A stretch of DNA of 64,000 bases from Gracilimonas sp. Lineage in GTDB: Bacteria; Bacteroidota; Rhodothermia; Balneolales; Balneolaceae. Under the pieces are notes generated by a model that did not search any database, had not been told where the DNA came from, and worked only from the letters and a program-made list of their open reading frames with translations. The position numbers and the translations under genes were made by a program. The DNA lies in assembly GCF_040218225.1 (NCBI RefSeq), contig NZ_JAVJQO010000003.1, positions 62,001 through 126,000 of the forward strand, given 5' to 3'. Positions 1 to 64,000 of the stretch are shown here, piece after piece (the stretch's first letter is position 1; the number at the start of each line of letters is the position of its first letter).

Positions 1-2
1 CT

Positions 3-1883
3 ACAATAGGAAATTTGGATGAAGCATTGGATGTATTAATTGGCCCCAACCAACATGATGAGTCAGTGATCATAAAGGCTGATATCCAAAAAAACATTGA
101 AGCCACTTCAATTTTACCCGATGAAATGGAAAACTTCCCATGGCATGGGCACCTGGGGTTAAAGCTACTTCCTAAAATCCTGCCTGTCATAGATGAAAGT
201 CGCTCTACCCTCATTTTTACAAACACACGGGCTCAATCCGAAATATGGTTTCAGAATTTACTGGAGACAAGACCCGATTTAGCTGGCTCTATTGCAATTC
301 ATCACGGATCACTGGACCGTAAAGTGCGGGATTGGGTAGAAGCATCCCTGCACGAAGGAATCCTAAAAGCTGTAGTCTGTACTTCCAGTCTTGATCTGGG
401 CGTAGATTTTAGTCCGGTTGAAACCGTGATTCAAATTGGAAGTCCCAAAGGGGTGGCTAGATTTATGCAACGAGCAGGCCGCAGTGGTCATCAACCGGGT
501 TCAACCAGCAGAATATACTTTGTCCCAACCCACGCTCTGGAATTGGTAGAAGCAGCTGCATTGAGATCAGCTATCAATTCAGAAGAAATGGAAAGCCGTG
601 ATCCAATTCTAAAACCTTATGACGTACTCATACAATATCTGGTAACGCTGGCTGTTTCAGATGGATTTTATCCGGATAAAATTTATGAAGAAGTACACAG
701 CACTTTCGCCTATCAGACTCTATCCCAAAAAGAATGGAAAGATATCCTGCAATTCATCACGGTAGGTGGAAAGTCTTTAAGTCGATATGATGAATATTCA
801 AAAGTTGAGGTTGATGAAGACGGACTTTATAAAGTAACCAGCCGAAAGATCGCCCGGCGTCACCGTATGAGTATCGGTACCATTGCCAGCGATGCTATGC
901 TTAGAGTAAAATATATGAGTGGAAAATCATTAGGGGCCGTTGAAGAATGGTTTATAGCTCAGTTAAACATTGGTGACACTTTTTGGTTTGCCGGACGGAA
1001 TCTGGAACTTATAAAAATGAAGGATATGACCGTTTATGTACGCAGGGCAAAGGGAAGCTCCTCAAAAGTCCCCAGTTATATGGGTGGGCGAATGTCCCTT
1101 TCATCCAATATGACCAATATCCTCCGCAACAAAATGCACCACGCAGTTTCAGGAGATTATGACGATGTTGAATTAAAAACACTGGATCCACTTTTCAATA
1201 TACAGCGCGATTGGTCCATTTTGCCGGATGATGACCAGTTTCTCATTGAAAAGTCATTTTCCCGGGAAGGATGCCATGTGTTTTTCTTTCCTTTTGAAGG
1301 CCGGTATGTACATGAAGGAATGTCTGCCCTTATTGCTCATCGTATTTCACAAATGACGCCCATTACATTCTCTATTGCAATGAATGACTATGGTTTTGAA
1401 TTGCTTTCTGATCAGGATATCCCTATCGAGACTGCCTTGAAAAATGATCTATTCTCTCCCAAAAACCTTATGGAAGATATTATGGCCAGTATCAACAGTG
1501 CAGAGTTGGCCAAACGCAGGTTCAGGGAGATTTGTCAAATCGCTGGACTCGTTTTTCAGGGATTTCCAGGGCAAGCTAAAACCAATAAGCATCTCCAAAT
1601 GTCGAGTAGCCTTTTCTTTGATGTATTTATGGAACACGAGCCCGATCACTTATTAATTCAGCAAGCTTTTAATGAAGTGATGAGCATACAACTTGACGAA
1701 ATACGACTCCGAAAGGCTCTTAAAAAGATTTCAGAACAAGAAACTGTTTTCAATCTGACAGAACGATTTACTCCTTACTCGTTCCCAATAATGGTAGACC
1801 GGCTAAGAGAAAAACTTAGTTCGGAAAAATTAACCGACCGAATTCAAAAAATGCAGCTTCAACTGGAGAAGCATGTTAAATGA
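3..1883 (+). CDS. Lhr-like ligase-associated DEXH-box DNA helicase (5' end outside window)
   Basis: This is the C-terminal ~627 residues of an ATP-dependent SF2 helicase. The frame is open from base 3 and begins inside helicase motif III (TIGNLDEAL), so the Walker A and DEXH parts lie before the window and a TTG at 15 is not the real start. Visible motifs are FTNTRAQSE (motif IV), CTSSLDLGVDF (V) and QRAGRSGHQPG (VI), followed by a long Lhr-type C-terminal region. Family members are about 800 residues. The stop overlaps the next gene by ATGA. In many bacteria this helicase is encoded with PdeM, an exonuclease and an ATP-dependent DNA ligase as a repair cluster; the latter two would be upstream here (inference). 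Confidence 0.9.
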   Translation, partial: TIGNLDEALDVLIGPNQHDESVIIKADIQKNIEATSILPDEMENFPWHGHLGLKLLPKILPVIDESRSTLIFTNTRAQSEIWFQNLLETRPDLAGSIAIHHGSLDRKVRDWVEASLHEGILKAVVCTSSLDLGVDFSPVETVIQIGSPKGVARFMQRAGRSGHQPGSTSRIYFVPTHALELVEAAALRSAINSEEMESRDPILKPYDVLIQYLVTLAVSDGFYPDKIYEEVHSTFAYQTLSQKEWKDILQFITVGGKSLSRYDEYSKVEVDEDGLYKVTSRKIARRHRMSIGTIASDAMLRVKYMSGKSLGAVEEWFIAQLNIGDTFWFAGRNLELIKMKDMTVYVRRAKGSSSKVPSYMGGRMSLSSNMTNILRNKMHHAVSGDYDDVELKTLDPLFNIQRDWSILPDDDQFLIEKSFSREGCHVFFFPFEGRYVHEGMSALIAHRISQMTPITFSIAMNDYGFELLSDQDIPIETALKNDLFSPKNLMEDIMASINSAELAKRRFREICQIAGLVFQGFPGQAKTNKHLQMSSSLFFDVFMEHEPDHLLIQQAFNEVMSIQLDEIRLRKALKKISEQETVFNLTERFTPYSFPIMVDRLREKLSSEKLTDRIQKMQLQLEKHVK

Positions 1884-2545
1884 GTTTTAAAAACACCGAA
1901 ATATTCGAACTAAAAAATCAAACTTTAGAACTGCTCCCGGAAAAGGCTTTGTTTTGGAAAGAACAAAAAATACTGGTGGTTTCCGATGTGCATTTTGGAA
2001 AATCTGGTCATTTTCGAAAACATGGAATTGCTGTACCTAATTCAGTTAACAAATCAAACATTAGCCGACTCGATAAATTGGTTCTGAAAACACATCCTGA
2101 AAAACTAATCTTTCTTGGCGACCTATTTCACAGCGAATCCAACAACGAGGTCGATCAATTTAAAGAGTGGAGGCAAAAATATGCATCTGTAGAAATGGTT
2201 TTAACCATAGGAAATCACGACCTCCTCGCAGGCTTTGAATACGAAAAAATGGGCCTAAATTGTGTAAATCAATTTAAAGCCGAGCCCTTTACGTTTCTTC
2301 ATGACGAATCCGATGATCATCAATCAGAATCTTATTGTATCTCAGGACATATTCATCCCGCAATAAAACTGAAAGGCAAAGGCCGTCAACAACTTTATAC
2401 ACCCTGTTTCTATTTCGGAACCAAATCCGCACTGTTACCAGCATTTGGAAGCTTTACAGGAAATTATAGAATCAGTCCCGCACAGAATGAATCTGTTTTC
2501 GCAATTGTTGAACAAAAAATAATTCAAATACCTGTCGATAATTAG
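1880..2545 (+). CDS. pdeM: Ligase-associated DNA damage response endonuclease PdeM
   Basis: This is a calcineurin-like metallophosphoesterase of 221 residues. The two-metal site is readable: SDVHFGKSGHF (D36, H38), LGDLFHS (D81), GNHD (112-115 region) and SGHIHPA (H157, H159). The FRKHG stretch after the first motif is typical of the PdeM branch. Its start codon overlaps the helicase stop (ATGA), so the two are translationally coupled. Family knowledge places it as a nuclease/phosphodiesterase acting on damaged DNA ends with Lhr-like helicase and an ATP-dependent ligase. No signal peptide is visible, so it is cytoplasmic. Confidence 0.9.
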   Translation: MSFKNTEIFELKNQTLELLPEKALFWKEQKILVVSDVHFGKSGHFRKHGIAVPNSVNKSNISRLDKLVLKTHPEKLIFLGDLFHSESNNEVDQFKEWRQKYASVEMVLTIGNHDLLAGFEYEKMGLNCVNQFKAEPFTFLHDESDDHQSESYCISGHIHPAIKLKGKGRQQLYTPCFYFGTKSALLPAFGSFTGNYRISPAQNESVFAIVEQKIIQIPVDN

Positions 2546-2557
2546 CCAAAGCTAAAA

Positions 2558-3166
2558 ATGTGTTACAAGCAATTTTTACCCATTCTATTCTTTTTTTCGG
2601 GAGCTCTTTTTTTCTTCTATCCCGAAATGTTACACGCACAAAACGACACATTTGACGCTCAATTCTACGCACAAAAATCATACGATTTACAAAAAAAGGG
2701 TATGATTGCCCTGGGAAGTTGGGCTGCTTTAAACATTTTTTCGGGCTCAGCCGGGTATTTTCTGAGCGAGAAATCAACTAAATATTTCCATCAGATGAAT
2801 GCAGGATGGAATCTGGTAAATGCAGGAATTGCAGGCTTTGCTCTTTACAATATTTCTCAGATCGATGCTTCTTCTTTATCGTATTCACAATCGGTTATCG
2901 AACTTCAAAAACTGGATAAAATTTTGCTCCTCAATACAGGTTTAGATATTGGCTATATGGCAACCGGAGCATGGCTTTGGGAACGAGGCTTGAGAAAAAA
3001 ATCAGAAAGACTGGAAGGATATGGAAAAGCTCTTCTTGTACAAGGCGGGTTCCTGTTTGCATTCGACATCATCCTTTACTTATTACACAGTCCTGTAACA
3101 TCAGATCTAATACAGATTTCTGAAAGCATGACGATTACTGCATCAGGCTTCAGAATAGATTTCTAG
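2558..3166 (+). CDS. Small multi-pass membrane protein, unknown function (DUF6992-like)
   Basis: The protein has 202 residues. It starts with a hydrophobic segment ending in HAQ that could be a signal peptide, then shows further hydrophobic stretches near residues 50-70, 88-104, 125-145 and 160-180. The pattern and length resemble uncharacterised Bacteroidota/Balneolota membrane proteins that I recall as DUF6992; this assignment is from memory. It starts 12 bases after pdeM and probably shares its transcript, but nothing in the sequence ties it to DNA repair. It converges with the sigma factor gene, leaving only two bases between the stop codons. Confidence 0.6.
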   Translation: MCYKQFLPILFFFSGALFFFYPEMLHAQNDTFDAQFYAQKSYDLQKKGMIALGSWAALNIFSGSAGYFLSEKSTKYFHQMNAGWNLVNAGIAGFALYNISQIDASSLSYSQSVIELQKLDKILLLNTGLDIGYMATGAWLWERGLRKKSERLEGYGKALLVQGGFLFAFDIILYLLHSPVTSDLIQISESMTITASGFRIDF

Positions 3167-3168
3167 TG

Positions 3169-3741
3169 TTACTGATTGGATTTGCGCTTGTAACAGTGAT
3201 GCAGGCGACTTAGAATTCGATGCTTGCGGGTACGTACATTGGCATTGGACAAATCAAACTCCTGAACAGCATCATCGGTGCTTGCGTCCGGTTTATCCAT
3301 AAAATATTCAATGAATTCCCGCGATTTTTTACGGAGCTCACTTAAGCATTCCTCAAGAATTCTCTGGCGTTCTTTGTCCAGTAAGTTTTTAAACTGCTCT
3401 TCAGGTTCATATACCTCATTAAATGCCTCATCATCATAATTAAACTTATGCTGACGCTTCACATAACGAAGATATTCATGTCTGCATGCTTTAATGAGAT
3501 AACTAAAGATATACTTACTATTCTTGATATTATTCTTACGAACCTGTTCAAACACATCTAAAAAAGCCTGCTGAACACATTCTTTTGCTGCATTGGCTTC
3601 TGCACTCATCACTACCTGAAGATAGTCCTCAAGCCTGGGGATCACTTCCGATAAAAGCTCGCCAGCTTTCTCATCATCCCCCTTCTGGAGCGCTTCTACT
3701 AATTCCGAATAATCAACTCTGAGTTGTGCCAAACTAACCAA
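3169..3741 (-). CDS. RNA polymerase sigma factor, ECF-like (sigma-70 family)
   Basis: This is a 190-residue alternative sigma factor. The region 2 part contains CVQQAFLDVFEQV and the downstream FSYLIKACRHEYLRY stretch; the region 4 part begins at ECLSELRKKSREF and ends in a basic helix (NVRTRKHRILSRLHHCYKR). It has no ATG start: a TAG lies two codons upstream, so initiation must be at TTG 3741 or TTG 3732. It sits at the left edge of a module with twin lipoproteins, a TPR-CHAT protease and a TPR membrane protein, and is the likely reader of the three TGTAACA-N15-ACTCTT promoters found there (inference). Confidence 0.88.
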   Translation of the reverse strand: MVSLAQLRVDYSELVEALQKGDDEKAGELLSEVIPRLEDYLQVVMSAEANAAKECVQQAFLDVFEQVRKNNIKNSKYIFSYLIKACRHEYLRYVKRQHKFNYDDEAFNEVYEPEEQFKNLLDKERQRILEECLSELRKKSREFIEYFMDKPDASTDDAVQEFDLSNANVRTRKHRILSRLHHCYKRKSNQ

Positions 3742-3923
3742 CCACTAATTAAAATTTTCAGCACCATTTGTGCTTTTCTAAAACGCAATAATCTGTTGTA
3801 GACTATCACACCTTATAATCTGTCAAAATGTTAACAGCTTCAATAATAAGTGATTTTTTTTGAATTATTAATCCTTTTTAATCTTTTAGTGGCGGCTATA
3901 AATATTAAAATTTAGATTAGATG

Positions 3924-3955
3924 TGTAACAAATAGCTTAAAAAACACTCTTATAC
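3924..3955 (+). promoter_or_regulatory. Candidate alternative-sigma promoter, distal copy
   Basis: TGTAACA (3924-3930), 15 bases, then ACTCTTATAC (3946-3955). The same two boxes with the same spacing occur at 4004-4035 on this strand and at 8666-8636 on the other strand. This copy is 115 bases before the first lipoprotein start. The geometry (two boxes, fixed spacing) fits an ECF-type -35/-10 promoter; the sigma factor encoded at 3169-3741 is the natural candidate. Confidence 0.6.
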
Positions 3956-4003
3956 TGGAGTATAAGTATGCTTTTAAATAAAAATATTGACCTTTATAAA
4001 AAT

Positions 4004-4035
4004 TGTAACAAATCAAGCTTAAAGTACTCTTGTAC
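4004..4035 (+). promoter_or_regulatory. Candidate alternative-sigma promoter, proximal copy
   Basis: TGTAACA (4004-4010), 15 bases, then ACTCTTGTAC (4026-4035), ending 35 bases before the first lipoprotein ATG, a sensible distance for a promoter with a short leader. It lies 80 bases after a second copy of the same motif; the similarity between the two extends to AAAT and GCTTAAA between the boxes. The rest of the 3742-4070 gap is AT-rich and I see no further gene or RNA in it. Confidence 0.65.
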
Positions 4036-4070
4036 TTAACCCAAAATTTAATCTTAAAACCATTATATCC

Positions 4071-4259
4071 ATGAAATCTCTTAAATCTCTTTTCGCCCTG
4101 ATTGCTATCGTTTCTCTTTCTTTCGGATGTGCTTCGGTGACCGATGCTTCCCTCAACGATGAGCTGACCAGCGAACCTGCTGTCGAAACCACCACAACCG
4201 GCAACGGCGTATTCTCCGGCGGCAATGACGTGAAGCCTATTCTTGAAAAACCCTGGTAG
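4071..4259 (+). CDS. Small lipoprotein, first of an identical pair
   Basis: This 62-residue protein has a lipoprotein signal (MKSLKSLFALIAIVSLSFGC, lipid-attachment Cys20) and a mature part of only 43 residues. The tail is Thr/Gly-rich (TTTTGNGVFSGGNDVKP) and ends in KPILEKPW. I recognise no family. The protein sequence is identical to the next ORF, 240 bases downstream. Two copies of the TGTAACA/ACTCTT motif stand upstream. Position between a sigma factor and a TPR-CHAT protease suggests a secreted signal or protease substrate, but that is inference. Codons are GC-richer than the AT-rich flanks. Confidence 0.75.
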   Translation: MKSLKSLFALIAIVSLSFGCASVTDASLNDELTSEPAVETTTTGNGVFSGGNDVKPILEKPW

Positions 4260-4310
4260 TCACGACCTCAACAACCACTTAACTCAATCAACTACAAATC
4301 TATTACTATC

Positions 4311-4499
4311 ATGAAATCTCTTAAATCTCTTTTCGCCCTGATTGCTATCGTTTCTCTTTCTTTCGGATGTGCTTCGGTGACCGATGCCTCCCTCAACGAT
4401 GAGCTGACCAGCGAACCTGCTGTCGAAACCACCACAACCGGCAACGGCGTATTCTCCGGCGGCAATGATGTGAAGCCTATTCTTGAAAAACCTTGGTAA
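4311..4499 (+). CDS. Small lipoprotein, second of an identical pair
   Basis: This protein is identical in all 62 residues to the preceding lipoprotein. The DNA differs at only four positions (4388, 4469, 4493 and 4499), three of them silent third-base changes and one a TAG to TAA stop change. The flanking 50 bases on either side do not match those of copy one, so the similarity stops at the coding borders. The CHAT protease gene starts 45 bases downstream on the same strand, so all three probably share a transcript. Confidence 0.75.
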   Translation: MKSLKSLFALIAIVSLSFGCASVTDASLNDELTSEPAVETTTTGNGVFSGGNDVKPILEKPW

Positions 4500-4544
4500 T
4501 AAACAGGATTTCCTTACCTTAATACCTCATTCAGATGATTAGTT

Positions 4545-7500
4545 GTGATCCTACTTTATATAATATTTTTTGCTTTTTCATCTCCAGATACTGCCTATGT
4601 TGAAAAAACCCAACAACAGGTAAGTCGTTATGTATCCAATTTACAGGAAGGACATCAAATAAGTTTAAGCAGTTGGGCCATTTATGAGATTGCATCACAG
4701 AATTGCAAGGGGCTTAAAATTGTACAATCATATATACATGAGATACCTAAACAATCGGGTTTTTACAAAGATATAAACTGTGATTCATTAGACGAGCTGA
4801 GTGCTAATGCCAACGGGATCTCATTCTGGGACAAAAACGTCTCAACTCTTTACAATCAAATTATAGAAAGTGAGGATACAGTTTCTACAAGCATTCTAGG
4901 ATATGATGAATATCCATTGATACATTTTCATATGCTGATGGGAAATAATCCGTTTAAGTATTACTCCCGAAATTATTTAGAGAAAGCATTAAAAAGCTGG
5001 ACAAGTTATATAAATTCAGAAAATGAGAACGGTGGCTTTGAATATGCCATTATACTTTCCAATGTTATCAGGGTAGCTTATGTACTCGATGAATATAATA
5101 TTATACAAGAAAATTACACTCTATTTGTCAACCAAAATTGGTTGCCAAATTCAATTTACAGGCTAAAGCTTTTGGGAGCTTTTGAATATACGTTTTATAT
5201 CCATGGGCAATACGATAAATCACTACAGGTACAAAGAAACCATACATTGCCTCTTGCTAAGTTTATTGGGAATAATAATGAAATCAATTCTATAAAAAGT
5301 AGGCAAGGCGTTTATTTATTCTCCTTAGGGAAATATCAAGACTCAAAAAAAATTTATGAAGATCTATACAATGAGTCAGAGACTTTAGAAGAACAGTACT
5401 CTCTTTTCACAAACCTAGGGGCTACTTACCAAAAACTTGGGCAATCTAATAAATACATTTCTTTCCAGTTACGCGCACTGGAGCAAGACATAAAACAATA
5501 TACCAGCCTGCTCAGTATTTATCGAAACCTCTTTATTTATTATACATCGATAAAAGATGTCAATACTGCGATGAATTATATCGAACAAGCAAGAGAGGTA
5601 GCTTTACAAAATTCTGATACAACAGAATTAGCTCTAATTAATTCTTATTTGGGTAGTTTTTACTGGACAAATTATAAAGATGCTGAAATGGCTTTAGCTA
5701 ATTTAAATTCAGCAGCACAAATATTATCCCCGGAGCGAAATTACGATACGTATATTGATCTTCTGATAGAAAAAGGCGTTATACTCAGCAAAACAGACTC
5801 ACTTCCTGAGGCAAGAAAAGTCTTTCAGAAAATAAAAGAGCTAACCCTATCTCGCTCTAATACTCCTGACTACCTTGATGCAGTTATTAACCTTACCGCA
5901 TTAGACTTAAAACAACATAAATTATCTGAAGCTGGTAATAAGCTTGAGGAAATTACGCTTTATTCTCTTGACGACCTTGACTTTCAATTATCTGTAAAAT
6001 ATCAAACTATAAAAACGGACTATCTTAGCTTAACTGGAAATGATAGAGCTGCAATAGATAATTTGTTACCCATTATTGATCAGGTTATTGATCGCGCTAA
6101 GAATAATACTGACTCTCAGGAGGGCTATTGGTCTGTCGAAGATGAATATCTGGATGCTTTCGAGTTAATTGTTGAACTTCTTATTGAGAATAACAGAAAT
6201 GCAGAAGCACTTTCTATTCTAGATCGTCTTAAAACAATCAATGATGCTACGCTTTATAACAGTCCTCTAGTGAAAGCGGCTAAGCTAACTGAAGAAGAAT
6301 TGGCAGAAGAAAAAAGACTGAATCAACGAATCCAGTCTCTTAGAAAAAAATACTTAAATGCAGGTGAGGAAGAGAGGTTTCAAATAAAAACAGAAATCGA
6401 TCGTATTTCCGCGACAAGAGAGCAAATTTTAGCACAGGTTAATTTAGCTAAAGAAGAACCACTACCTCCTATTTGGTCGATACAACGATCTCTGAACGAA
6501 AATGAGCTGTTGCTACATTTCACAGAAGTAGGTTCAAAGTTATACGTTAGTTATCTGACATCTTCTGATATTAGTATAAAATATTATGCCTTTGACAAGG
6601 AACGTCAGGCAGTTTTCACCCAGATTGGAGATCATCTTGCATCGGGAAAAACAAACTTATTTGAGCTTTACGACTTATATGAAATTCTGGAGCTAAAAGA
6701 GATCCCAAAAAACATACATCAGGTTTCGGTTATTCCGGACAATTACCTTTACCGAATACCCCTTGAAGTACTGCCAACAGAAAGGCCCGATTCACCTGTT
6801 AGTTTTGGAAGCAGCCATTATTTAATTGAAGACTATCACTTCCGGTATTTTACTTCTCTCAAAGAGTTTGATCGTAATCGGCGGTCTTTTACTACCTCAA
6901 CAGAGAGTGACTTTACTGGCTTTGCAATCTCTGATTTCCAGAATTTCAGTGGCACAAATTTACCTTCCCTGCCCTATGCTACAGTAGAAACAAATAATAT
7001 CTCCTCTGCTCTCTCTTCCTTTAAGAATAAGAAAGTATTTACAGGTGATGCAGCCACAAAAAACATTTTTAAACAGAAAGTTGGTACTTCCCGGCTTGTT
7101 CATGTGGCTACGCATAGTGAAGTTTCAGAACAAGATCCTTTATTCTCGACTATTTATCTGAAAAACTCTACTGACTCGGATACATTACAGTCAGATCAGG
7201 CTCTTTATGCCTATGAACTATTCGATACTCCATTGAATAGTGAATTTATCATGCTAAACTCTTGCAGCTCTGGATCGGGTAACTATATACAAGGTAGTGG
7301 AATAATGGGAATAAGCCGAGCCCTCAGATATGCCGGTGCCAAAAGCCTGGCTTTAAATTTATGGTCAGTTAATGATAAAGTAGCTTCAGAATTTGCAACC
7401 GACTTTTATGATTATCTGAATAAAGGTGAAACCAAAAGTGAGGCCATTAGAAATGCAAAGCTTAATCAATTAAAGAGAGCTAATGCCAATCCTCATTTTT

Positions 7501-7634
7501 GGGGAGCTTACATGATGATTGGCAACCCCTCACCTGTAACTGGAAAATCTGCAAATACCGCATTAATGTTTTCACTTTTAGCCATGACAATGTTGTTGAC
7601 TGGATTTATTACTTATAGAAAAGAGAAAGAGTAA
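4545..7634 (+). CDS. Membrane-anchored TPR-CHAT domain protease
   Basis: This protein of 1029 residues starts at GTG (an in-frame TGA lies two codons before it). A short hydrophobic N-terminus looks like a signal peptide. Residues ~200-560 form TPR-like helix pairs, ~575-640 a charged coiled coil (LTEEELAEEKRLNQRIQSLR), and ~645-1000 a CHAT caspase-like peptidase domain. The catalytic dyad is visible as His857 in VHVATHSE and Cys907 in MLNSCSSGSG. One C-terminal membrane helix (~1003-1023) precedes RKEKE. The predicted form is therefore a periplasmic protease tethered to the inner membrane. It follows the twin lipoproteins, which are plausible substrates or regulators. TPR-CHAT proteases paired with sigma factors are known from type III-E CRISPR (Csx29), but no CRISPR gene is present here. 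Confidence 0.88.
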   Translation: MILLYIIFFAFSSPDTAYVEKTQQQVSRYVSNLQEGHQISLSSWAIYEIASQNCKGLKIVQSYIHEIPKQSGFYKDINCDSLDELSANANGISFWDKNVSTLYNQIIESEDTVSTSILGYDEYPLIHFHMLMGNNPFKYYSRNYLEKALKSWTSYINSENENGGFEYAIILSNVIRVAYVLDEYNIIQENYTLFVNQNWLPNSIYRLKLLGAFEYTFYIHGQYDKSLQVQRNHTLPLAKFIGNNNEINSIKSRQGVYLFSLGKYQDSKKIYEDLYNESETLEEQYSLFTNLGATYQKLGQSNKYISFQLRALEQDIKQYTSLLSIYRNLFIYYTSIKDVNTAMNYIEQAREVALQNSDTTELALINSYLGSFYWTNYKDAEMALANLNSAAQILSPERNYDTYIDLLIEKGVILSKTDSLPEARKVFQKIKELTLSRSNTPDYLDAVINLTALDLKQHKLSEAGNKLEEITLYSLDDLDFQLSVKYQTIKTDYLSLTGNDRAAIDNLLPIIDQVIDRAKNNTDSQEGYWSVEDEYLDAFELIVELLIENNRNAEALSILDRLKTINDATLYNSPLVKAAKLTEEELAEEKRLNQRIQSLRKKYLNAGEEERFQIKTEIDRISATREQILAQVNLAKEEPLPPIWSIQRSLNENELLLHFTEVGSKLYVSYLTSSDISIKYYAFDKERQAVFTQIGDHLASGKTNLFELYDLYEILELKEIPKNIHQVSVIPDNYLYRIPLEVLPTERPDSPVSFGSSHYLIEDYHFRYFTSLKEFDRNRRSFTTSTESDFTGFAISDFQNFSGTNLPSLPYATVETNNISSALSSFKNKKVFTGDAATKNIFKQKVGTSRLVHVATHSEVSEQDPLFSTIYLKNSTDSDTLQSDQALYAYELFDTPLNSEFIMLNSCSSGSGNYIQGSGIMGISRALRYAGAKSLALNLWSVNDKVASEFATDFYDYLNKGETKSEAIRNAKLNQLKRANANPHFWGAYMMIGNPSPVTGKSANTALMFSLLAMTMLLTGFITYRKEKE

Positions 7635-7683
7635 AAGCCGTCCTGTACTATTTGCTTCAAGGTTCAACTTTAGAGAGATGAGT

Positions 7684-7724
7684 AACAAAAAAAGACGCTT
7701 ATCTTAATTAAAAGAAAGCGTCTT
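7684..7724 (-). terminator. Intrinsic terminator
   Basis: Nine-base arms AAGACGCTT (7692-7700) and AAGCGTCTT (7716-7724) enclose a 15-base AT-rich loop. On the minus strand the hairpin is followed by a run of seven U, so it best serves the TPR gene at 7760-8500; it may also stop transcripts from the CHAT gene. Confidence 0.75.
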
Positions 7725-7759
7725 AAATAACATATTATTTAGTCTAAATTTCTATCTGC

Positions 7760-8500
7760 TTACCTTACATTTTCCAGGGCATCAACATAAGTCTTGGCGA
7801 CACGGCTGTAAGCTCCATTAAGCTCATAAGCGTTTTTAAACGCTTGTTCTGCTTCTTCAAGCCGGTCTAGTTGGAAATAAGTATTACCTAAAAACCAATA
7901 TCCTTTCTCCAGCGTAAGCACATCAATATTTTCCTGTGCTGTTACAATTTCGAAATTTTCAATGGAGGATATATAATTACCGGTGTTGTATTGGATTGAA
8001 CCCAGACTCAATGCAATTTCAGCTTTCAACTGCGGGTCTGTAGTCTCTTCCAATTCTGCCTCAAGTAAAGAAATTGCTTCCTGAACTTCACCATCTGTAG
8101 CCATACGTATAGCTCTTCGAATTATATCACTTGTAACAGTGGCCGAAACACCTTCAGCATCACGCACAACATCTAAACCTATTTGAGCTATTGGACTTAC
8201 CGAAAAATCACCATTGGTATTTAAATTCAAAACACCAATCACCGACGCTATCAAAATTACTGCGGCAGCAGCCGAATATTGAGCAACTTTTCGGAAAGAA
8301 TATACTTTTGAGGAAGGTTTTGCTGACTGCTTACGATCAATGACTGCTTTTAAATTAGCAACACTCTTCATGTAGTCCATGTAATATTCATCCTGAATAA
8401 GCTCGGCCCACAATTCGTCAGTTTGCTCAGCATCAAGCCTGCCGTTCACATACAGATCAATTTTCCTCTCCAATTCTTTATTAATCTTACTTTCTATCAT
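7760..8500 (-). CDS. Single-pass membrane TPR protein, anti-sigma-like
   Basis: This protein has 246 residues. The first ~70 residues are cytoplasmic-looking and acidic/aromatic (ERKIDLYVNGRLDAEQTDEL, WAELIQDEYYMDYM), a layout like small anti-sigma domains. A membrane helix follows at ~74-94, then about 130 residues with three TPR-like units (LSLGSIQYNTGNYISSIENF; FLGNTYFQLDRLEEAEQAF), predicted outside the cytoplasm. No classical zinc anti-sigma motif is present. Its promoter region carries the same TGTAACA/ACTCTT boxes as the lipoprotein genes. I infer that it holds or releases the sigma factor of 3169-3741, with its TPRs contacting the TPR-CHAT protein. Confidence 0.65.
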   Translation of the reverse strand: MIESKINKELERKIDLYVNGRLDAEQTDELWAELIQDEYYMDYMKSVANLKAVIDRKQSAKPSSKVYSFRKVAQYSAAAAVILIASVIGVLNLNTNGDFSVSPIAQIGLDVVRDAEGVSATVTSDIIRRAIRMATDGEVQEAISLLEAELEETTDPQLKAEIALSLGSIQYNTGNYISSIENFEIVTAQENIDVLTLEKGYWFLGNTYFQLDRLEEAEQAFKNAYELNGAYSRVAKTYVDALENVR

Positions 8501-8635
8501 TTTCGTTGTTATAATAGTTATGATTACTAACTGTGGTAATTAAACGTTCAACATAAACCGCTTGGCGTTGCTGCTCCTGTACCTCACGCGTATGTAGCTT
8601 GCCGTCTTTGCACTACCCATATCAAATTATCTTCT

Positions 8636-8666
8636 GACAAGAGTAAGCACATTCTTTTTTGTTACA
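8636..8666 (-). promoter_or_regulatory. Candidate alternative-sigma promoter for the TPR membrane gene
   Basis: Read on the minus strand: TGTAACA (8666-8660), exactly 15 bases, then ACTCTTGTC (8644-8636). Box sequence and spacing match the two copies before the lipoprotein genes. It lies about 135 bases before the ATG at 8500, implying a long leader that contains a 26-codon ORF (8620-8540). Confidence 0.6.
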
Positions 8667-8799
8667 CTTTTTTTTCAATTTTTTTGAAATAACTATTTTG
8701 CACTTTATTTCTTTTACTAAAAGAGAATTTCAAGCAATAATGTTACAGTATTTCCCTTTACCAATAAGAATATTAAACGATTTTAATCCTCGGAACTTT

Positions 8800-10257
8800 A
8801 TGCCCTCTGTCTTTAGCCTTAAGTACTTGCCAGTACTCGTAATTATATTTGCTTCCTGTAATCAAAATAACACTACCATAAAAGGTAGCATTGACTATGT
8901 TGGAGATACTCATATTGTTCTGCAGCAACAGCCTGTCCACTACAAGTATTCTCCGATCCAAAGAGACACCTTGAACGTAACAGACCAGGGTGAATTTTCT
9001 TTTACCACTTCCCTGGGTTCTCAACAGATTCGAACTTTGCAAATCAATGATGAAAGTTATCCTCTGGTTTTGGAACCAAAAGTAAATTTAGATCTGGTAA
9101 TAAACCGGGCTGATTTCCCACAGGGAGTGAAGGTTGAGGGATATTTAGAAAACTGGGATACACGATATAACAACTATTTGTCCGAAACGGAAGAAATTGA
9201 GTCTCAAATTCCAATCGAAGAGGAAAAAATTAAAGTTGGTCAAGAGAATAACCTGCTGGAACTCAGTAAAAGGAAATATAAAATTGCTGAGAATTATCTA
9301 AAAAGCACCCCTTTGCGTGATTATTACTTAAAAGCCATCGGCGAATACCTGGTTTTTAAAATAAGAGCTATTGAATATAATCAACGGTTTTATGAGGGTT
9401 TTAATGCCGATTCAGCCCGAAAAGAAGTTTTCAATGAGGCATATTCTCTTAACTTTTTCACACTTAAATCTCTGAAGGCTCAACGTGCCGGGATCCGTGA
9501 CTTTGCGCATTATTATGCCCGTACATTTGGAATCTATGACAGTGTTAAAAAAGAGTATGGACAAGATTTATCTGAATACGACATAAAAAGATTAGCGTAT
9601 GAAGAGCTTAATGAAAAAAGGCTGGAAGTGCTAAGTCATATAGAAAACCGGGATGCTCTGGCACACGCAAAGATGTATCTGGTTGCCGAGCGTATCGGAG
9701 AGCAGGACCTGGAAACAGCTACTCCAAGTTACGAAGCATATTTAGAGGAGTTTTCAGACTATCCAGAGTACACAAATTTCCTTGGCTATTTCTACAGAGA
9801 AATTAAATCCGTTTCTCCGGGTCAGCCGGCTGTTCCTTTTTCCCTGCCAGATATTGATGGGGATATCCATACCATGAAAGATTACAGAGGTAAATTTGTA
9901 CTTCTCGACTTTTGGGCGGGATGGTGCCAGCCATGCCTGGAAGAATTTTCATATATGAAAGATATCTATAGCAATTATTCCCGTGATGAGCTGGAAATCA
10001 TCGGAATTTCTAATGAAGTAGATAGCCTGGTTTGGGTTCAGGATATTCAACGATTCGAACTACCCTGGATTCAACTCTATGGAGGTAACGGGTTCAACGA
10101 AGAAACATTTAAAGCCTACAAAGGTGGAGGCATTCCTTTTTATGTTTTGGTTGACCCAGATGGAAGAATTTCAAGGTATAACGATGTTCGTCCTTCTTTT
10201 AATTTCACTTCTGTGTTAGACAGCTTACTTTCAGACTACAATAAACAACTCAATTAA
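8800..10257 (+). CDS. TlpA-family thioredoxin-like lipoprotein
   Basis: I chose the ATG at 8800 (485 residues) because it begins a clean lipoprotein signal, MPSVFSLKYLPVLVIIFASC with Cys20; an in-frame extension upstream adds only Phe-rich, non-signal sequence. Residues ~25-130 are beta-rich and resemble the DUF4369 domain that precedes thioredoxin folds in Bacteroidota. A helical middle follows. The thioredoxin domain is near 345-485, with FWAGWCQPCLEEF (Cys376 and Cys379) as the redox site and a cis-Pro region GGIPFYVLVDPDG. It probably reduces or isomerises disulphides in the periplasm. The stop overlaps the next start (TAATG), so the two genes are coupled. Confidence 0.85.
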   Translation: MPSVFSLKYLPVLVIIFASCNQNNTTIKGSIDYVGDTHIVLQQQPVHYKYSPIQRDTLNVTDQGEFSFTTSLGSQQIRTLQINDESYPLVLEPKVNLDLVINRADFPQGVKVEGYLENWDTRYNNYLSETEEIESQIPIEEEKIKVGQENNLLELSKRKYKIAENYLKSTPLRDYYLKAIGEYLVFKIRAIEYNQRFYEGFNADSARKEVFNEAYSLNFFTLKSLKAQRAGIRDFAHYYARTFGIYDSVKKEYGQDLSEYDIKRLAYEELNEKRLEVLSHIENRDALAHAKMYLVAERIGEQDLETATPSYEAYLEEFSDYPEYTNFLGYFYREIKSVSPGQPAVPFSLPDIDGDIHTMKDYRGKFVLLDFWAGWCQPCLEEFSYMKDIYSNYSRDELEIIGISNEVDSLVWVQDIQRFELPWIQLYGGNGFNEETFKAYKGGGIPFYVLVDPDGRISRYNDVRPSFNFTSVLDSLLSDYNKQLN

Positions 10258-11375
10258 TGAACCGAATCTTAATCATCCTATTCATTCTGATTTCCGTTGC
10301 GGGTTGTCAGAAAAAAGAACAACCCTCTGAAGAAATTATCGAATCAAAAAAGCTGGGGCAGATGCTTATTGTTGGTTTCAGAGGCACCGAGGTCTCCCCG
10401 GATCATCCTGTCATCAAAAATCTGAAAGAATTAAATGTAGGCGGAGTGATCTTATATGATTATGATCATACCCTGAAAACCTTTGACCGAAACATCGAAT
10501 CCCAAGACCAGCTGCTTAAACTTTCCAGTGACCTGATTTCTAATGCATCAACCCCTCCTATTATTGCAGTTCATCAGGATGGCGGACCTCAAGCTCCACT
10601 TAGCAAATTGTACAATGATTCAGGGAAATTCTCTGAAGGTTTCCTGCAAGATTCAGCATCTACTGTTTCATACTACAGAAAATTTGCTCAGGAATTTATG
10701 GTTCTTGGGCTTAATACTAACTTTAATCCTCGTTTGGATTTACAAACCCCGACTAATCAGGCTCCAACTCCGGGCATTATTTCATCTGATCCACAATTGG
10801 CAATTGAACAGGCCAATTATATTCTTGATGAATTTGATAAGGAGAGAATGTTTAGCGTCCCCAAATATTTTCCAGGCTACAGCAGTGACTATCAGCCCAC
10901 AGATTCTGCAGATGATATTACAGGTGTTTGGTCAGAGGATTTCCTGACACCCTACCGTTCACTTCTCGCATCAGAACGGGATATTTGGGGTATTATGACT
11001 GCACACAGCTTCAACGCCAATATTGATACGACCTGGCCAGGCACAATGTCTGAAAAAACAATTTCCGGATTACTACGCGACTCTCTGGGTTTTGATGGTG
11101 TGGTTATTTCCGATGATCTCCAAAAACCCATCATTACCAGTAAATATGATCTCGAGACCGCTATTCAGCAATCTATTAATGCCGGGGTAGATATCCTGGT
11201 TCTGGGCAATAATCACACTTATGATGAAAACATTGCTGAACGTGCTATCTCAATCATACAGAAGCTACTACGCGAAGGCGAAATAGAAAAAGAAAGGGTG
11301 CAAGAATCCCTGGCTCGCATCGATTCGCTCAAAACAAATGTAATTGCTGACCTTTGCACTTGCTTTAATTTTTAG
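10257..11375 (+). CDS. GH3-family (NagZ-like) lipoprotein with altered active-site loop
   Basis: This is a 372-residue lipoprotein (ISVAGC, Cys17) with the glycoside hydrolase family 3 TIM-barrel: GQMLIVGFRG, LNVGGVILYDYD, IIAVHQDGG, LGLNTNFNPRLD, GVVISDDLQ. The nucleophile Asp286 of the SDDL motif is present. However, the usual KHFPGHG is KYFPGYS, and the DSH that supplies the acid/base His in NagZ reads DSADD. The usual D-Q-E-GG is HQDGG. Ordinary beta-N-acetylglucosaminidase action is therefore doubtful; it may bind sugar or act on another substrate. It is coupled to the thioredoxin lipoprotein upstream, and the HD hydrolase starts one base after its stop. Confidence 0.8.
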   Translation: MNRILIILFILISVAGCQKKEQPSEEIIESKKLGQMLIVGFRGTEVSPDHPVIKNLKELNVGGVILYDYDHTLKTFDRNIESQDQLLKLSSDLISNASTPPIIAVHQDGGPQAPLSKLYNDSGKFSEGFLQDSASTVSYYRKFAQEFMVLGLNTNFNPRLDLQTPTNQAPTPGIISSDPQLAIEQANYILDEFDKERMFSVPKYFPGYSSDYQPTDSADDITGVWSEDFLTPYRSLLASERDIWGIMTAHSFNANIDTTWPGTMSEKTISGLLRDSLGFDGVVISDDLQKPIITSKYDLETAIQQSINAGVDILVLGNNHTYDENIAERAISIIQKLLREGEIEKERVQESLARIDSLKTNVIADLCTCFNF

Positions 11376-11376
11376 A

Positions 11377-12033
11377 ATGAATAAATCAGACATCCTTTCC
11401 AGAACAGAAGACTATGTGCGCCAAAAACTGGAAGGCGAAGGCACGGGGCACGACTGGTGGCACATTCACAGAGTCAGAAGCACAGCTATTCAACTTGGGA
11501 AAAAAGAAGATGCTGACCCTTTTATTGTTGAGCTAGCCGCTTTGCTGCACGACATAGCAGATCATAAATTTCATAATGGTAACGAAGAGATAGGTCCTGA
11601 AACCGCCCGAAAATGGCTTCGGCAGTTAGAGGTAAAGGATTCCGCCATCCTCCATATTTGCGATATCATCCGGGATATTTCCTATAAAGGATCTGAAGTA
11701 GAAACCCCCATGAAAACAATTGAGGGCAAAGTAGTTCAGGATGCTGACCGGCTGGATGCCTTAGGTGCAATCGGTATTGCCCGTGCCTTTGCTTATGGCG
11801 GACACAAAGGCCGCGAACTTTATAATCCGGAAATAGCCCCGGAAAGTCATGCCTCATTTGAAGAATACAAAAAAAGTACAGGCCCCACTATCAATCATTT
11901 TTATGAAAAACTATTTCTACTCAAAGACCGGATGAACACCGAGGCCGGAAGAAAAGAAGCAGAAAAACGGCATCAGTTCATGAAAGAATTCATTAACCAG
12001 TTCTTATCTGAATGGGATGGAAGTTTTGAATGA
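11377..12033 (+). CDS. HD-domain phosphohydrolase (YedJ-like)
   Basis: This protein has 218 residues from the ATG at 11377, one base after the preceding stop; an in-frame ORF extends 11 codons upstream without support. The HD metal site is readable as HDWWHIHRV, LAALLHDIADHKF and QDADRLDALGAIGIARAF. These are the features of the YedJ/YpgQ type of HD hydrolases, some of which act as nucleotide pyrophosphatases. It is cytoplasmic. The substrate cannot be read from the sequence, and the co-transcribed lipoproteins give no clear hint. Confidence 0.87.
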   Translation: MNKSDILSRTEDYVRQKLEGEGTGHDWWHIHRVRSTAIQLGKKEDADPFIVELAALLHDIADHKFHNGNEEIGPETARKWLRQLEVKDSAILHICDIIRDISYKGSEVETPMKTIEGKVVQDADRLDALGAIGIARAFAYGGHKGRELYNPEIAPESHASFEEYKKSTGPTINHFYEKLFLLKDRMNTEAGRKEAEKRHQFMKEFINQFLSEWDGSFE

Positions 12034-12067
12034 TGAATGTTGAATTAACGTAACCCAACATTCATCA
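12031..12067. terminator. Bidirectional hairpin between convergent genes
   Basis: Perfect 12-base arms TGATGAATGTTG (12031-12042) and CAACATTCATCA (12056-12067) enclose a 13-base loop; the left arm includes the stop codon of the HD gene. It is AT-rich with a short T run after the right arm. It lies between two convergent genes, so a terminator role is likely. Confidence 0.55.
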
Positions 12068-12077
12068 TTTTACATTT

Positions 12078-14825
12078 CTAATCTCCAATGTATGCTTCTC
12101 CTTCAGTAATCCATTCTGGTTCACCTACCCCCTTCAGATAGTAATCGAAGTATTCTTTCATTCGAATCGCATAATCCAGTTTATTTGAGAATTTTTGGGG
12201 GTGATGCGGTTCATCGTGATACTGTAGAAACACCACGTCTTTATTGAAACGCCGCATCGCCAGGTACATCTCTATACTTTGATACCAGGGAACCGCTCCG
12301 TCAGCATCACCATGCATAATCAGCATTGGCGTAGTAATTTTGTCGGCAAAGAAGACCGGTGAGTTCTCAATGTATTTTTCGGGAGCATCTACCAGGCTCT
12401 GTCCTATACGGCTTTGAGTTCGCTCATACTGAAACTGCCGGGCAAGGCCAGATCCCCATCGAATTCCACTATATGCACTGGTCATATTACTTACAGGAGC
12501 ACCCGAAACAGCGGCATCAAAAATATCCGTTTGTGTTACCATAAATGCTGTTTGGTAACCACTCCAAGAGTGTCCGTGCAGCCCCAGTTTATCTTCATCA
12601 GCGATACCCATCTCAATCAGTTTCTGAATACCGGGAACCAAACTTTTGGTAGCAGCAAATCCGGGACGGCCAATTTCAAAGCGAATATCCGGAAGAAAAA
12701 CCACGTATTCGTCACTGACATATTGGGCAAAAACCGGCCGGTGATTGGTCTTTGGTTCATTAAAATCATGCAGCCGATCCGTAAAAAATCGATAGTAATA
12801 CGTCATAATTGGATAGCGCTTATTCGGATCATAGTTATCCGGTTTGATAACTATTCCTTGAATAAACTTTCCATCCAGACTCAACCAATCAATCAATTCA
12901 GCTTTGCCCCAATTCCATTTTTTGTGTAAGTCTTCATGTAGATTAGTGAGCTTATTCGTTCGCTTAAACTGCCAGTTATTAGACACCCAAATATTTGGAA
13001 ATTCATCGTAAGCTTCACGCTTGTACAAAACGGTATTTGCTTCTTCCGCTTTTTCAACGAAAGTAAATTTCTTGTCTTCTTCCAATAACCTGCTTACTCC
13101 AGAACGATTCGCTTTTGCTGAATAGAACCCAAAGTTTTTATTCAAATGGTGATAGGATGTCAACAACAACTCTTCATTATCAGCATATGGTTCTCCCCAA
13201 TCTTTATTCATTCTTTCGATACGGAATATTCGCTTGGCTTCCCGGCCGGCTCCATCCGTAATATTTGTCGGATCGCTGAAATCGGTTGGAAACCTCCAGA
13301 TGTCATATTTGTCGTAAATCATAACAGCACGATCACCTTCGATCCACCCAGCCACGCCGTAATCAGGCACACGCGATGGATAATCATGATCTTCGTTGTA
13401 GAAAGGTACATCCAGATTCGAAGTAATATTTCTGGATGTGCCGGTTTCAATATTCCAGAGATACCAGTTTTTATTCTCATAAAAAGCCGCAAATTTGCCT
13501 GCCGGAGAAAGGTTCACCCCTTCTGATAACTTCTTCCCGATAAGTGTTCGCTCTCCCGTTTCTAAATCAACATAATACCAGTCATTAAAAAAACCTTCCC
13601 ACGTCATTTCCTTCATATATGGAACCTGCGAACTTCCCAGCACTACATTCGGGTTATTGGCAATATTGATCTCTGGCATTTCATGGTCAGCCAGCTGCAC
13701 CCACTCTTCTTTATCAAGATGATACACCGCCATATACAAATGGTTTTTTGTGGAATTCCAGGAAACTTTTTCATGCGTTTTGATTCGGGGGTCGTCTCCG
13801 TGCCAGATATCCAGTCCTCGACCTTCTACGATATCATTCACGTCGTAGATATCTACTTCATCGTTTTTGGCATCATCTTTCCTGGTATCCAGCGCCGCCA
13901 TTTCAGCATCCATGAACCCAAAAAACAGGCGATCTCCGTCATGGGTAAAAGTCAGGCTATTATTCGAGCGGAGGGCAAAACCTTCGTTGCCTTCATCAGC
14001 CCTAAGAATCGTTGAAACGTTCGCTGATTCTGCATTCCAAATGTGTATAGAAGCGTTACTCTCTACGAAAGAAGTATCATACGTCGCTTTGGTGAAAGCC
14101 AGCTTTTGCAGATCATGGTCCCAGGTCAGGTTCGAATAATATCCACTTTTCGAGACATCCACGGGTTTAGATTCCCGATCGTTCAAGTCAAAAACATACA
14201 ACCCATTTTCCTGATCAGATGTGTCTACAATGGAGTAGGCCAGATAATTAGAAAGACTATCAAATGCCATTTCGTGAACGAATGCAAGAGAAAACTCTAT
14301 TCCAGATTCTACGTTTCTCAATGTGACTTCTGAACCCAGTTTTTTATTCTTTGATTTAAGGTCTTCTACCTCTTTGGACTGATAACGTTGAATAGCCAGC
14401 CAGCTTCCATCCTCAGAGAAAGTAAACGACTGAACACTATCAAATTCTGTGATTGAACCATCGTTCGTCGAAAGCAAAGATAATCCTTGTCGTGGTTTAT
14501 TCTTTTTGGCTTTCAGTTCTTCTGCTAGTGGTACTTTTCGGAAAGCAGCTACCCAGCTACCGTTTGGTGTAATTTTAGGCGAAGCTCCCAAAGTAATGGA
14601 ATACGTATTCCGGCCATTGGTACTTTTTACATCCACCCGGCCATCGCCCCGGTCGGGCCACACTTCATATGCCACCCAGTTTCCGTTGCCTGATAGTTCA
14701 ATAGAGCCGATATCTTCAAACTTCATTACATCTTCGAAACTCAAAACACCCTGAGCCGTAGCCAATGATGGAAAAACAAGTGCAGCGATTACAAAAAGAA
14801 ATAAACGATTTTTCAGTGAATACAT
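12078..14825 (-). CDS. Secreted S9-family prolyl oligopeptidase-like peptidase
   Basis: I place the start at 14825 (915 residues), where a signal peptide begins (MYSLKNRLFLFVIAALVFPS, ending LATAQG); 17 codons upstream are open but do not fit a signal. Residues ~30-600 are a beta-propeller of PD40/WD-like repeats. The alpha/beta hydrolase domain follows, with the nucleophile Ser753 in LHGHSWSGY, Asp842 in HGDADGAVPW and His874/875 in HDEPHHPQK. It is probably a periplasmic or surface dipeptidyl/oligopeptidase feeding peptide nutrition. It stands alone on its strand, with a 110-base gap to the divergent DinB gene. Confidence 0.92.
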   Translation of the reverse strand: MYSLKNRLFLFVIAALVFPSLATAQGVLSFEDVMKFEDIGSIELSGNGNWVAYEVWPDRGDGRVDVKSTNGRNTYSITLGASPKITPNGSWVAAFRKVPLAEELKAKKNKPRQGLSLLSTNDGSITEFDSVQSFTFSEDGSWLAIQRYQSKEVEDLKSKNKKLGSEVTLRNVESGIEFSLAFVHEMAFDSLSNYLAYSIVDTSDQENGLYVFDLNDRESKPVDVSKSGYYSNLTWDHDLQKLAFTKATYDTSFVESNASIHIWNAESANVSTILRADEGNEGFALRSNNSLTFTHDGDRLFFGFMDAEMAALDTRKDDAKNDEVDIYDVNDIVEGRGLDIWHGDDPRIKTHEKVSWNSTKNHLYMAVYHLDKEEWVQLADHEMPEINIANNPNVVLGSSQVPYMKEMTWEGFFNDWYYVDLETGERTLIGKKLSEGVNLSPAGKFAAFYENKNWYLWNIETGTSRNITSNLDVPFYNEDHDYPSRVPDYGVAGWIEGDRAVMIYDKYDIWRFPTDFSDPTNITDGAGREAKRIFRIERMNKDWGEPYADNEELLLTSYHHLNKNFGFYSAKANRSGVSRLLEEDKKFTFVEKAEEANTVLYKREAYDEFPNIWVSNNWQFKRTNKLTNLHEDLHKKWNWGKAELIDWLSLDGKFIQGIVIKPDNYDPNKRYPIMTYYYRFFTDRLHDFNEPKTNHRPVFAQYVSDEYVVFLPDIRFEIGRPGFAATKSLVPGIQKLIEMGIADEDKLGLHGHSWSGYQTAFMVTQTDIFDAAVSGAPVSNMTSAYSGIRWGSGLARQFQYERTQSRIGQSLVDAPEKYIENSPVFFADKITTPMLIMHGDADGAVPWYQSIEMYLAMRRFNKDVVFLQYHDEPHHPQKFSNKLDYAIRMKEYFDYYLKGVGEPEWITEGEAYIGD

Positions 14826-14935
14826 GATTCTATACTTTGTTGAGAATGATGACTCAAATAAAATAGATTCAGGCATCAGATGAAATCCTGAATCAATTTG
14901 TTTAGGAATCTTTTACCTCACTTAAATTATTTGCT

Positions 14936-15511
14936 ATGAAAAACTCAGATTACACCTATAATTACCTTGTCAATGCTTTTGCTGGTGCAAAAGAAACAGC
15001 CGAAGAGTTGGTACATGATGTAGATGATCAGGTATTTCTTCGCAAACCTGCTGAAGATAAATGGTGTATGGGAGAGATTTTGAGCCATCTTATACAAGCC
15101 GGAAACGAGTATTTACCTCAAATAAAAAAAGGATTGAATAAACCTCACGAAAATTTGGCAGCGGGTGGCGAACCTTTTACTCCCAACTTCCTTTTTCGGT
15201 GGTTTATTTATTTTGTGAGCCCGGAATACCAGCGACCTGTTCCAACTGTCAAACCTTTTGAACCCATAAATGCAGTTGATATTAATCGACAAAAAATACT
15301 AGCAGATTTTCTAAAACTTCAGGATGAGTTTATACATATTCTCAAACAAGCCAAGCTTGAGCAACTTGATTTAGACCGTATTAAAACCAGGAATCCCATC
15401 ATCAAATTTGTTCCTATGTCTTTAACGGCCTGTTTCGCTATTCAGGAAGCTCATCAAAGGCGCCATTTTGAACAAATGAAAGAATTGAAAAAAAGGTTTG
15501 GTAGTGTCTAG
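14936..15511 (+). CDS. DinB-superfamily protein
   Basis: This protein of 191 residues is built as a four-helix bundle. Features of the DinB/YfiT family are the WCMGEILSHLIQAGNEYL stretch (metal His in SHL) and the C-terminal EAHQRRHFEQM pair of His residues. Family members act as thiol-dependent transferases or metal-binding proteins of unknown substrate. It is cytoplasmic with no signal peptide. It is transcribed divergently from the S9 peptidase and converges on crtZ; the ~110 bases to crtZ hold nothing I can name. Confidence 0.8.
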   Translation: MKNSDYTYNYLVNAFAGAKETAEELVHDVDDQVFLRKPAEDKWCMGEILSHLIQAGNEYLPQIKKGLNKPHENLAAGGEPFTPNFLFRWFIYFVSPEYQRPVPTVKPFEPINAVDINRQKILADFLKLQDEFIHILKQAKLEQLDLDRIKTRNPIIKFVPMSLTACFAIQEAHQRRHFEQMKELKKRFGSV

Positions 15512-15619
15512 CGTCATTTCTGTGCACGCAGGAATCTGATTCACTTATCTATTTCTTAGCTTTATACAAACAGGCGTCAGACATTCGCCGCAGATGTCAT
15601 AATACATTTAATAAGTTAC

Positions 15620-16087
15620 TCATCGATCACGTTTTCGCTCCCGCTCCGGATATTCATCATAAGGAAATAAAAATAATCCATACGGCTCGTGACCCTGCTT
15701 CCCCACACTCTGATGGTGACGCTGGTGAGCTCTTCTGATTAGTTTCATGATTGTATTGTCACTGCTGAAGGGTACAAACCGCTTGTGAGCAAACAAATCA
15801 TGAATGATAAAATACAGTACGCCATAAATAGCTATACCTGCCCCAATTCCAAAACCAGGTGAAACAAACAATTCATTTGCCCCATCTACCATCAACCAAA
15901 TAGAAATTCCAGCAAAAAACACTGAAAAGATATCATTCAGTTCAAACAGTTCATGATTGGGTTTGTGATGTGATTCATGGATGTTCCAGAGAATACCGTG
16001 AAATAACCATCGGTGCACACAGTATGAAATAACCTCCATGCCGGCAAAGCCCAGAAGAATAAACCCGATTAAATATAGCCAGTCCAT
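15620..16087 (-). CDS. crtZ: Carotenoid 3-hydroxylase (CrtZ-type fatty acid hydroxylase superfamily)
   Basis: This is a 155-residue membrane di-iron enzyme. The His clusters are intact: HRWLFHG, HESHHKPNHELFELND, HDLFAHKRF and HQRHHQSVGKQGHEPYG. Four hydrophobic segments fit the CrtZ fold. It would hydroxylate beta-carotene rings to zeaxanthin in the inner membrane. No other carotenoid genes are in the window, so the partners must be elsewhere. Confidence 0.88.
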   Translation of the reverse strand: MDWLYLIGFILLGFAGMEVISYCVHRWLFHGILWNIHESHHKPNHELFELNDIFSVFFAGISIWLMVDGANELFVSPGFGIGAGIAIYGVLYFIIHDLFAHKRFVPFSSDNTIMKLIRRAHQRHHQSVGKQGHEPYGLFLFPYDEYPERERKRDR

Positions 16088-16185
16088 TTTGCTGCTTTGT
16101 TTTATAAGAATTTGTAGTCCTGATTTCCGATTAGCAAACTAAATTTTTGAGATAATAGTTTACTCTTTCATACAATACACATATT

Positions 16186-16206
16186 TTACACATATAATAT
16201 ATGTAA
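16186..16206. promoter_or_regulatory. 21-base palindrome upstream of umuDC, candidate SOS-type operator
   Basis: This is an AT-rich palindrome with outer arms TTACA and TGTAA and only one mismatched pair around the central base. It ends 14 bases before the umuD ATG, and ACACATAT is also repeated directly (16177-16184 and 16188-16195). The location over the promoter/leader fits a repressor site for a damage-inducible operon; the repressor is not identified. Confidence 0.5.
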
Positions 16207-16220
16207 GCAAAGAGGTACGC

Positions 16221-16655
16221 ATGGAGGGACTTAAAATTTATCAGGGAGGATCGTCCAAAAAGCAGCGAAATGAGGTGAGGCTTTCTCAAAAAGCGGAAAC
16301 CGGTTTCGTTTCTCCAGCCGCGGATCATCTCCAAAAACCGCTGGATCTGGAAGAGCTGATTGTACATCGGCCCGCCGCTACATTTTATGTGCGCGCTGAA
16401 GGAAATGCGATGCAGGCATCCGGGGTACAGGATGGGGACATTCTTGTAGTAGACCGCTCTGTACACCCTTCAGATAATAATATTGTGATAGCCGCGATCG
16501 AAGATGAGCCCGTGATTAGGAGGCTGGTTAAGAGAGGGTCGCGGCTATTTTTGATTTCAGATGATTCCCGTTTTGAACCCATTACCATTCATCCCGATAC
16601 TAACTGGATGATCTGGGGTGTGGTTACCTATGTTATTCACCGGTATGAAATATGA
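16221..16655 (+). CDS. umuD: UmuD-like subunit of translesion polymerase V, catalytic dyad lost
   Basis: This protein has 144 residues and aligns end to end with UmuD: TGFVSPAADHLQKPLDLEEL matches the region around the E. coli cleavage site, and GVQDGDILVVDRS is the core. Two changes stand out. The catalytic Ser of GDSM is Ala63 (GNAM), and the catalytic Lys of VKKL is Arg100 (VIRRL). The P1 Cys of the cleavage site is Thr27. The protein should not self-cleave and may work as full-length UmuD or as a scaffold. Its stop overlaps umuC (ATGA). A GAGG sequence lies upstream of the ATG. Confidence 0.85.
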   Translation: MEGLKIYQGGSSKKQRNEVRLSQKAETGFVSPAADHLQKPLDLEELIVHRPAATFYVRAEGNAMQASGVQDGDILVVDRSVHPSDNNIVIAAIEDEPVIRRLVKRGSRLFLISDDSRFEPITIHPDTNWMIWGVVTYVIHRYEI

Positions 16656-17986
16656 TTCTTAATCTGGAAAATTTTAATAATCGCAGTTCCATTGCATATG
16701 CAATGATTGACTGTAACAACTTCTATGCTTCTTGCGAGCGTGTGTTTAATCCGGCACTGGAGGGAAAACCTATTGTAATCCTGTCTAACAATGATGGGTG
16801 CGTCATTGCTCGTTCAGAAGAAGCTAAGGCTCTGGATATTCCTATGGGCGCACCGGAATTTAAGTATCGGAAAATGTTCAGGGAGAATAAGGTTGTGATT
16901 CGGTCTTCCAATTACCCGCTATATGGAGATATGTCGAATCGGGTAATGGAGACACTGCGACATCTAACTCACGACATTGAGGTGTATAGTATTGATGAAG
17001 CTTTCGCTGAAGTTTCTACCAACACCTATTCCAATTTGGAAGAATATGGGCGATACATTAAAGAGATCATTTATCAGTGGACAGGGCTTCCGGTTTCTGT
17101 AGGAATAGCACCAAGTAAAACATTAGCTAAAATTGCCAATGAAACTGCTAAAAGGAACATTAACTGCAATGGTGTTCTAAGCTTATGCAATAACCCTGGG
17201 GTAGATCACATTCTGAAAAACATGCCTTTGCAGAAAGTATGGGGAATTGGTCACGGGCTTACCGTTCGGCTCAACCATTTTGAAATAAAGACAGCTTATG
17301 ACCTGAAGCAAAAAGTTGATCATAAACGATGGGTTCGTAAACACCTGAATGTAACTGGCCTGCGAACTGTATTGGAACTGAACGGACTCCCCTGTATGAA
17401 ACTCAGTGATGCCCTCGATTCCCGTAAGGGCATCCTTACCTCCCGCATGTTTGGCAAACCACTTTATGATCTCGAGCCTATTCAGGAGGCTGTAGCTACA
17501 TATATCAGTCGCGCCGGGGAAAAACTGCGCGCCCAAAAAAGTGTAGCTTCCTGTATGCATGTCACTCTGATTGGCGACAAATACGACAATCTGAAGGGCA
17601 AGTATAAATATAGTGGAGGCCATTTTTTTCAAGTTCCAACCGCTCATACACCTACAATGATCCTGGCTGGACAAGCAATAGCACGATCCATTTTCAAGGC
17701 AGATACCAAGTATAAAAAAGCAGCCGTTATGTTGACAGGAATTGTCCCAAATAGCGAAGTACAAATGGATTTATTTGATCCCGAACTGTATACTCAAAAA
17801 CAATTTCGCTTAATGGATTGCCTCGACCAGATTAATACACGCCATGGCAGGAATACTGCTGCATTTGCAGCCACGGGTCAACACCGGAAGAATAGTGAAG
17901 AAGCTCCCTGGAGGATGAATCAAAACTTTCTAAGTAAACGCTATACGACAGAATGGAAGGATATTATGACAGCTAAAACGAAGTAA
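16652..17986 (+). CDS. umuC: Y-family translesion DNA polymerase, UmuC subunit
   Basis: This protein of 444 residues is near the usual length of UmuC. The palm catalytic motifs are present: MIDCNNFYASCERVF (Asp20) and YSIDEAFAEV (Asp115, Glu116). The helix-hairpin-helix region (MPLQKVWGIGHGL) and a little-finger domain follow. It synthesises past DNA lesions with low fidelity. It is translationally coupled to umuD through an ATGA overlap. The C-terminus carries a QMDLFDPE-like stretch reminiscent of a beta-clamp binding peptide. Confidence 0.94.
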   Translation: MILNLENFNNRSSIAYAMIDCNNFYASCERVFNPALEGKPIVILSNNDGCVIARSEEAKALDIPMGAPEFKYRKMFRENKVVIRSSNYPLYGDMSNRVMETLRHLTHDIEVYSIDEAFAEVSTNTYSNLEEYGRYIKEIIYQWTGLPVSVGIAPSKTLAKIANETAKRNINCNGVLSLCNNPGVDHILKNMPLQKVWGIGHGLTVRLNHFEIKTAYDLKQKVDHKRWVRKHLNVTGLRTVLELNGLPCMKLSDALDSRKGILTSRMFGKPLYDLEPIQEAVATYISRAGEKLRAQKSVASCMHVTLIGDKYDNLKGKYKYSGGHFFQVPTAHTPTMILAGQAIARSIFKADTKYKKAAVMLTGIVPNSEVQMDLFDPELYTQKQFRLMDCLDQINTRHGRNTAAFAATGQHRKNSEEAPWRMNQNFLSKRYTTEWKDIMTAKTK

Positions 17987-18009
17987 GGAGCAATGTATCT
18001 ATAAGGATC

Positions 18010-19119
18010 TTATTTGATCACTAAGTCTGCAGCTTCTCTGCCAAGTTGCATACCTAACGCCACTCCCATTCCGCTGAGTCCTGCTATAACCGTTGTTTTA
18101 TTACTAATACGCTTTAGCACAGGACTTTTAGTAGTTGTAAACCCCATTATTCCTGACCATTCCTTATCTATCTCCCATCCTGTTGGTAATCTCAAAACAT
18201 CGTTTGCAAAGGATATGAGATGCTTTTTGATTTTCTCATTCGTACCAAACTCAGTTGTTGTTTCAACATCAATGTCCAAACTTCGGGCACCTCCGAGAAG
18301 CAACCTATTATCTTCAACTCCCCTGAAATAATAGTAACCACGGTCAAAATGATAGGTTCCTTTCCATGCTAAGTCTGATATAGGCTTGGTAACAAAAACA
18401 AATCCGCGTCCGGGTTTAATTTCAACATCATCCAGTAAAGCCGAAGTAAATGAATTTGTGGCTATGGCTAACTGATTACCTTTAAATTCAAACCCGTTTT
18501 CCAGCGTTAAGACTCCGTCTTCTTTATAAACTTTATTTACCTGAGATTGCCACCTGAACTCAACACCTGAAGCCAGGTTTTTTTCATAAAGAGTATGCAT
18601 CATTTTTCCGGGATGAAGACAACCTTCATGCTGAATACTTATAGCAGGAAAACCGTTATGTTCAGTTTTTTGATAAACATTTTCCAGACCAGCAGCTTGC
18701 TGGAGCCACCGGTTACAAACATCCAACTGATCCAAAGCCTGCTCATATGCTTCGGAATCCGTAAAAATCTCGTAAGCACCAGGTTCACGATATGCAATAT
18801 TTTCATCTCCCAGAGTCTGCCGTAGTAAGCTCAGACCATTTATACGTCTGCGAATTCGATCTATGATATTTGCCTCTTCTTCAATTTGCATATCGGCCAT
18901 ATGCTCAGTAACTGAACCAAAGCAGGCAAAACCGGCATTTCGGGTACTTGCTCCTATAGGATAGAACCCTCGATCTAAAACCAATACTTTCTTATCCGGA
19001 TTATTTTGTTTGAAGAAATATGCGATAGACTGCCCCGTAAGTCCTGCCCCTAATACAATCAGGTCAAACTCCCGGTCGTATAGTTCTGACTCCCAAAAAG
19101 ATCGTTCTGCGTGTATCAT
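18010..19119 (-). CDS. FAD-dependent oxidoreductase (DAO/glycine oxidase type)
   Basis: This protein has 369 residues. The N-terminal dinucleotide-binding motif is FDLIVLGAGLTGQSIAYFF (GxGxxG), followed by a conserved RGFYPIGASTRNAGF segment typical of DAO-fold amine oxidases and a C-terminal VIAGLSGMGVALGMQLG FAD contact. It would oxidise an amino acid or secondary amine, giving an imine and H2O2; the substrate is unknown. Its start overlaps the stop of the M20 amidohydrolase by four bases, so the pair is an operon; release of an amino acid by M20 and oxidation here would be a logical sequence (inference). Confidence 0.85.
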   Translation of the reverse strand: MIHAERSFWESELYDREFDLIVLGAGLTGQSIAYFFKQNNPDKKVLVLDRGFYPIGASTRNAGFACFGSVTEHMADMQIEEEANIIDRIRRRINGLSLLRQTLGDENIAYREPGAYEIFTDSEAYEQALDQLDVCNRWLQQAAGLENVYQKTEHNGFPAISIQHEGCLHPGKMMHTLYEKNLASGVEFRWQSQVNKVYKEDGVLTLENGFEFKGNQLAIATNSFTSALLDDVEIKPGRGFVFVTKPISDLAWKGTYHFDRGYYYFRGVEDNRLLLGGARSLDIDVETTTEFGTNEKIKKHLISFANDVLRLPTGWEIDKEWSGIMGFTTTKSPVLKRISNKTTVIAGLSGMGVALGMQLGREAADLVIK

Positions 19120-20306
19120 TTGTGATCAAAAACTAACGATGACATAAGTGGAGTTGCAACTTCAAAGAACCGGTCATCTACATTGTATTTTGGATGATGC
19201 CAGGGATACCTGGAATCTGAATCCTCGCTGCCACTACCCACAAAAAAGAAAGCCCCGGGGAAGTGCTTCTGATAGAAAGCGAAGTCTTCACCCGCCATAA
19301 TAGGTCGTTTTAATTCGATGGCCGATTCTTCACCAAATAACTTGGTCATAGAATTCAGTACCGTTTTGGCTTCTTTTTCGGTATTGATAACAGCAGGATA
19401 TCCTTTGTTCAGTTTGAAAGTGTAACTACCTCCAGCCGATTCGGTAATCCCCTTAAGCAATGCTTCTAGTCGGTTTTGTACTAATTCTGCAGTTTCAGGT
19501 GTAAGTGTTCGGGCAGTTCCCCAAAGTTTAACTTTTTCGGGGATGATGTTATGAGCGGTGCCCCCTTCAATTCTACCAATAGTCACTACCACAGGCTCAG
19601 TAGGATCAACACTTCTGCTGGCCACTGTTTGCACTGCATTTATGTATTGAGCAGATAAGACAACAGGATCTATAGCCTCGTGTGCACGGGCTGCATGTCC
19701 TCCTTTACCAATAATCTCAACCTCGAATTCATCAGGGGCTGCCATCAACGGACCTGCTTTGGTCGCTATAGTACCGGGTTTATGCATTGGAGACGTGTGC
19801 AACCCATAAATAGCCTGCACACCCTGATCCTGAAGAAATCCAGTTTCACTCAGAAGCCTTCCCCCGCCTGGCAGCTTCTCTTCTCCGGGCTGAAATACGA
19901 ATAAGACCTTTCCCTCAATATCAGCCTGAAGCTCCTTCAAGATTTTTGCTGCCGTTAGTAAATTTGAGGTGTGAGCATCATGTCCGCAGCAATGTGCAAC
20001 CCCATCATTTTTTGATATAAATGCCTGCTTAGCTTTTCCCTCTTCTGTAATGGGCAACGCATCAATATCTGCGCGAAGAGCAATCACTCTATCTGATTTC
20101 TTACCTCCTTCCAATATTCCAACACAACCCGTTTCTAATGGGCTTTCAAATGGAATATTCAACTTCTCCAACTCCGACTTAATAAACTTCGTAGTTTCAA
20201 ATTCACTATAGCTTAACTCTGGATGCTGATGCAAATATCTTCGGGTTTCTACAGCATACTGAAAATACTTTTCAGCGAGTTGTTTAATTTTGGAATGCAT
20301 GCTCAA
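19116..20306 (-). CDS. M20-family amidohydrolase (N-acyl-amino acid/hippurate hydrolase type)
   Basis: This protein of 396 residues is usual for M20D. Metal and catalytic motifs are LRADIDALPITEE, HCCGHDAHTSNLL, FVFQPGEEKLPGGG and the C-terminal MAGEDFAFY. The dimerisation insert HAARAHEAIDPVV is present. It removes an acyl group from N-acylated amino acids in the cytoplasm. A second Met two codons in is an alternative start. It is the first gene of a two-gene operon with the FAD oxidoreductase. Confidence 0.9.
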   Translation of the reverse strand: MSMHSKIKQLAEKYFQYAVETRRYLHQHPELSYSEFETTKFIKSELEKLNIPFESPLETGCVGILEGGKKSDRVIALRADIDALPITEEGKAKQAFISKNDGVAHCCGHDAHTSNLLTAAKILKELQADIEGKVLFVFQPGEEKLPGGGRLLSETGFLQDQGVQAIYGLHTSPMHKPGTIATKAGPLMAAPDEFEVEIIGKGGHAARAHEAIDPVVLSAQYINAVQTVASRSVDPTEPVVVTIGRIEGGTAHNIIPEKVKLWGTARTLTPETAELVQNRLEALLKGITESAGGSYTFKLNKGYPAVINTEKEAKTVLNSMTKLFGEESAIELKRPIMAGEDFAFYQKHFPGAFFFVGSGSEDSDSRYPWHHPKYNVDDRFFEVATPLMSSLVFDHK

Positions 20307-20413
20307 TAGTTTTGAAATTCAACCTTTAGCTGATGATAAGGATATTATCCGATTCAATGTAACCTTTGCAATATTGAATCGTACTTTATCGAGTACTTAA
20401 AATAGAAGGACAT

Positions 20414-21670
20414 ATGAAGAGAACATCGTGGGAAATAATTTTAGCTGGTCTTTTTTTTGTTGGCATAGCTGTCTACATAGTAGGGCAACACTCTGAACCA
20501 GAAAAACCAAAGAGATCTGCTTTTGCCACCGATAGCATACGTATCAACATTGATGGTGAAAAACTACATGTTATCGAGCTCAAGAAATTAGAGAACCTCA
20601 AAAATTTAGAAAATCTCAAGAATCTGGAGAACCTCAAAAACCTTGAGAACCTAAAGAATATCACTAATTTCTTACCTGTTGAGATTCAGGAAGAAGTTGA
20701 AGCTGAGATTAATGAAGCGCTTAAAGAACTGGAAAAAGAGGGGATTAACGTAAATATAAATCATGAAGAAGGTGTTGTTTCTATCAATAAAGAAGTCGCC
20801 ACTAGTCCGGGGAACTGGACTGCCGTTTCTCCCGGCGTTTTTGCTTATGTAAAAGAATTTGATGGCTCAAACATCCAACTGACAAATATTGAATTACCCT
20901 TCGGCTCAATCACAATTAAGGGTGGCTCAGGAAAACTTATCAAATTTACAGTTGAAGCATCCGGACAGGTTTCTACCAAAGCGGATTTAGAATCAAGGAT
21001 AAATACCACTGCAAGTATCTCATCGGGAGAAGCCGATTTCACAATTACAAGCCCGAAAAGTTTATCGAAAGACCAAAATATTCATTTACAGGCTACATTG
21101 GTTATTCCCGAAAATATGAGAGTTATCTCCTCTACCAAAGCTGGACATATTACTTCAGAAAATGTGAGCGGAAATCAGTCATATGAAACCCAAGGCGGGC
21201 ATATAAGCCTGGAAAATATTACAGGAGATGTTAAGGCTAAAACAAGTGGCGGCCATATCACTGTAAATAATTCTAAGGGAACGTTAAACCTTCATTCTCT
21301 TGGGGGCCACATAAAAACACGTGAAGTAGCAGGCTCTGTCATTATGAAAACTTCTGGCGGTAATTTAGTCGCAGAAGGTCTTTCAGGTTCCGTTGAAGCA
21401 AATACAAACGGTGGAAACATTGAACTTCGTTTTGTTGAGCTCAAAAATACTTCTCAGGCTAAAACCGGAGCGGGAACTATATCGATCTGGATTCCAAAAG
21501 CAGCTGATGCATCCTTTGATTTATCCGGTAATACTGTTGAAATAGATGGCGATCTTAATTTTCAGGGAACACAATCATCAGGATCTGCCAATGGTAAAAT
21601 TGGCTCAGGAGCAGCATCAATATCTGCTAAAACAAATTATGGGAAAGTAATTTTAAAATCCTCCGATTAA
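20414..21670 (+). CDS. DUF4097-type beta-repeat protein with an NLENLK repeat insert
   Basis: This protein has 418 residues. A membrane helix lies at ~5-26 (WEIILAGLFFVGIAVYIVG). Residues 58-83 are built from a six-residue unit NLENLK repeated about four times, then a charged helix. From ~150 onward there is a right-handed beta-helix-like DUF4097 region with regularly spaced GGHI/GGNI turns. The protein is probably anchored in the inner membrane with its beta region outside. Its function is unknown; DUF4097 proteins often sit with envelope-stress regulators, but none is adjacent here. Confidence 0.75.
   Translation: MKRTSWEIILAGLFFVGIAVYIVGQHSEPEKPKRSAFATDSIRINIDGEKLHVIELKKLENLKNLENLKNLENLKNLENLKNITNFLPVEIQEEVEAEINEALKELEKEGINVNINHEEGVVSINKEVATSPGNWTAVSPGVFAYVKEFDGSNIQLTNIELPFGSITIKGGSGKLIKFTVEASGQVSTKADLESRINTTASISSGEADFTITSPKSLSKDQNIHLQATLVIPENMRVISSTKAGHITSENVSGNQSYETQGGHISLENITGDVKAKTSGGHITVNNSKGTLNLHSLGGHIKTREVAGSVIMKTSGGNLVAEGLSGSVEANTNGGNIELRFVELKNTSQAKTGAGTISIWIPKAADASFDLSGNTVEIDGDLNFQGTQSSGSANGKIGSGAASISAKTNYGKVILKSSD
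20585..20662 (+). repeat. In-frame 18-base repeats encoding NLENLK
   Basis: There are about four units of 18 bases. Leu codons differ between units (tta, ctc, ctg, ctt, cta) and Asn/Lys/Glu codons also vary, while the peptide is almost invariant, so the repeat is kept at the protein level and is not a fresh slippage product. Confidence 0.85.
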
Positions 21671-21675
21671 AGTTC

Positions 21676-21957
21676 TCACTTTTTTCTGCTATCGGATTTA
21701 AGGAATGTAAAATAGCTACCCTTTATCCAGGTGATATGTAATAAAAGATGATATAATATCACTGCTATGAACAGTAAAGCCACCCAAAAATGAATATCTC
21801 CCCATTCATGACGTGTTAAACCTAAGAAACTGCTTCCATGACTCCCGGGTGGTAATATATAATGAATCAATAAGCCCGTTAATAAAAGTCCAATAAGAAG
21901 AATAAAAGAGATTAAATCTATTGTTACGTTTTGGGTGTGTTTTCTGATTGATTTCAT
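21676..21957 (-). CDS. DUF4405-type small membrane protein (cytochrome b-like)
   Basis: This protein of 93 residues has two clear membrane helices (~13-33 and ~57-77). His residues are placed as in the DUF4405/cytochrome b561-like family: IHYILPPG, RHEWGDIHFWVA and YHLLLHITW. They could ligate haem between helices (family-based inference). It converges with the DUF4097 gene with five bases between stops. Confidence 0.7.
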   Translation of the reverse strand: MKSIRKHTQNVTIDLISFILLIGLLLTGLLIHYILPPGSHGSSFLGLTRHEWGDIHFWVALLFIAVILYHLLLHITWIKGSYFTFLKSDSRKK

Positions 21958-22070
21958 ACTCCCTCCTTTACCACCTATTAATACAAGTTCAGATTAGCAA
22001 CATTTTGTGAATTATTAGTGAATAAAACGATGAGTTTCTATATGATTGCTGATACTTTATCTTATTCTTT

Positions 22071-22838
22071 ATGACTACAAAAATTCATAAGACAAAAGAT
22101 GGTTCATCTACTCTTTATTCAGATCAGTTTGAACAATTTTATCACAATCCCAATGGAGCAGCCTCTGAAAGTCTGCACGTTTTTTTTGAAACCTCGGGAT
22201 TGATTTCATCACTTGATTCTGCAGAAACATTAACGGTATTAGAGGTGGGTTTTGGAACCGGACTCAATTTTTTGTTGCTCCTCGATATCCTTCTACAGAA
22301 AAAGATTAATATACCTGTAGAGTTTTGGTCTGTTGAAGCTTTTCCTGTTGATCAGCAAACAGCATCGGAGTTTAACTTCAAAGATCACCTGAAACATCCT
22401 GAGCTAAATCAATTATTACCAAAAGTATTTGGGAAGCTTAAGCCAGGGCTCAATCAATATAAGCCTCTGGATGATCACAATGTAAGTTTAAAACTTTTTT
22501 ACGGACAGTTTGATGACTTTGACCCAAAAGATCTGAAAGTAGACTTCATTTTCCACGATCCATTTTCACCAGAAGTAAATGAAGAATTATGGACAAGTAA
22601 TACTTTTAAAAAGCTGTCTTCCTATTCTAAAACCAATACTGTCATCGCTACCTACTGTGCAGCATCAAAAGCCCGTGGAGCAATGTGTGCCTCAGGCTGG
22701 AAAGTTGCCCGCTCTCGAGGAGCTTTGGGTAAAAGAGAAATGACGATAGCTTCTCTCTCGGAAGAAAAACTGGTGAATTTTAAAAGAGTGAACGAAGAAA
22801 GATTAGCTGAACGATATCGAACCGGCGATTTTGGCTGA
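22071..22838 (+). CDS. mnmD: tRNA 5-(aminomethyl)-2-thiouridine methyltransferase MnmD
   Basis: This protein has 255 residues. The SAM-binding motif LEVGFGTGLNFLLLL and the downstream FIFHDPFSPEVNEELW are hallmarks of the MnmD methyltransferase (the N-half of E. coli MnmC). It adds the methyl group in mnm5s2U34 of tRNA. The fused oxidase half is absent, as is usual for stand-alone MnmD. It ends one base before the convergent RuBisCO-like gene. Confidence 0.85.
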   Translation: MTTKIHKTKDGSSTLYSDQFEQFYHNPNGAASESLHVFFETSGLISSLDSAETLTVLEVGFGTGLNFLLLLDILLQKKINIPVEFWSVEAFPVDQQTASEFNFKDHLKHPELNQLLPKVFGKLKPGLNQYKPLDDHNVSLKLFYGQFDDFDPKDLKVDFIFHDPFSPEVNEELWTSNTFKKLSSYSKTNTVIATYCAASKARGAMCASGWKVARSRGALGKREMTIASLSEEKLVNFKRVNEERLAERYRTGDFG

Positions 22839-22839
22839 T

Positions 22840-23943
22840 CTAATTTTGAAGTATTTCCTTTACTTCTTCAGAAGCCTTGCGAATACCACCCGGATGTTGC
22901 AACATACTTGCTCCAAGTAAAAAAATAGTATCCTTTCCATATTCTTTTATCCAGTTGGGAATAGTCTCCCGTTTCATCCCTCCGCCCGGCATTGGAAATA
23001 TTGGCTTAAAAGGTGAGTCTAAGGTTCTTGCCGAATCGTTCAAATCATTGCATTCTTCAGGAGTGAAGGAAAACCTGCCTCCGGTATTCGGATATACCGT
23101 GAAATCTGCCCCAAAAGCCCTGTACAATTCTCCATATAAGAAAGAAGGTGTGAATCCGTGATCCGGATCGGTTACGAAAGTGCCTGAAAAAGCTGGGTGA
23201 GCAATGACAGGAAGATCCAATTTTGACTGAGCAAGCTCATGCATGCTTTCATATCCACAGAGCTCTGGTATTATCATCACACCATCGGCACCAAGATCAG
23301 CTGCCAGTTCATATTGTTGCATTAGTTTTGAGCCGGCTGTAGTAATATTTGGAAAATAACGGGTCAAAATACCCGTTTCGGTCATGGCTTTTTGGAGTAC
23401 CTCTGCTACCCGGTTTACCCGTTCCTCAAAGGGAGCATAACTTTGGTTAGCCAACCCATGATCATCCTTAATCATATCAATTCCACCTAAAGCAAATTCT
23501 TTAGCCTGAACCGATAACTCATCTGCCGACAATCCCATTGGCTTTAAAACCCCACAAGCCATAGCCCGATCATGAATACCAAACTCTTCACGAATACCCG
23601 ATATCCCAAATCTGGCTCCTTTCAATAAACCGGTTAATGAACTCCAATCAACAGATGTGATTTTTATCCCTCTCTTAAGTGAAATATTGCCGTATAAAAT
23701 GTTTAGAAACTGGGTAGCATCGTTTCCAATATTTTCGACAGGCCAATCAATATGCACCTTAAACTGATTTTCGGATTGCTGTTCAACCTGTCCGACATTA
23801 CCTGTAACCTTATCCAGAATTTTTTGCGGAACGACCTCTTCGGGAAGTTCCACACTTTGTTCAAGGCAGATCCATCGAAGTTTCTCATCGATGTTTTCAC
23901 CCTCGTAACAGGTAATGTTATATTGAACAGTAAATCTATCCAC
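22840..23943 (-). CDS. RuBisCO-like protein (form IV type)
   Basis: This protein of 367 residues has an N-terminal ferredoxin-like part and a TIM barrel. Catalytic-site relics are K134 in GVLKPMGLS, the carbamylated-Lys position K159 with D161 in GGIDMIKDDHGL, H249 in AHPAFSG, and PMPGGGMK near 318-324. Against true RuBisCO, the second KPK lysine is Met and the KDDE glutamate is His162, so CO2 fixation is not expected. Form IV proteins act as enolases, isomerases or decarboxylases on sugar-phosphate-like substrates. It lies 24 bases after engB in the purF-engB direction. I cannot name its substrate. Confidence 0.85.
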   Translation of the reverse strand: MDRFTVQYNITCYEGENIDEKLRWICLEQSVELPEEVVPQKILDKVTGNVGQVEQQSENQFKVHIDWPVENIGNDATQFLNILYGNISLKRGIKITSVDWSSLTGLLKGARFGISGIREEFGIHDRAMACGVLKPMGLSADELSVQAKEFALGGIDMIKDDHGLANQSYAPFEERVNRVAEVLQKAMTETGILTRYFPNITTAGSKLMQQYELAADLGADGVMIIPELCGYESMHELAQSKLDLPVIAHPAFSGTFVTDPDHGFTPSFLYGELYRAFGADFTVYPNTGGRFSFTPEECNDLNDSARTLDSPFKPIFPMPGGGMKRETIPNWIKEYGKDTIFLLGASMLQHPGGIRKASEEVKEILQN

Positions 23944-23967
23944 GGCTAAAAATTTGGATGAAGTAAC

Positions 23968-24576
23968 TCAGGAGCCTGACCTTGAGTGAGATACAAACTC
24001 AGTGATTAATTCTTTTATCTCAGAGATGCCCTCTCTGGAATCTGATGAATATGGTAAAATTGGAATCTCAATATTCATCTCTTTCAGAATGCGCCTGACA
24101 CGGGCTTTCGACTGATTTACTTTATTTCTGGAGAGTTTGTCCGACTTCGAAAGCACCACGAAAAAAGGTTTTTCATTCATAGCCATCCAATAAAAGAAGT
24201 CCTCATCAAGCTGGCTGGGTTCATGCCGCACATCCACAACGTGCAAAATTAAGCTCAGAGACTCTCGATCCAATAAATAGTCCCGAATATTTTTCCCCCA
24301 ACGCTCCCGTTCTTTTTTAGGAACTTTGGCATAGCCATAGCCGGGTAAATCAACCATAAAAAACTCATCCCCAACTTTATAGTAATTCATCTGCTGGGTT
24401 TTGCCTGGTACATTTGAAGTACGTGCAATATTCTTTTTATTCAGAAGAGCATTAATCAGTGACGATTTTCCAACATTTGATCGGCCTGCAAAACAAACTT
24501 CCGGCAAAGTTGCCGGCGGGCATTCGTCAAGTTGAGTAGCACTGGTAATAAATTTAGGCTGAGCGTTAAACATCAA
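23968..24576 (-). CDS. engB: Ribosome-biogenesis GTPase EngB (YihA/YsxC)
   Basis: This protein of 202 residues has GTPase motifs G1 GRSNVGKSSL (Lys37), G3 DLPGYGYAKV and G4 SKSDKL. The family is needed for assembly of the 50S subunit. Its ATG overlaps the purF stop by four bases, so it is translated from the purF transcript. The downstream RuBisCO-like gene is probably co-transcribed. Confidence 0.94.
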   Translation of the reverse strand: MMFNAQPKFITSATQLDECPPATLPEVCFAGRSNVGKSSLINALLNKKNIARTSNVPGKTQQMNYYKVGDEFFMVDLPGYGYAKVPKKERERWGKNIRDYLLDRESLSLILHVVDVRHEPSQLDEDFFYWMAMNEKPFFVVLSKSDKLSRNKVNQSKARVRRILKEMNIEIPILPYSSDSREGISEIKELITEFVSHSRSGS

Positions 24577-26075
24577 ACCAGCTCGTTTTCTTCTTTCTCA
24601 ACGCCAAAATTGACAGGAACCGGATAATTACCTGTAAAGCAAGCTGTACAGTAATCATGGCCGGAAGGGTTCGCTTCTTTAACGGCATCTACAAGACCAT
24701 CTGCAGACAAATACCGGAGACTGTCTACTCCGATTTCTTTAGCCATCTTCTCTATATTTCTGTCAAATTTATTGGCTATTAATTCATTCGGGCTTGGGAA
24801 ATCCATTCCGTAATAGCATGGACTAATAATTGGCGGAGAGCTTACCAAAAAGTGGATTTCAGCGGGATTACATTCACGAATCATATCAACGAGGTAGCGA
24901 GATGTGGTTCCCCGTACTATCGAATCATCAACAATAATCACCACTCTACCTTCAATTACCCCACGAACTGGATTAAACTTAGTACGAACTTTCTGCTCAC
25001 GTGATTTCTGTCCGGGCGAAATAAAGGTTCGACCCACATAATGATTTCTAATCAGTCCTATATCATATTTACACTCATGACCAAGCTTATTGCTTTCACT
25101 TGCATAACCAAGTGCGGCGGTGTTGCTTGAATCCGGCACCGAAATGACTACCGGCTTTTTACCGGTTTTATTATTCTTCACAACATCTGTAAGAGGATGC
25201 TCCTTTGCTAACTGCTTACCAAGATTTCGACGAATCTTATCTACCATTTCGCCAAATATCTTACTGTCGGGCCGGGAAAAATAAACGTACTCAAAAATAC
25301 ACTGACTGGTACCTGTACCCTCTTTCGGAGGTATAAAGTACGATTTGGGTTCGTTATGCTCGTCAGCATCTTTATCGATCACAACCACTTCACCGGGCTG
25401 CACATCTCGAATGTATTCCGCATTATTAATATCAAAAGCGCAGGTTTCACTGGATACACAATAAGCCCCGTCTACTTTTCCAAGTGCCAGTGGCCGAAAT
25501 CCATTAGGGTCACGTACTGCAATTAGCTTGTCATCAGTCAGAATAACCAGACAGTAGGCACCTTCAATTTGTCCCAGCGCATCCATAATCTGGTCCATCT
25601 GATCTTCCTCATTACTATGAGAGATGAGATGCAAAATCAATTCTGTATCAGATGTACTTTGAAACAAGACTCCTTCCTTTCGAAATCGCTCCCTGATTTG
25701 TTTTGCATTGGAAAGGTTTCCGTTATGCCCGATTGCCAGATTTCCATTCCGGTAGTGTACTCTGAAAGGCTGGATATTAGCCGGGTTTTTTGAAGAGCCT
25801 GAAGTTGAATAACGGTTATGCCCTATGGCATTTTTACCTCTAAGGATTTTCTTAAACACCTTGGATTTACTGAATACATTTAAAACTAACCCAAAGTCTT
25901 TATAAGCAGGCATGGCATACCGGCCTTTATCATCATCAAAGTAAGAAGTAACTATACCAGCCGACTCTTGACCACGATGTTGCAAGGCATGCAAGCCATA
26001 ATAGGTATGAAGGGCTGCATCAGGGTGATTATAGATACCGTAGATTCCACAATATTCGCGAGGCTTATCGCTCAT
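24573..26075 (-). CDS. purF: Amidophosphoribosyltransferase
   Basis: This protein of 500 residues catalyses the first committed step of purine synthesis (PRPP plus glutamine to phosphoribosylamine). The N-terminal nucleophile would be Cys9 after removal of a short propeptide (MSDKPREY before CGIYGIYNH). The glutaminase site GHNRYSTSG and the PRPP loop VVIIVDDSIVRGTTSRYLV are present. C-terminal Cys residues (YCTACFTG) and a central Cys fit the iron-sulphur-containing class as in Bacillus. The 124 bases upstream hold its leader; I see no clear purine riboswitch there. Confidence 0.95.
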   Translation of the reverse strand: MSDKPREYCGIYGIYNHPDAALHTYYGLHALQHRGQESAGIVTSYFDDDKGRYAMPAYKDFGLVLNVFSKSKVFKKILRGKNAIGHNRYSTSGSSKNPANIQPFRVHYRNGNLAIGHNGNLSNAKQIRERFRKEGVLFQSTSDTELILHLISHSNEEDQMDQIMDALGQIEGAYCLVILTDDKLIAVRDPNGFRPLALGKVDGAYCVSSETCAFDINNAEYIRDVQPGEVVVIDKDADEHNEPKSYFIPPKEGTGTSQCIFEYVYFSRPDSKIFGEMVDKIRRNLGKQLAKEHPLTDVVKNNKTGKKPVVISVPDSSNTAALGYASESNKLGHECKYDIGLIRNHYVGRTFISPGQKSREQKVRTKFNPVRGVIEGRVVIIVDDSIVRGTTSRYLVDMIRECNPAEIHFLVSSPPIISPCYYGMDFPSPNELIANKFDRNIEKMAKEIGVDSLRYLSADGLVDAVKEANPSGHDYCTACFTGNYPVPVNFGVEKEENELV

Positions 26076-26199
26076 ATCTAAAGCTCCAAGTAATGAGTGA
26101 TTAATAAGTGGTAAAGATAAGAAATGATTCCCGGTTTCGGGAATTAGAACTGCCAGAAGTTATCTACAGATTGTTCACATCTCGTGATTAGGTTAAACT

Positions 26200-28311
26200 T
26201 TAGTTTGAGGAGGCTTTGGGGAGCTCAATAAAAAATGTTGACCCTTCCCCTTCGGTACTTTCAAACCAAATTCTGCCATTCATACGTTCAACAAATTCTT
26301 TTGACAGGCTCAAGCCAAATCCGGTTCCTTTCTCCTTATTTGTTCCTTCTCTGGTCCAGGCTTTGGTTGCAAATATTTTGTCTGCAGCTTCCGCTGGTAT
26401 ACCTATGCCAGTGTCTTTTATAATCAGCTTGGTAAAATGAGAGTTAGGCTCTGTTTTTATCTCAATTTTGTCACCCTTGTTCGTAAACTTTATGCTATTG
26501 GAAATGACGTTACGAACAACCAATTGCAACGCATTATGATCAGCTAATACCTCTTCACTTTTAGAGACATATTGTTTTACATCTACTCCCTTTTTTGTAG
26601 CAATAAAAGCCTGACTTGAAACAATCTCCTCTACAACATCATGAATATTAACTGGATTGATTTCCATGTTCACACCTGAAAGCTGCTCTTTAGCCCACGC
26701 CAAGAGATCTTCCATAACATTTACGTTTTTCTGTATCGATACCTCTAGTTCAGGAATCAACTGAGCTAACTCATCTTTCGAAATCACATTATCTTTTATA
26801 AGATGAAGAAGCCCCTGCATAGAAGTCATAGGGGTGCGTAAGTCATGGGCAATGATAGCAAATAATTTGTCTTTCGCTTTATTGGCTTCTATGAGTTCCT
26901 CTTTTTGAACTTCCAGTTTTCTATTAATCTCTTCTCTCTCCCGGGCCGTTTTTCTCATCATGAACAATAGAACTACAATCAGTAAAATTACAACAGCACC
27001 TACAACAATTAGGATATACTGTATATGGAGCTGACGTTCTTGCTGAGCTTGTTTATCTTGTAATAACCGGTTTACCTCATTTTGCCGATCAAGCTCCAAC
27101 TGGTTTTCAAGTTCGGCCAGTGCTTGTGTCGTCTCCATACTTGAAAGACTATCTGAAAGCTCCTTATATAACTCTAAATATTGCAAGGCGCCTTCGTAGC
27201 GATTGGCTTCCCGATTGGCTTCATACAGCTTTTGTCTTATATCCTGAATGAGAGGGGTGGCTTCAAGCCGCTCTGCTATTTGCCTTGCGGCCTCATAATA
27301 CTGAATCGCTTCTTCGTACCTCTCCATCTCATAAAACAGGTTCCCAAGCCCAAAATTATTATAATAAGCACCCTGTATTATACCCATCTGCTCAGAATAA
27401 CTGAGCGATTCTTTAAACTGTGATTCTGCCTTTTCATAATTTCCCAGCCTTCCATTCAATCTTCCAAGATTATACATAACAATTACTGGAGGAGAGTCAG
27501 GTCTAATTTGATTATTCAATTCTAAAGCCTGGTTATATAGGCTTAATGCTTCATCAAACCTTTCCTGTTCAGTGCGGGTATTAGCAAGATTAAGAGAAGT
27601 TCTGTAAAGCTCATTTTTAAGATTTTTTTGCTCCGCAAGAAACATAGCTTTTTCCAGATAAAAAGCAGCCCGCTCGTAATTGTTTTCACCATTATAAGCA
27701 TTGCCAATGTTGTTCAGAGTAGTAGCCCAAAAAGCAGTGTCACGGGTCATTTCTGCAAACCGAACAGCGTCAACGTAGTATTCAAATGCTTTTGTTGTCT
27801 GCCCAAGATCGACATAAGCATTTGCCATATTTTGCCGAACAGCCGCATTGGTCCTGTCATAATGAACACTGTCCATTCGGGAGATATATTTGAGCGCTTG
27901 TTCGTAGATCTCAATTGCTCTGGCTTCTTCACCCTTATTCGAATAAGCAGCCGCTAACAAATTATAGAAATTAACAATCCGCTTACTTTCAGGATAAAGC
28001 CTGATAGCATTATTTAGAACTACAATAGCGGAATCGAGATTTCTTTCAGTTATTAAAATATCCGCATTGCGCAACATGGCAATTACCTTACCATCTCTGA
28101 ATCCTATTTCATCAGAAAGGCTGTCTGCAAGTTGGGTCTTTTGACGAGCCAACATCAAGTTACCCTCTAAAATATCAGTTTCTACCTTATTTAGCAGCCC
28201 GCGCACATAGACACTATCTTTCACTACCTGATCATTTTGAAAAGCAAGTACAGGTTGAACAGTCGCCCCTATCAACAACAATGAGAGAAATAGATAAACT
28301 TTTAAAGGCAT
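26200..28311 (-). CDS. TPR-containing membrane sensor histidine kinase
   Basis: I place the start at 28311 (703 residues), where MPLKVYLFLSLLLIGATVQPV begins a signal peptide; eight further codons are open upstream. Seven or so TPR units fill residues ~40-390 and would lie in the periplasm, then a membrane helix near 425-450 and a coiled linker. The kinase core has the H-box FAIIAHDLRTP (phospho-acceptor His489), N-box NVISNSIKFT, G1 DTGIGIP and G2 GTGFGLSLSKEF. There is no receiver domain and no adjacent response regulator. The TPR-sensor layout is common in Bacteroidota two-component systems. Confidence 0.9.
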   Translation of the reverse strand: MPLKVYLFLSLLLIGATVQPVLAFQNDQVVKDSVYVRGLLNKVETDILEGNLMLARQKTQLADSLSDEIGFRDGKVIAMLRNADILITERNLDSAIVVLNNAIRLYPESKRIVNFYNLLAAAYSNKGEEARAIEIYEQALKYISRMDSVHYDRTNAAVRQNMANAYVDLGQTTKAFEYYVDAVRFAEMTRDTAFWATTLNNIGNAYNGENNYERAAFYLEKAMFLAEQKNLKNELYRTSLNLANTRTEQERFDEALSLYNQALELNNQIRPDSPPVIVMYNLGRLNGRLGNYEKAESQFKESLSYSEQMGIIQGAYYNNFGLGNLFYEMERYEEAIQYYEAARQIAERLEATPLIQDIRQKLYEANREANRYEGALQYLELYKELSDSLSSMETTQALAELENQLELDRQNEVNRLLQDKQAQQERQLHIQYILIVVGAVVILLIVVLLFMMRKTAREREEINRKLEVQKEELIEANKAKDKLFAIIAHDLRTPMTSMQGLLHLIKDNVISKDELAQLIPELEVSIQKNVNVMEDLLAWAKEQLSGVNMEINPVNIHDVVEEIVSSQAFIATKKGVDVKQYVSKSEEVLADHNALQLVVRNVISNSIKFTNKGDKIEIKTEPNSHFTKLIIKDTGIGIPAEAADKIFATKAWTREGTNKEKGTGFGLSLSKEFVERMNGRIWFESTEGEGSTFFIELPKASSN

Positions 28312-28411
28312 AATTCCTGAAAGTATGAAGCTCAATACAATAATAGTAAAAACTATTGCCTTTTGTGCTTATCGGTCTCTTTAATATTTAAATAAATGAA
28401 AAAGACCTGGG

Positions 28412-28440
28412 TAAAAAAGAAACCCGCTTTAAAACGGGCT
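28412..28440 (-). terminator. Intrinsic terminator of the OsmC gene
   Basis: CCCG/CGGG-core hairpin (28421-28440), followed on the minus strand by a U-rich run (complement of 28413-28418). It lies 15 bases after the stop of the OsmC gene. Confidence 0.75.
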
Positions 28441-28455
28441 CTGTCAAATCAGAAA

Positions 28456-28878
28456 CTAGTTTTCTAATGTAGCATCTAACTCAATGCTTACACCTGTAAG
28501 TGCTTTTGACACCGGACATCCCTTTTTTGCTGCTTGAGCAATCTCCTGAAATTTCTCGTTATCGATATCAGGTACGTTACCTTTGGTTATAAGTTTTATG
28601 GTAGTAATTGCTCCAGCCCCGGGATCGATCGTCACTTCAGCATTGGTGTGTACTGAATTTGGTGTAAAACCAGCTTTGTCGAGCTCATTGGAAAAAGCCA
28701 TTGAAAAACAACCTGCATGGGCCGCCCCAATTAGCTCTTCAGGATTGGAACCTGATTTATCCTCAAAACGTGTAGCAAAACTAAAAGCTCCCTCGTAAGA
28801 ACCACTTTCAAGCTTCATGGTTCCATTACCAGATTTTAAATTTCCTTTCCAAACTGCTTCAGCTTTTTTTGTTGGCAT
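28456..28878 (-). CDS. osmC: OsmC-family peroxiredoxin
   Basis: This protein of 140 residues has the two reactive Cys: Cys57 in GAAHAGCFSMAF and Cys121 in KKGCPVSKAL, both in the standard OsmC context. It would reduce organic hydroperoxides with a dithiol donor in the cytoplasm. It has its own terminator downstream; no OhrR-like regulator is next to it. The OsmC branch rather than Ohr is suggested by the HAGCFSMA sequence and the length. Confidence 0.88.
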   Translation of the reverse strand: MPTKKAEAVWKGNLKSGNGTMKLESGSYEGAFSFATRFEDKSGSNPEELIGAAHAGCFSMAFSNELDKAGFTPNSVHTNAEVTIDPGAGAITTIKLITKGNVPDIDNEKFQEIAQAAKKGCPVSKALTGVSIELDATLEN

Positions 28879-28984
28879 AATGATTTTTTTTGGTTAGTAA
28901 GTCAATTGATTTAACAGCTTAAAACTGGATTACATTCCACATTTCAAAGTCAAACGATGTAATTATGAGAAAACTCCACGTAAA

Positions 28985-29018
28985 CAAAAAAGGCAGCTAA
29001 GTTTCCTTAACTGCCTTT
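28985..29018 (-). terminator. Intrinsic terminator downstream of tRNA-Gly
   Basis: Arms AAAGGCAG (28989-28996) and CTGCCTTT (29011-29018) pair perfectly, with an additional TAA/TTA extension in the loop; on the minus strand the hairpin is followed by a U run. It lies four bases from the tRNA 3' end. Confidence 0.85.
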
Positions 29019-29021
29019 ATG

Positions 29022-29094
<73 letters not shown>

Positions 29095-29173
29095 TTTTTC
29101 AATAAATTTCCCTCTTCTTAGAGAGCACCAAATATAAGAGTGTTATCAACTTTAATTCAACCTTTTTTTAAAA

Positions 29174-29623
29174 TCATTGCTTAATTTTTTCTTTGACTTC
29201 AGGATTAGAAATATTCTTTGACAAATACTCGCGATCAGGAAGGGTGGGTTTGTCTCTATAACGGTCTACAATACAGATAAAACCTAATGACTCTCCGTTA
29301 TCAGCATGAAATTGATGTAAAGTTTCCGGAGAGATAAATACCACATCATGCAAGCCGAGCTTATAGACTTCGTCTCCAAGAACCATAGAACCTGATCCTT
29401 TTATTATAACTACTGAGTGTGGGTGCCGGTGATACTCAAGAGAAGTAAACCCTCCCTTTTTCACTTCAAAATAGCGGGTTTGGAAATTTAACTCCTGTTC
29501 GTCGTTTTGCTCTCCCAGCAATGAAAACCGATGTACTCCCTGATAACAGGTTGTATCAGTCTTGTAATCCTTACGCTCAATTCCTTTCCAGCTATAGTTT
29601 TCACATTTTATGACCTTTGACAT
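29174..29623 (-). CDS. Cupin-domain protein
   Basis: This protein of 149 residues has a cupin core: SLEYHRHPHSVVIIKGSG (metal-binding His pattern) and SPETLHQFHADNGESLGFICIVDRY. It is a small single-domain beta-barrel, possibly an isomerase, dioxygenase or sensor; the specificity cannot be read. It starts ten bases after the helicase stop and is likely co-transcribed. Confidence 0.75.
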   Translation of the reverse strand: MSKVIKCENYSWKGIERKDYKTDTTCYQGVHRFSLLGEQNDEQELNFQTRYFEVKKGGFTSLEYHRHPHSVVIIKGSGSMVLGDEVYKLGLHDVVFISPETLHQFHADNGESLGFICIVDRYRDKPTLPDREYLSKNISNPEVKEKIKQ

Positions 29624-29633
29624 CAGACTAATC

Positions 29634-31559
29634 CTAGATTGATATTTTCTTTACCGAATGCAACAATCGTCCCAGGAATTTCTTTCCATAAACCCGCTCT
29701 ACATGTTGCATATCAGCTATTATAACCAACAACTCTTTGCTTCGGGAAAAAGCTACATTTAGTAAACGAGGCACACTTAAACCATTTTTTGCTTCATCAA
29801 ACGGCCGGACAGAGTAATGCCTCATACTCCCATTTTGCCACTCGCCGCTCATCACAGTATCGAAGATAATTACCGATTTTTCTCTCCCCTGAAAAGTATG
29901 AATCGTACCAACTTCAATATCCTTAAACCCTGATTCCCATAGATGATTTCTAACTTTGTATACACTGTTTCTAAATGGAACTATAATTCCAATATTCTCC
30001 GGAGCATAATTCCTGGTGAGTCTTTTCAGGCTTTCTTCTATCAGTTTGTGATGCACCTCATTTACTGGCTTAAAACCCCGCTCGCCGGTTTCCTGTTCCA
30101 GGTAAGGATTGTACTTTGCCGTGTCTACCAATGCAACAGAACCTGTTGAATCTGGCATTGATTTAACTTCTTTTTCAGGTTTATCAGACTTTAGTCTTCC
30201 TTCATAAAAAACAGAACTTATTACTCCTGCAAGATCGTCCTTCAACCGATATTGAACATCAAAAAAACAGGTGAACTCAGGATTTTCATCGTGCCAGTTG
30301 AACAGTGCCTCCGTGGTATCCGATTTTGATACGTAGGTAAAGATATCCTGCTCGAGAAACTCCCTGGCTTCCCGGTCGTTGGTAATGGCTATAGGTGGAA
30401 GCTGCATCGGATCGCCGGCAATAATCAGGTGTTCTTTGCTTTTAGCAGCCATCAACAGCAGGTAAGGAATTCCGGCCATCGATCCTTCATCAACAACCAC
30501 GGCATCATAACTTATATTATAGAATAACTCCGATGTACAAACTTTTGCCATCGTTGTTGCCACAAGCTGTTTTTTCTTAAGTTCGTAGCGTTCATTCAAA
30601 TTCATCAGCCGATCTATTTTGTCTTCCAGTGCTCCTACTCCGCCATGTTCATCTATCTTATTGCCCGCCAGCTGACACTCCAGATCTAACTTCTCGGGAA
30701 CTTCCTCCCCATTACGCATCATATCATCAATTTTTTCCTGCAGCGACTCATACTTGCTGAGAGTATTACTCAATTGAACCGCATCAGCTTTCCGGCTGTC
30801 CAACCTTGTTTTTACCTGATGTTCAAACAGGATATCCTCAAGCCGGGGGTCATCAAGTGCTGCTTCTCCAAAGCGGGTAGTATTTTGAAGACTAAAACCC
30901 GAGTCTATTTCATAAAGCGCATCAATCGCACTTAACAAACCTACATCTACAGCACGGTTTGTATTCGAAACGAAAAGCACCCGTTTTCCTTCCTTCAGCA
31001 GGTTAGCAATGATAAACCCTAAAGTTGCCGTTTTCCCTGTTCCCGGAGGCCCCCAAACATATAGAATATTATTTTTCAGGGATTTTTCGATAGCCTCTTT
31101 CTGGGATGGGTTGCGCAGATCATCAAAAACCGGATTAAGTTTTACACCGCTTTCTTTGAAGTTTTTCTCAGGCTTAAGCAAAGCTTTCAGCTGTGGAATC
31201 TTCCCTGATTTTTCCTGCAGGGTAAACAGGTGCTCCTGCATTTTCTTAAGCACATAATCGTTCTCCCATTCCAGGTACACTTCATCAATTTTAGAGCCTT
31301 TGTTCTCTGGAAACTCCAACCGAACTTTCTTGTCTTTGAACTCTACGGGATGCACCTTGAAGTCTTTGCCATTCATTTTTGCCCGGATTTCCTCCGCAAA
31401 CTTAAGCCCCTGATTTTGAGACTCAAATGTGTAGATATATTCTCCAGAAATTTTCTCGAGCTCTCCGTTCATCAGCACATCCGTAGATGGGGTTTCCCGA
31501 ACAGCTTCAATTTCTTTATCAATGGCTTCCAGAGCCTGTGTTATAACTTTCTTTATCAA
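29634..31559 (-). CDS. SF1 (UPF1/IGHMBP2-like) helicase
   Basis: This protein of 641 residues has helicase motif I VWGPPGTGKTATL (Lys176), motif II VVVDEGSMAG, motif III GDPMQLPPI, a motif IV/V region with GTIHTFQGREKSVIIFD, and motif VI NVAFSRSKELLVIIAD. A coiled insertion lies between motifs Ia and II (~255-340). It is an ATP-dependent RNA or DNA translocase of the UPF1-like class; the role in this organism is unknown. It is preceded by a GntR-type regulator on the same strand, separated by a 64-base gap with a GC-rich hairpin. Confidence 0.88.
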   Translation of the reverse strand: MIKKVITQALEAIDKEIEAVRETPSTDVLMNGELEKISGEYIYTFESQNQGLKFAEEIRAKMNGKDFKVHPVEFKDKKVRLEFPENKGSKIDEVYLEWENDYVLKKMQEHLFTLQEKSGKIPQLKALLKPEKNFKESGVKLNPVFDDLRNPSQKEAIEKSLKNNILYVWGPPGTGKTATLGFIIANLLKEGKRVLFVSNTNRAVDVGLLSAIDALYEIDSGFSLQNTTRFGEAALDDPRLEDILFEHQVKTRLDSRKADAVQLSNTLSKYESLQEKIDDMMRNGEEVPEKLDLECQLAGNKIDEHGGVGALEDKIDRLMNLNERYELKKKQLVATTMAKVCTSELFYNISYDAVVVDEGSMAGIPYLLLMAAKSKEHLIIAGDPMQLPPIAITNDREAREFLEQDIFTYVSKSDTTEALFNWHDENPEFTCFFDVQYRLKDDLAGVISSVFYEGRLKSDKPEKEVKSMPDSTGSVALVDTAKYNPYLEQETGERGFKPVNEVHHKLIEESLKRLTRNYAPENIGIIVPFRNSVYKVRNHLWESGFKDIEVGTIHTFQGREKSVIIFDTVMSGEWQNGSMRHYSVRPFDEAKNGLSVPRLLNVAFSRSKELLVIIADMQHVERVYGKKFLGRLLHSVKKISI

Positions 31560-31596
31560 GACTTCTCTTTCAACATTCGAAATTCAATGTTCCTTG

Positions 31597-31614
31597 CCTG
31601 CCGGTAAAGGCAGG
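31597..31614. repeat. Short GC-rich hairpin
   Basis: CCTGCC (31597-31602), six-base loop, GGCAGG (31609-31614), standing out against AT-rich surroundings in the gap between the GntR and helicase genes. It has no U run, so it is not a good terminator. It resembles short GC-rich dispersed palindromes seen in this group of bacteria (from memory). Confidence 0.4.
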
Positions 31615-31623
31615 TTCTATATT

Positions 31624-32517
31624 CTATTGATCCCAGAGTTCGGCTCTTATCATTTCAGAACTTTTCTCTGATAATAAATACTCAAGCCGCAACCGGCTTC
31701 GCTCTGGCACTTTTTGCTCTACCAGCCGGGCACTTTCCGGTGTGTATAAGATAAGATCTGATTCACGAACAAAAAGCGGTAATGATTTTCCATAAATGGT
31801 TCCTGCTACAAATGATCCTTCAAAATGAATCGATCGCTTCAGCTCGTCAATAATTTTAGGAATCGTTTCTTCACTGCCCGTCACCAAACCAATTGTTGCA
31901 ATTGCCGCACGGTCAACCATCGAGAGTAAAATATCAGGGTCATAGTCGTATACAATTGGGATAATAAGCAGGCTTTCCCTCAGGCTTCTGAAGTTGCTCA
32001 TCAGATGAATCGGCACAAATAAAGCGTCGTACTTAGCAGCACTCTCATATTCATTTACATCAATAACCTGACTTTTTACACCAACCTGTTTTTTGATGGC
32101 GTCCGAAAGCATTTTACCCAACTCATGATTTTCTCCAACGCTGGCACAGGTTTGAATGCGGTCGGGCCATTCCATAAAACCCAGTTGCTCCTGAAATAAC
32201 AGTTCTATCTCAGATTCATCCAGCCCATAACCAACCAGTTCTTCTACCAGAGCCTGAATCTTTTCACCGCCTACTTCCAGTCGTGCTGATTTATCGAGCA
32301 GTGGGGTTTGGTTCTTGACAGTAAATCCTCTTCCCTGCTCGCCCAAAATGAGGCCTTCTTCTTCGAGAATGTGATAAGCCTTACGAACGGTGTGGAAGCT
32401 AGCCTCCAGCTGTTGACCTAATTCCCGGGTTGAAGGCAACATTTCCCCAACCTGAAATTGTTTAGTCGCAATCATCAACCGGATACGGTCAGCGATATGT
32501 TTAGCGGAAGTTTTCAA
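31624..32517 (-). CDS. GntR-family transcriptional regulator
   Basis: This protein has 297 residues. The N-terminal winged helix is typical of GntR (IADRIRLMIATKQFQVGEML, PSTRELGQQLEASFHTVRKA, LEEEGLILGEQGRGF, residues ~5-70). The C-terminal ~200 residues look like a ligand-binding alpha/beta domain and not the MocR aminotransferase fold. The ligand and target genes are unknown; the helicase downstream on the same strand is a possible target. Confidence 0.85.
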   Translation of the reverse strand: MKTSAKHIADRIRLMIATKQFQVGEMLPSTRELGQQLEASFHTVRKAYHILEEEGLILGEQGRGFTVKNQTPLLDKSARLEVGGEKIQALVEELVGYGLDESEIELLFQEQLGFMEWPDRIQTCASVGENHELGKMLSDAIKKQVGVKSQVIDVNEYESAAKYDALFVPIHLMSNFRSLRESLLIIPIVYDYDPDILLSMVDRAAIATIGLVTGSEETIPKIIDELKRSIHFEGSFVAGTIYGKSLPLFVRESDLILYTPESARLVEQKVPERSRLRLEYLLSEKSSEMIRAELWDQ

Positions 32518-32544
32518 GCTAAAGAATTACACCTTTGAATTTGA

Positions 32545-33267
32545 TCAGGCATAATCCTCCATAATTTCAATATATGCCCTAACCGTTTTTTCCAATCCCC
32601 AATAAATTGATTTACTAATCAATGCATGGCCGATACTTACATCATGTAAATGTGGTACTGTTTCTAGTAAATCAGGAAGATTTTGGAGATTCAATCCATG
32701 TCCTGCATTCACCTTTAACCCAAGGTCATTCGCCTGATTTGCGGCTTTCCTCAATCGCGTGAGCTCATGCTGTTGCTTCTGTGAATCTGCATTGGCAAAT
32801 GTACCCGTGTGTAGCTCGATAGCATCAGCTCCAAGTTCAGCAGCCAGTTCAATATCCTCAGGATTAGGATCAAGAAATAGACTTATTTCAATTTTAGTTT
32901 CCCGTAGTTTTGGGAATACACGGTTTTTATAGTCATCAAAAACCGTTTTCATCTTTAAACCACCTTCTGTTGTTAATTCTTCCCTCCCTTCCGGAACCAG
33001 GGTACATAAATGCGGATCAATTTCAGTACAAATTTCAAGCATCTCGTCCGAAGCCGCCATTTCAAAATCGAGCGTTCCTCTCACCGATTTCTTTAGACGA
33101 TACACATCTTCATCGCGAATATGACGGCGGTCTCCTCGCAAATGAAAAACAATACCAGAAGCACCTGCTTTTTCACAGACTTCCGCTGCCTCAATCGGAT
33201 CAGGGTATCCTTCACCCCGGGCATTTCGAAGAGTAGCTACATGATCAATATTGACTAATAGATTCAT
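32545..33267 (-). CDS. pdxJ: Pyridoxine 5'-phosphate synthase
   Basis: This protein of 240 residues matches PdxJ: LLVNIDHVATLRNARGEGYPDP at the start, GIVFHLRGDRRHIRDEDV, TLVPEGREELTTEGGL and GLKVNAGHGLNLQN. It condenses 1-deoxyxylulose 5-phosphate with aminoacetone phosphate in vitamin B6 synthesis. It is transcribed divergently from the NlpC/P60 gene and lies 27 bases upstream of the GntR gene on the same strand. Confidence 0.95.
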   Translation of the reverse strand: MNLLVNIDHVATLRNARGEGYPDPIEAAEVCEKAGASGIVFHLRGDRRHIRDEDVYRLKKSVRGTLDFEMAASDEMLEICTEIDPHLCTLVPEGREELTTEGGLKMKTVFDDYKNRVFPKLRETKIEISLFLDPNPEDIELAAELGADAIELHTGTFANADSQKQQHELTRLRKAANQANDLGLKVNAGHGLNLQNLPDLLETVPHLHDVSIGHALISKSIYWGLEKTVRAYIEIMEDYA

Positions 33268-33362
33268 TGGATTGTGGTTGGTTTTCTGAAAATCAGAATT
33301 TGATATTTAAAAGTAAGCATATCCCATTATATTTACAGACTAGAATAAAAGATCATCTGGCT

Positions 33363-33920
33363 ATGAAAAAGGGTACGGTAATTGTTTTTGCAATATTATT
33401 ATTTGCAGGGTGTGGGGTCTCAAAAAGAGGTACTATTCCCTGGGAAGAAGATTCTGTAAATAAACCTGCTACAGTTGAAACAGATAAGGACGAAGAGACC
33501 TCAACCAAAGAGGCTGGCACTTTTGTAGAAGTTTCTGAACCACCCGCAGTGCAAGAAATGCAGGAGTTTCTGGAACTTGCCTACAACGACTGGAAAGGAA
33601 CACCGTACTTATTAGGCGGATCCGGATACGACGGTATCGATTGTTCTGCGTTTATGCAGGTCGTTTTTGAGGATTATTTCTCTAAACAAATTCCCCGAAC
33701 TACCCGAGAGCAATTACAAGCCGGAAGAGAAGTTAAAAAGTCGCAAACTCAAACCGGCGACTTGGTCTTTTTCAAAACAGGGCGAACAACTTATCATGTT
33801 GGAGTCATGATAAATCGTGGAGAGTTTTTACACGCCTCTACTACAAATGGGGTTAAGATTTCTACTTTGAAACATCCTTACTGGACAGAAACATATATAA
33901 CTACAAAACGGATTCTTTGA
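33363..33920 (+). CDS. NlpC/P60-family lipoprotein
   Basis: From the ATG at 33363 the protein has 185 residues with a lipoprotein signal (MKKGTVIVFAILLFAGC, Cys17); the open frame from 33267 adds no sensible sequence. After a Thr/Glu-rich linker, the C40 peptidase domain has Cys94 in GIDCSAFMQVVF, a His in TYHVGVMI and LHASTTNG. It would cut D-Glu-diamino acid links in peptidoglycan peptides in the periplasm. It is followed 51 bases later by a serine hydrolase on the same strand. Confidence 0.88.
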   Translation: MKKGTVIVFAILLFAGCGVSKRGTIPWEEDSVNKPATVETDKDEETSTKEAGTFVEVSEPPAVQEMQEFLELAYNDWKGTPYLLGGSGYDGIDCSAFMQVVFEDYFSKQIPRTTREQLQAGREVKKSQTQTGDLVFFKTGRTTYHVGVMINRGEFLHASTTNGVKISTLKHPYWTETYITTKRIL

Positions 33921-33971
33921 ACTACTGTGCTTTCTTTTCGTTTCAAAGGTCAATTTCTAAATCACTATTTT

Positions 33972-35165
33972 ATGAAATTACTTATCAGCATTTTTCTGTG
34001 GGCAACCGTTTTTTCAGCTCACTCTGTTAATGCCCGGCAAAAACCATCAAATATGGAAAGAGTATATCAGGATTTAACCACCTATTTTCACAAACAAGCT
34101 AAAAATAACGATGTGGCAGGTAGTTCGTTAGCCGTAGTTCGTGACGGTGAGCTTATATTTCATCAAACATATGGGGTCGCAAATGTTATATCAAAAAAAC
34201 CTATTGATAAGAACACCATTTTTCATTGGGCTTCCATCACAAAAACAATCACCGGAATTGCTATCATGCAGCTACAAGAGCGAGGATTGCTGAGTTTGGA
34301 TGACCCTGTCACGAAGTATATCCCAGAACTACGACAAGTTCATAACGAGTATGGTTCTATGGATGAAATCACCATTCGGCATTTAATGAGCCATTCTGCT
34401 GGCTTTAGAAATCCTACATGGCCTTGGGGAGGCTTCAAAGATTGGCATCCCCATGAGCCTCAGCATTGGGAACAGCTGGTGGCTATGTTTCCTTACACAG
34501 ATATACAATTTAAACCGGGCACCAAATGGATCTACTCTAATCTGGGGATTATCTTTTTAGGCAGAATTATTGAACTTACTACACAAGATGATTACGAGTA
34601 TTACATTCACAAAAACATTCTCACTCCTCTTAAGATGTATAGAAGCTATTTTGACGGAGCCCCCTATCATCTCAAGAGCGATTTAGCCCATAGCTACTAC
34701 CTGCAGGAAAATGGTAGTTACAAAGAGGCCCGTTTCGATCTTAACACAGGAATTACAGTTTCAAATGGAGGACTGAATGCTCCTGTTGATGATATGATGA
34801 AATACATCAACTTTTTATTAGGCAATGCCCATGCTGACGCCTATAAGTTCGTGCTAAAAAAATCCTCTCTGGAAAAAATGTTCTCCCCTCAAATCGCTAT
34901 ATCTTCAGACGGCAGTGATGCTCCGGAAAATGCCGGAGGGCAACAAATGGGGCTTTCTTTTTTTGTGGGAGAGCTCAATCAGACCAAATTAATTGGCCAT
35001 AGTGGAAACCAAAACGGTTTCATTTCCCATATTTATTTAGCCCCGGAATATAATACAGGATACGCTATTGTGTTCAACAGCACGAATAATTCCAGAAAGG
35101 TTGACCGTAATATTTTAAGCTATTTGCTTGAAAAAGAATTCCTGTATTATCCAGATAGCAATTAG
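33972..35165 (+). CDS. Secreted beta-lactamase-family serine hydrolase
   Basis: I start at ATG 33972 (397 residues) because MKLLISIFLWATVFSAHSV begins a signal peptide ending near NAR. Penicillin-binding fold motifs are SITK (Ser88, Lys91), YSN (Tyr188, Asn190) and GHSG near the C-terminus in place of KTG, as in class C-like esterases and D-aminopeptidases. It is not readable as a resistance enzyme. Given the NlpC/P60 neighbour and the SusCD locus that follows, action on D-amino-acid peptides is plausible (inference). Confidence 0.85.
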   Translation: MKLLISIFLWATVFSAHSVNARQKPSNMERVYQDLTTYFHKQAKNNDVAGSSLAVVRDGELIFHQTYGVANVISKKPIDKNTIFHWASITKTITGIAIMQLQERGLLSLDDPVTKYIPELRQVHNEYGSMDEITIRHLMSHSAGFRNPTWPWGGFKDWHPHEPQHWEQLVAMFPYTDIQFKPGTKWIYSNLGIIFLGRIIELTTQDDYEYYIHKNILTPLKMYRSYFDGAPYHLKSDLAHSYYLQENGSYKEARFDLNTGITVSNGGLNAPVDDMMKYINFLLGNAHADAYKFVLKKSSLEKMFSPQIAISSDGSDAPENAGGQQMGLSFFVGELNQTKLIGHSGNQNGFISHIYLAPEYNTGYAIVFNSTNNSRKVDRNILSYLLEKEFLYYPDSN

Positions 35166-35292
35166 CGCTAAAGCATGTTGCCTCAGTGGCTTTAATGGCA
35201 TTAAATTTTCATTATGATTTTTATTTCTGATTTCTCATTTTAAATCAGATAAAATTATAAAGTCATCGCTTTCATCAGTTTACAGATCAGTC

Positions 35293-35805
35293 ATGCTTGA
35301 CAGGAAAAAGTTCAAAATCTTTTTTGAGCAATATTTTGATGACATAATCTCCTTTATGTCTTACTACACTTCTTGTCAAAAAGAGTTGGAAGACTGGACT
35401 CAGGAAGTTTTTCTTAAAATTTGGGAAGCCAGAGATAAAATAGATCCCGATCACCCATCCGTTAAAGGATATATTATCAAGACGGCCAGAAACCACGCAC
35501 TTAAGCAGTTAAGAAATCAAAAAAAATATGATGACTGGCTTCAGAAGCATATTCTTGACCTAACAAAAACCCATCCTCCCAAAGAACCCGTCATCAACCC
35601 TCCCAATTTTGACGATGCCTATCAAGCTGCTTTAGCAAAAATTCCAGATCGTGCTCAGCAGGCATATTTATTAAGCCGTGAAGAAGGGCTTAATTATAAG
35701 GAGATAGCTAAGACCATGAATATATCTCCGAAGACAGTTGAAGGACAAATTAGTCATGCCCTCCGTATACTTAGAAAGGAATTGAAAGACTTTCGATATT
35801 TATAG
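35293..35805 (+). CDS. ECF sigma factor (FecI/SusCD-associated type)
   Basis: This protein has 170 residues with region 2 WTQEVFLKIWEARDKI and region 4 LSREEGLNYKEIAKTMNISPKTVEGQISHALRIL. Together with FecR and a SusC carrying an STN domain it makes a classic trans-envelope signalling set. It begins ~130 bases after the serine hydrolase; that gap holds no recognisable element. Confidence 0.93.
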   Translation: MLDRKKFKIFFEQYFDDIISFMSYYTSCQKELEDWTQEVFLKIWEARDKIDPDHPSVKGYIIKTARNHALKQLRNQKKYDDWLQKHILDLTKTHPPKEPVINPPNFDDAYQAALAKIPDRAQQAYLLSREEGLNYKEIAKTMNISPKTVEGQISHALRILRKELKDFRYL

Positions 35806-35897
35806 TAACTGCCTTTCTTTTATTAGAATTTTATTTTTTCAATAAGGGTACTACCTGATTATTGGATATTAGTAATAGAGCCAAATAATAATTACCT

Positions 35898-36938
35898 ATG
35901 AAAGAAGCTCCGGAAAATCAGGTTTTGATAAACTACCTTTTGGGAATCTGTACGCCAAAAGAACTAGAATATGTTGAGCAATGGCTGTCTCAATCCTCCG
36001 ATAATGTTCGTTCTTTAGAGAAAGTTTTAGAAGAGCTCCATAAATCAGATCACGCCCATATAAGTAAGAATCGGGTTAAACAGGAGGTTTTCAGGAAAAT
36101 AGATTCCGGATACATTACCAAACCATCAAAAGGAAAAGAAACCATTTCTGCTTCTCCAAAAAGCCACCTTTTGGTAAAAACTGCTGTATTGGCAACGGCT
36201 TTTATATTAGCTGCACTTTTCACTCTTAGATTAAGTAATACAGAGAAATCGGCCGAAATTCCCCAAGCAACTTATCTGCAGGAAAGGCAACTATCTTATG
36301 GCCAAACTTCCACCTTTAGATTCAATGATGGATCTATCATAACCTTGAATGGCGGTAGCACACTTCGTTATCCCGAACAATTTGATCCTGCAAAAAGGGA
36401 AGTTTATCTCGAAGGAGAAGCCTTTTTTGATATCGCTTCTGACAAAAACCGCCCTTTCATTGTCCACGTGGGGAACACAACAACCCAGGTTCTTGGTACT
36501 TCTTTTAATATTAAGGCCTACAATAACGATGAAATGATGCAGGTTACGGTGGTAGAAGGAAAAGTGGGTGTTTCCGGGAGAACTGTGTATAAGAAAGAAA
36601 ATATAACAGAGCCAGTTATTCTTAAGGAAAACCAGTGGGCCACTTATCACCATAGTGGACAACTACTTGAACAAGGTGAAGGAAATGTCTGGGAACAGAT
36701 TGCCTGGAAAGATCAGGTTTTAATTTTTAATGACAAGCCATTCTCTGACGTAGCTAAGATGTTAGAGCGATGGTATGGCGTAGAAATAATTTTAAAAGGT
36801 GAACAGCTTCAGAATACGAAGCTCAAAGGTGAACACAAAAATATGAGTTTGGAAAGAGTGCTTGAATCAATTCAATTTATTTTGGGAATCGAGTATACCA
36901 TCGAAGAAAGGATAGTTACAATTCAAGCTGCTGACTAA
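35898..36938 (+). CDS. FecR-family anti-sigma factor
   Basis: This protein of 346 residues has a cytoplasmic N-terminus of ~85 residues, a membrane helix at ~92-110, and a periplasmic FecR domain (YGQTSTFRFNDGSIITLNGG, VYLEGEAFFDIASDKNRPF, VVEGKVGVSG) followed by a C-terminal DUF4974/STN-like domain (NDKPFSDVAKMLERWYGVEI). It relays the state of the SusC STN domain to the sigma factor. The 109-base gap to SusC holds a weak GGCAT/ATGCC hairpin. Confidence 0.93.
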   Translation: MKEAPENQVLINYLLGICTPKELEYVEQWLSQSSDNVRSLEKVLEELHKSDHAHISKNRVKQEVFRKIDSGYITKPSKGKETISASPKSHLLVKTAVLATAFILAALFTLRLSNTEKSAEIPQATYLQERQLSYGQTSTFRFNDGSIITLNGGSTLRYPEQFDPAKREVYLEGEAFFDIASDKNRPFIVHVGNTTTQVLGTSFNIKAYNNDEMMQVTVVEGKVGVSGRTVYKKENITEPVILKENQWATYHHSGQLLEQGEGNVWEQIAWKDQVLIFNDKPFSDVAKMLERWYGVEIILKGEQLQNTKLKGEHKNMSLERVLESIQFILGIEYTIEERIVTIQAAD

Positions 36939-37047
36939 TAGTTTTTTTATAAAAAAAGGCCCGAATTAATCACTCATGTTCGCGCATCGGATTAAAACGG
37001 ACCTCTAATTTTAACAGGCATCTTATGCCCATTAACATTGGTAATCT

Positions 37048-40000
37048 ATGAAAATAATAACCTTCAGAACAATCCTTTATATGTCTTTCTGTACTATTTG
37101 GGGATTTATATTCAGTTTCGTAACCGCAACGGCATTAATGGCCGGGAATACTTCAGCACAAAGTGTAAGTGAAGTTGATGTAACTGTTGAGTTTGAACAA
37201 GCTACTATCCAAGAAGTATTTGCTGAGATAGAGCAACAAACAGCTTTTAAGTTTCTCTATGAGACAACAGATATTGAATCCAATCGTAAGCGAATCACTA
37301 TTCCAAGAATTACTACAACTGTAGAAGAAATCTTGATTCAAGTGACAAAACAAACCGGATTAAGATTTCGGCAAACCGATAACACCCTGGCCGTGCAGCT
37401 CCCTCAGGAAGAACGAGTAGCCAGCCAAAATACTCTTCCTGAAACGATTACAGGTACTGTAACGGATGCAGAAACAGGAGAACCCTTGCCAGGTGTAAAC
37501 ATCCAGGTCAAAGGAACGACCATTGGTACTTCAACCGATCCAAATGGAAGCTATGAGCTTGATGCACCTTCGTTGCAAGACACCCTGGTTTTTTCTTTTG
37601 TGGGTTATGAGACACAGGAAGTCCCCATTAATGGGAATACACAAATTGAGGTTGCAATGGTTGTTGTCCCTTTAAGTCAGGACTTATTGGTTACTGCACT
37701 TGGCATTAATCGTTCAGAGCGTTCTATCGGATATGCTACCCAACAAGTAAGTGGTGAAGATCTAAGCTATACCAACGAAAATAATGTGATTGGATCTCTT
37801 GCCGGGAAAATAGCGGGTGTACAAGTTAATGGCTCATCTGGTGCTAGTCTGGGTGGTACTCAATCTATAAAAATTCGGGGAGTCAATTCTATAAATGGAG
37901 AAGGCCAACCGCTGATTGTTATTGACGGAACTCCCATTTCTAATGCAAACTTTGCCGGAAGTGCCGGAGAGGACTATGGAAATATTGCTCAGGACATCAA
38001 CCCGGATGATATTCAGTCATTAAATGTATTGAAGGGTCCTGCCGCATCATCACTCTACGGTATCAGAGGTCAATATGGGGTGATTATGATTACCACAAAT
38101 AAAGGTAATAAAGATGGCATTGAGGTCCAGATTAATTCAAACGTATCTTTTCAGCGGGCTGGAAATTTCATGCGTTATCAAAATAAGTATGGTGGTGGTT
38201 CCTCTCAAACATGGAGAACATTACCAAATGGTGATAGATATGTTCAGGTGAATGTTGATGAAAGCTGGGGTCCAAAAATGGACGGCACAATGGTGCGGGA
38301 ATATTTCAGTTTTTATCCGCAAGATCCTTTATATGGCCAATTAACTCCATTTGACGCTCATCCGAATAACATTCAAAACTTTTTTGAAACAGGATATACC
38401 GCTGATAATGGAGTCACCATATCTGGAGGAAGCGACAACACAGCTTTCCGTCTTAGTTTCAACGACACCAAAATAACCGGTGTATACCCAAATACCTTCT
38501 TAAATAGAAATAACCTGGGAGTTAGTGCTAATGTAGATGCTAGTGATAAATGGAAGTTTTCTACCAATATTAACTATGCCACCAATGAAGCACGAAGACC
38601 CCCTCAGGGATCAGAGTTTGGTTCGCGATATTTCCGGCAGTGGTTCCAGCGAAATCTAGACATGGGCCGGCTAAAGGATTATCAATATCCCGATGGCACC
38701 ATTATGCACTGGAATATGAGATCTCCAAGTTCTTCGACCGGAGAAATCACCAACAAGTCTCCTTTGTACTGGGCCAATCCTTATTTCCAAGCTTATGAAA
38801 ATACAAGCATGGACGATAGAGATAGAGTATTTGGTAATGCCGGTGCCCATTTTGAGGCCCTTCCTAATCTTGTTTTAAGCGCTAATATCCGGGGTGATAT
38901 TTATGTGCAGAATATTGAAGGAAAAACCAACTTTGGTGGCACGGCAACTCCCGGGTACTCTGTAGCCAAATATGAGAACAAAGAAATGAATTACGAGCTT
39001 TCTGCTCAATATCAAAAAAGCTGGGCAAAGCTCTCCCTTGATGCAACTCTGGGAACAAATTTATACGACCGTAATTACTCCTACTTATCTCAGTCAACGG
39101 TTGGCGGACTTACATCACCAGGCTACTTCAACATAAGCGCCTCTGTCGATCGGCCTAATGTATTTAACTACCTGGAGCAAAAAAGAATAGTAAGTGCTTT
39201 TGGGTTAGTTTCATTAGGGTATGAGGATACATATTTCTTAGACTTAAGCCTGAGATCAGATAAATCTTCAACGCTGCCTAAGGACAATAATTCTTATCTG
39301 TATCCTTCCATATCAGGTAGCTTTGTATTTAGTGAAGTAATAAATTCGGATGTACTTACATTTGGTAAAATACGTGCCAGTTTTGCACAAGCCGGCTCGG
39401 ATTTAAGCCCTTATTTAACTACCCCGGTATATAATGTAGGTAGTGTTTATGATGGGCAAAATACCTTGGATGTGCCATCAAACATCAATAACCCGGATAT
39501 TAAGCCTTCATTCTCAACATCTTATGAAGCGGGTTTCGATGTGCGGTTTTTTGAGAGAGTTGGAATGAATTTTACATACTACCTCCAACAAAATAAAAAC
39601 CAGATAATCCCACTTAATATATCAGGTACAACCGGATATGGTTCTGCAATTATAAACGCCGGGCTTATTGAAAATAAGGGGATTGAAGTGAGTCTGAATG
39701 GCACCCCAATCCAGCAAAAAGATTTTGTATGGAATTCAACATTTAACCTGAGTCGAAATACAAATCAGGTAGTAGAACTTCATCCTGATATTGATTTATA
39801 CAATCATGGTTCTACCGTATACTCTTCGACAGCAAGTTACCTGAACTCATACGAAGGTAAAACCTACGGCAGCCTGGTTGGTCGGGCCTACCAAAGAGAC
39901 CCCGAAACGGGTTTGATTCTTCTCGATGATGATAACCTGCCACTCTGGACCGATGCCACCCATAACTTTGGTTCTGTACTGCCAGACTTTACCGGAGGGT

Positions 40001-40542
40001 TTCAAAATTTATTTTTCTATAAGAATTTCAGCTTGTCTACTATGATTAGTTTTCAGGTTGGTGGACAATTTTTCAGCCGATCCGAAATGCTTGCAACCCG
40101 AACGGGATTACACAGGCAAACAGCGGCTAAAAACGACAAAGGAAATAATGTACGTGATCCCGTCAGTGAAGGAGGCGGGGTGAAAGTTCATGGTGTCTCT
40201 GCTTCAACGGGACAAGAAGTCACAGCTTACGTAGATGCTCACGACTACTTTGACCTAATAGGCGATGAAGTGTACGAGGACTGGGTAATTGATGCATCCT
40301 ACATCAAGTTAAGCGAGGTTAAACTCGGTTATACATTTGGTGATCAGGTCATGTCAAAAACCCCCGTTAAGGCGATCAATGTAGCCGTTTTTGCTAATAA
40401 CCCGCTCATGATTTGGCAAAAAGCCCCACAAGGCCTCGACCCATCCGAGCTATCATCAGGTAGTCAAGACATTACCTGGTATGAATCAGGACAGCTGAAT
40501 ACTGTTCGTTCTTATGGCTTGAATGTAAAACTAACCTTTTAA
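37048..40542 (+). CDS. SusC/RagA-type TonB-dependent outer-membrane transporter
   Basis: This protein has 1164 residues. A signal peptide ends near NTSAQS. Domains in order: STN (~40-120), which binds FecR; a carboxypeptidase-D-like beta domain (~132-205, GTVTDAETGEPLPGVNIQVKG); plug (~225-345, SLAGKIAGVQVNG, PLIVIDGTPI); and a 22-strand barrel to the final aromatic-rich RSYGLNVKLTF. It imports a bulky substrate using TonB energy together with the SusD lipoprotein encoded 11 bases downstream. Confidence 0.96.
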   Translation: MKIITFRTILYMSFCTIWGFIFSFVTATALMAGNTSAQSVSEVDVTVEFEQATIQEVFAEIEQQTAFKFLYETTDIESNRKRITIPRITTTVEEILIQVTKQTGLRFRQTDNTLAVQLPQEERVASQNTLPETITGTVTDAETGEPLPGVNIQVKGTTIGTSTDPNGSYELDAPSLQDTLVFSFVGYETQEVPINGNTQIEVAMVVVPLSQDLLVTALGINRSERSIGYATQQVSGEDLSYTNENNVIGSLAGKIAGVQVNGSSGASLGGTQSIKIRGVNSINGEGQPLIVIDGTPISNANFAGSAGEDYGNIAQDINPDDIQSLNVLKGPAASSLYGIRGQYGVIMITTNKGNKDGIEVQINSNVSFQRAGNFMRYQNKYGGGSSQTWRTLPNGDRYVQVNVDESWGPKMDGTMVREYFSFYPQDPLYGQLTPFDAHPNNIQNFFETGYTADNGVTISGGSDNTAFRLSFNDTKITGVYPNTFLNRNNLGVSANVDASDKWKFSTNINYATNEARRPPQGSEFGSRYFRQWFQRNLDMGRLKDYQYPDGTIMHWNMRSPSSSTGEITNKSPLYWANPYFQAYENTSMDDRDRVFGNAGAHFEALPNLVLSANIRGDIYVQNIEGKTNFGGTATPGYSVAKYENKEMNYELSAQYQKSWAKLSLDATLGTNLYDRNYSYLSQSTVGGLTSPGYFNISASVDRPNVFNYLEQKRIVSAFGLVSLGYEDTYFLDLSLRSDKSSTLPKDNNSYLYPSISGSFVFSEVINSDVLTFGKIRASFAQAGSDLSPYLTTPVYNVGSVYDGQNTLDVPSNINNPDIKPSFSTSYEAGFDVRFFERVGMNFTYYLQQNKNQIIPLNISGTTGYGSAIINAGLIENKGIEVSLNGTPIQQKDFVWNSTFNLSRNTNQVVELHPDIDLYNHGSTVYSSTASYLNSYEGKTYGSLVGRAYQRDPETGLILLDDDNLPLWTDATHNFGSVLPDFTGGFQNLFFYKNFSLSTMISFQVGGQFFSRSEMLATRTGLHRQTAAKNDKGNNVRDPVSEGGGVKVHGVSASTGQEVTAYVDAHDYFDLIGDEVYEDWVIDASYIKLSEVKLGYTFGDQVMSKTPVKAINVAVFANNPLMIWQKAPQGLDPSELSSGSQDITWYESGQLNTVRSYGLNVKLTF

Positions 40543-40553
40543 ATCAGAGAACC

Positions 40554-41933
40554 ATGAAAAAGTTATTAATTCCTATAGTACTGATTGTATTTATAATTAG
40601 CAGTTGTGATCTGGTAGAATTCAACAACTTAAATAATAATCCTAACCAACCCAGTGATGCAGACGCACCACAGCTTATTGCCAACGCCATGCTATCACTT
40701 CCGGGTTTAAGCTCCTCTCCAAATGCACAATTCATGGCCCAATATCTGGCCGAAACGCAATATGTAGATGCTTCATTATATCCTGAAGGTGGTACCAGTT
40801 TTTATGGATGGTATCAAGGTCCGCTGGTAAATCTCAAAACAGCAGAAGAAGTTGCTACCACTGAAAATCAGAAGGCGGTAGCCAGAATTTTGAAAGCCTA
40901 CATTTTCTGGAACATAACAGACCGTTGGGGTGATATACCCTACTCCCAGGCTCTGCAAGGAACTGAAGAATTCACTCCCGTTTATGATACTCAGGAATCC
41001 ATCTATGAAGATCTGTTTGCTGAACTTAAAGCAGCCGCTGATCAGATCGATGTTTCCGAGAGCCTAAGTAACGACATTATTTACGAGGGTGATATGAATA
41101 AGTGGGTTAAATTCAGTAACTCCATTCGTTTACTTATGGCTTTACGCCTGTCAGAAGTCAATCCAACTTTAGCAGAAACCGAGTTTGCTGACGCACTAAA
41201 TGACGGAGTATTTGAATCCAATGAAGACACCTTTCTTTTTCAGCATTTAGCGAATGCCAATAATCAGAATTATTGGTACGGTCAGATCGCAGAACCTCCT
41301 ATCCGGGAATGGTGGGCTTTGACAATTAGTTTGGTCGATTTAATGGATCCTTACAACGATCCTCGCCTGCCAGTTTACGGAAATGAAGTACGAAATGGTG
41401 GTGGCTATACAGGTCTCCAGTTTGGAGAGGAAGATAGTATAGGTACTGAAGATTTCTCTTTACTTGGTTCTGATATTTATGCTCAGGATGCTCCTGTATA
41501 TTTGGTTACTTATGCTGAAATTCTTTTTGCAAGAGCAGAAGCCGCAGCTTTAAACTGGACCACCGAAGACCCTGCAACAATCTATAATGCAGCGGTTGAA
41601 AACTCCATCGCACAATGGACTGGCGATGCCAGCCTTGCAACAGCTTATTTAGCACAACCTGATATCGTTTATGATGCCGGGAACGCGGTTGAACAAATAT
41701 CAACTCAACGGTACATTCATTTATTCATGCATGGCTATCAGGCTTGGGCAGAATGGCGACGAACTGGTTATCCGGATAATCTGGTACAACCAAATGGCAA
41801 TGCGGTACCTCTCAGACAGAGTTACACCTCTGACGAGGCTCTCAATAATGCCGAGAATTATGAAGAGGCTATACAGCGTCAGTTTGGTGGACAAAATTCC
41901 ATCTATGGCCAGCTATGGTGGGATCAAAATTAA
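40554..41933 (+). CDS. SusD/RagB-type outer-membrane lipoprotein (SusD-like_2)
   Basis: This is a 459-residue lipoprotein (IVFIISSC, Cys18). The LNNNPNQPSDADAPQLIANAM start and RILKAYIFWNITDRWGDIPYSQAL TPR helix are typical of the SusD-like_2 branch. It forms the lid over the SusC barrel and selects the substrate at the cell surface. The gene is directly downstream of susC and 23 bases before a YkfC-like peptidase, which hints that peptide-containing wall fragments or peptides are the cargo. Confidence 0.94.
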   Translation: MKKLLIPIVLIVFIISSCDLVEFNNLNNNPNQPSDADAPQLIANAMLSLPGLSSSPNAQFMAQYLAETQYVDASLYPEGGTSFYGWYQGPLVNLKTAEEVATTENQKAVARILKAYIFWNITDRWGDIPYSQALQGTEEFTPVYDTQESIYEDLFAELKAAADQIDVSESLSNDIIYEGDMNKWVKFSNSIRLLMALRLSEVNPTLAETEFADALNDGVFESNEDTFLFQHLANANNQNYWYGQIAEPPIREWWALTISLVDLMDPYNDPRLPVYGNEVRNGGGYTGLQFGEEDSIGTEDFSLLGSDIYAQDAPVYLVTYAEILFARAEAAALNWTTEDPATIYNAAVENSIAQWTGDASLATAYLAQPDIVYDAGNAVEQISTQRYIHLFMHGYQAWAEWRRTGYPDNLVQPNGNAVPLRQSYTSDEALNNAENYEEAIQRQFGGQNSIYGQLWWDQN

Positions 41934-41956
41934 TTTATAAAGACTAAAAATAAACT

Positions 41957-43150
41957 ATGAAATACGTACTGTATCCTTTAAAACTAGCTTTGGTTTTAAT
42001 GCTGATGCTGGGAGCTTGTAGCGACTCCCAGCATCAGACCCTTCGGGGAATAATAGATAGTGTAGAACATACATTTGTCCCAGACTCAAGAGTTGATCAA
42101 TTTAATGTGCAATTGGAAGACGGAAACCCTTTTCTTCTTACCGGAGAAACCACACTCCCCGAAGCAAAACAAGCACTGCTTGATTCTCTTTCAAAAACCA
42201 ATATTTCATATATAGACAGCATCCGTGTTCTGCCTTCAGCTGAATTAGGTGAAAAAATATATGGACTGGTAAACAACTCAGTTTCCAATATCAGATCAGA
42301 ACCCCGGCATTCAGCTCAACTCGCCACACAGGCTTTGCTGGGCATGCCTTTACAGATTCTTAAAAAAGACGGAGGATGGTATTATGTTCGCACCCCCGAA
42401 GACTATTTATCCTGGATTGACAGTGGCGGAATGCATCAAATGAGTAAGGCTGAGTACCTTGATTGGAAAGCCGCTGATAAACTGATTTACCTTTCTACAT
42501 ATGGGTTTGCTTACTCCTCTCCTTCTGGAAATTCCGAAAAAGTAAGTGACTTGGCTGCCGGCAACATTGTTAAACTTGAAGGCACCAGTGGGAGTTATTA
42601 CAAAATTTCTTATCCGGATGGCAGGGAAGGTTTCATCCCAAAAAATGAAGCCACGTCTTTTGCGAAGTGGAATGAAGATCTGCAGGCCACTCAGCAATCT
42701 TTGGCGCAAACCGCAAGAACCATGATGGGAATCCCCTATCTCTGGGGAGGCACATCAACAAAAGGAGTAGACTGTAGTGGATTTACGAAAACTATTTACC
42801 TTATGAATGGATTGATAATCCCACGCGACGCTTCTCAACAAGTACATGCAGGTGTCAAAGTTGATGATGAAAAAAACTGGAGTGAGTTACAAACAGGAGA
42901 CTTATTGTTTTTTGGTAGTCCTGCCACAGAAAACAGAAGCCGACGGGTTGTACATGTGGGAATGTGGATTGGAAATAATCAATTTATACATTCCTCGAGA
43001 CAGGTGCGGATTAGCAGTGTGGATTCTACGGCTTCCAACTTTGATGCGTACAATACCAACCGATACTTAGAAGCTCGCCGGTATCTTGGTAACATGGAAG
43101 GAAACATCATACAAACCAATGCAATGTATGATGAAATAAATTTACCCTGA
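41957..43150 (+). CDS. YkfC-like SH3/NlpC-P60 lipoprotein peptidase
   Basis: This protein of 397 residues has a lipoprotein signal (LMLMLGAC, Cys21). Two bacterial SH3 domains (~95-150, NSVSNIRSEP; ~170-235, FAYSSPSGNSEKVSDL) precede the C40 domain (~245-390), with Cys273 in KGVDCSGFTK, His333 in RVVHVGMW and FIHSSRQ supplying the third residue. The GIPYLWGGTSTKGVDCSGF block matches YkfC-type gamma-D-glutamyl-diamino acid endopeptidases, which trim muropeptides with a free L-Ala. It follows susD on the same strand and likely prepares or processes the cargo. Confidence 0.9.
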   Translation: MKYVLYPLKLALVLMLMLGACSDSQHQTLRGIIDSVEHTFVPDSRVDQFNVQLEDGNPFLLTGETTLPEAKQALLDSLSKTNISYIDSIRVLPSAELGEKIYGLVNNSVSNIRSEPRHSAQLATQALLGMPLQILKKDGGWYYVRTPEDYLSWIDSGGMHQMSKAEYLDWKAADKLIYLSTYGFAYSSPSGNSEKVSDLAAGNIVKLEGTSGSYYKISYPDGREGFIPKNEATSFAKWNEDLQATQQSLAQTARTMMGIPYLWGGTSTKGVDCSGFTKTIYLMNGLIIPRDASQQVHAGVKVDDEKNWSELQTGDLLFFGSPATENRSRRVVHVGMWIGNNQFIHSSRQVRISSVDSTASNFDAYNTNRYLEARRYLGNMEGNIIQTNAMYDEINLP

Positions 43151-43155
43151 TTATT

Positions 43156-44349
43156 TTAGCGGGAAGTGAATATATGTTTCATCATCCGCTCATAGTCATC
43201 GGTTAGTTCAACATCCCGACGCTTCATCATGGCCTGCATAACTTCTATTGCTTTTTCAAAACGATAGATTGCAGGTCCGCGTGGGCCTAGCCAGGTGAAT
43301 GAATCAATGACTTTTGGAGAGAGCTCATCGATAAACACATTGGAGCTCACCCCACAAATGGTACCCGTATTCAGCATGGTGTTGATAGCCGTTTTCGAAT
43401 GATCGGCCATTACGGTCCCCAAAAACTGTTTTCCCGTCTGTATCTGCTCTTTTGATGTCCAGTCTGTGACCTCGATATTCTTGTAATCGTTTTTCAGGTT
43501 CGAGGTGATTGTATTAGCACCTAAGTTCACCCATTGGCCAAAAATTGAGTTACCAGCAAAGCCATCATGTGCTTTGTTGGAATAAGAATGAAAGATGCAT
43601 CCCGATACCTCTCCTCCAACCTTGCAAACGGGACCAATAGTTGTACCACCATAAATTCGAGCAGCCATTTTTACAGTAGCACCTTCCCCAACCACAACAG
43701 GTCCTCTCAATATACTACCTGCTTCGATTGTAGCTCCATCCTGAATTACCACCGGCCCATCTTTAGCAATAAATATACATCCGGGCTCAATCATAACATC
43801 TTCCCCAATAAATGTATTTGAAGGATGATGCACTGAATCTAATGTATAATTGGTCCTTTCAGAAACTGCTTTCAACCCCATAAGCTGAATATCTTTCTCA
43901 ATTTCATAGGAATTCAACGATAACAAATCCCATAAATGTTCAATATGAATAGCTTTATCCAATTCAATTTTTTCTAAACCCTGCTCTGAAAAAATATTTT
44001 CATTAAATAATTTCCCGGAATTTTCATGACTAACCTTTGCCACAACAGAAACATTTTTAAACACCAAACGCTGCCCTACTTTTAACTCATTAATAGCCGA
44101 CAATAAATCTTGTGATGGTAAAAACCTTGAGTTAATCCAGGTTACTTCATCGCTTTCGGTCATATTTCCCTGTTCAAACACCCCTTTTAGATGTTTTGGT
44201 AATAGTCGGCAATATGAAGTTTTATCTAATGCCCTCAACCACTTTTCTCGAATGGTCAAAATTCCGAGCCTAAGGTCATCCATGGGCCGCGTTAGCGTAA
44301 GCGGATAAAAACTCTCGACTTGCTTATCTTCAAAAAAACAGATTTTCAT
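43156..44349 (-). CDS. GlmU-like sugar-nucleotidyltransferase family protein
   Basis: This protein of 397 residues has a short N-terminal nucleotidyltransferase-like part (MKICFFEDKQVESFYPLTLTRPMDDL) and a left-handed beta-helix of hexapeptide repeats (GEDVMIEPGCIFI, DGATIEAGSILRGP, VGEGATVKMAARI). This is the alternative GlmU family seen in Bacteroidota, proposed to make UDP-GlcNAc or a related sugar nucleotide. It is divergent from glmS, which makes the glucosamine precursor; the shared 105-base spacer may coordinate both. Confidence 0.85.
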   Translation of the reverse strand: MKICFFEDKQVESFYPLTLTRPMDDLRLGILTIREKWLRALDKTSYCRLLPKHLKGVFEQGNMTESDEVTWINSRFLPSQDLLSAINELKVGQRLVFKNVSVVAKVSHENSGKLFNENIFSEQGLEKIELDKAIHIEHLWDLLSLNSYEIEKDIQLMGLKAVSERTNYTLDSVHHPSNTFIGEDVMIEPGCIFIAKDGPVVIQDGATIEAGSILRGPVVVGEGATVKMAARIYGGTTIGPVCKVGGEVSGCIFHSYSNKAHDGFAGNSIFGQWVNLGANTITSNLKNDYKNIEVTDWTSKEQIQTGKQFLGTVMADHSKTAINTMLNTGTICGVSSNVFIDELSPKVIDSFTWLGPRGPAIYRFEKAIEVMQAMMKRRDVELTDDYERMMKHIFTSR

Positions 44350-44454
44350 TCCGGAAATATATTTAGTCGTAAATTAAAATCGTCATTCTTTAAACTTCGC
44401 ATTATATTTAAGGATTAAAAGCACCAAAAAAAATTTTTAATATTTGAAAATAAT

Positions 44455-46287
44455 ATGTGTGGAATCGTAGGGTACGTTGGTGATAAACAAGCCAGCAAAG
44501 TTATTATTGATGGACTCAAGAGACTTGAATACAGAGGTTATGATTCAGCTGGATTGGCTGTCATTAATGGAGAGCTGAGAATAAAAAAAGGTAAGGGAAA
44601 GGTAGCTTCTCTGGAAAAAATGATTACCGCATCGGAAAAGGGGACCATTGGAATTGGACATACCAGATGGGCTACTCATGGAGAGCCCAATGATGTAAAT
44701 TCTCATCCGCATACAGGTCGTAATGGCAAATTAGCTTTGGTTCACAACGGGATTATTGAAAACTATAATACCCTGAAAAAGAAATTAAGTGATCAGGGAT
44801 ATACTTTTTATTCTGAGACCGATACCGAAGTTCTTACAAAGCTTATTGAGAGTTTTTTAGAAAAGGATTCCTCTGATATTAAAAAAGCAGTTCAGTTAGC
44901 CTTGCATCAGGTAAGTGGCACATATGGAATCGCTTTAGTTCATTCTGATTTTCCAGACCAGATTATTGTAGCACGTAAAGGTTCTCCCCTTTTACTGGGT
45001 GTGGGAGAAGGAGAAATGTTGATCGCCTCTGATGCTTCTGCAGTTGCGGCTTATACCGACAAAGTTGTTTACCTGGATGATGGTGAAATCGCTGTGATTA
45101 AGAAAGATGACTATACGGTAGAATCAGCAGATCAAATTGAGCTCTCCAAAGAAATCCACGAACTGGCGCTTAGTCTTGAAGAAATTGAAAAAGGTGGGTA
45201 CGACCACTTTATGCTTAAAGAAATCTTTGAGCAACCTAAGGCTCTTTCGGATTGTTTGCGTGGCCGGATTAATGCAGAAGACGGAACAGTAACACTCGGT
45301 GGTATTGAAAGTGTCATGGACCAGTTGGTAAATGCCAACAGAATAATCATAGCGGCTTGCGGAACCAGTTGGCACTCGGGATTAGTCGGTGAATATCTGT
45401 TCGAATATCTCGCTAAAATTCCTGTTGAAGTAGAATATGCTTCTGAGTTTCGATACAAAGAGCAACTAATTGGAGAAGGCGATGTAATGATTGTGATTTC
45501 TCAAAGTGGAGAAACTGCCGATACTTTGGCCGCATTACGTGAAGCAAAATCCCGTGGAGCACTTGTTCTTGGGGTAGTCAATGTTGTTGGTTCCACTATA
45601 GCCAGAGAAACTGATGCCGGAGTTTATATTCATGCCGGACCTGAGATTGGTGTAGCTTCTACAAAGGCATTTACAGCACAGGTAACAGTACTCACTATGA
45701 TTGCTATCAAGCTTGCACTCTATAAAAAGACCATTGATAGTAAGGAAGCAAAAAAACTGATTGGTGAATTATCCAAAATTCCTCAAAAAATTGAAGAAAT
45801 CCTCAAGCATACTGACGAGATAAAAAATATTTCTAATCTCTTTTCTTATGCTCCGAATTTCTTGTACCTGGGACGATCCTATAGTTTCCCAGTTGCACTT
45901 GAAGGAGCATTGAAGTTAAAAGAAATATCATACATTCATGCAGAAGGATATCCTGCAGCTGAAATGAAGCATGGTCCTATCGCCTTAATTGATGAAATGA
46001 TGCCGGTAGTTGTAATTGCCGCAACTCAACATACTAATGACAAAATGATTAGTAACATAGAAGAGGTAAGAGCTAGAAAAGGACGTATTATAGCCATCAC
46101 AACACCAGGTAACAAAGAAGTTGAAGAACTTGCAGAATTTAAATCGATAGTGCCGGAAACCATGGATGTACTTTCCCCTTTGTTGACAGTCATCCCGCTT
46201 CAATTGCTTTCATACTACATTGCTGTAAATCGGGGATGTAATGTAGACCAACCCAGAAACCTTGCCAAGAGCGTAACAGTAGAATAA
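44455..46287 (+). CDS. glmS: Glutamine-fructose-6-phosphate aminotransferase (isomerizing)
   Basis: This protein of 610 residues is the normal length for GlmS. The N-terminal glutaminase starts with catalytic Cys2 (CGIVGYVGDKQA), HTRWATHGEPNDVNSHPH and HNGIIENY. Two SIS isomerase domains follow (CGTSWHSGLVGEYL, SQSGETADTLAAL, STKAFTAQV) with the DQPRNLAKSVTVE C-terminus. It makes glucosamine-6-phosphate for peptidoglycan and LPS. I see no glmS ribozyme in the 105-base upstream region. Confidence 0.97.
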   Translation: MCGIVGYVGDKQASKVIIDGLKRLEYRGYDSAGLAVINGELRIKKGKGKVASLEKMITASEKGTIGIGHTRWATHGEPNDVNSHPHTGRNGKLALVHNGIIENYNTLKKKLSDQGYTFYSETDTEVLTKLIESFLEKDSSDIKKAVQLALHQVSGTYGIALVHSDFPDQIIVARKGSPLLLGVGEGEMLIASDASAVAAYTDKVVYLDDGEIAVIKKDDYTVESADQIELSKEIHELALSLEEIEKGGYDHFMLKEIFEQPKALSDCLRGRINAEDGTVTLGGIESVMDQLVNANRIIIAACGTSWHSGLVGEYLFEYLAKIPVEVEYASEFRYKEQLIGEGDVMIVISQSGETADTLAALREAKSRGALVLGVVNVVGSTIARETDAGVYIHAGPEIGVASTKAFTAQVTVLTMIAIKLALYKKTIDSKEAKKLIGELSKIPQKIEEILKHTDEIKNISNLFSYAPNFLYLGRSYSFPVALEGALKLKEISYIHAEGYPAAEMKHGPIALIDEMMPVVVIAATQHTNDKMISNIEEVRARKGRIIAITTPGNKEVEELAEFKSIVPETMDVLSPLLTVIPLQLLSYYIAVNRGCNVDQPRNLAKSVTVE

Positions 46288-46458
46288 TAGCTTGTGGATA
46301 ATTCATCCTGTTTACTGATTAGAAATAAAAAAAAGCCTTAATTGTAGTCTGGAATAATTTTTTTACAGAAAAATTTATTCTTAAGAGTGTGGATAACTTG
46401 ACTTTTACCATATAATTGCTTTCAATCCAATTCCTCTTTGGTTAGTAAATATTTTGAA

Positions 46459-46533
46459 ATGAGAAATTGGAAATCTTTTATTCTTAAAATCGTTGTGCTT
46501 GTTTTGGTAGGCATTGTAATATTTACAGGCTGA
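46459..46533 (+). CDS. Possible 24-residue single-helix membrane peptide
   Basis: A short ORF of 24 codons encodes MRNWKSFILKIV followed by a fully hydrophobic helix ending FTG. The basic start plus one membrane helix is typical of small regulatory membrane proteins, but such ORFs also arise by chance. It is the only item I find in the 400-base gap between glmS and the Hpt gene, which is otherwise AT-rich and without a strong hairpin. Confidence 0.3.
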   Translation: MRNWKSFILKIVVLVLVGIVIFTG

Positions 46534-46688
46534 CCTACTCTTTCATTTAATCTATTCTTTGCTTTAATAAGCATGGGGTTTCTGCGTTTCAAAAATATTT
46601 TTTCAAAATTTAAGCTTCACATTTGTCTACTTTATTTGAGAAAAGTTAGCTACATTAGTTTCACTAAGCATAAAGAGACTATTGGTTT

Positions 46689-47036
46689 ATGGGGAAAATT
46701 GATCTGAGTTATTTGGAAAACATTACGGGAAACGATAACGAGGTCATGATTGAGATGTTAGATCTAATGTTATCAGAAACGCCCAAACACATCTCAAAGA
46801 TTAAAGAGGCTCATGATGAGAAGAATTGGAAAGAATTGGGAGCTGAATCTCATAAATTGAAGCCCATGTTTTTATATGTTGGGCTCACAGGTTTAAACGA
46901 AACAGCTCAAGATTTAGAAGAATATGGTAAGCAAGAGAATAATCTAAACTTAATACCTGCTTTAATAGATGAGCTGGAAAAAGGATATCTTGAAGTAATT
47001 GATGAGCTTAAAAATAAAAAAGAAGAGTTAAGCTAA
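46689..47036 (+). CDS. Histidine-phosphotransfer (Hpt) domain protein
   Basis: This all-helical protein of 115 residues has the phospho-accepting His55 in GAESHKLKPMFLYVGL. It acts as an intermediate in a phosphorelay between a hybrid kinase and a response regulator; neither is adjacent. Its 3' end overlaps the convergent elaA gene by nine bases. Confidence 0.85.
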   Translation: MGKIDLSYLENITGNDNEVMIEMLDLMLSETPKHISKIKEAHDEKNWKELGAESHKLKPMFLYVGLTGLNETAQDLEEYGKQENNLNLIPALIDELEKGYLEVIDELKNKKEELS

Positions 47037-47459
47037 GACCATTTGAAGGTGGTCGATACCATCAACAACATATATCTCCCCTTCCTCCCTAAACCCAAGT
47101 TCATTATAATACTTTTTCAAAGCAGCCTGAGCCTCAATTCGAATAGGTCTTTTTTCACACAATGAAATGCCTTTTTTGATAAGTTTTGTTCCTAAGCCTG
47201 TTCCTCTGAATTCCGGATCTACGACAATCCGTCCCAAATTTGCTTCCTTTTCATATTTCACCCCAAACGGAAAAACCCGTAAGTAAGCGCCGAGTTTACC
47301 GCCTTCATAAATCAAAAGATGGTTCGCCTTATTATCTGCCCCATCAATGTCCTCATAAAAACATTCTTGTTCTATTATAAAGACTCTTTGTCTGAGCCTG
47401 AACACATCTTGCAGTTGAGCTGAACTGAGTTCTTCAAACGACTTATATACAAATTCCAT
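47028..47459 (-). CDS. elaA: ElaA-type GNAT N-acetyltransferase
   Basis: This protein of 143 residues has LRQRVFIIEQECFYEDIDGAD and the acetyl-CoA loop GRIVVDPEFRGTGLGTKLI, with RIEAQAALKKYYNELGF at the end, matching ElaA. The substrate is unknown. It is convergent with the Hpt gene. Confidence 0.88.
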   Translation of the reverse strand: MEFVYKSFEELSSAQLQDVFRLRQRVFIIEQECFYEDIDGADNKANHLLIYEGGKLGAYLRVFPFGVKYEKEANLGRIVVDPEFRGTGLGTKLIKKGISLCEKRPIRIEAQAALKKYYNELGFREEGEIYVVDGIDHLQMVLA

Positions 47460-47539
47460 ACCATCTATTTTTGAATTAATGTAACCATTTTGTCATCAGG
47501 TTCGTACAGCAAAGCCACTTTTAACAAAATTCCACCATT

Positions 47540-47869
47540 ATGATCTGGGCCTGGTTATTGAATAGTGTCTCCATATATGCTACCGCAAGCTTACTGAAAG
47601 GAGTTGAAATTAAAAACTTTTGGAGTGCTATTTTTGTAGCGGCTCTGCTTGCCATCATCAATGTTTTGGTGAAACCGATTTTACTGATCCTTAGCTTGCC
47701 AATCACCATTCTAACTTTCGGACTTTTTGTTTGGGTGATTAACGCAGCCTTAATTATGTTGGTTGATGCTATGGTAGAAGGATTTAAAGTAAAAAGCTTT
47801 GGTTGGGCACTCGCTTTCGGTTTGGTTATGTCTATGATTAGCTGGGCGTTGTTTAAGCTTTTTGGCTAA
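47540..47869 (+). CDS. PF04020-type four-helix membrane protein (YvlD-like)
   Basis: This protein of 109 residues has four hydrophobic helices: WAWLLNSVSIYATASLLKG, an AIFVAALLAIINVLVKPILL segment with the family's typical N-x-x-v-KP, LTFGLFVWVINAALIMLVD, and FGWALAFGLVMSMISWALF. The family is often labelled phage holin, but it is a chromosomal membrane protein of unknown role; no phage genes are nearby. Confidence 0.85.
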   Translation: MIWAWLLNSVSIYATASLLKGVEIKNFWSAIFVAALLAIINVLVKPILLILSLPITILTFGLFVWVINAALIMLVDAMVEGFKVKSFGWALAFGLVMSMISWALFKLFG

Positions 47870-47902
47870 AAAAAATAACGCTTTTACCAGTCCCTGTATA
47901 AA

Positions 47903-47934
47903 ATAAAAAAGGCTGCTATAAAGCAGCCTTTTTG
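47903..47934. terminator. Bidirectional intrinsic terminator
   Basis: Arms AAGGCTGC (47909-47916) and GCAGCCTT (47923-47930) around a six-base loop, with A run before and T run after, so it can end transcripts from both the YvlD-like gene and the convergent dehydrogenase gene. Confidence 0.9.
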
Positions 47935-47956
47935 TATAATATTGAAATGTATTCAA

Positions 47957-48967
47957 TCAAATATTGTCACACACTGCCTGTGTAAATGTTGAGGTTGTTC
48001 CTTCACCTCCGATATCCGGAGTGCAATACACCTTTTTCTCAACAAGGGTTTTATAAACAGCCTTTCGGATGTTCTCAGCTACCTGCTTCTGGTCAATATG
48101 CTCCAACATCATGAGAGAAGAAAACAAAAGCGCCATTGGGTTTGCGATATTCTTTCCAACTATATCTGGAGCAGAACCATGTACCGCTTCAAACATAGCT
48201 GCATCATCACCAATATTGGCTGCACCGGTTACTCCAAGTCCACCAACTAAACCTGATGCCAAATCAGATAAAATATCTCCAAACAAATTGGTGGTAACTA
48301 CCACGTCAAATTGCTGAGGCTTGAGTACCATTTGCATCGCCATGTTATCAACAATCAGGTCCTGAAACTCAATTTCATCGTAATCCTTGGCAACCCTTTT
48401 CCCAACTTCTAAGAATAATCCTGTTGTTAGCTTTAGAATATTGGCTTTATGAACCAGGGTGACCTTCTTACGTTCATTCTTAACGGCATATTCAAAAGCA
48501 GCGCGGATTATTTTTTCACTCGCCTCTTCTGTTACAACTGCAATGGCCTCTGCATGCTTTTTGTTATCAGCCTCTTCTTTCCACTCTTCTTTTCCAATGT
48601 AAAGGCCCTGAGTATTTTCCCGGAAAAGCACCATATCCACTCCGCGAAACGGGCTATCAATACTTGGCAGGGTACGGGCAGGCCTGATATTACTGTATAA
48701 GTTGAATTTTTGACGAAGAGCCACATTCACTGATCTAAAACCAGAACCTACAGGCGTAGTAAGAGGTCCTTTTAAGGATATTCTATGTTCGTCCAGAGCT
48801 TCAATAGTCTCTTCGGGAAGTGGGTTCCCAGAATCTTCGTAGGCCTTTAATCCAGCTGAGCATTCAATCCAGTTAATTTCAGCTCCGGCTTCTTTCAGAA
48901 TAGTAGTTACGGAATTAGTAATCTCCGACCCGATTCCATCACCGGGAATTAAAACAACATTTTTCAT
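47957..48967 (-). CDS. Isocitrate/isopropylmalate-family dehydrogenase (NAD-isocitrate type)
   Basis: This protein of 336 residues has the beta-decarboxylating dehydrogenase family features: VVLIPGDGIGSEITNSV, the substrate Ser in PVGSGFRSVNVALRQKFNLY, VLFRENTQGLYIGKEEW, the Lys/Asp catalytic region and GSAPDIVGKNIANPMAL. The SVNVALRQ segment and absence of leucine genes nearby favour an NAD-dependent isocitrate (or homoisocitrate) enzyme over LeuB. It acts in the cytoplasm, probably in the TCA cycle. Confidence 0.88.
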   Translation of the reverse strand: MKNVVLIPGDGIGSEITNSVTTILKEAGAEINWIECSAGLKAYEDSGNPLPEETIEALDEHRISLKGPLTTPVGSGFRSVNVALRQKFNLYSNIRPARTLPSIDSPFRGVDMVLFRENTQGLYIGKEEWKEEADNKKHAEAIAVVTEEASEKIIRAAFEYAVKNERKKVTLVHKANILKLTTGLFLEVGKRVAKDYDEIEFQDLIVDNMAMQMVLKPQQFDVVVTTNLFGDILSDLASGLVGGLGVTGAANIGDDAAMFEAVHGSAPDIVGKNIANPMALLFSSLMMLEHIDQKQVAENIRKAVYKTLVEKKVYCTPDIGGEGTTSTFTQAVCDNI

Positions 48968-49057
48968 TTATTGATAGGTGTTTGTCTTCAAAATTTTCGA
49001 ATGCTAAATATACCGATATAAACTCCCAAATGTGAGTTTAGGTTCATTTTCAAATTG

Positions 49058-50191
49058 TTAGTTTTCGTATGTAACCCGATAAATTTTATTACCATCATCA
49101 TCAGATATAAGGATAGATCCATCCTTTAACTGAAGCAGGGCAACCGGACGTCCCCGCACATCTTCTTCACCTTGCAACCATCCATCAATAAATGGTTCAT
49201 ATGATATTGGATTACCACTTTTATCGAATTTCACCATCGTAACCCGATACCCAATTTTCTCGCTGCGATTCCAGCTTCCGTGCTCGGCAATAAACGCCTG
49301 ATTTTTGTAGGATTCAGGAAACATCTCACCTGTATAGAACATCACTCCTAAAGGTGCAACATGTGGACCTAACTCACGAACCGGAGTTTTAAATTCCGTA
49401 TCCATTTGCTTTCCGGTTTCTCCAAATTCAGGGTCCCAAACATCATTGGCATGAAGAAAAGGAAACCCAAAGTGCTGCCCCTCTTCAGTTAGTTCATTTA
49501 GTTCCCCGGGTGGCAGGTCATCCCCCATCCAGTCGCGATTATTGTCTGTAAACCATAGATTTCCGGTTTCAGGATGCCACGTAAAACCAACTGTATTCCG
49601 GATTCCCTGAGCAATAATCTCCCGACCAGAACCATCCGGGTTTATTCGTGTGAGAGATGCAAAAATCGGGTTCTCTTCATTACAAACATTACAAGGGGCT
49701 CCAACGGGTACATACAACTTTTCATCTGGACCAAAGGCAATGTGCTTCCATCCATGGTGACCTTCTGTAGGATAATCATCTGTTACTAAAACCGGTTCAG
49801 GCGAGTATTTATAATTGTTATCAATGTCATCAAAGCGCCAGATTTTACTGACTTCAGCCACGTACAAATCGCCGTCTTTTAAACCTACCCCGTTCGGTAA
49901 GCGAAGGCCAGAAGCAATGGTATAAATGGTGTCTGCCCTAAAATCATTATCCCGGTCTACAACTGCATGAACTCTGCCATCTCTCCGTGTACCTACATAA
50001 AGAATGCCGTTTTCACTCATTGCCATTTGCCGGGCATTAGGCACACTATCAGCGTAAATGCTAACCTTAAACCCTGCAGGAGCTTCCAGGTAACCAAGTG
50101 AAATTGAAGTATCTGATTTCTGTTCAGAGGAACGTTCTGAGCTACAGGAGAGCAACAAAAACAGACTGATCAGTAAAGGTAAATATCGCAT
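49058..50191 (-). CDS. PQQ-dependent sugar dehydrogenase-like lipoprotein
   Basis: This 377-residue lipoprotein (LFLLLSCSSE, Cys16) has a six-bladed propeller: APAGFKVSIYADSVPNARQM, NGILYVGTRRDGRVHAVVD, LRLPNGVGLKDGDLYVAE, GHHGWKHIAFGPDEKLYVPVG, PETGNLWFTDNNRDWMGDDL and IAEHGSWNRSEKIGYRV. This is the soluble glucose/sorbosone dehydrogenase family. It would oxidise a sugar or aldehyde at the envelope with PQQ. The gene stands alone. Confidence 0.88.
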   Translation of the reverse strand: MRYLPLLISLFLLLSCSSERSSEQKSDTSISLGYLEAPAGFKVSIYADSVPNARQMAMSENGILYVGTRRDGRVHAVVDRDNDFRADTIYTIASGLRLPNGVGLKDGDLYVAEVSKIWRFDDIDNNYKYSPEPVLVTDDYPTEGHHGWKHIAFGPDEKLYVPVGAPCNVCNEENPIFASLTRINPDGSGREIIAQGIRNTVGFTWHPETGNLWFTDNNRDWMGDDLPPGELNELTEEGQHFGFPFLHANDVWDPEFGETGKQMDTEFKTPVRELGPHVAPLGVMFYTGEMFPESYKNQAFIAEHGSWNRSEKIGYRVTMVKFDKSGNPISYEPFIDGWLQGEEDVRGRPVALLQLKDGSILISDDDGNKIYRVTYEN

Positions 50192-50331
50192 AAGAATGTA
50201 CTTTGTTTTATTTGCCTAAAGGAATCATAACTGTTTTTTAAACACAAATTGTTTTCTGGTTTCCTGCGATTTTTTACAATCATCCTTTGGAATGAAAACA
50301 AGCTATTTCAGTTTATACTCCACAAAAGCCT

Positions 50332-51756
50332 ATGAAAAGATCCCTTATCTGGTTTCGAAATGATCTCCGGCTTCATGATAATGAAGCTTTGGCTAAAGCT
50401 TCACAAGCTGATGAGATCTTACCCGTATACATTTTTGATCCCCGGCATTATGGGACTACTTCTTTCGGTTTTCCAAAAACCGGTTCACACCGTGCCAAAT
50501 TTCTACTGGAATCTTTAGACAACCTTAAATCAAATCTGATAAGTCATAATCTTAATTTAGCTATCAGGATAGGTAAGCCGGAAGAAATCTTACCTGATGT
50601 AATCGAAAAGCATGGCATTGACCTGTTATTTGCCCATAAGGAAATTACCCGTGAAGAAATTGATGTTGAAGAAAAGATCAAACAATCTGTTGGAGATAAA
50701 CTGAATTTTGTTTGGGGAAGCACTCTATTTCATATCAATGATATTCCATTCACTAAAAATGAGATTCCCGATATTTTTACCCAGTTTCGAAAGAAAACTG
50801 AAAAGCAGTCAGAGGCTCGAAAAGAGTTGGGTTTTCGAAAGGACGTGAAACTGATTCCTGATGTTGAAACAGAATCCCTCCCTTCCCTAAAAGAACTGGG
50901 TCTGAAAGCTACACCAAAGGATGATCGCGCAGTCTTGAACTTTAAAGGTGGAGAAGACGAAGCACTAAAAAGGCTGGAAGAATATTTCTGGAATCAGGAT
51001 CAATTGAAGAATTACAAGTATACCCGGAATGGTTTACTTGGTGCAGATTATTCGTCAAAGTTTTCACCCTGGCTGGCAAATGGGGCCTTATCACCGCGAA
51101 GGATTTATTGGGAAGTAAAAAGGTATGAGGAAGAAAGACAAAGTAATATCTCCACCTATTGGATGATCTTTGAACTTATTTGGAGAGACTACTTTCGGTT
51201 CTCAGCATGGAAGAATGGCGATCGTTTATTCTTTGCACCTGGCATACAAGGTAAAGACAGAAGCTGGAGGACTGATCCTAAAGATTTCAAAAAATGGGCT
51301 GAAGGTAACACCGGAATTCCTTTTATTGATGCTAACATGCGTGAATTAAACGCTACAGGCTATATGAGCAATCGAGGTCGGCAAAATGTTGCCAGCTTTC
51401 TTGCTCAAAACCTGAATATCGATTGGCGGATGGGAGCTGAATATTTCGAATCGCTTTTACTTGATTACGATCCATGTAGCAATTATGGAAACTGGGCTTA
51501 TAATTCTACAGTTGGTCATGATCCGAGAAATCGATATTTCAATATTATTAATCAGGCTCAGAAGTATGACAAAAAGGGCGAATATACAAGGAACTGGCTG
51601 CCTGAATTAGAAAAAGTACCTGAAGAATTTATTCATGAGCCTTATAAAATGAATCCCGAACAACAAACGTTATATTCCGTAGAGATTGGAAAATCTTATC
51701 CAAAGCCTATGATAAACCTTGAGGAAAGTTATGAAGAAATCAAAGCAAGAGAATAA
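50332..51756 (+). CDS. Cryptochrome DASH (photolyase family)
   Basis: This protein of 474 residues has the N-terminal photolyase alpha/beta domain (SLIWFRNDLRLHDNEAL) and a C-terminal FAD domain (RNGLLGADYSSKFSPWLANG, FELIWRDYFRFSAWKNG, WAEGNTGIPFIDANMREL, GYMSNRGRQNVASFL, DYDPCSNYGNWAYNSTVGHD). These signatures are DASH-specific. It repairs UV cyclobutane dimers in single-stranded DNA and may sense blue light. The following small gene begins inside its last codons. Confidence 0.94.
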   Translation: MKRSLIWFRNDLRLHDNEALAKASQADEILPVYIFDPRHYGTTSFGFPKTGSHRAKFLLESLDNLKSNLISHNLNLAIRIGKPEEILPDVIEKHGIDLLFAHKEITREEIDVEEKIKQSVGDKLNFVWGSTLFHINDIPFTKNEIPDIFTQFRKKTEKQSEARKELGFRKDVKLIPDVETESLPSLKELGLKATPKDDRAVLNFKGGEDEALKRLEEYFWNQDQLKNYKYTRNGLLGADYSSKFSPWLANGALSPRRIYWEVKRYEEERQSNISTYWMIFELIWRDYFRFSAWKNGDRLFFAPGIQGKDRSWRTDPKDFKKWAEGNTGIPFIDANMRELNATGYMSNRGRQNVASFLAQNLNIDWRMGAEYFESLLLDYDPCSNYGNWAYNSTVGHDPRNRYFNIINQAQKYDKKGEYTRNWLPELEKVPEEFIHEPYKMNPEQQTLYSVEIGKSYPKPMINLEESYEEIKARE

Positions 51757-51997
51757 AGGTCGTATTCTTCCGATGAAGAAAAAGAGAGGAAGAGGTGAAT
51801 CTGTTTCCCCAACAGAAGTAACCAAAGACCTATTCACTGACATTTGGAAAGACCATGTTGATGAAGTTCGAACCATGGCTGGTGAACTTCAAAGTGAGAA
51901 ACTAGCAAGCCTTAAAAGAAAAGCTAAATCTGTATCTGAAGTTTTAAATAAAGCGAAAGGTCCCGCCAGACTATCTTTGTTTAAAAGTAATGAGTAA
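51731..51997 (+). CDS. Small basic protein coupled to cryptochrome DASH, unknown
   Basis: I start at ATG 51731 (88 residues), which has a GAGGAAAG ribosome site just before it; a TTG at 51719 is less likely. It overlaps the cryptochrome gene by 26 bases and the DUF2256 ORF by eight. The N-terminus is strongly basic (MKKKRGRGES) and the rest is a charged helix with many Lys/Glu. I recognise no family. Tight overlap on both sides argues for co-expression with the photolyase. Confidence 0.65.
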   Translation: MKKSKQENKGRILPMKKKRGRGESVSPTEVTKDLFTDIWKDHVDEVRTMAGELQSEKLASLKRKAKSVSEVLNKAKGPARLSLFKSNE

Positions 51998-52133
51998 AGC
52001 GGTTAAGAAATCGGATTTCCCTGAAAAGATATGCCCGGTCTGTAACCGTCCTTTCAAATGACGCAAAAAATGGGAAGATGATTGGCAGCATGTGAAATAC
52101 TGCAGCGAGCGTTGCCGAAGAAATAAAAACTAA
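51990..52133 (+). pseudogene. DUF2256 zinc-ribbon gene interrupted by in-frame UGA
   Basis: Read through, the 47-residue product has the full DUF2256 pattern: KICPVCNRPFK, then UGA (52059-52061), then RKKWEDDW, HVKYCSERCRRNKN. The two zinc Cys pairs are intact. Family members have Trp at the UGA position, so a single TGG to TGA change explains it. DUF2256 genes commonly follow cryptochrome/photolyase genes. The start overlaps the preceding gene; the end overlaps the convergent SDR gene by four bases. Possibilities are a recent nonsense mutation, a sequencing error, or readthrough. Confidence 0.8.
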
Positions 52134-52846
52134 ATTCGATCCCAAAGCCATTCCGGAACCAATTTCGCGACCCATGCTAGTAGCTGCCAGCGCTTGGTTA
52201 CATATACATAATTTTTCTTCTTCTCTATCCCGCTTATCATCTGCTGAACGGCCTTCTCTACTGGTGCAACCCAAAACATTCCACGAGCCCTCTCTGTCAT
52301 TTCCGTCCAGACATAGCCCGGTCTGATTTCAGTGACCGTAATATCTGCATCCATCCGCTTCGCCTTCTGACGGTATCCTTTCATATAGTTTGAAATAAAA
52401 TGCTTTGAAGCGGTGTATGCTGCAGCTCTGTGATGGGCCAGCAAAGCGGCCATGGACGACATCCCCACAATTTGTCCCCTTTCCTGATTTTTGAAATAAT
52501 CTAAAGCGAAGTGGCAACCATGAGCAAAGGCCAGTGCATTAACCTCAATCAATTTTGATTCTGCTTCCCAGGGTGGCAACATTTGAATACGCCCTATTCC
52601 AGCATTCAGAATCATGATGTCCATTCCACCCATTTCTTCGATCAGACTATTATACACTTCTTCGGCTTTTTTGTGATCCGTTACATCCAGGGTTCTGATG
52701 TAGGCCAACTCCCCAATTTCATCCTTGAGTTCCTCCAACCTTTCTGTCCGCCGGCCCATCAAACCTACTTTGTGCCCTTTTATTGAGAGCTGAAGGGCAA
52801 GTTCTTTTCCAATTCCGGAGGTGGCGCCTGTAATCAGAATATTCAT
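52130..52846 (-). CDS. SDR-family oxidoreductase
   Basis: This protein of 238 residues has the cofactor motif ITGATSGIGKELAL, NAG in MILNAGIGRI, the catalytic Ser (GMSSMAAL) and Tyr/Lys in AAAYTASKHFISNY. It is an NAD(P)H-dependent short-chain dehydrogenase of unknown substrate. Its start overlaps the TolC-like gene stop by four bases, making it the last gene of the DUF4956/HlyD/TolC-like operon. Confidence 0.88.
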   Translation of the reverse strand: MNILITGATSGIGKELALQLSIKGHKVGLMGRRTERLEELKDEIGELAYIRTLDVTDHKKAEEVYNSLIEEMGGMDIMILNAGIGRIQMLPPWEAESKLIEVNALAFAHGCHFALDYFKNQERGQIVGMSSMAALLAHHRAAAYTASKHFISNYMKGYRQKAKRMDADITVTEIRPGYVWTEMTERARGMFWVAPVEKAVQQMISGIEKKKNYVYVTKRWQLLAWVAKLVPEWLWDRI

Positions 52847-54084
52847 TCTATAAGAATTAGATCTTGAGAAAGATAATTGGTTAATGGTGAATTTGTAAGT
52901 ACATCATAAGTATAAAGAAAATCAATAAACTGCGTTAAAACCCGGTATTTTGATTTCAAAATTAGTTCGTCCAGTTTAACAATGCCTTCCCGAAGGTCAA
53001 GAATAATAAGAGGATCGAACTCTTCACTGTTAGCCAGATTAGTTGACATCGCTTTTAAGTTAAGCTCTTCTTTTTTCTTGATAATAAGCCTGTGCTGAGT
53101 GACGAGGTTTCTCAAGTGCTCATATTCTCTGATTCTATTTATTGAGTCGCGGTATTGAATAAATTCAAACTCACCCTTTAGCTCAATTTCATCCAGCTTC
53201 CTTTCAGCAATCTGTGGCTTATTATTTTTAAAAATCGGCAGCGTAACTCCTACCGAAAATCCATAATTCGATTTTCTATCGGTAAAAGGGAAATACTCCA
53301 ATTGAGCATATCCAATATCAAAATCGGCTTTCTCTACTCTTCCCTCCTGACGTGCCACTTCTGCCTGTTGTGAGATAAGATCCAATTCCACAGATGAACG
53401 TGAACGCCCTGTTATTTCCCCGGAAATATCTGCCAGGGTTTCCACATCAATGAGCGTGAAATCCTCCCAGTTTAAATTTCCCGTTTCAAGAATCAGTTCA
53501 ATTTCAACTTGTGCCTGATTTAATTCTACAAAAGCCTCTTCCAACTTCTCTATGGCTTCAACCTGATCCAGTTTAGCCTCTGAATAATCCTTCCCGTCAA
53601 ATAGCTCACTTTGCAAGTTGGTTTCCATGATACTTGCTTTTCGTGAAATGATATCCAGCCTTTGCTCTATCTGCTCTGTTAATTCCAGATTATAAAAATA
53701 CTGTAATGCCAACTCATACCTTAAAAACATGTTCTCTTTGAACTCAAGCCTTTTCTGCAACTTTAGTTCTTCTCTGGTGGCATTGAACAACGCATTGTTG
53801 CGCCTGATCCTCCATGGATTTCCCGGACGGACCCGGATTGCATACTGCAGGTCTTCATACGTTTGTTCATCGTTCCCCATTCGAAGTTCAATTTCATCCA
53901 CAGCAGGGTAACGATATTTTCGTGGCTTCAGAAAAGCAATTTGAGCATCATAATGAGACGTATTACGATCTTCAAACGCAGTCAATAAGAAATCTGAGAC
54001 AGACTTTTGTGCTCTAACCTCAACAGAAAGGAAAAAGAATAAAGCTAAAGCTGCCCCTAGAAAAAAAGCCTTTTTTCTTCTCAT
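52843..54084 (-). CDS. TolC-like outer-membrane efflux protein
   Basis: This protein of 413 residues has a signal peptide ending VEVRAQ. Long alpha-helical coiled segments (~105-215 and ~225-390) carry the TolC-type heptad pattern, with a short FSVGVTLPIFKNNKPQIAERKL strand-rich segment mid-way. It is shorter and more divergent than ordinary TolC. It overlaps its neighbours by four bases on both sides. It would form the outer-membrane channel for the HlyD-like adaptor. Confidence 0.75.
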   Translation of the reverse strand: MRRKKAFFLGAALALFFFLSVEVRAQKSVSDFLLTAFEDRNTSHYDAQIAFLKPRKYRYPAVDEIELRMGNDEQTYEDLQYAIRVRPGNPWRIRRNNALFNATREELKLQKRLEFKENMFLRYELALQYFYNLELTEQIEQRLDIISRKASIMETNLQSELFDGKDYSEAKLDQVEAIEKLEEAFVELNQAQVEIELILETGNLNWEDFTLIDVETLADISGEITGRSRSSVELDLISQQAEVARQEGRVEKADFDIGYAQLEYFPFTDRKSNYGFSVGVTLPIFKNNKPQIAERKLDEIELKGEFEFIQYRDSINRIREYEHLRNLVTQHRLIIKKKEELNLKAMSTNLANSEEFDPLIILDLREGIVKLDELILKSKYRVLTQFIDFLYTYDVLTNSPLTNYLSQDLILIE

Positions 54085-55076
54085 CGCACAATTATTTTCT
54101 CTCCCACGGGCAACTCATTATCCTCTGGTATTTCAATAAAAACTTCCAAACCAAAAGTTTGAATCGTAGTTGTTTTTTGGAGCACATCGGGCAGTAGAAC
54201 TACCGATCCAAATCCTATGATTGAACCTGTGGTTTCTAGCTCAGGATGTTCCATAGAGCGAACTGTAACTTTCTGCCCGAGTCTTTGGGTTCTGTCTTTT
54301 TTACCTACCAGATACCCCACAACAGATGTAGGGTGTACCGGGTTAATGGAAATCAACGGGGTAAATTCCTGGACATGTTCGTTAGGTTTTATATACACAT
54401 TTTCGACCACACCCGAAAAACTAGCGTATTTATTCAGGTTACGGTCTTCCTGAATTTTCCAGTTTAACTCCTGTTTTGCCAACTCTAGCTTAGCCTCTAA
54501 TTGGGATTGATCAAAATTGTGATCTTGTTCTAAATCTGCTATTTGAATATTGACAGCTTCCAGCTCCAACTCTCCTTTCTGTTTTATAGACTTAATTTGA
54601 AGCTGAAGAGTGCCTAACGTATCGCTTCCAAAATTCCTGCTTTTATTTTCCAGTATAGAATCTGTGAGTGATCGGTTTAATTGAATTCTCCGCTGCAGGA
54701 GCTGAACTTCGTTATCGATTTCACTTTGAATGATTTTTTTCTGGGATTCTAATAATTCCCGCTCCGATTCCAGCAACTTTTGTTGTTCTTTTTTCTGGGA
54801 CTCAAAAATCTCTATCTCTTTTCTAAGCCGCTGTATTTCCAGATTAAGCTGAGGGCTTTCCAGTTCTACTAATATTTCACCCGGCTTAACCGTTTGCCCT
54901 GGAACCACATGAGTAGCTTTAACGATGGCTGGTTTCTCAATATTGATGTTATAAACTTTTGAGTAGGTAACCCCAACAAACGATTTGCTACCCTTGAAGT
55001 ATTGAGAATTCACCGCAAAAAGCCCCGCAAAAAGGATGGCTATAAATAAGTAAAAGGAGTTTATTTGTTTAAGCAT
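54081..55076 (-). CDS. HlyD-type periplasmic adaptor (membrane fusion protein)
   Basis: This protein of 331 residues has one N-terminal membrane helix (~6-22), a split biotinyl-lipoyl domain (IVKATHVVPGQTVKPGEILVEL ... YASFSGVVENVYIKPNEHV) around a long coiled coil (~80-225), and a C-terminal beta-barrel region. It would join an inner-membrane partner to the TolC-like channel. The only inner-membrane gene in the operon is the DUF4956 protein, which starts the cluster 14 bases upstream. Confidence 0.85.
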   Translation of the reverse strand: MLKQINSFYLFIAILFAGLFAVNSQYFKGSKSFVGVTYSKVYNINIEKPAIVKATHVVPGQTVKPGEILVELESPQLNLEIQRLRKEIEIFESQKKEQQKLLESERELLESQKKIIQSEIDNEVQLLQRRIQLNRSLTDSILENKSRNFGSDTLGTLQLQIKSIKQKGELELEAVNIQIADLEQDHNFDQSQLEAKLELAKQELNWKIQEDRNLNKYASFSGVVENVYIKPNEHVQEFTPLISINPVHPTSVVGYLVGKKDRTQRLGQKVTVRSMEHPELETTGSIIGFGSVVLLPDVLQKTTTIQTFGLEVFIEIPEDNELPVGEKIIVR

Positions 55077-55090
55077 GGCATCCTCCTTCC

Positions 55091-55768
55091 TTAATTATTT
55101 TCCTGGAAATCTTTGAAAGTAATCCGCACTCTTAAGGTATGTTCTATCGCTCTCATTTCTTCAAGAAACTTTCGATTGTTTCTCTCATCCATAAATTCAA
55201 TTTGATACTCATAATCATAACGACCGTTGTTTCGCGCTGTGATTTCAACATCATCATAATCGGTACAATATTTATCCAAAATGCTTAACACAGTATCATG
55301 ACCCTTACCATCCTGAAGGCGGAAAGTAAGTGTTCCACGCACTCCATCCTTGGTGCTAAAAGGACTTAAATGAAGTACTAAAGCCATTGTACAAAACAGT
55401 ACTGTACCCACAAAGGCAATAGTATAGCCAAATACACCAATAGCTAAACCAACACTAAGTGAGGCAAAAATAAATAAGATGTTTCTTACATCCTGTATTC
55501 GGGTTCTGAAACGTATCATAGCCAAGGCCCCAAACGCACCTAAGCCACGGGCAAGACTATCACCAATTGCCATCATAACCATGGCTGCTACAATAGATCC
55601 CAGAGCAAGTCCCTGGAAAAAATTCTTAGGATATTGATGTCCCGAAAAAGTGACTTTATGAGTAATAGCTATTAACGAAGAAAGAGCAAACGCCCAAACC
55701 AGCGAATAGAATACATTTAATAAGGTTGGGTAATCATAGACCGGTTGATCCGGAAATAATTCGAACAT
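55091..55768 (-). CDS. DUF4956 multi-pass membrane protein
   Basis: This protein of 225 residues has four hydrophobic segments (~17-37, ~50-72, ~74-92 and ~95-130), with SLARGLGAFGALAMIRFRTRIQDVRNILFIFASL as the conserved DUF4956 core (written here only as its two halves joined at residues ~68-100), followed by a ~90-residue cytoplasmic domain. DUF4956 proteins are known from clusters with VTC-type polyphosphate polymerases, but none is here. It is the first gene of an operon with HlyD- and TolC-like genes and so could be the inner-membrane element of an export or envelope system (inference). Confidence 0.85.
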   Translation of the reverse strand: MFELFPDQPVYDYPTLLNVFYSLVWAFALSSLIAITHKVTFSGHQYPKNFFQGLALGSIVAAMVMMAIGDSLARGLGAFGALAMIRFRTRIQDVRNILFIFASLSVGLAIGVFGYTIAFVGTVLFCTMALVLHLSPFSTKDGVRGTLTFRLQDGKGHDTVLSILDKYCTDYDDVEITARNNGRYDYEYQIEFMDERNNRKFLEEMRAIEHTLRVRITFKDFQENN

Positions 55769-55872
55769 AATATAATTTGGTAACTCTGAATTTATCAGAG
55801 GCTGATCATAATTTAAAGCACAGCAATTATAATGCTCTTATCGGCCTATAAAAAATGAAATTAAACTAACCT

Positions 55873-56424
55873 TTATATTTTTTGGAGAGCAGGGGTTCTG
55901 GTCTTGGCATATTCAAAGGCTCCGAACATCACACCGGAATAGAAAAGATCTCCAAGTACGGTATAATGGAAAAATGGGATGCCTGCGGCATAACTCATAA
56001 ATAAACCCTCTATGCCCTGAGGATACATAGGATTACCGAGCCACGCGCCAAAATTTGTTATCAGGAAAAAGATAATGGAGGCACTTAAGCTTCCGGCCAC
56101 TACAGTTTTTGTATTCACTTTTTTCAGAATAAAAATACCGGCAACTACGATCAGTGCTATAGCTCCATACATCCAATAAAAACCAGGTGTAAAAAGAGTA
56201 AAGCCGCCATAAAAGCTCGCATAGAGTACATTATTGACCAGCAGATCACTTATAAACATCGCAAAGAGCGGCACCAGAAAAGAAAATTTCTTATCTGTAA
56301 AATACGCGGCCCCAAAAATGGACATTGCTCCGATAGGTGCAAAATTATATGGATGCGGAATAATTCTTGAGAGTGCCGCAATGATGATAAATCCGGATAA
56401 AACTAAAAAGCGTTTCTTATTCAT
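55873..56424 (-). CDS. DUF6580-type membrane protein, ECF-transporter S-component-like
   Basis: This protein of 183 residues has five or six membrane helices; FLVLSGFIIIAALSRIIPHP and FAPIGAMSIFGAAYF near the start are typical of the family, and the overall form resembles substrate-binding (S) units of energy-coupling-factor vitamin transporters. No ATPase or T unit is adjacent, and I see no vitamin riboswitch in the ~90 bases before it. The substrate is unknown. Confidence 0.75.
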   Translation of the reverse strand: MNKKRFLVLSGFIIIAALSRIIPHPYNFAPIGAMSIFGAAYFTDKKFSFLVPLFAMFISDLLVNNVLYASFYGGFTLFTPGFYWMYGAIALIVVAGIFILKKVNTKTVVAGSLSASIIFFLITNFGAWLGNPMYPQGIEGLFMSYAAGIPFFHYTVLGDLFYSGVMFGAFEYAKTRTPALQKI

Positions 56425-56455
56425 TGATCTGTTTGGTGCTTGTTATAATCCCTAA

Positions 56456-56492
56456 AATAAAAAAAGCATCGCCTCAAATGAAACGATGCTTT
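56456..56492 (-). terminator. Intrinsic terminator of the YceI gene
   Basis: Arms AAAGCATCG (56463-56471) and CGATGCTTT (56484-56492) with a 12-base loop; on the minus strand a U-rich run follows. It lies 24 bases after the YceI stop. Confidence 0.85.
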
Positions 56493-56515
56493 CGAAATAA
56501 CCGGATTTTCTAAAT

Positions 56516-57145
56516 TTATTTAGAAGTATCGGAGTTTGTTCCTTTCTTGCTGTTCAATTCAAGATTGAGATCAACCGTTACTTCGTCACCAATTACAGCA
56601 TCAGAAGCCCAGTCGCCGGTACCCACGGTGTAGTCAGTGCGGTCTAAAGTTGTTGAAGCTGTAATACCCGCTACAAGTGTATTTTCTTTCATTGGGTTAT
56701 CCTTAACGCCTAACAATGTAAATGGCAGTGCGACCTCTTTGGAAACATCTTTGATCGTGAGCGTACCATTTGCTACAAATTTATTCTCTCCTGTCTTTTC
56801 AATACTAGAGCTTTTAAAAGTGATGTGTGGCCATTTTTCTGCGTTGAAGAAGTCAGCTGTTTTGAGGTGGCCATCTCTTCTCTCGTTGTTTGTATCAATG
56901 CTCTTCACCATAATTTTGACATCGATCATACTTTCTTCAAGATTCTCAGGGTCAAAATTAACTGTGGCTTCGTAATCGTTAAATTCACCATTTACCGGGG
57001 TAAAAAAGTGAGTTACTTCAAAATTAATGGCACTGTGCGCTTTATCAATTGTCCAGCTGGTAGCAGCATACTTTGTTAAAGCTAAAGATGACAGAATAAA
57101 TATTGTTAATGCTAATACAGATGTTAATTTATTTAATGTTTTCAT
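56516..57145 (-). CDS. YceI-family periplasmic lipid-binding protein
   Basis: This protein of 209 residues has a signal peptide (ending near SSLALTKYA), then WTIDKAHSAINFEVTHFFTPVNG, the DGHLKTADFFNAEKWPHITF block and GTLTIKDVSKEVALPFTL, all standard YceI. The family is a lipocalin-like barrel that binds polyisoprenoids. It stands alone with its own terminator. The 260-base gap upstream also carries a possible 30-residue ORF on the other strand. Confidence 0.92.
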   Translation of the reverse strand: MKTLNKLTSVLALTIFILSSLALTKYAATSWTIDKAHSAINFEVTHFFTPVNGEFNDYEATVNFDPENLEESMIDVKIMVKSIDTNNERRDGHLKTADFFNAEKWPHITFKSSSIEKTGENKFVANGTLTIKDVSKEVALPFTLLGVKDNPMKENTLVAGITASTTLDRTDYTVGTGDWASDAVIGDEVTVDLNLELNSKKGTNSDTSK

Positions 57146-57305
57146 TGGTGTTGCAAATATTTAAGATTTTAGAGTTGTGTTAACCCCACAACACAACGAA
57201 TCAGAGAATAATTTCCTTTAATGTTAAATCATTATTAATTCTTTTTGCTCCTCAGAGGAAGCAAACTGCAAATTTTCCTTTACTAATGTTAGAAGGTGTA
57301 AAAAC

Positions 57306-57398
57306 ATGGAAGAAGCAGAACATTTATTTCCTGCATGGGTTTGCATTAGTATAATACTTACCGTTAGTTATTCATTAATAATTCAATACTTAAACTAA
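57306..57398 (+). CDS. Possible 30-residue membrane peptide before the DUF4168 gene
   Basis: A 30-codon ORF (MEEAEHLFPAW followed by one hydrophobic helix, ending IIQYLN) stops nine bases before the DUF4168 ATG. The single-helix composition and spacing to the next start fit a small membrane protein or a leader, but no homologue comes to mind, and chance cannot be excluded. Confidence 0.35.
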   Translation: MEEAEHLFPAWVCISIILTVSYSLIIQYLN

Positions 57399-57407
57399 AT
57401 ACCTTTT

Positions 57408-57935
57408 ATGAAAAAATTAGTGCGTTATACATTTGTTTTAATCTTGGGTGCAGTTCTTAGCACAGCTACTGTTTTTGCACAACAACAGCAAATGCCGCCT
57501 CAGCCTGAACCATTAAGCCCTGAAGAAGTCACTGATGAACAACTCGAAATGGTTGTTAATGTATCTGAAGCGGTTCAAGGTCTTCAAAAAGAGGCCGATA
57601 CTCAGATGAGAGAAGTTATTGCTGGTCAGGACATGGAGTATAGCCGTTTTCAGCAAATCATGATGGCTCAGCAAAATCCACAAATGGCCGGTCAGGTAAA
57701 TGTTACTGAAGAAGAAAAAAAGACCCTCCAATCAGTTCAACCAAAGCTGCAGGAAATTTCCATGAAAGTTCAGCAAGGTTATATGACTGCCATACAAGAT
57801 GAAGGACTTTCTCCACAAAAATTTCAACAAATTGCCCAGGCTATTCAGTCTCATCCTGAAGTTGCAAAGCGTTTCGAAGAGATCAAAAGTGAATCTGCGG
57901 GAGAAACTGAATCTAATGATGGAAATGACGGTTAA
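57408..57935 (+). CDS. DUF4168-family secreted protein
   Basis: This protein of 175 residues has a signal peptide ending VFAQQQQ. The mature part is acidic and helical; VTDEQLEMVVNVSEAVQGLQ and LSPQKFQQIAQAIQSHPEVAKRF match the repeated DUF4168 pattern. The function is unknown. An intrinsic terminator follows 35 bases downstream. Confidence 0.85.
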   Translation: MKKLVRYTFVLILGAVLSTATVFAQQQQMPPQPEPLSPEEVTDEQLEMVVNVSEAVQGLQKEADTQMREVIAGQDMEYSRFQQIMMAQQNPQMAGQVNVTEEEKKTLQSVQPKLQEISMKVQQGYMTAIQDEGLSPQKFQQIAQAIQSHPEVAKRFEEIKSESAGETESNDGNDG

Positions 57936-57970
57936 TCGTCTTCTAATTTTAGATTAGATTGATATTCACG

Positions 57971-57996
57971 CCCGGTGCAAATGCATCGGGTTTTTT
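57971..57996 (+). terminator. Intrinsic terminator of the DUF4168 gene
   Basis: Hairpin CCCGGTGC/GCATCGGG with an AAAT loop (57971-57990), then six T. It overlaps the end of the convergent DNA glycosylase gene by two bases. Confidence 0.9.
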
Positions 57997-58594
57997 ATTT
58001 ACTTACCCATTTTGAATCCCTAATAGTAAAGCGCCAGGGTAATTTTGCATCCTCACCGGCATAGTCAACTCCGATTCTGGGACTCGAAGCTATCTCCTCT
58101 TCCTCGAACTTAATCCCACGATCTTCAATCCAGATTATATCCCCAAGAAGATCACTCTCATTATTTGAAGTAGTGATTCCCAAAGCCTGTGACAACTTAC
58201 CCGGACCATTTGTAATAACAGGCTGGAGTTTTTCCCTTCCTCTTCTTTGAACCATTACATCTTCACCTTCAACAGGTTTAATTGCCCGAATCAGAATAGC
58301 ATCGGCCAGTCCTTCTTTATTTGTCACTACGTTAAAAAGATGGTGAATTCCATAGCACAAATATATGTAGGCATAACCTGGCGGGCCATATATAGTCTCC
58401 GTGCGGGCTGTTCTGACATCCGGATAAGCATGACAGGCTCTATCGGTTCGCCCGTTATAGGCTTCCGTCTCTGCTATAATTCCTTTTGTAAGTACTCCAT
58501 CGAAATTTGTACATATCACCTTCCCGATTAGCTCTTTACTGATTTGCACTACATCATCACGTTCGTAAAAACTGCGGGGTAGTTTTGAAGCCAT
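57995..58594 (-). CDS. mpg: 3-methyladenine (alkyladenine) DNA glycosylase, Mpg/AAG type
   Basis: This protein of 199 residues has the AAG family blocks: LIGKVICTNFDG, IAETEAYNGRTDRACHAY, YGPPGYAYIYLCYGIHHLFNVVT, AILIRAIKPVEG and TNGPGKLSQALGI. It removes alkylated purines for base excision repair. Its ATG shares one base with the stop of the YihY gene (TGATG), so the two are coupled. Confidence 0.93.
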   Translation of the reverse strand: MASKLPRSFYERDDVVQISKELIGKVICTNFDGVLTKGIIAETEAYNGRTDRACHAYPDVRTARTETIYGPPGYAYIYLCYGIHHLFNVVTNKEGLADAILIRAIKPVEGEDVMVQRRGREKLQPVITNGPGKLSQALGITTSNNESDLLGDIIWIEDRGIKFEEEEIASSPRIGVDYAGEDAKLPWRFTIRDSKWVSK

Positions 58595-59607
58595 CAGGAA
58601 ATAGCTGTGTATGGGTTTTCTTCAATAGCTGGCCGATTCCCTAAAAATACATCTTTGTATGCCCTTGCCATGATGGCACTAATCACGAATAGAAGCGCTG
58701 TATAAAAAGTCCATACTCCCAATAGGATAAGTATAGTATAGCCCTGGTAAAAATACCGGTAGGTTGAAAAGGCGTATTCGAGATATGTGCTCAGTCCAAA
58801 TTTAGCGATTTCGAAGAGCAAGGTATACGTCAGGGCTGCCATCAAAGCTACTTTGGGCTTTATTTTACGCTCACTTACAAACCGGAAGACCACATATAAG
58901 ATCATAAAAGCCAGAATAATGGGCAGCACGATATTCAAAAAGTCATAAATCCAGGGAAGCTCAATTACAATATCTGTAAAAGGCACATTTATTCTGCTCA
59001 GGTTAAACAAAGAAATGGTGGAAACAGCGAGACTGAAAAACAGGAATACCGTTCCAATCAAACTAAACCCAAAAAAGTTATACACTACATCCATCACGGG
59101 GTGTTTCCGCTCTTTAATATCAAAAGTATCGAAGAGTACATGCTTAAGGCTATGGAGCAATCCCTGGGTAAAAAACATGAGTACAATAATACCGATGATT
59201 CCGAAAATTTGACGGGCTCCAACCAGCGGGCGAAGCAGCGACTCTATAGTTACTGCTCCTTGAAATACATCATTATTCTGGGTTTCGTAGGTAAAGCTGG
59301 GGAAGAATTCGCGTCCATAACGCACAATTTCATTAAATGCCTCATCCACTGAGAGTACATACCCGATAATCGAAATCAGGATTAAGACGAAAGGAATTGC
59401 ACAAATAAACAAATTGAAGGTGATGGCTGAGGCATTGAAAAAGATGTCTTTTTTGCCTGCCAGCTTTAAAACCCGTTTCCAAAATTCTTTGTGTTTCTCC
59501 AAAAGATGTATACAATTTGATGAAGGGTAAAATTCGCAGGATGTAGAGTTAATTCCAAACAAACATTTCGCACATAGTTTTTCAGGTAATACATTGGTAA
59601 GTTCCAC
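58594..59607 (-). CDS. YihY/BrkB-family inner-membrane protein
   Basis: This protein has 337 residues with six membrane helices. The N-terminus carries an unusual Cys-rich extension (KLCAKCLFGINSTSCEFYPSSNC region, Cys at ~12, 15, 23 and 31) before the typical FNASAITFNLFICAIPFVLIL start of the YihY domain. The family (once called RNase BN by mistake) is of unknown function. The Cys cluster might bind a metal (inference). Confidence 0.88.
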   Translation of the reverse strand: MELTNVLPEKLCAKCLFGINSTSCEFYPSSNCIHLLEKHKEFWKRVLKLAGKKDIFFNASAITFNLFICAIPFVLILISIIGYVLSVDEAFNEIVRYGREFFPSFTYETQNNDVFQGAVTIESLLRPLVGARQIFGIIGIIVLMFFTQGLLHSLKHVLFDTFDIKERKHPVMDVVYNFFGFSLIGTVFLFFSLAVSTISLFNLSRINVPFTDIVIELPWIYDFLNIVLPIILAFMILYVVFRFVSERKIKPKVALMAALTYTLLFEIAKFGLSTYLEYAFSTYRYFYQGYTILILLGVWTFYTALLFVISAIMARAYKDVFLGNRPAIEENPYTAIS

Positions 59608-59654
59608 ACCTTAATTCAGCAATCTATCAGCATTTAAACAGGTATTTTAAGCGC

Positions 59655-62324
59655 ATGAGTGCTAAAAAAAAGCAGACTCCGCTGATGCGGCAGTATTTTC
59701 AGATTAAAGATGAACACCCTGGAACTATTCTACTGTTCCGGGTTGGAGATTTTTATGAGACTTTTGCCGATGATGCCCAGCTGGTAAGCAAAGAATTGGG
59801 TATTACCCTCACCAAAAGAAATAATGGGGGTGACCAAACTCCGCTGGCCGGATTTCCCTATCATGCATTAGATAATTATTTACCCAAGCTAGTCAAAAAA
59901 GGCTATAAAGTAGCTGTTTGTGATCAGACTGAGGATCCGGAAGAAGCCAAAAAGGCTGGACGCAAAATTGTGGAGCGTGAGGTTACCGAGATTACTACCC
60001 CCGGCGTTACTATGTCGGAAAAGCTGCTGGATCATAAACGTAACAACTACATCGCTTCCCTTCATTGGGATGGATCGACGGTTGGAGTTGCCTTCTCAGA
60101 TATTTCAACCGGTGAATTTGCCCTCAGTCATGTAGATGAGAAAAACCTGGACAGTTTACTTGCTGCCATACAGCCTTCAGAAATTCTGGTTCAGCAAAAA
60201 AGGAAGAATAAGCTGGATGAAAAGCTGACGCACCATAACATCAGCTACATTGAAGATTGGGTATATGATGGAGATTATGGGTATAACCTGCTCACTGACC
60301 ATTTTGAAACACATTCTCTGAAGGGTTTCGGTGTTGAAAACCTGAAAGTAGCACATGTTGCCGCCGGTTCGCTGATGCACTACATGCAGGAAACGCAGAA
60401 AGCTTATTTACGCCACCTGCGCCGGCTATACGCTTATGAAAGCAGTGAATTCATGAGCCTGGACGCTGCCACCAAACGAAATCTCGAGCTTACCGCCAGT
60501 ATTCAGGAAGGCGGAACGGATGGAACCTTGATTTCCATACTGGATGACACCTGCACAGCTATGGGCGGCCGGTTGCTCCGCCGTTGGATTATGCGTCCGT
60601 TGAAAAGACTAAAGCCCGTTCAGCAGCGACTGGATGCCGTCGAGAAACTCTACAAAAATACTGACATCCGGCAAACACTTCGGGAGGAGCTGGAGCAAGT
60701 TGGTGATATGGAACGCCTCATCTCTCGGATTGCAATGGGCCGAACCAATGCCCGCGATGTAGTTCAACTGAAACTTTCGCTGGCTCAAATTCCGCGATTG
60801 AAATCTCAATTTTCAGGAATTGAAGATCCACTGCTTGAAAATATTTCGAGCCGCCTGAAATTATTGATTGAAGTTCAGGAACGAATTAATACAGCTCTTA
60901 AAGACGATCCTCCGGCCAGCGTGCGCGACGGCGGCATGATCGAAGATGCTTTTAATGATGAACTGGATGAGCTCAGAGATATCGCCAAAAACGGGAAAAA
61001 ATATATCGCCAAGATTAAAGATGATCTGGCAAAAGAGCATAACATTCCTTCCCTCAAGATTGGTTACAACAAAGTGTTTGGTTACTACATCGAAGTAACT
61101 AATACCCATAAAGACAAAGTGCCGGAAAGTTTCATCCGTAAGCAGACGCTGGTGAATTCCGAGCGTTACATTACCCCGGAGCTGAAAGAGGTCGAAGAAA
61201 AAGTACTATCGGCTGAAGAGCGAAGTAAAACGCTGGAATATGAGCTTTTTGAAGAACTGAGGCTGTATGTTGCCGAGTTTGCCGATGACGTTCAGCAGGT
61301 TTCTCACGCCATTGCCGAGCTGGATTGCCTTCAGGGTTTTGCCGAAATCGCCTTCCGGAATAATTATGCCAAACCGGAAGTGGGTGATCATGAAGAAATT
61401 GATATCAAGAAAGGTCGTCATCCCGTGGTGGAAAAATCGCTGCCTATGGGTGAGCCATTTATTCCGAATGATATTAAGCTGGATAATGACGAGCAGCAAA
61501 TCCTGATCATAACCGGACCGAATATGGCGGGTAAAAGTATCATTCTTCGCCAAACCGGCCTGATTGTTTTGCTTGCCCAAGTCGGGAGTTTTGTGCCCGC
61601 TAAAGAAGCTAAAATTGGCTTGGTTGATAAGATCTTTACCCGCGTTGGGGCTTCCGATAACCTGGCCGCCGGAGAAAGTACCTTCCTGGTTGAAATGAAT
61701 GAAGCCGCCAATATTCTGAATAATGCTACCCCACGATCTTTGATTTTGCTGGATGAAGTTGGTCGTGGCACTTCCACTTTTGATGGTTTGAGTATCGCCT
61801 GGTCGCTGGCTGAGTATCTTCATAACCACGCACCTGTTGCTGCGAAAACGCTCTTTGCTACTCATTATCATGAGCTGAATGAGCTGGAGCAAATGTATGA
61901 GCGTACCAAAAACTACAACGTGCAGGTAAAGGAACATGATGGAAAAGTGGTATTTCTGCGAAAACTCATTCCGGGCGGAGCCGATCACAGTTATGGAATT
62001 CAAGTCGCAGATATGGCTGGGCTTCCGCAAGTTGTGATTGAGCGAGCTAAGGAAATTCTCAAAAATCTCGAAAGTCACAGTCTCGACATCACCAATAAAA
62101 ACGGGACTATTGAGAAAGAGGCTTCATCCAAAAAAGAAGCCGCTAAAAATCTTTCAGAAAAAGTAGATAAACAACCTGAAACCTCTCAGATGACGATGTT
62201 TCAAACGCATGTAGATCCAAGAATTGAAACGGTATTGAATAAGCTCGAAGCCACCGATCCAAACCGTATGACCCCGATCGAAGCGCTGATGCTGATTACA
62301 GAACTCAAAAGACTGGTTGATTAG
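59655..62324 (+). CDS. mutS: DNA mismatch repair protein MutS
   Basis: This protein of 889 residues has the mismatch-contact Phe33-x-Glu35 in VGDFYETF, connector, lever and clamp regions, and the ATPase with Walker A ITGPNMAGKS (Lys627), ASDNLAAGESTFLVEM and LLDEVGRGTSTFDG, then the FATHYHEL segment. The C-terminal dimerisation helix is present (IEALMLITELKRL). MutL is not in the window. The gene is visibly GC-richer than its neighbours. It is divergent from the YihY/mpg pair with a 47-base gap. Confidence 0.97.
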   Translation: MSAKKKQTPLMRQYFQIKDEHPGTILLFRVGDFYETFADDAQLVSKELGITLTKRNNGGDQTPLAGFPYHALDNYLPKLVKKGYKVAVCDQTEDPEEAKKAGRKIVEREVTEITTPGVTMSEKLLDHKRNNYIASLHWDGSTVGVAFSDISTGEFALSHVDEKNLDSLLAAIQPSEILVQQKRKNKLDEKLTHHNISYIEDWVYDGDYGYNLLTDHFETHSLKGFGVENLKVAHVAAGSLMHYMQETQKAYLRHLRRLYAYESSEFMSLDAATKRNLELTASIQEGGTDGTLISILDDTCTAMGGRLLRRWIMRPLKRLKPVQQRLDAVEKLYKNTDIRQTLREELEQVGDMERLISRIAMGRTNARDVVQLKLSLAQIPRLKSQFSGIEDPLLENISSRLKLLIEVQERINTALKDDPPASVRDGGMIEDAFNDELDELRDIAKNGKKYIAKIKDDLAKEHNIPSLKIGYNKVFGYYIEVTNTHKDKVPESFIRKQTLVNSERYITPELKEVEEKVLSAEERSKTLEYELFEELRLYVAEFADDVQQVSHAIAELDCLQGFAEIAFRNNYAKPEVGDHEEIDIKKGRHPVVEKSLPMGEPFIPNDIKLDNDEQQILIITGPNMAGKSIILRQTGLIVLLAQVGSFVPAKEAKIGLVDKIFTRVGASDNLAAGESTFLVEMNEAANILNNATPRSLILLDEVGRGTSTFDGLSIAWSLAEYLHNHAPVAAKTLFATHYHELNELEQMYERTKNYNVQVKEHDGKVVFLRKLIPGGADHSYGIQVADMAGLPQVVIERAKEILKNLESHSLDITNKNGTIEKEASSKKEAAKNLSEKVDKQPETSQMTMFQTHVDPRIETVLNKLEATDPNRMTPIEALMLITELKRLVD

Positions 62325-62339
62325 AAGAAGAATTAAACC

Positions 62340-62490
62340 GTCATTGCGAGGAGACTGAATTGTAAACCAGGCATAAGTTGTTTAACGACGAAGCAATCTC
62401 CCGATTGTAACATCCCAAATAGTTCAGGGAGATCGCAGCGTCGAAAAGATTTTAAAATAGAATTTCAACTTTGATGCTCCTCGCGATGAC
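62340..62490. repeat. Dispersed palindromic element (CGTCATTGCGAGGAG family)
   Basis: This is a 151-base element with terminal inverted repeats GTCATTGCGAGGAG (62340-62353) and CTCCTCGCGATGAC (62477-62490), one mismatch, and a second nested pair (GACGAAGCAATCTCCC near 62387-62402 versus GGGAGATCGCAGCGTC near 62429-62444). It has no ORF. Sequences with the same core are well known as non-coding repeats spread through unrelated bacterial genomes (from memory). It fills the mutS-era gap and would fold into a cruciform in RNA. Confidence 0.8.
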
Positions 62491-62502
62491 AACCATAAGT
62501 AT

Positions 62503-63390
62503 ATGACAGAAGAAACCAAACCCCACAAATCCGGATATGTAGCCATCATTGGTAAGCCGAATGCAGGAAAGTCTACCTTGATGAATAACATTCTGGGTGC
62601 CAAGATTTCTATTACCACACATAAGGCTCAGACCACCAGACACCAGATTGTGGGAATTTTTTCAGATGAGAACTCCCAGATTGTTTTTCTTGATACACCG
62701 GGAGTCATTAGCCCAAAGTATGAGCTCCAAAAAGCCATGATGAAAACGGTGGAGCGAGCCCGTTCAGATGCCGATCTTATTTTGTTCATTCATGATCCTA
62801 TGGATACTCATCCCCCTGATGATGTCGTGAATCTCATCAAGTCCATTAACAAGCCGATTTATTTGGTAGTAAATAAAATGGACGTAGCGAATCAGGATAA
62901 GGCTGAAAAATCTGTTGCTGAGTTGGAATCGAAAATGAAAATCCGATCTGTTCATTATACCTCAGCTACCATGGGAACCGGAGTGACTGAACTGATGGAA
63001 GAAATTAAAAAAGGATTATTGCCCGGACCTCCCTTCTACCCCAAAGAAGACCTGAGTGAACACCCTGTTCGTTTCTTTGTTTCTGAGCTCATTCGCGAGC
63101 AAATATTCCTGCAATTTCACCAGGAAATTCCGTATTCCTGCACAGTAGAAGTTGTTTCTTATGATGCGGAAGTCGACCTCGATCGTATCCATGCCGACAT
63201 CATTGTTAACCAAAAATCACAAAAAGGCATGCTGATTGGGAAAGGTGGTTCTGCTATTAAGGAACTGGGAATTGAAGCCCGAAAGTCGATTGAAGAGTTT
63301 ATTGGTAAGCAGGTGTATTTAGAGCTTCATGTGAAGGTCCGCGAAAAGTGGAGAGAGAAAGAAGGCTGGGTTCGAAACCTGGGATATTGA
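62503..63390 (+). CDS. era: GTPase Era
   Basis: This protein of 295 residues has G1 IGKPNAGKST (Lys23), the switch TTRHQIVGIF, G3 DTPGVISPKYELQ and G4 NKMDVA, with a C-terminal KH domain around GMLIGKGGSAIKELG. It binds 16S rRNA for 30S assembly. The start lies 12 bases after the palindromic element. Confidence 0.96.
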   Translation: MTEETKPHKSGYVAIIGKPNAGKSTLMNNILGAKISITTHKAQTTRHQIVGIFSDENSQIVFLDTPGVISPKYELQKAMMKTVERARSDADLILFIHDPMDTHPPDDVVNLIKSINKPIYLVVNKMDVANQDKAEKSVAELESKMKIRSVHYTSATMGTGVTELMEEIKKGLLPGPPFYPKEDLSEHPVRFFVSELIREQIFLQFHQEIPYSCTVEVVSYDAEVDLDRIHADIIVNQKSQKGMLIGKGGSAIKELGIEARKSIEEFIGKQVYLELHVKVREKWREKEGWVRNLGY

Positions 63391-63411
63391 TATGGAACAC
63401 GGACGACGCGG

Positions 63412-63449
63412 ATTGGCGTATTTTCATTAAATTGGCGTATTTTCATTAA
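63412..63449 (+). repeat. Tandem 19-base direct repeat
   Basis: Two perfect adjacent copies (63412-63430 and 63431-63449) beginning ATTGGCGTATTTTC, 21 bases after the era stop. Probably replication slippage; no function apparent. Confidence 0.9.
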
Positions 63450-63693
63450 ATGGTTATCCTGATAAATTCTTATGCATTTCACACTCTCCTTAGCCCTTAT
63501 TTAAGATTTAATTATCTAAAAAAATCGCTTTAAAGATTTTAGTTTATTTGAGATTGAAAAGATTTTTAAAGCTGCGTTAAGTTCAAAAAAGAATAACCAT
63601 TTAAAATCTGTGCCAACCCGTAATATCAGTGTCATCCCTGTTCCATCAAAAAATAATTTGCGCCTTCCGTTATCTACCCTTAACATTAGGGCA
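63450..63693. other. Non-coding AT-rich region before the leader peptide
   Basis: I see no gene in these 244 bases. They must contain the promoter for the leader-peptide/SAM-riboswitch transcript, but I cannot pick a -10/-35 pair with confidence; a TAATTTG at 63654-63660 resembles the Bacteroidota -7 box (TAnnTTTG) only loosely. Confidence 0.4.
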
Positions 63694-63771
63694 ATGAAAT
63701 TAACTCAACAAAATATTATCAGCTCTTGTCCAATGATGTGTTGCATGTGTATGTGCATGACGCAGACATAA
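63694..63771 (+). CDS. Cys/Met-rich leader peptide
   Basis: This 25-residue ORF starts MKLTQQNIIS and continues SCPMMCCMCMCMTQT. Eleven codons (63727-63759) contain five Cys and five Met, which is far from random and typical of attenuation leader peptides. Its UAA stop (63769-63771) lies within segment 1 of a three-segment attenuator, and an S-box riboswitch follows about 100 bases later. Shortage of charged Cys- or Met-tRNA would stall the ribosome on the run. It is too short for most gene finders. Confidence 0.8.
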   Translation: MKLTQQNIISSCPMMCCMCMCMTQT

Positions 63772-63775
63772 GGGC
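63770..63775 (+). promoter_or_regulatory. Attenuator segment 1 (antiterminator arm)
   Basis: AAGGGC overlaps the leader stop codon and is complementary to GCCCTT (63804-63809), the core of the left arm of the terminator. With a ribosome stalled upstream this pairing would block the terminator; with a ribosome at the stop codon the segment is covered and the terminator can form. Confidence 0.55.
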
Positions 63776-63801
63776 GATGATATAAAGAAAAGATTTTAGA
63801 T

Positions 63802-63836
63802 AAGCCCTTTTGAATGCAACTCAGAAGGGCTTTTTT
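63802..63836 (+). terminator. Attenuator terminator (segments 2 and 3)
   Basis: Arms AAGCCCTT (63802-63809) and AAGGGCTT (63825-63832) with a 15-base loop, followed by a T run to 63836. It sits between the leader peptide and the SAM riboswitch, so transcription must pass it to reach the downstream gene. Confidence 0.85.
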
Positions 63837-63875
63837 GTTGGATTAAGTTTCGTTCGTTCTTTTACAATAGTTGCA

Positions 63876-64000
63876 TTCTCATTACGAAAGGTGGAGGGAT
63901 CAGGTCCTTTGAAGCCTTGGCAACCGCGTCGCACATAATTTTGTTATGTGGGATGAAAGGTGCTACATCCTGTCTCCGGTCTGTAAAGATCCGGGGAAAA
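63876..64000 (+). promoter_or_regulatory. SAM-I (S-box) riboswitch, 3' end outside window
   Basis: The conserved S-box core is clear: AGGTGGAGGGATCAG, CCTTTGAAGCCTTGGCAACC, a P3 stem CACATAA/TTATGTG, then AAAGGTGCTACATCC and a CCGG-based P4. The P1 strand TCTCATTA near 63877 should pair beyond base 64000. It binds S-adenosylmethionine and usually turns off genes for methionine or cysteine synthesis or transport; the regulated gene lies to the right of the window. Confidence 0.92.

Follow-up and report, generated by a model that had tools for sequence, protein, structure and literature searches.

A candidate sigmaE-like envelope-response module built around a TPR-CHAT peptidase-like protein in Gracilimonas and other Balneolales

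The DNA that we analyzed (the window) is a stretch of 64,000 nucleotides from Gracilimonas sp. contig NZ_JAVJQO010000003.1. Between positions 3169 and 8500 it codes for an ECF-type sigma factor, two small lipoproteins, a TPR-CHAT protein and a TPR protein with an anti-sigma-like layout. All four gene types were found at the positions given in a preliminary description of this DNA. The sigma factor gene points leftward, the lipoprotein and CHAT genes rightward and the TPR gene leftward again. Genes for Lhr-like helicase, phosphoesterase, DUF6992, AhpC-like, GH3-like and HD proteins flank the module, which has the following features.

3169..3741, minus strand: ECF-type sigma factor SIG1, 190 aa, TTG start (assigned from a profile of 38 relatives and from orthologues)
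3924..3953, plus strand: ECF-type promoter, upstream copy, TGTAACAAATAGCTTAAAAAACACTCTTAT, before the lipoprotein genes
4004..4033, plus strand: proximal copy of the ECF-type promoter, TGTAACAAATCAAGCTTAAAGTACTCTTGT; 37 nt separate it from the ATG of lipoprotein copy 1
4071..4259, plus strand: small lipoprotein copy 1, 62 aa
4311..4499, plus strand: small lipoprotein copy 2, 62 aa, protein identical to copy 1
4545..7634, plus strand: TPR-CHAT peptidase-like protein CHAT1, 1029 aa, GTG start (Pfam CHAT, E=4.5e-47)
7760..8500, minus strand: TPR anti-sigma-like protein TPR1, 246 aa, one membrane helix (residues 75-93)
8637..8666, minus strand: ECF-type promoter, TGTAACAAAAAAGAATGTGCTTACTCTTGT, upstream of the TPR1 gene
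8721..8747, minus strand: possible second TPR-gene site, TGTAACA-N15-CTCTT, conserved in the genus with a spacer of 15 or 17 bp

SIG1 has the size (~190 residues) and region composition (sigma2 and sigma4 only) of group IV, or ECF, sigma factors. Taken alone, its sequence stays under the curated Pfam and NCBIfam cut-offs: matches to TIGR02989, TIGR02985 and TIGR02937 have E-values of 1e-9 to 1e-11, and the TIGR02937 score reaches 37.1 of 42.9 bits. However, the family profile of 38 relatives finds ECF sigma factors of solved structure (2q1z RpoE, E=2.9e-8; 5uxx; 5wuq, SigW), in line with the earlier ECF-like assignment.

The lipoproteins carry the lipobox LSFGC followed by a conserved mature start (CASVTDA), and their C-terminal tail is conserved too. 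As described before, the two 62-residue proteins are identical; their genes differ only at four synonymous codons, stop codon counted. The twin arrangement applies to the Gracilimonas window but is not a fixed number, as species have from one to six copies.

The previously proposed shared promoter motif, TGTAACAAAN-N13-CTCTTRT, is real and precedes the lipoprotein-CHAT genes (twice) and the TPR gene, but is absent before the sigma factor gene. Its organization is that of an ECF promoter: a bipartite element with an AAC-containing -35 part and a fixed spacer, located at genes of its own module. The two copies ahead of the lipoproteins, ~80 bp apart, are kept across most of family f1. The function of the additional site at 8721..8747 is unsure, because the divergent AhpC-like gene may start within it and its spacer is 15 or 17 bp. 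The exact pattern TGTAACA-N16-CTCTT occurs 48 times in the 25 kb that lie upstream of module genes (31 lipoprotein and 17 TPR1 sites). In the other 1.03 Mb there are two occurrences, both before the REC-TPR operon of family f5. The reversed pattern has none. Likewise, exact TGTAACAAA-N14-CTCTT gives about 107 matches in 37 relatives versus one for the reversed control. Only exact or near-exact sites were counted, since with two mismatches allowed the pattern did no better than the control in the genome itself (64 matches each). The -10 element differs between sigma clades: it reads CTCTT in f1, CTCCTA in f3 and CTCAT in genome G033, while in genomes with sigma factors of just 27-28% identity it is GCATCA(T) (G027 and G136) or ATCAGTA (G032). 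The -10 element changes together with the sigma clade at both promoters of a genome. The promoters lie where the regulatory circuit suggested in the preliminary description needs them, at the lipoprotein-CHAT genes and the anti-sigma-like gene.

TPR1 was correctly described as a single-pass protein. Its N-terminal domain is conserved and predicted to form three helices (residues 3-18, 24-36 and 38-60); behind the lone membrane helix a TPR solenoid is predicted at residues 125-245. The positive charge on the N-terminal side of the membrane helix is a positive-inside signal. According to these predictions, the N-terminal helices would be cytoplasmic, together with the sigma factor, and the TPR solenoid periplasmic, which is the layout of a transmembrane anti-sigma factor. 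Gene adjacency fits as well: in the paralogous module described below, sigma2 and TPR2 are consecutive in most genomes, and in the window the sigma-TPR pair flanks the lipoprotein-CHAT genes. TPR1 probably holds the sigma factor inactive and would do so by binding it. Profile searches with the N-terminal domain gave no confident match in Pfam or PDB. Matches to zf-HC2 are weak (6 of 36 TPR family members, best E 0.02), and we rejected membership in the zinc anti-sigma family, as the N-terminal alignment has no conserved His or Cys to form the HxxxCxxC zinc ligands. Foldseek with the whole TPR1 model returned almost exclusively TPR proteins. When the TPR anti-sigma profile was searched against the phylum, strong matches over the full length were confined to the order Balneolales; matches beyond the order mostly cover the TPR part.

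CHAT1 consists of a hydrophobic N-terminus, a TPR solenoid, the CHAT domain, a C-terminal membrane helix (residues 1005-1023) and a basic tail, in agreement with its initial characterization as a membrane-tethered protein with an intact His857/Cys907 dyad. Together, the domain match and the dyad place it among CHAT peptidases (PF12770). Topology read from the sequence puts the CHAT domain and the TPR repeats in a single compartment, apparently the periplasm. His857 and Cys907 are invariant in all 24 orthologues of this protein and also present in 12 aligned proteins of the paralogous module, although overall CHAT identity drops to 26% across proteins keeping both residues. This points to retained catalysis. 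In fold comparisons, the AlphaFold model (mean pLDDT 84.7) scored Z 25.8 against Csx29, 24.3 against separase and 20.5 against DdvA. DdvA is also the top Foldseek match and the only sequence match of the CHAT-domain profile in PDB (E=4e-6), with its His and Cys aligned to those of CHAT1.

DdvA is the transmembrane, CHAT-containing anti-sigma factor of the ECF sigma factor DdvS in Myxococcus xanthus (PMC4374960). That the closest solved sequence relative joins the two functions in one protein brings up a reading without proteolysis, a kind of split DdvA: periplasmic TPR-CHAT would bind TPR1 and the lipoprotein, and hold or release the anti-sigma factor uncut. TPR solenoids on both proteins would suit such binding. 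However, the invariance of His and Cys at such low identities speaks for retained catalysis, and a separate gene would be less natural for a pure co-inhibitor. We consider this non-proteolytic sensor somewhat unlikely.

The layout seen in the window (module 1) recurs in families f1, f3, f4 and f5 in differing chromosomal neighbourhoods. A second, paralogous module elsewhere in the Gracilimonas genome (module 2) consists of a sigma2-TPR2 operon with a TPR-CHAT gene within a few kb. It has neither a lipoprotein nor a module-1-type promoter: the motif was not found within a few hundred bases upstream of its genes. In L104, a single-mismatch match lies inside a gene neighbouring module 2. The SIG, TPR and CHAT trees each split into modules 1 and 2 by one change (support 100/98, 100/100 and 100, respectively). 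G012, the sole family member lacking the sigma factor at such completeness (98%), has neither CHAT nor the promoter motif. No CHAT was found in the sigma-bearing drafts G031 and G036 (82-88% complete). The four-gene neighbourhood thus does co-occur in relatives, a point on which the preliminary description had left its proposal to depend: it is order-wide and has been duplicated as a unit. The sequences indicate that the module is ancient in Balneolales, belonging to the vertically inherited core rather than being patchy. Since module 2 keeps TPR-CHAT by sigma-TPR without lipoprotein or such a promoter, the link to the lipoprotein probably arose later than the core of sigma, TPR and CHAT.

These data bear on two other explanations. 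The genes might be ordinary neighbours, merely syntenic and without a common function, as the flanking genes in family f1 are likewise syntenic. Yet in G136, f3, f4 and f5 the flanks have changed while the module has stayed, and the common promoters, the unit duplication and the joint absence in G012 also disfavour this explanation, which we regard as extremely improbable. Alternatively, CHAT might be an output protease for lipoprotein or envelope quality control or processing, with sigma and TPR controlled otherwise. CHAT1 lies within the sigma-driven lipoprotein operon and is therefore a target of the sigma factor, and the lipoproteins come before CHAT in resolved module-1 loci. In f3, f4 and f5, a response-regulator receiver-domain gene shares the TPR1 promoter, which hints at another input and provides a candidate partner. 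Against this, TPR-CHAT accompanies sigma-TPR in module 2, where lipoprotein and promoter are missing, and the three trees split together; we find a pure output role unlikely.

The circuit is larger than described initially, as it includes a regulon. The module promoter also precedes an undescribed small RNA of ~110 nt, family-wide, and recurs before MacB/HlyD-type exporter and pilin-like genes. In Rfam, nothing resembled the small RNA beyond a chance match to NsiR1 that stayed below threshold. Small-RNA matches in G012 and G032, as well as secondary ones, were discarded as weak and lacking the promoter (at least four mismatches). CHAT proteases are known from defence systems, and small lipoproteins in multicopy tandem arrays could suit a role in defence or cell death, with CHAT setting free a toxic lipoprotein as in CHAT-gasdermin systems. 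But none of the four module proteins has a match in PADLOC, the module is a vertically inherited, Balneolales-wide core, and exporter and pilin-like genes belong to the regulon, as does a small RNA. This makes a defence role very improbable.

We consider it probable, though far from certain, that the module is a sigmaE-like envelope response, in which CHAT is switched on to cut or remodel the TPR anti-sigma factor and the sigma factor is freed. In the resting cell, the three-helix domain of TPR1 would act as the anti-sigma part and keep the sigma factor at the inner membrane, with the TPR half of TPR1 and the whole C-terminally anchored TPR-CHAT protein facing the periplasm. An envelope signal would activate the CHAT cysteine peptidase, the periplasmic part of the anti-sigma factor would be cut or remodelled, and further proteolysis would release the sigma factor. 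The signal is probably tied to the small lipoproteins: TPR-CHAT could recognize the start and the C-terminal tail that they conserve. Free sigma factor, reading TGTAACA-N16-CTCTT, would then raise lipoprotein and CHAT levels (a positive arm), anti-sigma levels (a shut-off arm), and those of the small RNA and outputs such as the exporter and pilin-like genes. Such two-arm feedback would require balanced promoter strengths. More tentatively, and with less confidence, we propose that CHAT, a cysteine peptidase of caspase/separase fold, may be the periplasmic site-1 protease of this sigmaE-type response. The tails of tiny lipoproteins from a dedicated, concertedly evolving array would switch it on, and the sigma-dependent small RNA would be one output arm.

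Envelope-damage sensing outside Proteobacteria and Firmicutes is poorly known. With a conserved, self-regulating circuit of sigma factor, probable membrane inhibitor, caspase-like CHAT protease and tandem lipoproteins that also drives a small RNA, Gracilimonas and its relatives probably have a new way of sensing envelope trouble. If this is true, Balneolota gains a complete sigmaE-like circuit with sensor, protease, anti-sigma factor, promoter, regulon and small RNA, and a CHAT protease is used to signal across the inner membrane. Because the promoter is defined exactly and the small RNA is known, the circuit is open to direct tests in cultured Gracilimonas.

In E. coli, the sigmaE/RseA/DegS response comprises an ECF sigma factor, a membrane anti-sigma factor, a periplasmic site-1 protease and sigmaE-dependent small RNAs. 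The proposed Gracilimonas circuit is similar in these parts, in an anti-sigma gene under the control of its own sigma factor and in a small RNA that would depend on the sigma factor and has an intrinsic terminator. It differs in that DegS is trypsin-like whereas CHAT has a cysteine peptidase fold; moreover, the TPR anti-sigma factor has no similarity to RseA, the multicopy lipoprotein is dedicated and the small RNA is unrelated. The preliminary description knew of no family name for such a module; nevertheless, precedents exist in DdvA, ECF54 and Csx29/Csx30. Like the circuit proposed for our module, DdvS/DdvA (PDB 8rot, 8rw5) places an ECF sigma factor under a membrane-bound anti-sigma system that includes TPR-CHAT, and DdvA shows that an anti-sigma factor may contain a CHAT domain. 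However, the CHAT domain of DdvA resides inside the anti-sigma polypeptide, while in Gracilimonas TPR1 and TPR-CHAT are split into two separate ORFs, as in the complete module-1 loci read elsewhere, and a lipoprotein array is added. No cutting by DdvA was found in the literature searched. The type III-E CASP system shares a TPR-CHAT protease, an ECF-type sigma factor with its inhibitor and sigma motifs inside the locus, and its Csx29 cuts the anti-sigma-like Csx30 (PMC10028731). Csx29 is, however, cytoplasmic and RNA-activated, in contrast to CHAT1, which the sequence predicts to be periplasmic. A Craspase locus is marked by Cas7-11, a crRNA array and Csx30/Csx31; the neighbouring genes read include no cas genes adjoining the module, and the four module proteins have no PADLOC match, which speaks against membership. 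ECF54 sigma factors have CHAT-domain proteins in their genetic context, with proteolytic control proposed (PMC8999054); compared by description, they share the CHAT gene context but lack an anti-sigma factor, whereas Gracilimonas has an anti-sigma-like partner. Should the proposed circuit prove correct, DdvA, Csx29/CASP and ECF54 would be variants of one theme, the coupling of CHAT domains to ECF sigma factors.

The window spans G000:C3:62001-126000, in a Gracilimonas-like genome from the Balneolaceae. Its open reading frames at 3169-8500 match the preliminary description and constitute module 1: a sigma factor, lipoproteins, a TPR-CHAT peptidase-like protein (CHAT1) and a TPR anti-sigma-like protein (TPR1). 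The sigma factor, described there as ECF-like, scores weakly against single curated models. A profile of 38 family members retrieves solved ECF sigma factors (RpoE 2q1z, E=2.9e-8), which bears that assignment out. His857 and Cys907 of CHAT1, said to be intact, are invariant across 24 module-1 orthologues and are also found in the 12 aligned proteins of a paralogous module (module 2).

According to a simple hydropathy scan, CHAT1 has a hydrophobic N-terminus and, in nearly all orthologues, a C-terminal membrane helix followed by a short basic tail, while TPR1 passes from a positive N-terminal side through a single helix to the TPRs. Because of these helix positions and charges, CHAT and the TPR repeats would share the periplasm; the cytoplasm would hold both sigma and the best-conserved part of TPR1. 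The latter is N-terminal, forms three helices in the AlphaFold model and includes W31, invariant in both modules. We infer a layout like that of a membrane anti-sigma paired with a site-1 protease.

The proposed common promoter motif was confirmed as bipartite, TGTAACAAAN-N13-CTCTTRT, at three window sites:

3924-3953 (+), motif
4004-4033 (+), motif
8637-8666 (-), motif

A search of 38 loci for exact TGTAACA-N16-CTCTT gave 31 copies ahead of lipoproteins and 17 ahead of TPR1, within a combined 25 kb. The remaining 1.03 Mb holds two exact copies, both before the operon of a receiver-domain (REC) gene and TPR1 in family f5, and the reversed pattern has no occurrences in the same loci. Genome-wide, TGTAACAAA-N14-CTCTT was found about 107 times in 37 genomes versus once for the reversed control. 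In other sigma clades the -35 is kept and the spacing is about equal, with the -10 altered (CTCCTA in f3, CTCAT in G033, GCATCA(T) in G027 and G136, ATCAGTA in G032), usually alike at both promoters within one genome. Such matched change is the trace that should be expected of a sigma factor reading its own promoters. The module-1 motif is absent from module-2 promoters.

The four-gene layout recurs in relatives, as a survey of the neighbourhood revealed: the order sigma (<-), lipoprotein(s) and CHAT (->), TPR (<-) is seen in f1 wherever the contig is readable, and also in f3, f4 and f5. Flanking genes are mostly syntenic in f1 as well; f3, f4, f5 and G136 retain module 1 despite different flanks. 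In G012 (98% complete) sigma, CHAT and motif are all absent together. Strong full-length TPR anti-sigma relatives are confined to this order in a phylum-wide sample. Module 2, present in the window's genome (G000) and most f1 relatives, has a sigma2-TPR2 operon between ScpA and RuvB and a TPR-CHAT gene near FtsY/M28. Since a single change separates the modules in each tree, with rows labelled by genomic location (support: sigma 100/98, TPR 100/100, CHAT 100), the three genes diverged jointly. A CHAT match at G011:C177:5257-6045 lies inside a 2016-aa open frame, possibly a fusion protein.

L063:2093-9105 (G000:C4), module 2: TPR-CHAT without the C-terminal helix, then the sigma2-TPR2 operon between ScpA and PPK/RuvB
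L094:3872-4450, L097:3501-4109, L202:1301-1891, L212:7174-7761, receiver-domain gene (PF00072 confirmed in L094 and L097) between promoter and TPR1 in f3, f4, f5 and G136; none in the other f1 loci read
L087:10373-11848, six nearly identical tandem lipoprotein genes in one genome

Most loci have one to six tandem lipoproteins of about 59-85 aa, with a conserved mature start (CASVTDA in most of f1) and a conserved short C-terminal tail. Several draft contigs, those of G004, G015 and G021, break off at the array. Synonymous codon differences are 0-10% for most copies within a genome and 16-50% between congeners, a pattern of concerted evolution.

The same promoter also precedes genes outside the module. 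Exact sites lie upstream of MacB/FtsX-type permeases and HlyD-type proteins (G002, G004, G008, G014, G019, G028), pilin-like proteins starting with MGQQQLLLVILVTIIVGIATVVAIN (G000, G004, G008, G010, G015) and small AraC-type HTH proteins. In G000, one-mismatch sites precede a MacB-type permease and a gene whose G004 homologue likewise carries a site.

L066:2927-3839 (-), a pair of short pilin-like paralogues (MGQQQLLLVILVTIIVG...) preceded by an exact promoter; this gene type also follows the promoter in four further genomes
L072:1743 onward (G000) and L134 (G004), similar small membrane proteins with a KIPFWAKIIFGI-like start behind the promoter, which may be TspO/MBR-like
G000:C2:235022-235130 (L064:4023-4131) (-), small RNA of about 110 nt
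L117, L121, L126, L128, L132, L133, L138, L148, L184-L192, L201, small-RNA homologues

Downstream of the promoter at G000:C2:235164 (-) there is no ORF; instead, a conserved sequence of about 110 nt carries an intrinsic terminator. In the other Gracilimonas genomes the motif is likewise followed by homologues (three in tandem in G003), terminator pairs covary (double changes in 8/12) and no Rfam family matched the RNA. It was recovered in most f1 genera by a covariance model from which the promoter had been left out. Each of the nine strong matches that were not used for training is preceded by the promoter at a distance of 28-44 nt, perfect in eight cases and with a single mismatch in the ninth; six weak or secondary matches have at least four promoter mismatches. 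The promoter 5' of the out-of-training matches is an independent test of both promoter and RNA. These comparisons point to an undescribed, family-wide small RNA driven by the module-1 promoter. In f5 (G025, G028; L151, L152, L153, L155), repeats that lack a clear ORF stand behind several of the promoter copies and may represent another, multicopy small RNA. The window itself carries a tRNA gene at 29022-29094 (-) and a SAM riboswitch at 63876-64000 (+) that runs past its end.

Sequence analysis supports the unity of the genes, their promoters, the predicted topology and the small RNA. The best reading is an autoregulated, sigmaE-like circuit in which the CHAT protein would act upon the TPR anti-sigma, with lipoprotein-CHAT as the putative positive arm and TPR1 as the negative one; we infer that TPR1 would bind sigma, CHAT would cleave and the lipoprotein would serve as signal. 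The CHAT1 AlphaFold model has a mean pLDDT of 84.7, with low confidence for the loop 908-917 just past Cys907. For this model Foldseek ranks the Myxococcus transmembrane anti-sigma DdvA (8rot) first, ahead of separase and Csx29 (VIA-align Z: Csx29 25.8, separase 24.3, DdvA 20.5), and DdvA is the sole match of the CHAT-domain profile among PDB sequences (E=4e-6, His and Cys aligned). The main rival, that CHAT1 is a DdvA-like, non-proteolytic sensor, is made less likely by the invariant catalytic residues.

DdvA, whose inactivating signal is reported to be unknown, serves the ECF sigma DdvS as its anti-sigma (PMC4374960). CHAT is also paired with an ECF sigma in CASP (PMC10028731), and CHAT genes occur in ECF54 context (PMC8999054), so that the pairing is already known in three forms. 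In contrast to DdvA, module 1 has anti-sigma and CHAT split; new here is this split, predicted to be periplasmic, and its combination with a lipoprotein array, a promoter of its own and a small RNA.

Follow-up and report, generated by a model that had tools for sequence, protein, structure and literature searches.

The 3' end of the window (the whole 64,000-nt stretch of DNA analysed here, which comes from a Gracilimonas-type Balneolaceae genome) carries a short open reading frame rich in cysteine and methionine codons, an intrinsic terminator (T1) and a SAM-I riboswitch in succession, which very probably constitute a ribosome-mediated attenuator followed by a SAM-I OFF switch before a homocysteine/methionine operon. 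The arrangement is genuine and conserved, and it makes functional sense; its modules are all of known kinds, and what appears to be new is their conserved combination. All elements of the leader lie on the plus strand, and the elements, their family-wide conservation, their covariation and their geometry were observed directly in the genomes. The original prediction of two serial checks on one transcript, charged tRNA and then SAM, is supported by these elements and their conservation, while stalling, coupling of transcription and translation in this phylum and the amino acid that is sensed have not been demonstrated.

Loci and Genomic Context

SAM-I riboswitches (RF00162) were sought in 57 genomes of Balneolaceae, and the loci were read with their flanks, leaving out the G047 locus. 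According to the downstream gene, they were sorted into 52 metY-type and 19 metH-type loci. One metY-type locus (L019 of genome G015), whose "metY" is only 28% identical and is not an orthologue, was set aside, which left 51 true metY loci; some of the family counts below use the 52 loci including L019, and others use the 51. A second collection was searched with MetY and provided further Balneolales records, among which L082 is the same record as G001.

Beyond the window end, the aptamer and its terminator (T2) are followed by an operon consisting of a CoA-binding gene, metY, osmC (an OsmC-family gene), metX and hom (the homoserine dehydrogenase gene). The assembly also possesses a second SAM-I riboswitch (G000:C8:441766-441877, L001) before metH-metF, which has no leader ORF and a platform without a terminator. 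As well, an imperfect direct repeat TTGGCGTATTTTCATTAAA is present in two copies at 63412-63452, directly 3' of era, and a REP-like palindromic element (GAGGAGCC...GCAATCTCC / GGAGAT...CTCCTCG) lies between T2 and the first gene in locus L003 (L003:600-760), with a partial second copy 3' of the first gene.

The Cysteine/Methionine Leader ORF

The leader ORF MKLTQQNIISSCPMMCCMCMCMTQT runs from the ATG at 63694 to the TAA at 63771, as seen from its translation and from homologues in the family. Codons 12-22 read C P M M C C M C M C M (63727-63759), and the 25-codon frame with five Cys and five Met within eleven codons is thus exactly as originally predicted. TGYATGTGYATG occurs nowhere in the 3.5-Mb genome but inside the leader ORF, and a pattern search of the window genome for other CMCM leaders found none besides this one. 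With metY-metX-hom downstream, the short ORF meets the requirement of a ribosome-mediated attenuator for clustered codons of the end product.

A Cys/Met-rich ORF, an antiterminator segment and T1 are present together in 47 of the 51 metY-linked SAM loci of the family, where the ORF ends about 72-157 nt upstream of the aptamer, and a Cys/Met-rich ORF precedes none of the 19 metH-linked SAM riboswitches. All four exceptions belong to genus g4, in which the ORF and T1 are both missing; no part is lost alone, the genus without the leader ORF being also without T1. When the 240 nt before the aptamer were scanned on the forward strand, at least 5 Cys/Met in 12 codons were found in 47 of the 52 metY loci, against a maximum of 4 per 12 codons on reverse strands and at metH loci; dinucleotide shuffles reached at least 6 in 0.1% of cases. 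Among the further Balneolales matches, a recognisable Cys/Met leader stands before the aptamer in about 14 of 17, usually followed by T1 and GTTCTTTGA. The search for such ORFs in related genomes, which had been proposed as a check, therefore bears the prediction out, and the outcome that would have refuted it, homologous loci that keep the riboswitch but not the Cys/Met run or the complementary segments, was not obtained. An exception to this rule is L084, where an MRMCMCMC leader lies directly before the aptamer with no T1 in between.

Promoter-Like Elements Upstream of the Leader

A promoter-like pair, TTGCGC (63658-63663) and TAACAT (63681-63686) separated by 17 nt, occupies 63658-63686, with its -10 element ending 7 nt before the leader ATG. 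The pair is degenerate (7/12 consensus matches) and is not reported by a generic promoter scan; owing to this weak match, it is supported by its conserved spacing and position and not by the consensus. In about 36 of 47 loci, TTGnnn and TAnnnT are found 17-18 nt apart, and the -10 element ends 6-8 nt before the leader start codon, while the corresponding distance is 23-27 nt in genus g6. This placement suggests that the leader mRNA is leaderless or nearly so, with the transcription start itself being inferred.

Terminator T1 and the Antiterminator Segment

T1 consists of a 5' arm AAGCCCTTTTGA (63802-63813) and a 3' arm TCAGAAGGGCTT (63821-63832) with a T run to 63836, forming a 12-pair stem with a 7-nt loop (63802-63832). 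It is the only terminator-like site reported by a terminator scan of 63390-64000, for which shuffled sequences gave 0.6 on average. The antiterminator 5' segment CATAAGGGC (63767-63775), with the core AAGGGC at 63770-63775, overlaps the stop codon, and its 3' partner is the T1 5' arm. Both the AAGGGC at the stop codon and the terminator with its T run are therefore where the original prediction had placed them. All 47 loci with a Cys/Met ORF have T1 together with a complementary stop-codon segment.

Because the A1 alignment misplaces the stop-codon segment between genera, covariation was assessed by permuting free duplex energies and not with a covariance model. The region surrounding the stop codon was allowed to form a free duplex with the T1 5' arm at all 47 loci, and the pairs were then permuted, a procedure that preserves relatedness only partly. 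The loci's own pairs averaged -14.0 kcal/mol versus -11.8 for permuted ones, and none of 20,000 permutations was as good; the same result (0/20,000) was obtained with one locus for each of the 21 distinct T1 types, and shifted control windows gave -3.5 to -6.7. Compensatory pair types were observed at position 5 (A-T/G-C), position 6 (G-C/A-T) and position 7 (A-T/C-G/T-A). For instance, genus g20 has CGGAGGG with CCCTCCG and CAGAGGG with CCCTCTG, where the T1 3' arm is unchanged. The predicted three-segment logic, in which segments 1 and 2 form the antiterminator or segments 2 and 3 the terminator, thus holds, and the antiterminator covaries across the family.

Among the 47 loci, the start of the segment varies from -14 to +4 nt with respect to the stop codon end, yet every one of them keeps the segment 17-28 nt past the middle Cys/Met codon, with an SD of 3.5. 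The SD rises to 8.4 when the stop-to-segment offsets are permuted, and none of 10,000 permutations was as tight. Of all the evidence, this constant codon-to-segment spacing, kept despite drift around the stop codon, speaks most clearly. Given the footprint of a ribosome, one stalled in the run 17-28 nt away leaves the segment free, and one at the stop codon covers it. Two further requirements of a ribosome-mediated attenuator are hence satisfied, an intrinsic terminator 3' of the ORF and a mutually exclusive antiterminator with a ribosome-dependent segment, the latter on sequence evidence only.

Equilibrium folding with ribosome masks gave a mean T1 pairing of 0.83 in the stalled state versus 0.89 in the terminated state, and T1 forms in most loci either way. 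Since T1 is favoured at equilibrium even with the segment free, antitermination would have to be kinetic and take place, as it does in trp, while the RNA is being made. A "protector" helix between the 5' half of the leader and the stretch after the segment (here ATATTATC/GATGATAT) looked promising by eye in a few genomes; over the family it was not significant (own -4.8 versus permuted -4.5, 1790/20,000) and is not established.

SAM-I Aptamer, Terminator T2 and the boxA-Like Motif

The S-box aptamer that had been predicted 3' of the terminator was recovered by Rfam as RF00162 from 63876 to 64000, continuing 8 nt past the window end. It scores 49.8 bits in the window, where it is cut by the edge, and 63.2 bits as a whole, both over the gathering threshold of 44.4. 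T2 (AAAGCCTCTTTCGGA/TCTGAAAGAGGCTTT) lies at the equivalent of 64034-64069, beyond the window. Of the 52 metY loci, 50 have a T2-like terminator 3' of the aptamer, as against none of the 19 metH loci, so the metY aptamers have a terminator expression platform and are predicted to act on transcription, with SAM binding and the response to it being inferred; the metH aptamers probably act by another route.

Between T1 and the aptamer, a boxA-like motif GTTCTTTTACA is located at 63856-63866. GTTCTTT precedes the aptamer in 49 of 52 metY loci, including those of the leader-less genus g4, and in none of the 19 metH loci. An rRNA search of the window's own assembly was empty, and the comparison was therefore made with two relatives, whose rRNA leaders carry the similar GTTCTTTGAGA and GTTCTCTGACA. 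Any role of the boxA-like site in the leader is inferred from this conservation and likeness, without NusB-S10 binding data, and no description of a Nus-factor role in a riboswitch leader was found in the literature searched.

Proposed Mechanism and Alternative Explanations

In the absence of expression, ribosome-profiling or transcription data, the following steps are inferred from the elements and their arrangement. The leader peptide would be translated by a ribosome trailing RNA polymerase. When charged tRNA-Cys and/or tRNA-Met is scarce, the ribosome would stall in the Cys/Met run, leaving the segment 17-28 nt ahead free to capture the T1 5' arm while the 3' arm is still to be transcribed, and T1 would not form. 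When charged tRNA is plentiful, the ribosome would reach the stop codon and hide the segment, and T1 would form. A polymerase past T1 would transcribe the boxA-like site and then the SAM-I aptamer, where bound SAM would favour T2 and low SAM would allow transcription to enter the operon. Expression of the operon would thus require low Cys and/or Met charging together with low SAM.

The codons may be of both kinds because the homocysteine made by MetY is the precursor of Met and, if reverse transsulfuration operates, also of Cys. No serine acetyltransferase (cysE) was found at cut-off in the window genome, and for the best CysK-like protein, the cystathionine beta-synthase model gives 453 bits versus 292 for cysK, neither at cut-off. 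Were homocysteine the source of Cys, a single operon would feed both amino acids; this is an inference, and the Cys route is not settled. It remains quite possible, at somewhat less than even chances, that there is a single real signal, cysteine, and that the Met codons are carried along (or the reverse). The final 16 codons include at least 2 Cys in all 47 leaders (2-7, median 4) and between 1 and 5 Met (median 3), and the leaders of Pontibacter, Flavobacteriales and Saprospiraceae are mostly poly-Cys, as would be expected of a cysteine signal. However, Met is found in 47/47 leaders and makes up 26-51% of the codon positions that lie 15-32 nt upstream of the segment, far over normal usage, and some relatives are richer in Met.

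Two explanations without attenuation were also considered. T1 might merely end the era transcript, or be a spacer terminator, with the metY transcript starting between T1 and the aptamer and the ORF being incidental. This is very improbable, even though the same strand carries era about 300 nt upstream here and in many related genomes, and even though genus g4, which lacks the leader, has a promoter-like pair just before the boxA-like site and aptamer. An era terminator needs neither Cys/Met codons nor a covarying third segment, whereas the ORF, the segment, T1 and their spacing are kept together, and several loci have no era in the upstream stretch examined. Moreover, it is the leader start codon, and not the aptamer, that the conserved promoter-like pair precedes; a transcript start downstream of 63836, which would have refuted the attenuator, is accordingly not supported, as far as the start can be inferred. 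The idea that the ORF's product is a small Cys-rich protein with a metal- or redox-binding function of its own, the ORF being co-transcribed with the operon, deserves marginally less credence still. Two-thiol and Met-rich clusters can bind metals, and the N-terminus of the leader often starts with MK and varies slowly. The peptides nevertheless differ widely in length and in the order and spacing of Cys and Met, some being poly-Cys or AMCCMPC, and the Cys third codon positions vary across leaders (TGT 130, TGC 59); what stays constant is the distance from codons to segment.

Comparison with Known Systems

The closest known arrangement is the T-box/SAM-I tandem (PMC9481103), which likewise places serial RNA switches for charging and for SAM before metX/metY-type genes and has the same predicted logic. 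In the Balneolaceae, by contrast, the sensor of charging would be a ribosome translating a leader peptide, in which Cys codons accompany those for Met. No T-box is present in the window, where the Rfam scan gave tRNA and SAM only, so that the locus does not qualify as such a tandem. The survey of tandem riboswitches lists 2 and 7 cases of the T-box/SAM-I type (PMC9481103), whereas the present arrangement is near-universal in its family. A pairing with leader peptides is absent from two tandem-riboswitch surveys (PMC9481103; 2025 survey PMC12452182), in agreement with the original prediction that an attenuator stacked on an S-box was undescribed; among open-licence papers, no description of a leader-peptide attenuator combined with a SAM riboswitch was found.

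Similar to the trp and his leader peptides and the cysS uORF motif uORFC-8-2 (PMC8632094), the leader has a short ORF, a regulatory codon run, a segment near the stop codon, and an antiterminator and intrinsic terminator that are mutually exclusive. Unlike these, it mixes Cys and Met codons and is followed by an entire SAM-I riboswitch that has a terminator of its own. Cys-codon attenuators without riboswitches were already known before cysS (PMC8632094) and cys operons (PMC1262725). Mycobacterial Cys leader peptides were first noted in PMC1262725, and polycysteine leaderless short ORFs were attributed to Canestrari et al. 2020 in PMC9031893; they share with the present leader a Cys-codon ORF, probably leaderless, before sulfur-metabolism genes. 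Conserved terminator hairpins were not found at the mycobacterial cys leaders (PMC1262725), in contrast to the intrinsic terminator, covarying antiterminator and subsequent riboswitch in the Balneolaceae. Leader-peptide attenuation has also been proposed in a flavobacterium (PMC9723704). As for the riboswitch, it resembles an ordinary SAM-I (RF00162) in its aptamer score over gathering, its terminator platform and its Met-biosynthesis operon, and differs in being preceded by a tRNA-charging-type switch and a boxA-like motif.

Related Arrangements beyond the Balneolaceae

The order is reversed in Pontibacter, Rufibacter, Flavobacteriales and one Saprospiraceae record (L100, L109, L110, L113, L142, L143, L146, L147, L148 and L150), where the aptamer is followed by a poly-Cys ORF and then metY. 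The start codon of the ORF lies about 9 nt past the aptamer, 90-170 nt separate the end of the ORF from metY, and no obvious intrinsic terminator was seen after it in these loci; SAM might gate translation of the leader there. Two Calditrichota metY loci (L099:2580-3000 and L132:2580-3000) have a Cys/Met leader and a terminator without a SAM aptamer, and L099 possesses two leader-terminator units in series. The chances seem evenly balanced that, across Balneolota, Bacteroidota and related phyla, leader attenuation and SAM-I have been joined in both orders as a two-signal control of metY, a ribosome-based counterpart of the Firmicutes T-box/SAM-I.

Implications

Because leader peptides have no fixed sequence, they go uncounted in the published catalogues of RNA logic gates, which rest on Rfam families. 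If the proposed mechanism is true, methionine synthesis came under two-input control, by tRNA charging and SAM, through a ribosome-read sensor in one part of the tree and through T-boxes elsewhere, and transcription-translation coupling in Balneolota would be tight enough for attenuation. It would also suggest a Nus-type boxA at work within a metabolic riboswitch leader, for which there are no binding data. The question of why both tRNA charging and SAM should be sensed would then become testable in culturable strains, such as Gracilimonas mengyeensis DSM 21985 and Balneola sp. EhC07. In this Balneolaceae bacterium, the genes making homocysteine, the precursor of Met and possibly of Cys, appear to lie behind two RNA brakes.
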